Shown: piece by piece, positions 1-21,097 of the stretch | How the letters are laid out: each line of letters begins with the position of its first letter | How positions within the stretch are numbered: the stretch's first letter is position 1 | IMG/VR virus record: IMGVR_UViG_3300002144_000188 | Coordinates: 1 to 21,097 of that record | Reading direction: 5' to 3' (one strand) | DNA: 21,097 nt | Source of the DNA: a virus | Position numbers and translations under genes: made by a program | Notes under the pieces: model-generated | The model's input: the letters and a program-made list of their open reading frames with translations, nothing else | Told to the model about the DNA's origin: nothing | Databases searched by the model: none

Positions 1-264
1 TTTTTCTTGTTCTGGGCGAATTGGTTCTAGCCACGTGTCAGCAATGTATGCTTTAGGGCTTGGACCAAATCCACTAGACAAGTCATCTGCTTCAATCCAC
101 CAATAGTGATCATGAACAGGTGCTTGGCAAGGCATGCCTCTAAATTGCCACTGTTCTTTTGCTTCGAACTTGCCAATGTACTCAACTACTTTTACAATAC
201 GACCAATGTTCTCCGGACGCACTGAATAGATAATACGAGCAATGTCTCCTTGTTTACACTTCAT
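1..264 (-). CDS. Conserved small phage protein, unknown function (3' end cut by window edge)
   Basis: This open frame runs from ATG at 264 off the left edge: 88 codons without a stop, beginning MKCKQGDIARIIYS. An AAGGA ribosome site lies about ten bases upstream. The visible part is rich in aromatic residues (HDHYWWIEADD near residues 52-62) and begins with a basic, beta-rich stretch (GDIARIIY, GRIVKVVEY) that could be a small SH3-like barrel. That fold idea is inference from the pattern only. The N-terminus overlaps the end of the short gene at 254-385, so it belongs to the same run of small genes downstream of glyA. I do not recognise a named family. Confidence 0.72.
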   Translation of the reverse strand, partial: MKCKQGDIARIIYSVRPENIGRIVKVVEYIGKFEAKEQWQFRGMPCQAPVHDHYWWIEADDLSSGFGPSPKAYIADTWLEPIRPEQEK

Positions 265-385
265 CTAAATAGTCATCCTTATATTTAGGTCTCTTCTTAA
301 GAGGCTTTAGCTCTATTTCAATTTCTTCTTCGTACTTCTTGCTTGACCAGCCTTTAGGCGTCTGTGGTGTTCTTACGTGCTTCAT
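254..385 (-). CDS. Very small charged ORF overlapping both neighbours, unknown
   Basis: A 43-codon frame starts at ATG 385 (MKHVRTPQTPKGWSS...) and stops with TAA at 254. It fills the 89-base gap between the genes at 354-584 and 1-264. The product is strongly charged, with an acidic stretch (KKYEEEIEIEL) followed by a basic one and an acidic tail (YKDDYLDEV). It overlaps the upstream gene by 32 bases and the downstream gene by 11. The ribosome site is weak (GATGAAG directly upstream). Without it there would be an unusual gap in an otherwise gapless gene run, which supports it being real. No family is recognised. Confidence 0.5.
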   Translation of the reverse strand: MKHVRTPQTPKGWSSKKYEEEIEIELKPLKKRPKYKDDYLDEV

Positions 386-584
386 ACTTCATCACCATTG
401 CACTAACATCTTCTACTTTGCAAAGCCATCCGCCTTCGTTTACAATAAACACATCACCTGGTCTGTACAGCGCATAGTCTTTTAACGTGCCGTCTTGTTT
501 AACACCCATAACTTCGCCTTCCCATTCTCCTAGTACTTTGAAGTTATCGCCTGCTTGTGTTATACTATAATCAACCCACATCAT
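354..584 (-). CDS. Small conserved phage protein, unknown function
   Basis: This 76-residue protein begins with two ATG codons ([10 protein letters not shown]). An AAAGG ribosome site lies about eight bases upstream, and the start overlaps the previous gene's stop by four bases (ATGA). The sequence is mixed beta, with glycine turns (GEWEGEVMGV, YRPGDVFIVNEGGW) and a polar C-terminus; there is no signal peptide or membrane segment. The alternating hydrophobic and glycine-aspartate pattern fits a small beta-barrel, which is inference only. It is co-transcribed with glyA and the gene at 581-850. I cannot assign a function. Confidence 0.7.
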   Translation of the reverse strand: MMWVDYSITQAGDNFKVLGEWEGEVMGVKQDGTLKDYALYRPGDVFIVNEGGWLCKVEDVSAMVMKYEARKNTTDA

Positions 585-850
585 ACTCGTTCTACCTTTC
601 TTATTTTATCTGAAAACTGTAGTGCAAATAATGTTGCACGAGGAGTGTCTTCTATGTCTACATATATATCGCATCGCTTGTATATATCGCCCGGCAATGA
701 TTGACTGTTTGTGCGGTGTATAACAACTTCACACCAATCTTGCTGTATTTCTTCAAATAACTTGTCGCCAAGTTCTCGTTGTATCCAAATTTGTTCCATA
801 CGATCTTTGTGCGACCATTTCATTTCTGCTGAACCTACATAGTATCTCAT
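581..850 (-). CDS. Small conserved phage protein, unknown function
   Basis: An 89-residue protein beginning [12 protein letters not shown]. Its start overlaps the glyA stop by four bases and its stop overlaps the next start by four. Predicted character is alpha/beta: a helix near residues 17-40 ([19 protein letters not shown]) and a strand-like [15 protein letters not shown] near 61-75. It is soluble, with no membrane segment, and is acidic in the middle. The tight coupling suggests co-translation with glyA, but nothing in the sequence ties it to folate or nucleotide metabolism. No family recognised. Confidence 0.68.
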
Positions 851-1986
851 TTTAGGATGTCAACAATAGTGTATGCAAGTTGACGGAACCATTCCTTGTC
901 ATGACCGCGAGTAGTTTCTGCGGCTGTACCAATACGTATGCCACTAGTCTCTACAAAGCTGCGAGGATCGTTAGGAACACCGTTCTTATTAACTGTGATG
1001 CCATTTGCTTCCAACAAGTCTGCTGCTTCACGTCCACTGTGCTTGCTCTTACTCAAGTCCATAAGGATAATATGACTGTTAGTGCCGCCTGTTTGCACAC
1101 TAAAGCCTTCGTTAATAAACACGTCACACATTGCCTGTGCGTTGCGTACAACAGCGTGTGCGTAGTCTTTGAACTCAGGAGTACTTGCTTCAATAAAACA
1201 CTGTGCTTTAGCAGCAATAATGTGCATTAAGGGTCCGCCTTGCGTTCCTGGAAAAATTGCACTATTAATTTTTGTAGTGTACTCTGGATTGTTCCAAAGA
1301 ATAATTCCGCCACGTGGTCCACGCAATGTCTTGTGTGTAGTTGACGTTACTGCATCAGCATATGGCACAGGGTTAGGATACTCGCCGCCTGCGATCAAAC
1401 CACTGTAGTGTGCCATGTCAACTAATAGGTATGCACCGACTTCGTCAGCAATTTGCCTAAACGTAAAGAAGTCAATCTTGCGAGGATAGGCGCTTGCTCC
1501 GGCAACAATCATCTTAGGTTTAATTTCAAGTGCTTGTTTGCGAATTTCTTTATAGTCAAGGTATCCGTTAGCGTCAACGCCGTAGCTATAAGACATATAG
1601 TTCTTACCAGAACTGTTTACTTTAGCACCATGACTCAAGTGTCCGCCGCTTGCTAAGTCCATACCAAGTATTCTATCCCCAGGCTTTAGAAATGCTTGAT
1701 ATACGGCTGTATTTGCATTAGCACCACTGTGCGGCTGTACGTTGGCAAACTTTGCTCCGTACAAGTTACACAACATATCAATAGCAAGTTGCTCAACTTC
1801 ATCCATGTTTCTACAACCATTGTAGTAACGCTTGCCGGGATAACCTTCAGCATACTTATTGGTAAAGATACTACCGGCAAGTTCCATAACTGCTTCGCTG
1901 GCAAAGTTTTCACTTGCAATTAGCTCTACTGTTGAGCTTTGTCGAATACCTTCATTCAACAAGATGTTTTTAATTCTACTATCCAT
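847..1986 (-). CDS. glyA: Serine hydroxymethyltransferase (PLP enzyme), C-terminally short
   Basis: The enzyme converts serine and tetrahydrofolate to glycine and 5,10-methylene-THF, the one-carbon donor for thymidylate synthesis. Family signatures are clear: VELIASENF near residue 21, [13 protein letters not shown] near 43, [11 protein letters not shown] near 82, VDMAHYSG near 189, the PLP-lysine block [13 protein letters not shown] (Lys 219 from the start used here), [11 protein letters not shown], and SGIRIGT with its carboxylate-binding arginine. I start at ATG 1986, which shares TAATG with the upstream stop and has AGGA eight bases before it; a TTG two codons upstream has no such site. 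At 379 residues it ends soon after SGIRIGT and lacks roughly the last 35 residues of bacterial enzymes such as E. coli GlyA. The catalytic set looks complete, so activity is plausible. It lies in the operon of the HAD phosphatase. Confidence 0.96.
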
Positions 1987-2195
1987 TACCAAATTCCTAA
2001 GTTACGTCCATTACCAACAATAATGAACATACAGGTTACAACGTGTAACACAATCCAAAAGGTACGAAAAGCCAGAGCCTTCTTTACATCACTTTGAGTG
2101 ATAGGATGAAACTCTGGCTTATCGTCGTCTGTAAAGCCAATTGGCATGCCAACAGTGCGAGCCCATGTTTTAAGCCAACGCCGTTGACCGCTCAT
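1986..2195 (-). CDS. Small single-span membrane protein, unknown
   Basis: A 69-residue protein with a soluble N-terminal half ([20 protein letters not shown], then an acidic DDDKPEF) and one hydrophobic helix near residues 43-61 ([18 protein letters not shown]), ending NGRNLGIW. There is no cleavable signal peptide. It shares TAATG junctions with the upstream gene (at 2195) and with glyA (at 1986), so it is translated as part of that set. From memory, similar short one-span proteins occur in marine T4-like phages without a known role. An inner-membrane location is inferred from the helix. Confidence 0.75.
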
Positions 2196-2383
2196 TACAT
2201 TCCGTTCTTTTTCTCTTGGATTTCAGCACGTCGACCTTTGGACAACTTACCTAGATCACCGAGTGCAGAACGAGCACGAGCTGCTGCTGCTTTTACACCT
2301 TTTTCTTCAAAGGTTGCATGTTCAATTAGATATTGATTGTATGCTTGTACAATTTGTTCATGTTGTGATAGTTCTTCAGTCAT
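2195..2383 (-). CDS. Small basic helical protein, unknown (conserved in marine T4-like phages)
   Basis: A 62-residue protein preceded by a strong AGGAG site and a TAATG junction at 2383. The N-terminal half is polar and acidic (MTEELSQHEQIVQAYNQYLI). The C-terminal half is an Ala/Arg/Lys-rich helix (KAAAARARSALGDLGKLSKG near residues 30-49) ending RRAEIQEKKNGM. The latter resembles the charged helices of nucleic-acid-binding or histone-H1-like proteins, but the resemblance is compositional and not diagnostic. It lies between the HAD phosphatase and the membrane protein. Similar short proteins recur in marine T4-like phages as far as I recall; no function is known to me. Confidence 0.75.
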   Translation of the reverse strand: MTEELSQHEQIVQAYNQYLIEHATFEEKGVKAAAARARSALGDLGKLSKGRRAEIQEKKNGM

Positions 2384-2982
2384 TATTTTTCTCCTGTAAT
2401 GATATTATATATTTCTTTCCAGTTAACTACCTTAGTAATCCCGGATCGAAGTGTTTCGTTCATGTTAAATCCATGTTCGATTAAGATTGGTTTTAGACCT
2501 AAGTCTAAGCCGCACTCTGCATTTTCTAGTTTGTCTTCGATCCAGTACAATCCTGAATCTTTGTAAGGCGCAAGTGCTTCATCTTTAGCTGCACCTGTGT
2601 CTAGACAAACTAGTTCTTCGAAAGCTGTTTTTCCAAACAGTTTTTCCAAATTCATTTGACGTAATTTTTTAGCATTAAGATCTAAAGACATAGAGGTAAT
2701 GCAACGGAATACATATCCGTGCTCTTCATGCAGTCGTTTAACATAAAACATTGCATCACGTAGTGCAGGTAGAAAGCCCATTGCTGCACTTTCATTAAAT
2801 ACCTTTACGTGCTTAATTGCTTCGTTGCGTGAAATACCAAAACGCTTGGCAATGTCGTATTCCCAATTGCCGTTATCAATCTGTGTGTATCCACGCTGTT
2901 CTAAATAACAGCAGAATGCATACTCCCAGTTTAAAAGAACGCCATCAGCGTCTGTAAGTATTACCTTATTATTGTATTTCAT
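2383..2982 (-). CDS. HAD-superfamily phosphatase (possible 5'-nucleotidase)
   Basis: HAD motifs appear in order. Motif I is ILTDADGVLL, with the nucleophile Asp11 and acid/base Asp13. Motif II is CITSM (Thr96/Ser97). A lysine at about 133 (AAKDEALAPY) is the likely motif III, and YWIEDKLENA (Glu149, Asp150) is motif IV. The helical stretch at residues 20-90 between motifs I and II fits a C1 cap, as in 5'(3')-deoxyribonucleotidases. Length (199 residues) fits that family. The substrate is inferred only: phage HAD enzymes of this size are often deoxynucleotidases, and nrdAB and glyA nearby point to nucleotide metabolism. It is the first gene after the sigma70-like promoter at 3014-3041 and probably leads the glyA operon. 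Confidence 0.85.
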   Translation of the reverse strand: MKYNNKVILTDADGVLLNWEYAFCCYLEQRGYTQIDNGNWEYDIAKRFGISRNEAIKHVKVFNESAAMGFLPALRDAMFYVKRLHEEHGYVFRCITSMSLDLNAKKLRQMNLEKLFGKTAFEELVCLDTGAAKDEALAPYKDSGLYWIEDKLENAECGLDLGLKPILIEHGFNMNETLRSGITKVVNWKEIYNIITGEK

Positions 2983-2994
2983 CTATTTGCCTAT

Positions 2995-3041
2995 CTTTGA
3001 ATGTTATACTAATATAATAACATCAAAGTAGAATTTGTCAA
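2995..3041 (-). promoter_or_regulatory. Sigma70-like early promoter with imperfect dyad
   Basis: Read on the minus strand, a perfect TTGACA (3036-3041) is followed after 16 bases by TATTAT (3014-3019). The -10 lies inside an imperfect inverted repeat with arms CTTTGA(A)TGTTAT at 2995-3007 and ATAACATCAAAG at 3017-3028, one arm carrying an extra base. The string GATGTTATTATAT around the -10 also occurs in the promoter at 12813-12841. It should drive the HAD-glyA operon. Confidence 0.8.
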
Positions 3042-3046
3042 CCGGT

Positions 3047-3799
3047 TTATACAGTATATCCGTTTTGTTTTAATATATCTCTATATTGTTGATATTGACT
3101 TGCTGCGCTAGAAGATGGTCCCCATTGTCTTTTAGGACCTATATCTATATGCATAAATGAGTCATAACAACCGACGCCGGTAAAACCTGCTGCAATTGCT
3201 TTATTAATCATGTCTATACGTGATTGAACATTAGATGTGCCCCATTGCACGTCGATTGCTTTCTTTTGAACATGCATACTTTTCTTTGCGCCGCCAATTT
3301 TAGAATTGTATTCGGGCGAACGGTATGCACTATTTAAAGTAATAGGTCTGCCTAAACTTTTTGCAAATGATTCAGCTTTGGACCAAACTTCTGGCAACAC
3401 TCGCGGATCTACATGAGATTGAACTACTATCCATTCTGATGTAGGTCTGTCATTAGTAAAGGGAATTGCGCCTTCTTCTTGGGTAGATGCATCGCTACCA
3501 GGAGCAGCGATTGCTCCTGTAGTTCCATCAACCGGATTTATGCCGCCGGGCGATCCTGCGCCAAATTGTTCCAATGCTTCATTTAAATCAGGGTCACGGC
3601 CTGCTGCAATTTCTGATGCTCTTGCTTCTAGTATGCCTCTTGATGCTGCTTCGTCTATACCAATAGCATCAGCTATACCAAGTACAGTTGTAATACTGCC
3701 GCCTAATGTAGGGCCGCCGTTTGCAAAGACGTTTGACGATCCGCCTACTGCTGCATCACCATTTGAATCTGTATCACCTACTCTATGTATTCTTGGCAT
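3047..3799 (-). CDS. PAAR-like spike-tip domain fused to M15-type peptidase
   Basis: The first 30 residues (MPRIHRVGDTDSNGDAAVGG, then SSNVFANGGP) match the opening of PAAR proteins, which cap phage and type VI secretion spikes (T4 gp5.4 is an example); the second half of a classical PAAR repeat is not obvious. Residues 40-120 are a low-complexity linker. Residues 121-250 form a peptidase M15-type domain: NSAYRSPEYNSKIGG, then His176 and Asp183 in MHVQKKAIDVQ, and His217-x-Asp219 in FMHIDIG, the usual zinc-ligand pattern. Such domains cleave stem-peptide bonds in peptidoglycan. I infer a tail-tip wall hydrolase acting at infection. It is last in the late cassette that starts at 5563. An endolysin role is the alternative. 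Confidence 0.82.
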   Translation of the reverse strand: MPRIHRVGDTDSNGDAAVGGSSNVFANGGPTLGGSITTVLGIADAIGIDEAASRGILEARASEIAAGRDPDLNEALEQFGAGSPGGINPVDGTTGAIAAPGSDASTQEEGAIPFTNDRPTSEWIVVQSHVDPRVLPEVWSKAESFAKSLGRPITLNSAYRSPEYNSKIGGAKKSMHVQKKAIDVQWGTSNVQSRIDMINKAIAAGFTGVGCYDSFMHIDIGPKRQWGPSSSAASQYQQYRDILKQNGYTV

Positions 3800-3809
3800 T
3801 TATGTCTCC

Positions 3810-4529
3810 TTATACTGCCGTCGATGAGGCTGCGGTTGGCGTTGCTGCACTTGCAATAGCGGCTGCTTGAGCTTCTGTAGAAACTCCAATTACTTCGCCA
3901 GTTGCCGGATTAACTAAGTCAGCGTCAGGACTAGCTATTTGCAATGCAGTTTCTCCTTCTGCTCTTGGTGCAGCCCAACGTTTTTTAGCTGCGGTCACAT
4001 CTAATGCACCTTCTGGAGGTGTGCCTGTTTTTGCAATATTTGATGCAAGGTCATGATACCCAAGTTGTGCGCCTAACGCATACTGTGTTACTACAGGTAT
4101 AGGTCCACGTAACCCGTCATCTACACCTGCTACTGGATCTGCTTCCCAATAATACAATCCGCTTACACGAATCAATACCTTAGTACTTGCAATGTCTTGG
4201 CCCAGTTGTCCAAGTATAGTTTCTCTTTCTGTTTTAGAATCACCTGCATCAGAGCCAGAGTCAGCAGCCGGCGTTCCGATGCCGCCATTAAGACTTGCAC
4301 CACTTTCGATATTTTGTCTAACTGCTTCGGCGCTGTTCCCGCCAGATGCACTCATTGACACTGCTAACAATGCACGTTGAAAATCGTTCATTACTTGACT
4401 AACTACTACACCCTGTTCGCTATCTTCTGATCTGCGTCTTAGCAATCTAACATCATCACGGATACCTGTAAGTGCTACAATTATCCGATTAAGTTCGGCG
4501 GTATAGTCTACATGATTAAAATCAGCCAT
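3810..4529 (-). CDS. Probable virion structural protein, unknown
   Basis: A 239-residue protein starting within a TAATG junction with the gene upstream. Residues 9-41 align without gaps with residues 30-62 of that upstream protein, with about 10 of 33 identical, including DVR and a final GV, which suggests a shared docking helix. Residues 60-110 are Ser/Gly/Ala-rich. A compact region near 115-150 has VLIRVSGLYYWEADP. The C-terminus is Ala/Thr-rich. There is no catalytic motif, signal peptide or membrane span. Position between two M15-type proteins in a late cassette suggests a baseplate or tail component, by inference. Confidence 0.78.
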   Translation of the reverse strand: MADFNHVDYTAELNRIIVALTGIRDDVRLLRRRSEDSEQGVVVSQVMNDFQRALLAVSMSASGGNSAEAVRQNIESGASLNGGIGTPAADSGSDAGDSKTERETILGQLGQDIASTKVLIRVSGLYYWEADPVAGVDDGLRGPIPVVTQYALGAQLGYHDLASNIAKTGTPPEGALDVTAAKKRWAAPRAEGETALQIASPDADLVNPATGEVIGVSTEAQAAAIASAATPTAASSTAV

Positions 4530-5563
4530 TATGCTATGTTATCCCGTGATTCCATTAACTGGGCCAAATACGTTGGTGTATTAGCAGTATTTGTATTAGA
4601 GCCGCTGCCACCACCACCCCAGTACCTGTTTGATAAAATTCCATTTATCTGTCCGTTCTTTTGACCTATCCAAGCAATGTCAACGTGAACATTTCGATTA
4701 TTCATATAGCCGTTGCCTTGGCCTATCCCGGTAGCTCCAGCATCTCTGCATGCTTCCATAAACTTAACCATTATTGCAAGTTGTTCAGGAATATCACTTG
4801 ATAGTCTAGTGCCATTAAAATCAGGTACAAATAGTGATACGTCAGCAGCATAACCGCGATCGTGTCTATTAGAACCTGTTCTATTGCGACCGTCGACTCC
4901 GCCTTCGCTTTTAGGAACTTGTCCACCACTGTTAATTAGTACATCAACACCTGCAGAAGTTGCAGCAGCTTGTAATATGTCCATAAGCTGTTGTTGTATC
5001 GGTAAATTACGTTTACCATTTTGATTACCGTATCTTACATTACCCGTAGCGTTACCAGATGCTGGTACAATGTCTGCAAGAGTTGCTTGATTAGTAGTAA
5101 TTGTTTGACCGCTTGCATTAGTAGTAGTTGGCGCTCCTGCATAGCCCGGACCTTGTCTATTAACAGAGGACCCTCCTACAAAACTACCGCCACCACCATT
5201 GCCGCTATTACGCATTGCATTATAATTAGTAGGACTTGTATTACTAAAGTCTGCAGGATAAGCAATTTCAGCGTTAACTTGATCGATGATATTGCTATCT
5301 TCTAAATTTGCCATCATGGCAGCTTGCGCTGCAATATTAGCAGGATTTGGTGCTACTGTATCTGCTTTACGAGTGTATACTCCCTTAGTTTCGTTATCGA
5401 ACCGATCAGTGATAACTCTAACATCTGATTGAATATCTTCAAATAAACTGGCAATTTCAGCAAAGGCAGCTTTATACCCAACGTCATAGTGAACGTGGGT
5501 ATCGCCTGTTAGGTCTTCCGGAGCAGTTTCTGTAGTCGGGGTTGAAGCTACTGTATTAGCCAT
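4529..5563 (-). CDS. Virion-associated M15-like peptidase protein
   Basis: A 344-residue protein. Residues 30-62 are the helical module shared with the product of 3810-4529. Residues 105-185 are a Gly/Asn/Thr-rich linker. Residues 186-315 look like an M15-type D,D-peptidase fold: INSGGQVPKSEGG, His234 and Asp241 in RHDRGYAADV, and His293-x-Asp295 in NVHVDIAW, the same zinc-ligand spacing as the gene at 3047. The tail is Gly/Ser/Asn-rich followed by a helix (YLAQLMESRDNIA). AGGA precedes the ATG, and a GATAAATA late box lies about 26 bases upstream. I infer a tail-associated murein peptidase; it could also be a structural domain that kept the fold but not activity. Confidence 0.8.
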   Translation of the reverse strand: MANTVASTPTTETAPEDLTGDTHVHYDVGYKAAFAEIASLFEDIQSDVRVITDRFDNETKGVYTRKADTVAPNPANIAAQAAMMANLEDSNIIDQVNAEIAYPADFSNTSPTNYNAMRNSGNGGGGSFVGGSSVNRQGPGYAGAPTTTNASGQTITTNQATLADIVPASGNATGNVRYGNQNGKRNLPIQQQLMDILQAAATSAGVDVLINSGGQVPKSEGGVDGRNRTGSNRHDRGYAADVSLFVPDFNGTRLSSDIPEQLAIMVKFMEACRDAGATGIGQGNGYMNNRNVHVDIAWIGQKNGQINGILSNRYWGGGGSGSNTNTANTPTYLAQLMESRDNIA

Positions 5564-5588
5564 TTACATTCCTCGTATTATATTAGTA

Positions 5589-5596
5589 TATTTATC
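5589..5596 (-). promoter_or_regulatory. T4-type late promoter box GATAAATA
   Basis: On the minus strand GATAAATA is followed by TACTAATA, about 26 bases before the ATG at 5563. It matches the NATAAATA late-promoter pattern of marine T4-like phages. It sits in the only gap between the Sm-like gene and the peptidase cassette, so it should start late transcription of 5563-3047. Confidence 0.7.
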
Positions 5597-5603
5597 CGAG
5601 AAT

Positions 5604-5894
5604 TTAAACCAGTTGTATACCGCTTGTTTGAGAGGTATATTGTTTACTAATTGTTGTTTCAGTTTTAGCAACACAACTTACTGACTGTGCTTGCAATACA
5701 AACTTGCCGTCTGGCGATACAGAGAACATAAACGGAGCAAGTCCTAATCCTTGTTCTCCTGCAATAAGTACCATAGGTTTACGAACTGTGAAAGATTTTG
5801 TATCTTCTGCTTCAAGGCGTGCAATAATTTCTTCGCCCGAGCTTAATTTAAATGAGACGTTATCGCCTACTTTGTATGGTGTTTCAATTAACAT
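5604..5894 (-). CDS. Sm/LSm-like small beta protein
   Basis: A 96-residue protein. Residues 6-45 (YKVGDNVSFKLSSGEEIIAR, then LEAEDTKSFTVRKPMVLI) follow the Sm1 pattern: a hydrophobic strand, a Gly-containing turn, and a strand carrying the position-sensitive acidic residue. A second strand pair follows (FMFSVSPDGKFVLQ). A crystal structure of an Sm-like protein of probable cyanophage origin is known from marine metagenomes, and this protein seems to be of that kind; the match is from memory. Sm rings bind RNA, so a role like Hfq is possible but unproven. It is the last gene of the nrdB-glutaredoxin operon and its start abuts the glutaredoxin stop. Confidence 0.65.
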   Translation of the reverse strand: MLIETPYKVGDNVSFKLSSGEEIIARLEAEDTKSFTVRKPMVLIAGEQGLGLAPFMFSVSPDGKFVLQAQSVSCVAKTETTISKQYTSQTSGIQLV

Positions 5895-6152
5895 TTATGT
5901 TCCTAATGAATGGCCTGTGCCATTGTAGCCTGTTTCTTCAATATAAGTGACTAACTGTTCGTAGCCGCCTATTACTTTACTGTGTATTTTAATTTGTGGG
6001 AATGTTCTTGCACCTGGAAACTGCTCAAACAATTCTTCACGAGTAAAATCTTTTTCAATTTGATAATAGTTGTATGGGAGATGTCTACTCTCACACAGTG
6101 CCTTTGCTTTCTCGCAATATGGACATGACGGCTTACCATAAATTTCAATCAT
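5895..6152 (-). CDS. Glutaredoxin
   Basis: An 85-residue thioredoxin-fold protein with the dithiol site CPYC (Cys10, Cys13) after the first strand (MIEIYGKPSC), the cis-proline motif TFPQI near residue 50 and the glutathione-binding GGY near 62. Length matches bacterial glutaredoxins. It would reduce the ribonucleotide reductase after each turnover, via the C-terminal CESC cysteines of NrdA. The ATG overlaps the nrdB stop by four bases, supporting coupled expression. T4 uses a different thioredoxin-like reductant (NrdC), so I give no symbol. Confidence 0.95.
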   Translation of the reverse strand: MIEIYGKPSCPYCEKAKALCESRHLPYNYYQIEKDFTREELFEQFPGARTFPQIKIHSKVIGGYEQLVTYIEETGYNGTGHSLGT

Positions 6153-7276
6153 AAAGTAAATCCTTTAAAGGTATCTGCACTTACATCCTGTTTTGTGCCG
6201 CCTGATACGTAAGAACTAATTTCTGTTTCTTGTGGGGCAACTTGTACGTCAGCACCACTGATCCATTTTTGTGTCCACGGCAACGGATTATTTTTAATAG
6301 TGTAAGGACTCTTTAAGCTCACATTAGTCATTCTACGTGTACAAATCCACTCAATGTATTCTGAGAGCAATTGTGTATTAAGACCAATCATACTGCCGTC
6401 TTTGAACAAATACTTTGCCCAGGCTTTTTCTTGATCCACTGCGTCGACAAACATCTTAATACAATCTGCTTCTGTCTCTGTTGCAATCTGTTCAAATACA
6501 GGATCGTCTTTCTTTAGAATTTTAAGAAGCATTTGTGTACTTGCAAGGTGTAAGTTTTCGTCACGTGCAATCAACTTAATGATTTTTGCATTGCCTTCCA
6601 TCTTCTTTAATTCAGCAAATGCCCAGCTGCAAGCAAAACTTACATAGAAGCGAACACCCTCAAGGATATTTACACTCATTAGTGTAAGCCATAGAAGTTT
6701 CTTTAGTTGATAAAGATCAACAATAATTGTCTTGCCGTTAACTGTGTGAGTACCTTCACCTAACAAATTATAATACATTGACGACTCAATCAATTCATCA
6801 TAATACTTGCTAATATCTCCTGCACAATCTGCAATTTCTGCAACATCCATCATCTCGTCAAAGATTTTACTTGGGTTGCTATAGATGTTACGAATAATGT
6901 GTGTGTACGACCGTGAGTGAATAGTTTCACTAAATGTCCAAGTAGTAATCCAGTTTTCAATCTCTGGCAAACTTACAATAGGACTAAATGCTTCTACTGG
7001 CGCACGACCTTGTACACTGTCTAGCAGGATCTGACGCTTTAAGTTTGATGTAAAAATGTGCTGTTCGTGATCTGTCAAACTTTTAAAGTCTTTAGCATCT
7101 TTGTAGATATCTACTTCTTCCGGCCGCCAAAAGAATCCAAGCTGTTTATCAGTTAATTGATCAAACTGTTTATACTTTAAAGTATCGTATCGTTGAAGAG
7201 TTGGGCCGCCACTTGGGTCCAAAAATGCTAGTGCCTTTGTGTGGTCATTTCGATTATTGACATTAAACACGCTCAT
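6149..7276 (-). CDS. nrdB: Ribonucleotide reductase class Ia, beta subunit
   Basis: The small subunit carries the diiron-tyrosyl radical that starts reduction of ribonucleotides to deoxyribonucleotides. In the 375-residue product the ligands are Asp86 (LLDSVQ), Glu117 and His120 in FSETIHSRSYTHII, and the later EGVRFYVSFA and DENLHLAST blocks. Tyr124 aligns with the radical Tyr122 of E. coli. The start is ATG 7276, with AAGGA eight bases upstream; a TTG 19 codons further out lies in the promoter hairpin and has no ribosome site. It has its own sigma70-like promoter (7305-7333) and leads an nrdB-glutaredoxin-Sm operon. No intron or homing endonuclease interrupts it, unlike in several T4 relatives. 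Confidence 0.97.
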   Translation of the reverse strand: MSVFNVNNRNDHTKALAFLDPSGGPTLQRYDTLKYKQFDQLTDKQLGFFWRPEEVDIYKDAKDFKSLTDHEQHIFTSNLKRQILLDSVQGRAPVEAFSPIVSLPEIENWITTWTFSETIHSRSYTHIIRNIYSNPSKIFDEMMDVAEIADCAGDISKYYDELIESSMYYNLLGEGTHTVNGKTIIVDLYQLKKLLWLTLMSVNILEGVRFYVSFACSWAFAELKKMEGNAKIIKLIARDENLHLASTQMLLKILKKDDPVFEQIATETEADCIKMFVDAVDQEKAWAKYLFKDGSMIGLNTQLLSEYIEWICTRRMTNVSLKSPYTIKNNPLPWTQKWISGADVQVAPQETEISSYVSGGTKQDVSADTFKGFTL

Positions 7277-7304
7277 AGAATACATCCTTATAATTGTTTT
7301 ATTA

Positions 7305-7343
7305 ATATTAACACAGCTTTTGGGCTGTGTCAAGTATTAAATT
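7305..7343 (-). promoter_or_regulatory. Sigma70-like promoter for nrdB with hairpin in the spacer
   Basis: TTGACA (7328-7333) and TAATAT (7305-7310) are separated by exactly 17 bases on the minus strand. Arms ACACAGC (7311-7317) and GCTGTGT (7324-7330) form a 7-bp inverted repeat that fills the spacer and runs into the -35. The 16 bases at 7328-7343 (tgtcaagtattaaatt on the plus strand) are identical to 12836-12851 at another early promoter. It partly overlaps the nrdA stop. Confidence 0.82.
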
Positions 7344-9634
7344 GTGCAGCTTTCGCAGGCTTCATCTTCACTAAGTTCTGGCAATTCTTCAGTTGCCATC
7401 ATTTTACTAACATCAATCTCACCTTGTCCGTCATTAGTGTTAAAATAGTAAAGTTGCTTGCCGCCGTACTGATAAAACATAATCATGTGCTGTAGCATAA
7501 CACTCATAGGAATCTTTTCATCTTCGAAGTAGATAGGATTGTAACTGGTGTTTACACTAATGCCCTGATCGATATATTTCTGTAGTACAGCCATAATCTT
7601 CAAATAGCCTTCTGGGCTGCGATGTTCCCATAGCAAGTCGTATTTGTTTTTAAGACGCTTGAACTCCGGTACTACTTGTTTTAGAACACCGTGCTTTGAT
7701 TGCTTAACACTGATAAGGCTGCGTGGCGGCTCAATACCGTTTGTGGCATTGGCAATCTGTGCGCTTGTCTCGCTTGGCATAAGTGCCATTAGTGTGCTGT
7801 TGCGAATGCCTGTTGCTTTAAGTTGCTCACGCAACCCTGCCCAGTCCATACGCTCAACGTGAGGAATAAGTTCGTCTACATTCTTCTTGTATGTTTGGTT
7901 TGGTGTAATACCATAACCATATTTGGTTTCCATATTACCACTAGGTGCTCCTTTTTCAACTGCTAAGTCAGCACTTGCCTTGATCAAGTAGTAGCTCCAT
8001 GCTTCTGCCCATTCATCAACTAATGCTAATCCTTCGCTATCAATGTCCTGATAAGTTAACCCGTTTTTAGCTAACCAGTATGCAAAGTTAATAATACCGA
8101 CGCCTAAAGGACGTCGCTTCTCTGTACTAAGACGTGCTGCTAATACTGGATAGTGTTGATAATCTAGTAGTGCATCAAGACCGCGTACTGCTAAACGACA
8201 TACACGTTCAAAGTCTGTTGTAGTACGTATGTTGCCCCAGTTAATAGCACTCAAGGTGCAAAGACTAATTTCACCCTCTGGGTCGTTCAAGTCTTTTAGT
8301 GGCTTAGTTGGCAACGTAATCTCTGCACACAAGTTTGATTGTCTAATAGGAGCAAGTGATGGAATAAAACTACCGTGATCGTTTGCATTGTCTACGTTCT
8401 GTAGATATATACGACCTGTGTTTTTACGCTCTTCCATAAATGCACTAAACAAATCACTTGCCTTAATTGTTTTTTTACGGATCTGTGTATTGCGCTCTGC
8501 TGTTTCGTAAAGCTCGCGGAACAGATCTTGATCAGCAAAGAAAGCATCGTACAGTCCCGGTACGTCTTTTGGACTAAACAGTGTGATGTCGCTACCTGTG
8601 ATCAAACGCTCATACATTAGTTTATTAAACTGTACACCGTAGTCCATATGGCGTACACGATTTTCTTCTGTGCCTTTGTTGTTCTTTAGTACCAACATGT
8701 CTTCTACTTCTAAATGCCACGCTGGGTAATAGATAGTTGCTGCGCCGCCACGTACACCACCTTGGCTACATGATTTAACTGCTGCTTGGAACATCTTATA
8801 GAAAGGAATGATGCCTGTATGATAAGCATCGCCGTTGCGCACTGGCGAACCAATGGCCCGAATTTTGCCTCCGCCGATTCCGATACCCGCTTTTTGTGAA
8901 ACGTATTTTACAATAGCACTTGTAGTTGCATTGATACTATCAAGACTGTCGTCTGCTTCAATTAATACGCAACTACTAAATTGACGTTGTGATGTTCTTA
9001 CACCAGCCATAACGGGAGTAGGCAGGCTGATGTCGTGTAGACTAATTGCATCGTAATATTCTTTAATCCAGTTTAGCCTTGTGTCTGCTGGATAACTTTG
9101 AAATAGTGTTGCGGCGATGAGAATATAACACATTTGCGGTGTTTCAAATATTTCACCACTAACACGGTTCTGTACTAGATACTTTCCGCGTAGTTGCTCC
9201 ATTGCAACATATGTCAAATTTTCATCACGATCGTGTCTTACAAAACTATCGATACGTGCCCATTCTTCGTCAGTATAATAAGTGATAAGTTCAGGATCAT
9301 AAAAGCCGCGCTCGATGTTTAGTTCAACTAATTCCTTAACTGTAAACGGACTGTATTCGCCGTATACTTCTTTGCGTAGTGCATAGTTAATTAGCCTGCC
9401 GCCTACGTATTGATAGTTAGGGGTTTCTTCTGAGATAAGATCTGCTGCTGCTTTGATTAAAGTTTCTTGAATTTCTTTTGTTGTTATACCGCTGTAAAAC
9501 TGGATTTGACTTTTAATTTCTACTTCGCTTGGGCTAACTCCTGTGATGTTTTCGCAAGCATGAAACACTACTTTGTGTAATTTTTCAATGTCTAACGTTT
9601 CTTTTTTCCCAGTGCGCTTAGTAACTTGAGTCAT
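7337..9634 (-). CDS. nrdA: Ribonucleotide reductase class Ia, alpha subunit
   Basis: The 765-residue catalytic subunit. An ATP-cone-like N-terminus spans about residues 3-92 (VTKRTGKKETLDIEKLH). Active-site cysteines are present: Cys222 (QFSSCVLIE), Cys436 with Glu438 in SNLCAEI, and Cys459 (ISLCTLSAINWGN). The radical-transfer tyrosine pair lies in KQLYYFNT. The extreme C-terminus CESCTI provides the shuttle cysteines 760 and 763 that glutaredoxin reduces. The length matches bacterial NrdA. It makes dNDPs with NrdB from the next gene. AAGG lies upstream of the ATG. The gene is intact, with no intron. It follows the conserved unknown at 9670 with a 35-base gap holding an AATAAATA string. Confidence 0.97.
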   Translation of the reverse strand: MTQVTKRTGKKETLDIEKLHKVVFHACENITGVSPSEVEIKSQIQFYSGITTKEIQETLIKAAADLISEETPNYQYVGGRLINYALRKEVYGEYSPFTVKELVELNIERGFYDPELITYYTDEEWARIDSFVRHDRDENLTYVAMEQLRGKYLVQNRVSGEIFETPQMCYILIAATLFQSYPADTRLNWIKEYYDAISLHDISLPTPVMAGVRTSQRQFSSCVLIEADDSLDSINATTSAIVKYVSQKAGIGIGGGKIRAIGSPVRNGDAYHTGIIPFYKMFQAAVKSCSQGGVRGGAATIYYPAWHLEVEDMLVLKNNKGTEENRVRHMDYGVQFNKLMYERLITGSDITLFSPKDVPGLYDAFFADQDLFRELYETAERNTQIRKKTIKASDLFSAFMEERKNTGRIYLQNVDNANDHGSFIPSLAPIRQSNLCAEITLPTKPLKDLNDPEGEISLCTLSAINWGNIRTTTDFERVCRLAVRGLDALLDYQHYPVLAARLSTEKRRPLGVGIINFAYWLAKNGLTYQDIDSEGLALVDEWAEAWSYYLIKASADLAVEKGAPSGNMETKYGYGITPNQTYKKNVDELIPHVERMDWAGLREQLKATGIRNSTLMALMPSETSAQIANATNGIEPPRSLISVKQSKHGVLKQVVPEFKRLKNKYDLLWEHRSPEGYLKIMAVLQKYIDQGISVNTSYNPIYFEDEKIPMSVMLQHMIMFYQYGGKQLYYFNTNDGQGEIDVSKMMATEELPELSEDEACESCTI

Positions 9635-9674
9635 ATTTTTTTTCCTTGTGTCAATTATTGATGAAATATTTATT
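9635..9674 (-). promoter_or_regulatory. Short intergenic region before nrdA with AATAAATA
   Basis: On the minus strand AATAAATA (9667-9674) overlaps the stop of the upstream gene and lies 32 bases before the nrdA ATG, with AAGG as the ribosome site. It resembles a late box, which would be unexpected for nrdA, so it may be chance AT-richness. A TTGACA here is too close to the start to be a -35. Confidence 0.3.
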
Positions 9675-10095
9675 GAAGATGAGGCATCGAGAAGCGCATT
9701 TCGAGTGCTAAAGACCCTGGAAGATCTTGTTCTAAAATTGCGCAGTCAACGTCATAACCAACTACTTTTCCGTTTACATACAGCAAGTACTTTGTTTCAA
9801 AAGTCTCTTTGTCTTGTGTAATATGTATCTCGAAGTCATCTCGGGAAAAGCGGTCAGTTAATTGTAAGGTGTAACAAATTGCAAGTATTTTAACAAACTC
9901 ACAAAATTTATTTTCTTGGATTAATTCCCACGGAGTCGGCCACATCGATCGATCATAAGGATCGGCAGCAAACCTAGTAAAAGGCGCTGTACTAAAGAAT
10001 TCAATTGTATCTTGAATTGGATCTTTAGAGTCTTCTAAGTGCTTTCGAAACTCGCCCCAAAGCACTAATCTTTCTTCGTATTTTTTTTCAAACAT
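9670..10095 (-). CDS. Conserved phage protein, unknown function
   Basis: A 141-residue soluble protein. The N-terminal part is helical and charged (MFEKKYEERLVLWGEFRKHL). The central block has MWPTPWELI followed by FCEFVKILAICYTLQLT (near residues 51-80), the most conserved-looking segment. The C-terminal half is beta-like (YLLYVNGKVVGYD). From memory, proteins with this WPTPWELI signature are common in marine T4-like phages, near tail or nrd genes and without a function. No catalytic motif is visible. The ribosome site is weak, and the start lies six bases from the tail-spike stop, which suggests translational coupling. Confidence 0.8.
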   Translation of the reverse strand: MFEKKYEERLVLWGEFRKHLEDSKDPIQDTIEFFSTAPFTRFAADPYDRSMWPTPWELIQENKFCEFVKILAICYTLQLTDRFSRDDFEIHITQDKETFETKYLLYVNGKVVGYDVDCAILEQDLPGSLALEMRFSMPHLQ

Positions 10096-10101
10096 GTTTC
10101 A

Positions 10102-11721
10102 TTATGATTTGTATTTCACGGTGTATATAAACTCTGCGTCGTCGTTACTAGTTGAGTTTAACACCATAATGGCCACTGTGTCAACCACTGTGTCATTATT
10201 TTCATCATAATTTTGTGCTGTAAATTTTAAATTGCTACTGTAAAAACTATCACCAGTAAATTCGTAGTCATCTGACAGATTGTATGTATTATTTACTGGA
10301 TCGACTACTAAGGTTATCTTGCCTGAACGCATAGCAACTGCTTGATTACTTCTGTACATATAATCAATCTCGTAGCCTTTGCCGTATCCTGTTGCTGGTA
10401 GTTTGAATAGTTTTGTTGGCTCACCATATTCTGTGAGGTTGAGTTTATGCGAGTGATTAAACGTGGTTATCGTCCCACCAATAACTTCTGCCACATAAGG
10501 AACATTAAATAGAAAGACTGAATCATATCCTAATAATTCTGATCTTTCGAAGTAATCGTTTGTACTGTAGTTGCCTTGATCGTTAAATTGTATTATTGGA
10601 TATTGATTATTATCAGCAGTGCCGCCGTCGTTGCCTACATTATAAAATTTATTTGAATCGCTAACATTATTTAGGCCGTTGTATACAAATATAGCAGTTT
10701 GCATTACATTGTCAAACACTGAGCTAGATATAGTATTATTCTTTGGACCAGTTAACTGTCCGCTAGTACCAAGCAATGTATTCTCACCAAATATAAATCC
10801 AGATGATACTTCTGCAACAGTAATTCTGTTCCATATATTGTTAACGATATCGTCATCTGAGGTTACTGCATAACTGAAGTTAGTTATTTTAACGTCTTCA
10901 AATACATTGTCTTGACAAGTGACTGCCGTACTCAAACTACCTAATTGAATTGCACTATTTACTGCATTAGCAGCATTGCCCATTTGCCAGTTGCCCTGAA
11001 GCAAAATGTTTTTAAACACACTATTTTTACAACTCTGTAAAACTAACGCTGCAAATCCAATTGTTCGTATCGTAATACCAGTGATCTCAATGTTTCTTGC
11101 TTGATTTAATGTAGTACTATTGCTATCATTTGCATAAACACCAGGTGTGCTTGTTTCGTTTACTGTCTGGAAAGCAGCAAAGGAGCCTGATGTAATAATT
11201 ATAGTTTTATCAGCGCCGGCTCCGCGAAGTTTAACAAAAGGCGGTAGATAAATTGTACTTGAAATTAAATACTCACCTGGTTCAATAATAAGCTCTACTC
11301 TTGTTTGAGAAACGCCCTTGTTTGCTGGATTTAGATATAGCTGATCAATTGCTCTCTGTAGTGCAGCCGTTTGATTAGTTCCGTCGCCTGCGGCTCCGAA
11401 AGAACGAATACTAACTCTATCATCTAACCTGTCTTGTAATGTTCGAAGGATAGGACTATTTGGAGTCTCACCAGTTACAATGTATCCGTCTGCACCCTTG
11501 TAAGAATATGTATCTGCAAACTCAAACAAGTTGTCATGTTCACTTAATAATTTTGTGTTACCTACGTAAGGTGATCCTTCGGAAACACTACCGTTACCGA
11601 TGTACAACTCTTGTGTATCTACTGCCCACCCCAATTCGCCACTTGCTAATTGTGGTAACCCTGAACCTTGATTCTTGCGTCCTCTACGGATTTGTATTCG
11701 GCTAATGCTGACTACGGCCAT
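10102..11721 (-). CDS. Tail spike / fibre protein with pectate-lyase-like beta-helix
   Basis: A 539-residue protein. Residues 7-60 (RIQIRRGRKNQGSGLPQLAS, then GELGWAVDTQELYIGNG) match the small N-terminal domain found on many phage receptor-binding proteins. At residue 103 a pectate-lyase-3-type beta-helix begins (VSIRSFGAAGDGTNQTAALQ), continuing with EPGEYLISSTIYLPP and repeated short strand/turn units to about residue 400. The C-terminal 110 residues look like a separate beta domain. I infer a host-surface polysaccharide-binding or degrading spike; enzymatic residues cannot be picked out. AGGAG precedes the ATG and a GCTAAATA late-like box lies about 25 bases upstream, although an early operon also reads into it. 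Confidence 0.85.
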   Translation of the reverse strand: MAVVSISRIQIRRGRKNQGSGLPQLASGELGWAVDTQELYIGNGSVSEGSPYVGNTKLLSEHDNLFEFADTYSYKGADGYIVTGETPNSPILRTLQDRLDDRVSIRSFGAAGDGTNQTAALQRAIDQLYLNPANKGVSQTRVELIIEPGEYLISSTIYLPPFVKLRGAGADKTIIITSGSFAAFQTVNETSTPGVYANDSNSTTLNQARNIEITGITIRTIGFAALVLQSCKNSVFKNILLQGNWQMGNAANAVNSAIQLGSLSTAVTCQDNVFEDVKITNFSYAVTSDDDIVNNIWNRITVAEVSSGFIFGENTLLGTSGQLTGPKNNTISSSVFDNVMQTAIFVYNGLNNVSDSNKFYNVGNDGGTADNNQYPIIQFNDQGNYSTNDYFERSELLGYDSVFLFNVPYVAEVIGGTITTFNHSHKLNLTEYGEPTKLFKLPATGYGKGYEIDYMYRSNQAVAMRSGKITLVVDPVNNTYNLSDDYEFTGDSFYSSNLKFTAQNYDENNDTVVDTVAIMVLNSTSNDDAEFIYTVKYKS

Positions 11722-11746
11722 GCTAAACTCCTAACATTATTTGTAG

Positions 11747-11754
11747 TATTTAGC
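11747..11754 (-). promoter_or_regulatory. Possible late promoter box GCTAAATA before the tail spike
   Basis: GCTAAATA followed by CTACAAATAAT on the minus strand, about 25 bases from the tail-spike ATG and overlapping the nuclease stop. It differs from NATAAATA at one position. It would let the spike be made late although it lies inside an early-type operon. Confidence 0.45.
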
Positions 11755-12454
11755 CGTTCTGTTCGTAGTATGTATAAACCCTATTGTACCACTCATTACG
11801 CCACTCATCATACTCATGTGGCCACAAATCGAATTGCTGATACGTTTCTCCACCTAATGCCATGCCATCGTCGCCTCTACTACACATAAAGATATGCCCT
11901 TCGCGTATATTAGTTCCAAACATTGCATTATGTGCTTCTGCATATGCTACTAGCTGTAGGAAGTAATTCTGTACATACTCTAATTTCTTAGGCTTATTAG
12001 TTTGCTTGAAGTCAAGAATGCAAGGTTGGCCTTTGTACTGTCCAACTAAGTCAGTAGTACCTGCATACATCTGCGGAACATAAAGAGCAACTTCGCTGCC
12101 CCAGATTTCATCAACATGTACCATTGCATTATCACGCACCTGAACTGCCATTGCGTGTGCTTTGATTGCAAAAGGATTGCCGCCTGGAGTAGGCCAGTCG
12201 CCTGTATCTACGTAGTCTTCAAGATACTTGTGCATCCTTGTTCCTACACCAGCAGCTTCTGTTGTAATTTCTCGTGCTTTAGTTTCACCTACTCGTTTAC
12301 GCCATGCTATAAGTCCGGTCTTGTCGCTAGTAGCGTCAAGAATAGTAGTAACACTTGCAACAGCGTTACCATCAGGTGTCATGTATTTGCGTTTGCCGTC
12401 TACTTCTTTGCGTGATATAGGTTGATAATCGTATTTTTTAGTTATTAGACTCAT
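11750..12454 (-). CDS. PD-(D/E)XK superfamily nuclease (RecB/MGME1-like)
   Basis: A 234-residue protein with the core motifs of this nuclease fold: GTRMHKYLED (His75) near residue 71, a glutamate in GSEVALYVPQ (Glu121), YAGTTDLVG (Asp135), ILDFKQ (Asp148 and Lys150, the D-x-K pair), and QLVAYAEAH (Gln167, the RecB-type QxxxY motif). It probably degrades or processes DNA as a Mg-dependent exonuclease in phage replication or recombination. Only single cysteines are present, so there is no Cas4/AddB-type Fe-S cluster. The start lies inside the end of the NfU gene, a 17-base overlap, implying coupled translation. Confidence 0.88.
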   Translation of the reverse strand: MSLITKKYDYQPISRKEVDGKRKYMTPDGNAVASVTTILDATSDKTGLIAWRKRVGETKAREITTEAAGVGTRMHKYLEDYVDTGDWPTPGGNPFAIKAHAMAVQVRDNAMVHVDEIWGSEVALYVPQMYAGTTDLVGQYKGQPCILDFKQTNKPKKLEYVQNYFLQLVAYAEAHNAMFGTNIREGHIFMCSRGDDGMALGGETYQQFDLWPHEYDEWRNEWYNRVYTYYEQNG

Positions 12455-12791
12455 CTCGATCCTCCGTTATATTTTCCGCTTCCCACGCAGCTTGGCCAAA
12501 TGGGTCATTATTCATATAGTAAGGGTCTACATCTGAGAACGGATCATCAATGCCTTCAACTGCTGTTACTTCAGGAATTAATTGTGTCATCATTTGTTCT
12601 ATGCCATGCTTGAGTGTAGCAGTACTACCAGCACATCCCGAACATGCTCCGCTTAGTTCTACTATTACAACCCCAAGTTCAAAGCTAACAAAGTTAACTT
12701 GGCCACCGTGCTGTGCTACTGATGGTGCTACATATTGTTCCATCACTTCTGTAATGTGTTTAACTATTTCTTCGTACGATCGTTCAGTCAT
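12438..12791 (-). CDS. NfU/NifU C-terminal domain Fe-S scaffold protein
   Basis: A 117-residue protein whose first 80 residues are an NFU domain. A helical start (ERSYEEIVKHITEVMEQYVA) is followed by HGGQVNFVSFE, VVIVELSGACSGCAGS (Cys50-x-x-Cys53, the cluster-binding pair), and a helix with ATLKHGIEQMM. The last 35 residues are an acidic tail (DDPFSDVDPYYMNN). NfU proteins hold a [4Fe-4S] cluster at a dimer interface and pass it to apo-enzymes. In a phage it probably supports a host or phage Fe-S enzyme; the client is unknown. It is the first gene after the promoter at 12813-12841, with AGGAG eight bases before the ATG. Confidence 0.93.
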   Translation of the reverse strand: MTERSYEEIVKHITEVMEQYVAPSVAQHGGQVNFVSFELGVVIVELSGACSGCAGSTATLKHGIEQMMTQLIPEVTAVEGIDDPFSDVDPYYMNNDPFGQAAWEAENITEDRDESNN

Positions 12792-12797
12792 AAAAAA

Positions 12798-12851
12798 CTC
12801 CTATTAATGTATATAATAACATCTAATAGGAGCTTTGTCAAGTATTAAATT
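12798..12851 (-). promoter_or_regulatory. Sigma70-like early promoter with perfect 9-bp dyad around the -10
   Basis: TTGACA (12836-12841), a 17-base spacer, then TATTAT (12813-12818). A perfect inverted repeat, CTCCTATTA (12798-12806) and TAATAGGAG (12824-12832), is centred on the -10. Its transcribed arm also supplies the AGGAG ribosome site of the NfU gene. Bases 12836-12851 repeat those at the nrdB promoter. The predicted start of transcription is near 12806. Confidence 0.83.
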
Positions 12852-12855
12852 TTAA

Positions 12856-13113
12856 TTAAAGTTTTGCACCTACATCAGTTGCACTCTTTGCCATATTAGT
12901 TACTGCGGTTGCATCAGCTGCTGTTGCTGCGGCACCGTCTGCGGCTGCGCCTGTGACATCATCAACTTCGCTTTGTTTTAGTTCAATCTTGGTATTGTCA
13001 AAATTAACAACAAGTTCTTTTAATCTTGGATCAGCATCGTATGCAGCTTTGAATACATCAAAAGTAAATTGACCTTTACCTTGATTCTGCATATACTTGT
13101 CTAGCTTCTTCAT
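12856..13113 (-). CDS. Small conserved phage protein, possibly expressed as a -1 frameshift extension
   Basis: From ATG 13113 the product is 85 residues: MKKLDKYMQNQGKGQFTFDV, a short acidic-basic region (KELVVNFDNTKIELKQSEVDD), then an Ala/Asp/Thr-rich tail. No function is recognised. The start is uncertain. The best ribosome-site match, GGAG, lies 14 bases upstream in the loop of a strong hairpin (13119-13141), too far for normal use. The same frame stays open for 28 more sense codons upstream to the nine-A run ending the gene at 13188-13940, so the protein may also be made by frameshifting from that gene. A GTG at 13128 is a further possible start. Confidence 0.72.
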   Translation of the reverse strand: MKKLDKYMQNQGKGQFTFDVFKAAYDADPRLKELVVNFDNTKIELKQSEVDDVTGAAADGAAATAADATAVTNMAKSATDVGAKL

Positions 13114-13118
13114 AGATA

Positions 13119-13141
13119 AAGCGGCCACTCCGGCCGCTTTT
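13119..13141. terminator. Strong GC hairpin, terminator-like or translation-control element
   Basis: AAAGCGGCC and GGCCGCTTT form a perfect 9-bp stem with a 5-base loop. On the plus strand it is followed by five Ts in total, a rho-independent terminator shape, but no plus-strand gene reads into it. On the minus strand the loop is GGAGT and the stem ends four bases before ATG 13113, with a poor T tract. It may be a weak terminator after 13188-13940 or a structure acting on the start at 13113. Confidence 0.6.
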
Positions 13142-13187
13142 TGTTGTCTTAAAATACTAAAGATAGTTTCAGTATCTACTGATTCAA

Positions 13188-13940
13188 TTACTTTAGCTTT
13201 TTTTTTGAGTGTTGTACCGACTCACGCTTTTCACGGCCTGCTTCTGCTTCGCCGCCTGCTGCTGGCTCAGCTGCACCCATGCCGTCATCTACTGGCATCT
13301 CTGCATCCATATCACCGTCAACTGTTGGTTCCATTGCTGCATCGTCCATACCTGGTTCTTCCGCACCCATTGCTTCTGGTGCGTCGCCTTCTCCAGTTAG
13401 TAGACCTACTCCATCAGTTAGTGCTACACGAGTAGTTTCCATCACGCCATACATTGCTTCTAGTGCCGGCTTAACTGCATTAACAAATGCTTCACTTGCT
13501 GCACTGCCCATCTCGTCGCGGATAGCATCAGCTAGTTCTAGCATTGATTCAGTTTGCATTTCAGCAGTGTCTTCCATCCAACCAGTAACTCGATCAACCA
13601 TGTCCTTAGCTGCCATTACTAGTTCTGCACTGTCTTCTGCGCCTTCATTAACTTGCTCAACTGCTTCGTCAATTGCGTCAGCAATAGAATCGCCACGCTC
13701 TAAAATAGCTGCATTTAGCACATCTAAGAACAGTTTATTCTTTTGATAGCCAGGTGACTGAACAGTATCAAAACTTTCTGTAGTTTGGATTTGGCTCATT
13801 GCAGTTCTAATCTTGTTGCGAGCATCTTGTAGCTGTTCAGTTGTAAAACTGTCAACGTTGATCTTTGTGCCGAACTTTTTAGCTAGGCTTTCGTTTAATT
13901 TTGCTGCCGTAACAGGCTTTGTAAATTCTCTAATGTTCAT
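13188..13940 (-). CDS. Acidic head-core or scaffold-like protein
   Basis: A 250-residue protein beginning MNIREFTKPVTAAKLNES, followed by a helical region with an amphipathic block (ESMLELADAIRDEMGSAASE near residues 134-153). From about residue 185 it is very acidic and rich in Met, Ala, Gly and Asp/Glu, then ends abruptly in a basic tail (GREKRESVQHSKKKLK). No enzyme motif is present. Acidic, helical, low-complexity proteins of this kind are typical of prohead cores, and a GATAAATA late box lies about 32 bases upstream, so a prohead-core or internal head role is inferred. The gene ends in nine A bases containing A_AAA_AAG just before the stop, allowing -1 frameshift into the gene at 12856. 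Confidence 0.75.
   Translation of the reverse strand: MNIREFTKPVTAAKLNESLAKKFGTKINVDSFTTEQLQDARNKIRTAMSQIQTTESFDTVQSPGYQKNKLFLDVLNAAILERGDSIADAIDEAVEQVNEGAEDSAELVMAAKDMVDRVTGWMEDTAEMQTESMLELADAIRDEMGSAASEAFVNAVKPALEAMYGVMETTRVALTDGVGLLTGEGDAPEAMGAEEPGMDDAAMEPTVDGDMDAEMPVDDGMGAAEPAAGGEAEAGREKRESVQHSKKKLK
13197..13206 (-). promoter_or_regulatory. Poly-A slippery site (A_AAA_AAG), candidate -1 frameshift
   Basis: Nine As (13198-13206) precede a G on the minus strand. Zero-frame codons read TCA AAA AAA AAG CTA AAG TAA, so the dnaX-type heptamer A_AAA_AAG is in the correct phase. A -1 shift leads into a frame open through 28 codons to ATG 13113 and on to the stop at 12856, giving a 361-residue fusion. 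Poly-A transcript slippage would have the same result. A single-base sequence error is the alternative. Confidence 0.55.
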
Positions 13941-13972
13941 TGTTTCTTCCCGTTAATAGGTATTCTATATTA

Positions 13973-13980
13973 TATTTATC
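13973..13980 (-). promoter_or_regulatory. T4-type late promoter box GATAAATA
   Basis: GATAAATA followed by TAATATAGAATACC on the minus strand, about 32 bases before ATG 13940 and overlapping the stop of the gene upstream. It matches the late NATAAATA pattern and should drive the core-like protein. Confidence 0.7.
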
Positions 13981-14401
13981 ACGAACCAAATATAAACTTG
14001 TCTAAATTATCTCGGATGCGTCTTGTTTCACGAACTGTCATATCTAAACGTATTTCTCTTATTTCTCTAGTAGCACTATCTTTAGTTGTTTTAATAGTGT
14101 TTCTATAAAACATTGCATCTACAAAATGTTTTTGTAATAAAGTGTCGTATGCTAATACTTGTACTGTAATGTTTCTACCTGCTGCTAGATTCTTAGCAAT
14201 AGCAATTGCAGTTGATTTAAACATTGTACGAGCTACTTGTGTATTTTCTTTTGCATCGTAAATCAAATACCCATTAGGACTCTTACGAATTATAATGTGT
14301 TTGATTCTAATACTGTTGCCTTTTGCCACAGGCAATCCGTCATCTTCGAGGCCTTGCTCGATGATTTCTTCTAGATCATTTATTAATTGTTTAGAGTTCA
14401 T
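13979..14401 (-). CDS. Conserved phage protein, unknown function
   Basis: A 140-residue protein with an acidic helical N-terminus (MNSKQLINDLEEIIEQGLED). A beta-like middle (IRIKHIIIRKSPNGYLIYDA near residues 31-50) carries the conserved-looking NTQVARTMFKSTAIAIAKNL. The C-terminus is long, charged and helical, rich in Arg/Glu (TREIREIRLDMTVRETRRIR). From memory, similar proteins recur in marine T4-like phages without a known role. The start overlaps the end of 14391-14591. It lies just upstream of the core-like gene, among short proteins with capsid-targeting-like N-termini, so a head role is possible. Confidence 0.78.
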   Translation of the reverse strand: MNSKQLINDLEEIIEQGLEDDGLPVAKGNSIRIKHIIIRKSPNGYLIYDAKENTQVARTMFKSTAIAIAKNLAAGRNITVQVLAYDTLLQKHFVDAMFYRNTIKTTKDSATREIREIRLDMTVRETRRIRDNLDKFIFGS

Positions 14402-14591
14402 TACGCATCACCATAACATTTCCGTTGTGTAGTACTTTACTTATTACACTCTTTCGAATTAGGTTATTGATAATGACTTGATCTCGCTCAGTGTATGAGC
14501 TGAGGGGAGCCGTATCAAAAGTTTCCAAGAGTTTTTTTTCCTCGTTGGTCATGTATATTTCAAAACTTTTGATCAGCTCGTTTATTTTCAT
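14391..14591 (-). CDS. Small protein with MKINEL N-terminus, unknown
   Basis: A 66-residue protein: MKINELIKSFEIYMTNEEKK, then a helical region, then TERDQVIINNLIRKSVISKV and a beta-like end (HNGNVMVMRNEL). The second half resembles a small winged-helix-like fold by pattern, but no family is recognised. The first residues share the MK-hydrophobic-x-E-hydrophobic pattern of neighbouring proteins; no clear LxE or IxE cleavage site follows in the first 15 residues. The start overlaps the preceding stop by four bases. Confidence 0.72.
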   Translation of the reverse strand: MKINELIKSFEIYMTNEEKKLLETFDTAPLSSYTERDQVIINNLIRKSVISKVLHNGNVMVMRNEL

Positions 14592-14830
14592 TGTGCTTTT
14601 ACTATTACGTTATCGCCCGGCTTAATGCCACGGTCAACTGAACCTTTAGTTTTTGTATCTAATGTTAGCGTGCCACGTTCATCTTTAGATATAGCGCCTG
14701 GCTTGCTTGGATCTTTAGGAACTGTAGTTGTAATCTTTGTCTTAGGATCAATTAAAATGGTTTGTTTGTCATCGTCTTTTTGAATTTGTAAGACTGCATC
14801 CATCTCTGATAATATTTCATGTATCTTCAT
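14588..14830 (-). CDS. Small protein with capsid-targeting-like N-terminus, unknown
   Basis: An 80-residue protein beginning MKIHEILSEMDAVLQ. The start contains Leu-Ser-Glu at residues 7-9, the type of site the T4 prohead protease gp21 cuts ((L/I)xE), at the position where T4 internal proteins are trimmed. The rest is hydrophilic and beta-like: KQTILIDPKTKITTTVPKDP, a KPG turn, and GIKPGDNVIVKAQ at the end. No enzyme motif. It overlaps both neighbours by four bases in the late run. I infer an internal head protein, at modest confidence. Confidence 0.73.
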   Translation of the reverse strand: MKIHEILSEMDAVLQIQKDDDKQTILIDPKTKITTTVPKDPSKPGAISKDERGTLTLDTKTKGSVDRGIKPGDNVIVKAQ

Positions 14831-15159
14831 ATTCTTCTTCCTTTTGATCCTCTGCGGGCTTTTGGTCTAATCCGCTTATTAATTCTTTTTAACTTTTGAG
14901 TAGTTGGACTTGTTCTACCTGTTCTTGCACGTTTGATATCCATCGTCTTGCCTTTGGATCGTCTTGTCTTCTTAAGAGTATTACTTGCTTTCATATTCAT
15001 AGGTGCAGTACAAGTAGACGGCTTTGCAACAACTCTACCTTTTCTTAACCCGCTTGTGCAACGATACTTTCTAACAGTATGTCCTCTTGTGCCTTTGCGC
15101 TTGCTATGACCAAATGTTGTCATAACACCTTCGTCTAAGAATAGTTCACGTAATAACAT
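14827..15159 (-). CDS. Arg/Lys-rich protamine-like protein, paralogue of the next gene
   Basis: Of 110 residues, about 35 are Lys or Arg. It opens MLLRELFLDEGVMTTF, with Leu-Asp-Glu at residues 8-10 as a possible prohead-protease site. A core VRKYRCTSGLRKGRVVAK near residues 29-46 is shared with the upstream protein, including a Cys and a second Cys about 16 residues on. The C-terminus is a basic tail (INKRIRPKARRGSKGRRI). Such a protein should bind nucleic acid. With the late position and N-terminus, I infer an internal head protein packaged with the DNA. Ribosomal-protein-like composition is the alternative reading, but no such family is matched. Confidence 0.75.
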   Translation of the reverse strand: MLLRELFLDEGVMTTFGHSKRKGTRGHTVRKYRCTSGLRKGRVVAKPSTCTAPMNMKASNTLKKTRRSKGKTMDIKRARTGRTSPTTQKLKRINKRIRPKARRGSKGRRI

Positions 15160-15160
15160 A

Positions 15161-15451
15161 TTACCTGCCTTTCTTATTAAGGCGTTGCACTCTAACAGAA
15201 GCTGGATTGATACGCTTGGTCTTCTTAGATTTACGAATTAGTCTTGCTCCGAGACGTGCTTTAGTACGCTTTAGATTAACACGCTTCTTAATATCAGGTG
15301 CTGCAAAACATTGTGCCATCTTAGCGACTACACGATTCTTACGAGGGCCACTAGAACAACGATACTTTCGCACAATCTTTTTACCGGATCGGGCCCAAGT
15401 CTGTCCTTCTTCTAATTCTGTTTCTTGATTAAATAGCTCACGTAATAACAT
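15161..15451 (-). CDS. Arg/Lys-rich protamine-like protein, paralogue of 14827-15159
   Basis: Of 96 residues, about 30 are Lys or Arg. The N-terminus MLLRELFNQETELEEGQTWA begins with the same seven residues as the neighbour and has Leu-Glu-Glu at 13-15 before Gly, a possible prohead-protease site. The shared core is VRKYRCSSGPRKNRVVAK with a second Cys in QCFAAPD. The tail is KKTKRINPASVRVQRLNKKG. I infer DNA-binding internal head protein. A GATAAATA box ends only five bases before the ATG with no ribosome site between, so the late transcript would be almost leaderless. Confidence 0.77.
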   Translation of the reverse strand: MLLRELFNQETELEEGQTWARSGKKIVRKYRCSSGPRKNRVVAKMAQCFAAPDIKKRVNLKRTKARLGARLIRKSKKTKRINPASVRVQRLNKKGR

Positions 15452-15456
15452 ATAGT

Positions 15457-15464
15457 TATTTATC
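15457..15464 (-). promoter_or_regulatory. Late promoter box GATAAATA immediately before ATG 15451
   Basis: CGATAAATAACTAT runs directly into the ATG on the minus strand. With T4-like geometry transcription would begin at or near the A of the start codon, giving a leaderless message. It overlaps nothing but a short gap. Confidence 0.6.
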
Positions 15465-15470
15465 GTGATG

Positions 15471-15704
15471 TTACGGGTTCATTAAAATAACGATAACAAT
15501 GGATAGTAAACTGGCAACTACTGTGCCTGCTGTGCCGATTAGCACTTTTGTGATTGACTTCTGACCGTTGATCATGTCGTTGTGTATGTTGTCAATTTTT
15601 GTTTCGACTTTGCCTAGGCGACCTTCTAATGCTTCATAGCGTATTGCACATAAGTCGACGTGCGCTTCAAGGTTCGTTTTTTCTAATTCAGTCGTAGCTG
15701 ACAT
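15471..15704 (-). CDS. Coiled coil plus C-terminal membrane helix, holin/XhlA-like
   Basis: A 77-residue protein. Residues 8-50 form a heptad-like helix (EKTNLEAHVDLCAIRYEALE, GRLGKVETKIDNI). Residues 53-75 are one hydrophobic span (KVLIGTAGTVVASLLSIVIV) ending MNP. This layout is that of XhlA/hemolysin-type proteins that work with phage holins and endolysins, so a lysis role is possible; a structural membrane anchor is the alternative. GGAGA precedes the ATG. A late box lies at 15805-15812, leaving an unusually long leader of about 100 bases. Confidence 0.72.
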   Translation of the reverse strand: MSATTELEKTNLEAHVDLCAIRYEALEGRLGKVETKIDNIHNDMINGQKSITKVLIGTAGTVVASLLSIVIVILMNP

Positions 15705-15803
15705 CTTATTCTCCGTAAAACCTACGCTCAGTAGGGTAAAGTAAACTCTGGGTTAGCCTTTGATATGTTTTAAGATGTGCCTGGTAGATTTTAAGCTACA
15801 AAA
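15705..15803 (-). other. Non-coding leader with small dyad
   Basis: About 99 bases without a gene between a late box and the XhlA-like start. It holds a 5-bp inverted repeat, CCTAC and GTAGG at 15721-15735, ending close to the GGAG ribosome site on the transcript. No other structure or conserved motif is apparent. Confidence 0.45.
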
Positions 15804-16199
15804 CTATTTATCATCTTGTTCAAAATATATATTGTTTATAGCCAAATCACAGGTAATGAAACTGTCATTTTTAAATTTAGCAGTTTCGTCTAGTCCACTT
15901 ATAATAGGAACGTATTCAAAATCTGAGATCATTGTTTCTATATTTGTGCCGTCTTGGTATTCAATTTCAAAAACAAATGTCCATACACGGTGCTTGCCTT
16001 TATACTCAGTACCTAAATTAAATGACTTAGGCACTGCTTCTACTACAATCGGAGAAGTGTTGTAACTTGGATTAACTCTAAGACCAATTGTTTGCAACAC
16101 AGTTAAAAAATTCTGTTGTTGACGTACTAGAGTATAGTCATCGCCGCGGCGTGCTTTTGTTTCTGTAATATCTACAAGTGTGTGTAATTTAAATCTCAT
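15804..16199 (-). CDS. Conserved phage protein, unknown (MRFKLHTLVDITET type)
   Basis: A 131-residue protein beginning MRFKLHTLVDITETKARRGD, then a helix (VRQQQNFLTVLQTIGLRVNP), a beta-like section with VWTFVFEIEYQDGTNIE near residues 73-89, and FEYVPIISGLDETAKFK. From memory this is a widespread single-copy protein of marine T4-like phages with no assigned role; a virion role is plausible. A CGTAAATA box ends four bases before the ATG, again with no ribosome site. The gene lies just beyond a strong terminator, so it needs its own promoter. Confidence 0.82.
   Translation of the reverse strand: MRFKLHTLVDITETKARRGDDYTLVRQQQNFLTVLQTIGLRVNPSYNTSPIVVEAVPKSFNLGTEYKGKHRVWTFVFEIEYQDGTNIETMISDFEYVPIISGLDETAKFKNDSFITCDLAINNIYFEQDDK
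15805..15812 (-). promoter_or_regulatory. T4-type late promoter box GATAAATA
   Basis: GATGATAAATAGTTTTG on the minus strand overlaps the stop of the gene at 15804 and lies about 100 bases before the XhlA-like ATG. It fits NATAAATA. Confidence 0.6.
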
Positions 16200-16203
16200 A
16201 CTG

Positions 16204-16211
16204 TATTTACG
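16204..16211 (-). promoter_or_regulatory. Late-like promoter box CGTAAATA before ATG 16199
   Basis: CCGTAAATACAGT runs into ATG 16199 and lies just after the terminator at 16217-16245. It differs from NATAAATA at one position. With transcription starting about six bases on, the message would be leaderless, as at 15457. Confidence 0.5.
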
Positions 16212-16216
16212 GTCAT

Positions 16217-16245
16217 AAAAAAAGGGCCCACTTAAAAGTGAGCCC
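16217..16245 (-). terminator. Rho-independent terminator
   Basis: On the minus strand GGGCTCACTT and AAGTGGGCCC form a 10-position stem with one mismatch and a two-base loop, followed by seven Ts. It lies 37 bases after the stop of 16282-16596 and should end that unit. Confidence 0.92.
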
Positions 16246-16281
16246 AGTGTGCCGAAGCACGGTTCCTAAGGTAGTTAGGAT

Positions 16282-16596
16282 TTAGTCTGTGAACGTTGCA
16301 ACTACTGCCATTGTTACACCAGTTACGCCGCGATAGTTGTCACCAGCTGTTAGTGCGCCTGTGCCTTGTACTGCTACGTGTGCAACGCCTGAACTTGTGT
16401 GAGCAACGCCTGCAATGCTTACTGCATCGTCTGTACCTGCAACGCCGCCTGCAGTCATTGCTGCTACTACTGCGTTAAGATCTGCAATAGCTGTTGTTGT
16501 GATAGCTGTCTTTGATAGCGATAGAATGCGTGTGTTTGGTCCTAGACCGTTACCTGCAATTACGTTTACGCCGTTTACTTTTGTTACTGAAGCCAT
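16282..16596 (-). CDS. Small Ala/Val/Thr/Gly-rich virion protein (decoration-like), single-gene unit
   Basis: A 104-residue protein: MASVTKVNGVNVIAGNGLGP at the start, then a long Ala/Thr/Val-rich beta-like section with AVVAAMTAGGVAGTDDAVSI and HVAVQGTGALTAGDNY, ending VTMAVVATFTD. There are no cysteines and few charges. A late box (16654-16661), a 9-bp leader hairpin (16622-16645), an AGGAG site and a strong terminator frame it alone, which suggests a very abundant late product. I infer a head decoration or other copious structural protein; no family is recognised. Mass spectrometry of virions would decide. Confidence 0.8.
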   Translation of the reverse strand: MASVTKVNGVNVIAGNGLGPNTRILSLSKTAITTTAIADLNAVVAAMTAGGVAGTDDAVSIAGVAHTSSGVAHVAVQGTGALTAGDNYRGVTGVTMAVVATFTD

Positions 16597-16621
16597 TTTA
16601 TATTCTCCTATGATCTAATGG

Positions 16622-16645
16622 CAAGTAAGATTCTCTTCTTACTTG
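16622..16645 (-). other. Leader hairpin, 9-bp perfect stem
   Basis: CAAGTAAGA and TCTTACTTG form a perfect stem around a 6-base loop, placed between the late box at 16654-16661 and the AGGAG site. It lies near the 5' end of the transcript and could protect the mRNA from decay or tune translation. No T tract follows, so it is not a terminator. Confidence 0.7.
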
Positions 16646-16653
16646 TATAATAT

Positions 16654-16661
16654 TATTTATC
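16654..16661 (-). promoter_or_regulatory. T4-type late promoter box GATAAATA
   Basis: AATGATAAATAATATTATAC on the minus strand, about 57 bases before ATG 16596. It fits NATAAATA and lies upstream of a leader hairpin. Confidence 0.7.
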
Positions 16662-16683
16662 ATTTACAGCAAAATAACTATTT

Positions 16684-17625
16684 TTATTTGCGGTTTTTGG
16701 CTCTCAAATGTAGTGCTCTTAGGTTCTGTACATATGCAGGGCCTGCTTTTACAATATCGTCAAGCAATTCGATTGCTGGCAAATATGCTTGTACCATGTT
16801 AGAGCTTGCTGCTTTACCGTCTTTAGCTTGTTCTAAGAACTTCTTAACCAGCGCTAAGTTCTTATCACCTACCAAATAACGATATAGTGCTAAGTCGCTT
16901 TGTCGTGTGCTAATGTCCGGAGTCGATACTGTGGGTTCAGGGTCGTTAGCACTTGCTGTTTCCATGTTCTTGACAGCAGCAAACTTTTCAAAGTCTTCGA
17001 TGATGTCTGAACTACGCAGTTTAGCACGAACAGCAAATATCAAACGTGTAGCAAGTAAACGCTTTTCTGATCTAGTTAACTTATTCCATTCGCTTAAACT
17101 TCTACGCACTGCCTTGTAGTCAGTGTTAGTAATGTTAATTGCATTTTCAATCCCGACAAACATTTTAGCAACTAACGCAGGCTCGCTGCCATTTGCTAAA
17201 CTTCTAAGGTATCTATTAATATCAGCAGTAGGCAATCGTGTCTTTGCTTTGAGTATTTCTGCTGACTCTGGATCTTTTAACTTTGCTTGTGCGGCAGAAT
17301 CGCCTGCTAAGAAATAGATAAAATTATACAAATCAGTACCCATAATGCGATAGTACTTGTATGTTTCAAACCCTACAGTTTTCTTTGCATATCTTTGTAC
17401 ATATCCATTAAAGTCTGGAAACTGTCGCATAGTTTCTAAAGCTAACAACGTCAAGTACATTCTTTCGCCTGCATCAGTATATGTCAACTTCTTGGAGTTG
17501 CCATTGTCTTTGGTCATGCGTGACTCATATAAGTCTTGTAGGAACGAGAACTTAGGTTCAGATGGCGTTATATCGTGCCCACCTTCCATTGCTGCCCATT
17601 CTGATGCTGTGTACTTGTCAGTCAT
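16684..17625 (-). CDS. Large helical phage protein, unknown function
   Basis: A 313-residue, mostly helical, charged protein without membrane spans. It opens MTDKYTASEWAAMEGGHDIT, has FSFLQDLYESRMTK near residues 26-39 with a possible LxE site (Leu-Tyr-Glu 32-34), then a helical region through LALETMRQFPDFNGYVQRYA and SEWNKLTRSEKRLLATRLIF. A linker near 220-235 (NDPEPTVSTPDIST) divides off a C-terminal helical domain. No catalytic motif is visible. It is transcribed with the nucleotidyltransferase-like genes upstream, three bases after the stop of 17628-17957. Virion role possible but unproven. Confidence 0.8.
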   Translation of the reverse strand: MTDKYTASEWAAMEGGHDITPSEPKFSFLQDLYESRMTKDNGNSKKLTYTDAGERMYLTLLALETMRQFPDFNGYVQRYAKKTVGFETYKYYRIMGTDLYNFIYFLAGDSAAQAKLKDPESAEILKAKTRLPTADINRYLRSLANGSEPALVAKMFVGIENAINITNTDYKAVRRSLSEWNKLTRSEKRLLATRLIFAVRAKLRSSDIIEDFEKFAAVKNMETASANDPEPTVSTPDISTRQSDLALYRYLVGDKNLALVKKFLEQAKDGKAASSNMVQAYLPAIELLDDIVKAGPAYVQNLRALHLRAKNRK

Positions 17626-17627
17626 TA

Positions 17628-17957
17628 TTAATAATCTTCTGGCTCTTCATCAGGAACCTCTGCACCTTTGCGCACAGGTCCTGCTGATTTTAATTGTGCT
17701 TGTGCTTTCTGTAGCAAGCCTTGAATAACCTTTGGATTTAATCCAGTTTTCTTAACCACGTCTTGCAAATTCTTAGGACCAAATGCTGCGCCGTATTGTG
17801 TTAGTGTATCGCCCAACTTACTCATGTTGTTTGACTCTTCATCATCTTTGTTAGTAATTGCCATGTCCATTAGTGTACGTCCAATTTCTGATAGCTGACG
17901 TTGTTGTGTTGTCATTTCAGTTTCGACTACTGGTTCTGTTACTTCATTAATTTTCAT
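17628..17957 (-). CDS. Small helical protein with MKINEV N-terminus, unknown
   Basis: A 109-residue protein: MKINEVTEPVVETEMTTQQR at the start, a helical region (SEIGRTLMDMAITNKDDEES), a section with NLQDVVKKTGLNPKVIQGLL that resembles a helix-turn-helix-like pair, and an acidic tail (EVPDEEPEDY). The start matches the MK-hydrophobic-x-E pattern of nearby genes, but there is no clean LxE or IxE in the first 15 residues. AAGGA precedes the ATG. No family is recognised. Confidence 0.77.
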   Translation of the reverse strand: MKINEVTEPVVETEMTTQQRQLSEIGRTLMDMAITNKDDEESNNMSKLGDTLTQYGAAFGPKNLQDVVKKTGLNPKVIQGLLQKAQAQLKSAGPVRKGAEVPDEEPEDY

Positions 17958-17968
17958 TTTGTATTTCC

Positions 17969-19111
17969 TTATCTAGTTGCAGCACGGTTAGCTGCTGAGA
18001 ATGTAGAGCGAGGTACTAATTTAATGTCGCCGCCCGGGTGTGCTAACACATAGCCTTCGCCACCTGCTTGCCCGCCTATACTTTGTTTAACATCTCCGCC
18101 TTGTGCATCAATGCTTGCAATAATTTGATCTTTAGCTTGCATTAGTGTGCTTACAGTTTCCCACAGCGCTTTCCAGCCAGCTTGATTTGCCTTAATATAA
18201 TCTAATACTTTAATCTTTTTCTTGTCGCTTACTTTAGAAGTACTTAACCATTTAGAAAAGTCACCGCCTATATTAGTGAGGCCAGAATCAACTTTAGAGT
18301 TTGTGTAAGTATAAAGTATTTGTGCAAAGTCGCTCATTTGTTGTTGTTGTAGTGTAGCTTTGTTTAACAATTGATCAATGCCTGCCGCATCTTTTTTAAC
18401 AACTGCTTCAACTCTATCTAATACATCGCTTGGTACTTCTGGCGCTTGTGAAGTAGTAACAGGTGGTACAACTAATACGTCTTTACCTTGGAATATGTCT
18501 GCATCCTGTAGTGGACTTTCAGTACCGTCTGCTGCAACTTGTCTGTGGATAACGACTCCAGTTTTAGATGCTCCAATACGCTTACCTAAGTCGGAGTTCA
18601 CATCAACTGCGTACTCAACAATGTTAGGTTTGAAAACATAGTTCTGTTCTTTAACAGCCGGAGTGTTATAATATAACAAATCGCCTTTGAACAATCCTCT
18701 ATAGTCTTCTGGTACTGCTGCTTCAAACAATGGAAATATACCCTTCATGCTTGATGCAAATGCAACATACCCTGGATTTTCTCTGTTCTTGCCACCACTT
18801 CGATTTAAGAACATCTGTTCTAGATCGTCTGCGCTCTTTGATTTGCCGTCGTATCCTTTTGCACCAAAGCCACTTTTGTCTGTAAGGATAAACTCGCCAT
18901 TCTCATCGCGACCAAATATGATAGCAGGGCTACCATCCCACTTAATAGTAACATCCTTATGTCCTCCGTCTGCTAGCTTACGCAAGCTCTCTAGTACTCG
19001 TAATGCTCCGGCACTGCCTTCCCAGAATATAACATCTTCTGCGTGTTGTATACGTGCTTCGGCTTCCTTTATAGGAAACTTGATTACATTTTTAAATTCG
19101 TTGAACTTCAT
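17969..19111 (-). CDS. Ligase-like adenylation-motif protein with capsid-targeting-like N-terminus
   Basis: A 380-residue protein. KWDG at 57-60 (VTIKWDGSPAIIFGR) matches nucleotidyl-transfer motif I of ATP-dependent DNA and RNA ligases. FKGDLLYY near 141-148 resembles motif III, EGYVLAHPGG at 352-361 motif IV, and IKLV with Lys364 motif V. A helical stretch near 225-340 lies between III and IV, longer than in ordinary ligases, and the usual C-terminal OB domain is absent. The start MKFNEFKNVIKFPIKEAEAR has Ile-Lys-Glu at 14-16 before Ala, a possible prohead-protease site. I recall homologues in marine T4-like phages as an uncharacterised family. Ligase activity is inference from motifs. AGGAG precedes the ATG, which overlaps the upstream stop. 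Confidence 0.78.
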   Translation of the reverse strand: MKFNEFKNVIKFPIKEAEARIQHAEDVIFWEGSAGALRVLESLRKLADGGHKDVTIKWDGSPAIIFGRDENGEFILTDKSGFGAKGYDGKSKSADDLEQMFLNRSGGKNRENPGYVAFASSMKGIFPLFEAAVPEDYRGLFKGDLLYYNTPAVKEQNYVFKPNIVEYAVDVNSDLGKRIGASKTGVVIHRQVAADGTESPLQDADIFQGKDVLVVPPVTTSQAPEVPSDVLDRVEAVVKKDAAGIDQLLNKATLQQQQMSDFAQILYTYTNSKVDSGLTNIGGDFSKWLSTSKVSDKKKIKVLDYIKANQAGWKALWETVSTLMQAKDQIIASIDAQGGDVKQSIGGQAGGEGYVLAHPGGDIKLVPRSTFSAANRAATR

Positions 19112-19995
19112 CTGTTAAATGCTCCTGAGATCATTACACTACTATTCAACAACGAACCTGTTAATGCTTTGATTCTTGCTAGTTGCTTATCTTCTAAAGA
19201 CTCAACTTGTGCTTCATTTGCTTTAGGTAGTTCTTTACCATCCTTAGCAAGACTATCTCTTGCTGCTGATATTAGCTTTTCGTATTCTGGCAACTTTTTA
19301 ATAACTGCTAGGATACTTTCTACAGTTCTCGTATCTCTTTCAGTAGCATTACTGCCTAACAATACGTTTGCAATTTCGTTCCAATCATCTGCAACAACTG
19401 TATCGCCGTTAGCAGGATCAACTACACCAAACTTAGGACTAAACTTTAGATTTCGAGCTCTTGCAATGCTAGCCAGTACCAACATTCTATCTTTACCACT
19501 GTATTGCTCAGTGCCGCCTCGCTTGCTACCTTGTTGGAATTTAGGATTGTCAGTAAACATAAAGTCTGTTTGAACATATCCGTTTTTTGCATTACCGTTA
19601 ATAGGTGTTCTAAAGTGAACTTGATCGCCGGCATCACGAATCCAGCCGTCGGGCTTCTTCATAATGTCTGCTTCTACAATGCCTTGACTCTTTAGCCAAG
19701 CACTTAGTTTAGCAATGATGTCTTGCTTGCTTACTTTGTTTAAGTCAGTGTTTAGATCCAAGTCGCCGGAACTGTTCTTTTCAAACGTGCCGTCTGGATT
19801 TGATTTGCGACCTGTTGTTCCTAGATAAGCTGCTGGTCTTGCATCGTCATCTTTTTCACTCTGCCAATCGTATCCTGTAATCTTTTCTAAGAACGCAACT
19901 GTGCTATCTACATCACCTGTGGCAATGCGTGTTGTTAATGGGCCGTCAGCGCTTTTAAAAACGTTCCCGCCTTCTTTAAGATAGGTCATTGTCAT
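19108..19995 (-). CDS. Pol-beta-like nucleotidyltransferase-fold protein
   Basis: Started at ATG 19995, eight bases after GAAGG; the TTG five codons upstream lies at that site and is unlikely. The 295-residue product opens MTMTYLKEGGNVFKS, with Leu-Lys-Glu at 6-8 as a possible prohead-protease site. LGTTGRKS near 58-65 and SSGDLDLNTD with Asp78 and Asp80, then YVQTDFMF with Asp144, form the glycine and three-carboxylate pattern of Pol-beta-type nucleotidyltransferases. Substrate unknown; tRNA- or protein-modifying relatives are possibilities. A helical C-terminal domain follows (near 205-285). It precedes the ligase-like gene, overlapping by four bases, so the two are probably used together. 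Confidence 0.8.
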   Translation of the reverse strand: MTMTYLKEGGNVFKSADGPLTTRIATGDVDSTVAFLEKITGYDWQSEKDDDARPAAYLGTTGRKSNPDGTFEKNSSGDLDLNTDLNKVSKQDIIAKLSAWLKSQGIVEADIMKKPDGWIRDAGDQVHFRTPINGNAKNGYVQTDFMFTDNPKFQQGSKRGGTEQYSGKDRMLVLASIARARNLKFSPKFGVVDPANGDTVVADDWNEIANVLLGSNATERDTRTVESILAVIKKLPEYEKLISAARDSLAKDGKELPKANEAQVESLEDKQLARIKALTGSLLNSSVMISGAFNR

Positions 19996-20245
19996 TCTTT
20001 TTACCTTCAATTATTCTACTCATACTTCGGCGGAACTTTTTTGGATCGCCACTCTTGATTGAGTTAATGAATCGCCGCTCAAGTTCTGATGCAGTTTCTA
20101 CATCATATTGACCGTGTAGCCGACTTAATAAGTTTATTGCACTTTCAATAATATTGTTGGCAGTTGAATCAATCAATAGATCGTTATCACGCTTGCCGTG
20201 GACATTATTAAGTTCTTCTAAAATGCTTCTAGTCTTTTTTCTCAT
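19976..20245 (-). CDS. Small conserved phage protein, unknown
   Basis: An 89-residue charged helical protein: MRKKTRSILEELNNVHGKRD, then NIIESAINLLSRLHGQYDVE, a basic section ERRFINSIKSGDPKKFRRSM, and an EGKKNDNDLS end. From memory, proteins beginning MRKKTRSILEEL are widespread in marine T4-like phages; no function is known. The ribosome site is weak. It is the first minus-strand gene, divergent from the lipase, and its end overlaps the nucleotidyltransferase start by 20 bases. Confidence 0.8.
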   Translation of the reverse strand: MRKKTRSILEELNNVHGKRDNDLLIDSTANNIIESAINLLSRLHGQYDVETASELERRFINSIKSGDPKKFRRSMSRIIEGKKNDNDLS

Positions 20246-20329
20246 GTCACTATACTCTTCTCTATGTACCTTAACAGTATTTAGTGTAGTTTATAATAAA
20301 TATTACAACATACTGAAGGGGTATAATTA
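20246..20329. promoter_or_regulatory. Divergent promoter region with late-like boxes both ways
   Basis: On the plus strand AATAAATA (20295-20302) lies about 27 bases before the lipase ATG, and GAAGGGG is its ribosome site. On the minus strand ACTAAATA (20278-20285) lies about 33 bases before ATG 20245. Both fit the late pattern loosely. Transcription diverges here. Confidence 0.55.
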
Positions 20330-21094
20330 ATGGGCATTAAAGATTTAAATTTCAAAGAACGTTCCTTGTTGTTTGCAAAACTTGCGAGTATTGCTTATAA
20401 TAACTTGAAAGAAGCAAAAAGTCAAGCAAAGAGTTTAGGATTTACAACTACAGAGTTTTATGATAAAGATGGTGCTCAAGCATACCGCTTCATGAACAAA
20501 GAAGATTTAGTCATTGCATGTCGCGGCACAGAGCCTACACAGTTTAATGACATTGCTGCGGATCTAAGAGCAATACCTGTAGTTGCAGAAACTATCAGTA
20601 GAGTACACAAAGGCTTCAAAGCAGAAGTAGATGAATTGTGGCCAATGATATGCGACGACCTAGTTCGTACAGTTAATCAAGGCAAAGCAGTTTGGTTCTG
20701 TGGACACAGTCTAGGAGCAGCAATGGCAACTATCATGGCCAGTCGTTGTATGTTCTACGCAAGTGTTCCTAATCCGGTAGAGCTTTACACATTTGGATCG
20801 CCACGTGTTGGTTGGCCCAAGTATGTTAAGAGCTTAGGTGTAGTGCATCATCGTTGGAAGAACAACAACGATATCGTTACAACTGTTCCTCCTGCGTTCT
20901 TAGGGTTTAGACATCACGGTACACAACACTATCTAAATGCCTACGGACAAGTTCGTAACCCAACTGGATGGCAGATGGTCAAAGACAAGTGGCGTGGTAT
21001 ATGGATGGGACTAAAGCAAGGTAAGGTAGATAGCTTTGGTGATCATTCAATGGATGAATACATCAAGCACCTTGAAGCAGCATTAACCGAATAA
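20330..21094 (+). CDS. Class 3 lipase (alpha/beta hydrolase)
   Basis: A 254-residue protein with lipase-3 features: ACRGTEPTQFNDIAADL near residues 63-79, the nucleophile elbow WFCGHSLGAAMA with Ser127, FGSPRVG near 155-161, Asp181 in NNNDIVTTVPP, and a probable catalytic His239 in GDHSMDEYIKHL. The order and spacing are those of fungal-type class 3 lipases and their phage relatives. It may act on host membrane lipids during lysis or on phospholipid at entry; no signal peptide is present, so export would need another route. It is the only plus-strand gene, with a good GAAGGGG site and a late-like AATAAATA box. It ends just before the window edge. Confidence 0.92.
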   Translation: MGIKDLNFKERSLLFAKLASIAYNNLKEAKSQAKSLGFTTTEFYDKDGAQAYRFMNKEDLVIACRGTEPTQFNDIAADLRAIPVVAETISRVHKGFKAEVDELWPMICDDLVRTVNQGKAVWFCGHSLGAAMATIMASRCMFYASVPNPVELYTFGSPRVGWPKYVKSLGVVHHRWKNNNDIVTTVPPAFLGFRHHGTQHYLNAYGQVRNPTGWQMVKDKWRGIWMGLKQGKVDSFGDHSMDEYIKHLEAALTE

Positions 21095-21097
21095 ACT

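Follow-up and report, generated by a model that had tools for sequence, protein, structure and literature searches.

A run of nine As close to the end of a virus gene, called A here, very probably acts as a programmed -1 slippage site, from which a minority A-B fusion would be made that carries the following reading frame, B, into the phage head on the leader of A. The comparative evidence strongly supports the programmed -1 fusion. The site, its frame, its strong conservation, its mutual exclusion with a stand-alone B gene, the repeated switching between these two states and a conserved RNA structure are all directly seen in the comparison; from the sequences we infer slippage in vivo, its level and the delivery to the head.

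The slip site and two gene arrangements

The window is the whole 21,097-nt stretch of DNA that was analysed, and its features are collected in Table 1. ORF A ends with TCA AAA AAA AAG CTA AAG TAA, and the A9 in it is the longest homopolymer of the window. If one base is read again at the slip site, translation continues as AKVIESVDTETIFSILRQQK... to the stop at 12856 and the product has 361 aa. A sequence-only reading of this DNA had proposed such an arrangement, and its coordinates, the in-phase A_AAA_AAG, the open -1 frame into ORF B and the length of the product all agree with ours.

Table 1. Features of the slippage locus in the window
Feature	Position	Strand	Remark
ORF A, 250 aa	13188..13940	-	ORF list/translation, tblastn, PHROG match, structure model
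Candidate capsid-targeting leader of A, MNIREFTKPVTAAKLNE	13890..13940	-	ends in an L-x-E prohead-protease-type motif
A9 slippage run	13198..13206	-	read from sequence
Slippery heptamer A_AAA_AAG, in phase with ORF A	13197..13203	-	in-phase A_AAA_AA[A/G] in 80/80 representatives
0-frame stop TAA of ORF A	13188..13190	-	7 nt past the run in the window; 1 nt in 52/80 relatives
V-I-E directly past the slip site	13183..13191	-	candidate protease site and remnant of an old leader of B
-1 extension B, 113 codons and stop	12856..13197	-	predicted winged-helix-like domain, then conserved MAK.AT motif
Proximal RNA structure directly past the A run	13156..13197	-	moderate support; position general, sequence variable
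Distal hairpin AAAGCGGCC-GGAGT-GGCCGCTTT	13118..13140	-	9 bp; conserved in the window's subclade

Is this arrangement kept in other phages? To collect relatives, IMG/VR was scanned with A, B and their profiles, the GTDB genomes were scanned once, and the loci were classified by script. The 268 loci with a whole junction were reduced to 101 representatives more than 8% apart in nucleotides (<92% nt identity). In 80 of them, called F-type, gene A ends in a run of As (A9 in 75, A8 in three, A10 in two) and reading in the -1 frame meets no stop before the conserved B domain. The other 21, called S-type, have no A run of seven or longer, and here B stands as a gene by itself: it starts at its own ATG, 1-13 nt past the A stop and often preceded by GGA, and has a leader like those for capsid targeting. 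All scans together gave 279 F and 68 S loci, where one contig may recur in several scans; A9 was found in 269 of the 279, and no in-frame A-B fusion was found among the 279 F and 68 S loci. Thus alignment of homologues, which the sequence-only reading had named as the check, shows the A run and the -1 overlap conserved in 80 of 80 F-type lineages. Separate genes with an own start for B, which it had held to speak against the frameshift, do exist in 21 lineages, but all of these are without the A run, so that they represent an alternative state and not a refutation.

The group is a large one of uncultivated marine relatives of giant phages, and no report of the A9 slip site was found in the open-access papers searched. 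The same A9 site is also carried by two MAG contigs, one of 335 kb binned with Neomarinimicrobiota (L372) and one of 30 kb with Rickettsiales (L373). Both are probably phage contigs, and the binning is possibly a hint of the host.

Translation of B and RNA structure near the site

Could B be translated without A? In B, conservation of the -1 frame sets in at the slip site, and the third codon position is the most variable one; this holds for the first 20 codons too (0.27, 0.24, 0.44). The 80 F-type representatives share no conserved start codon for B. The first Met in the -1 frame is scattered among relatives from codon 12 to 95, often within the conserved domain, and therefore B generally cannot start alone. 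In the window, GGAG stands 14 nt from the ATG, and we agree with the earlier reading that ORF B has no good ribosome site. One alternative is that B is made separately, by termination and reinitiation at a start near the end of A, with the A run serving as an A-rich translation enhancer. GTG, a possible start codon for B, lies directly past the run and overlaps the TGA stop of A in 10 F-type lineages, and S-type B begins just past the stop of A. However, the other 70 of the 80 F-type lineages have a non-start codon there (GTA, GCT, GTC or other), a Shine-Dalgarno sequence is absent, the place of the first in-frame Met varies and is frequently within the domain, and conservation of the -1 frame extends upstream of any start. 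We consider reinitiation improbable. Conserved coding in the -1 frame, direct from the slip site and with no start codon, is what programmed -1 ribosomal frameshifting calls for, and the F-type relatives show it. To a gene finder B is a truncated ORF, and it is an unannotated protein in hundreds of viral contigs.

Does RNA structure accompany the site? The 50 nt past the run fold with a mean z of -1.72 against shuffles, while other offsets give -0.1 to -0.5. The folding z of S-type loci around the B start is nearly equal (-1.49), and the structure directly past the run is not specific to the slippage type. For the subclade of the window, a 15-pair proximal stem is paired in 75% of cells versus 30-52% when slid; its covariation by counting is moderate, and RNAalifold gives it only 5 consensus pairs. 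An SD-like stimulator upstream of the site was found in only one of the 80 F-type representatives. In seven S-type loci (L118, L120, L224, L232, L236, L246 and L247) a hairpin right past the stop of A encloses the start codon of B, for example GGATACAAAATGAAGGTATCC, which suggests translational coupling of B to A in phages with stand-alone B.

Across 31 distinct sequences the distal hairpin has 99.6% of cells paired, and its covariation is 0.208 versus 0.086 in shuffles (0/500), with compensatory changes at Ala codons from GCG/GCC to GCA/GCT. By this comparison of relatives, it is under selection for RNA structure within the coding region of B. It is located 50-59 nt past the run, which is too far for a classical stimulator. 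Thus the downstream hairpin to which the sequence-only reading had pointed is real and conserved with compensatory changes, but only in the window's subclade and beyond the distance of a classical stimulator. Candidate roles for it are attenuator, pausing, partial termination, and mRNA barrier or protection; it is a possible intrinsic terminator on the coding strand, with UUUAUCU as the U-tract. The peptide KAAGVAALS at this place is nearly invariant in the subclade, and the residues of other clades are unrelated.

Relatives, leaders and likely destination of A and B

What kind of proteins are A and B? The model of A shows an all-helical body with a disordered acidic tail, both predicted, and in PHROGs A matches phrog_14154, head and packaging (E 1.4e-10). 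By tblastn and shared gene order it is a relative of the virion structural protein GAP32_293 / CBB_298, and its cultured kin are Rak2/GAP32-like jumbo phages, Atu_ph07 and Phosso, found only by tblastn with the A core of a divergent relative; the full A-B fusion gave no match by tblastn against INPHARED. Mass spectrometry of CBB virions detected 10 peptides of CBB_298 (35.8% coverage) and 2 peptides of CBB_299 (20%) (PMC5259590 Table 4), the former being the homologue of A and the latter the gene in the position of B. The GAP32 order 293-294-exonuclease-nrdA-nrdB matches the window. For B, hhalign with GAP32_294 gave E values of 0.056 and 0.29; these are not significant, so that the link is based on gene position and architecture, and position, leader and C-terminal motif do agree. 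The pairs GAP32_293/_294 and CBB_298/_299 thus share with the window an A homologous by sequence, a gene in the place of B and the order to the exonuclease and nrdA/nrdB, while differing in being two separate genes with SD and ATG and without the A run. B had no reliable match in Pfam and PHROGs. Its model (pLDDT 71) is H-E-H-H-E-E and winged-helix-like, and the fold search gave weak winged-helix matches (best PDB E 0.049, viral 2.3e-3), from which no function was found.

Other genes of the window were noticed along the way. A NifU-domain gene (12438-12791; PF01106, E 8.2e-23) stands between B and the exonuclease and is absent there in GAP32; a strong promoter-like site, TTGACA-17-TATTAT, lies just upstream of it (12841-12813). 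Pfam also identifies a serine hydroxymethyltransferase (847-1992), an M15 peptidase (3047-3799) and a class 3 lipase (20330-21094).

In the leader of A, MNIREF..LNE, residues L15, N16 and E17 are invariant in 17 aligned relatives, and cleavage would be expected at this LNE. Past the slip site, [VIL]xE occurs within 6 residues in 80 of 80 F-type representatives versus 0.4% of background windows, and all 21 S-type B leaders have [VIL]xE as well. The hydrophobic residue of the motif is mostly forced, since the overlapping stop reads xTA or xTG in the -1 frame; the glutamate is not imposed by the overlapping 0-frame stop. The T4 protease gp21 cleaves head proteins behind L/I-X-E, and in internal proteins the N-terminal leader is a capsid targeting sequence (PMC9026906). 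Similar to the T4 internal proteins with such a gp21-cut sequence (PMC9026906), A and stand-alone B have short N-terminal [LI]xE leaders; the difference is that B of the F-type lacks an N-terminal leader, and that for A and B cleavage and targeting are predicted from motifs. A Peptidase_S77 gene (gp21-type, E 8.5e-27) was found in a 357-kb relative with the slippage site, and none in five other records searched, which are apparently fragments. On these motifs, A and A-B would be head proteins delivered on the leader of A, and a T4-gp21-type protease may cut after [VIL]xE and free B. A row of small proteins on the minus strand of the window (14391-20245) begins with MKINEL, MKIHEIL, MLLRELF, MKINEV, MKFNEF..IKE and MRKKTRSILEE; these leaders resemble those for capsid targeting, and the row is possibly a cassette of internal head proteins.

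A different assignment would make A and A-B a tail assembly chaperone pair of the gpG/gpGT type, which follows the same logic: a short gene with structural genes downstream of it and -1 slippage close to its end. It is contradicted by CBB_298 and CBB_299 being in mature virions (PMC5259590), by neighbours that are nrdA/nrdB, a nuclease and leader-bearing small proteins with no tape measure gene adjacent, and by the LNE leader of A. This assignment is very unlikely, and the destination we favour for A and A-B remains the head.

Conservation of the A run, probable routes of slippage and the switch between states

How special is the run of nine As? In 730 kb of the relatives' DNA there are 12 runs of at least nine A/T outside the site, while at the site such a run is found in 77 of 80. 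The count of nine As persists in two codon phases and whether G or C comes next: in two F-type loci (L275, L279) A9 is followed by C (AAA AAA AAC). AAA AAA AAC is a poorer ribosomal heptamer in E. coli. An A stands before the minimal run in 75 of 80, versus 0.67 expected for TCN codons (binomial 8e-9, a test which ignores relatedness). Run length is identical in 66 of 66 distinct F pairs with near-identical junctions (≥93%), which excludes sequencing error and argues against phase variation in the DNA. In the latter case, replication slippage at A9, a kind of run that can be hypermutable, would turn B on in some genomes; against this, in-frame variants number 0 in 279 loci and length differences 0 in the 66 pairs, and we give it hardly any weight. 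Error in assembly or homopolymer calling, which the sequence-only reading had listed as an alternative and under which the real genes would be fused in frame, has a basis in homopolymers of nine being error-prone in some sequencing chemistries, but it is already refuted by the comparison, given A9 in 269 of 279 loci, which come from many independent metagenomes and two MAG contigs, A8 and A10 forms likewise out of frame, no in-frame fusion, and agreement of all near-identical pairs.

Is it then the RNA polymerase or the ribosome that slips? In bacteria, transcription slippage typically sets in at nine As, and it is at this length that selection against it becomes visible in many of them; eight As are described as non-slippery (PMC1088944). 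Few heptamers make E. coli ribosomes slip as efficiently as A_AAA_AAG (PMC4066793). In 77 of the 80 F-type representatives the run is A9 or A10, at least the nine A/T of transcription slippage and conserved past the need of the heptamer. The three A8 lineages still keep A_AAA_AAG, which argues against transcription slippage as the sole route. The odds on which of the two is the main route are roughly even, and from the sequences both are likely to contribute.

Known systems offer partial parallels. Thermus thermophilus dnaX and the bacterial IS elements with transcriptional slippage on A9 (Baranov et al. 2005, PMC1088944) likewise have exactly nine As, a conserved overlapping frame and two products per gene; here the gene is for a phage virion protein, the extension is stand-alone in sister lineages, a downstream hairpin is conserved, and mRNA heterogeneity is a prediction from the DNA. 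With E. coli dnaX and IS911-type frameshifting (PMC4066793) the site shares the in-phase A_AAA_AAG, structured RNA after it in most lineages and a stop close behind, and it differs in the extension of the run to A9, the rarity of an upstream SD-like element and the remote position of the distal hairpin. The head proteins of Lactobacillus phage A2 and phage T3 (reviewed in PMC5009743) are also structural proteins with a minority C-terminal extension by -1 frameshifting; their extension is Ig-like, while that of A is winged-helix-like and exists in relatives as a leader-bearing separate gene, and as far as tested A is distinct from the major capsid protein.

Is there any sign of how the two states are related? 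On the tree of A core and B there are 4 changes between F and S, at least 2 of them forced by starred branches. The states thus interchange repeatedly on the tree, which does not settle the direction of change. In several F-type phages the linker is VRISEV or VRINEV, to be compared with the leader MRVSEI of S-type relatives; the post-slip VRISE aligns with MRVSE, and by this match the F-type linker looks like a remnant of the leader of B that has lost its start codon. A broken run, TCAAAAAAGAAATAG, is seen in the S-type L246.

The scenario we propose is as follows. Most transcripts and ribosomes would give protein A. In a minority, a -1 shift would arise when the RNA polymerase adds an A, the ribosome slips at A_AAA_AAG, or both, and the product would be A-B, with winged-helix-like B following on the flexible acidic tail of A. 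A-B would enter the head on the leader of A, and a protease cut past [VIL]xE would release B. The fusion by slippage would so take the place of a separate B gene that has a targeting leader, and the low ratio of B to A would be fixed. As a more tentative extension, which we think somewhat less probable than its opposite, A9 may be an evolutionary switch in head building: it would replace the leader and start of B, only a set fraction of A molecules would bring B into the prohead, and the protease would release it at the linker, the states having been swapped several times.

The finding presents a strongly conserved recoding event in a widespread group of uncultivated giant phages, together with a natural control in sister lineages without the site, by which one can test both the mechanism and whether two products are needed. 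It also suggests a route by which a protein may be brought into the phage head at a fixed ratio without a targeting signal of its own.
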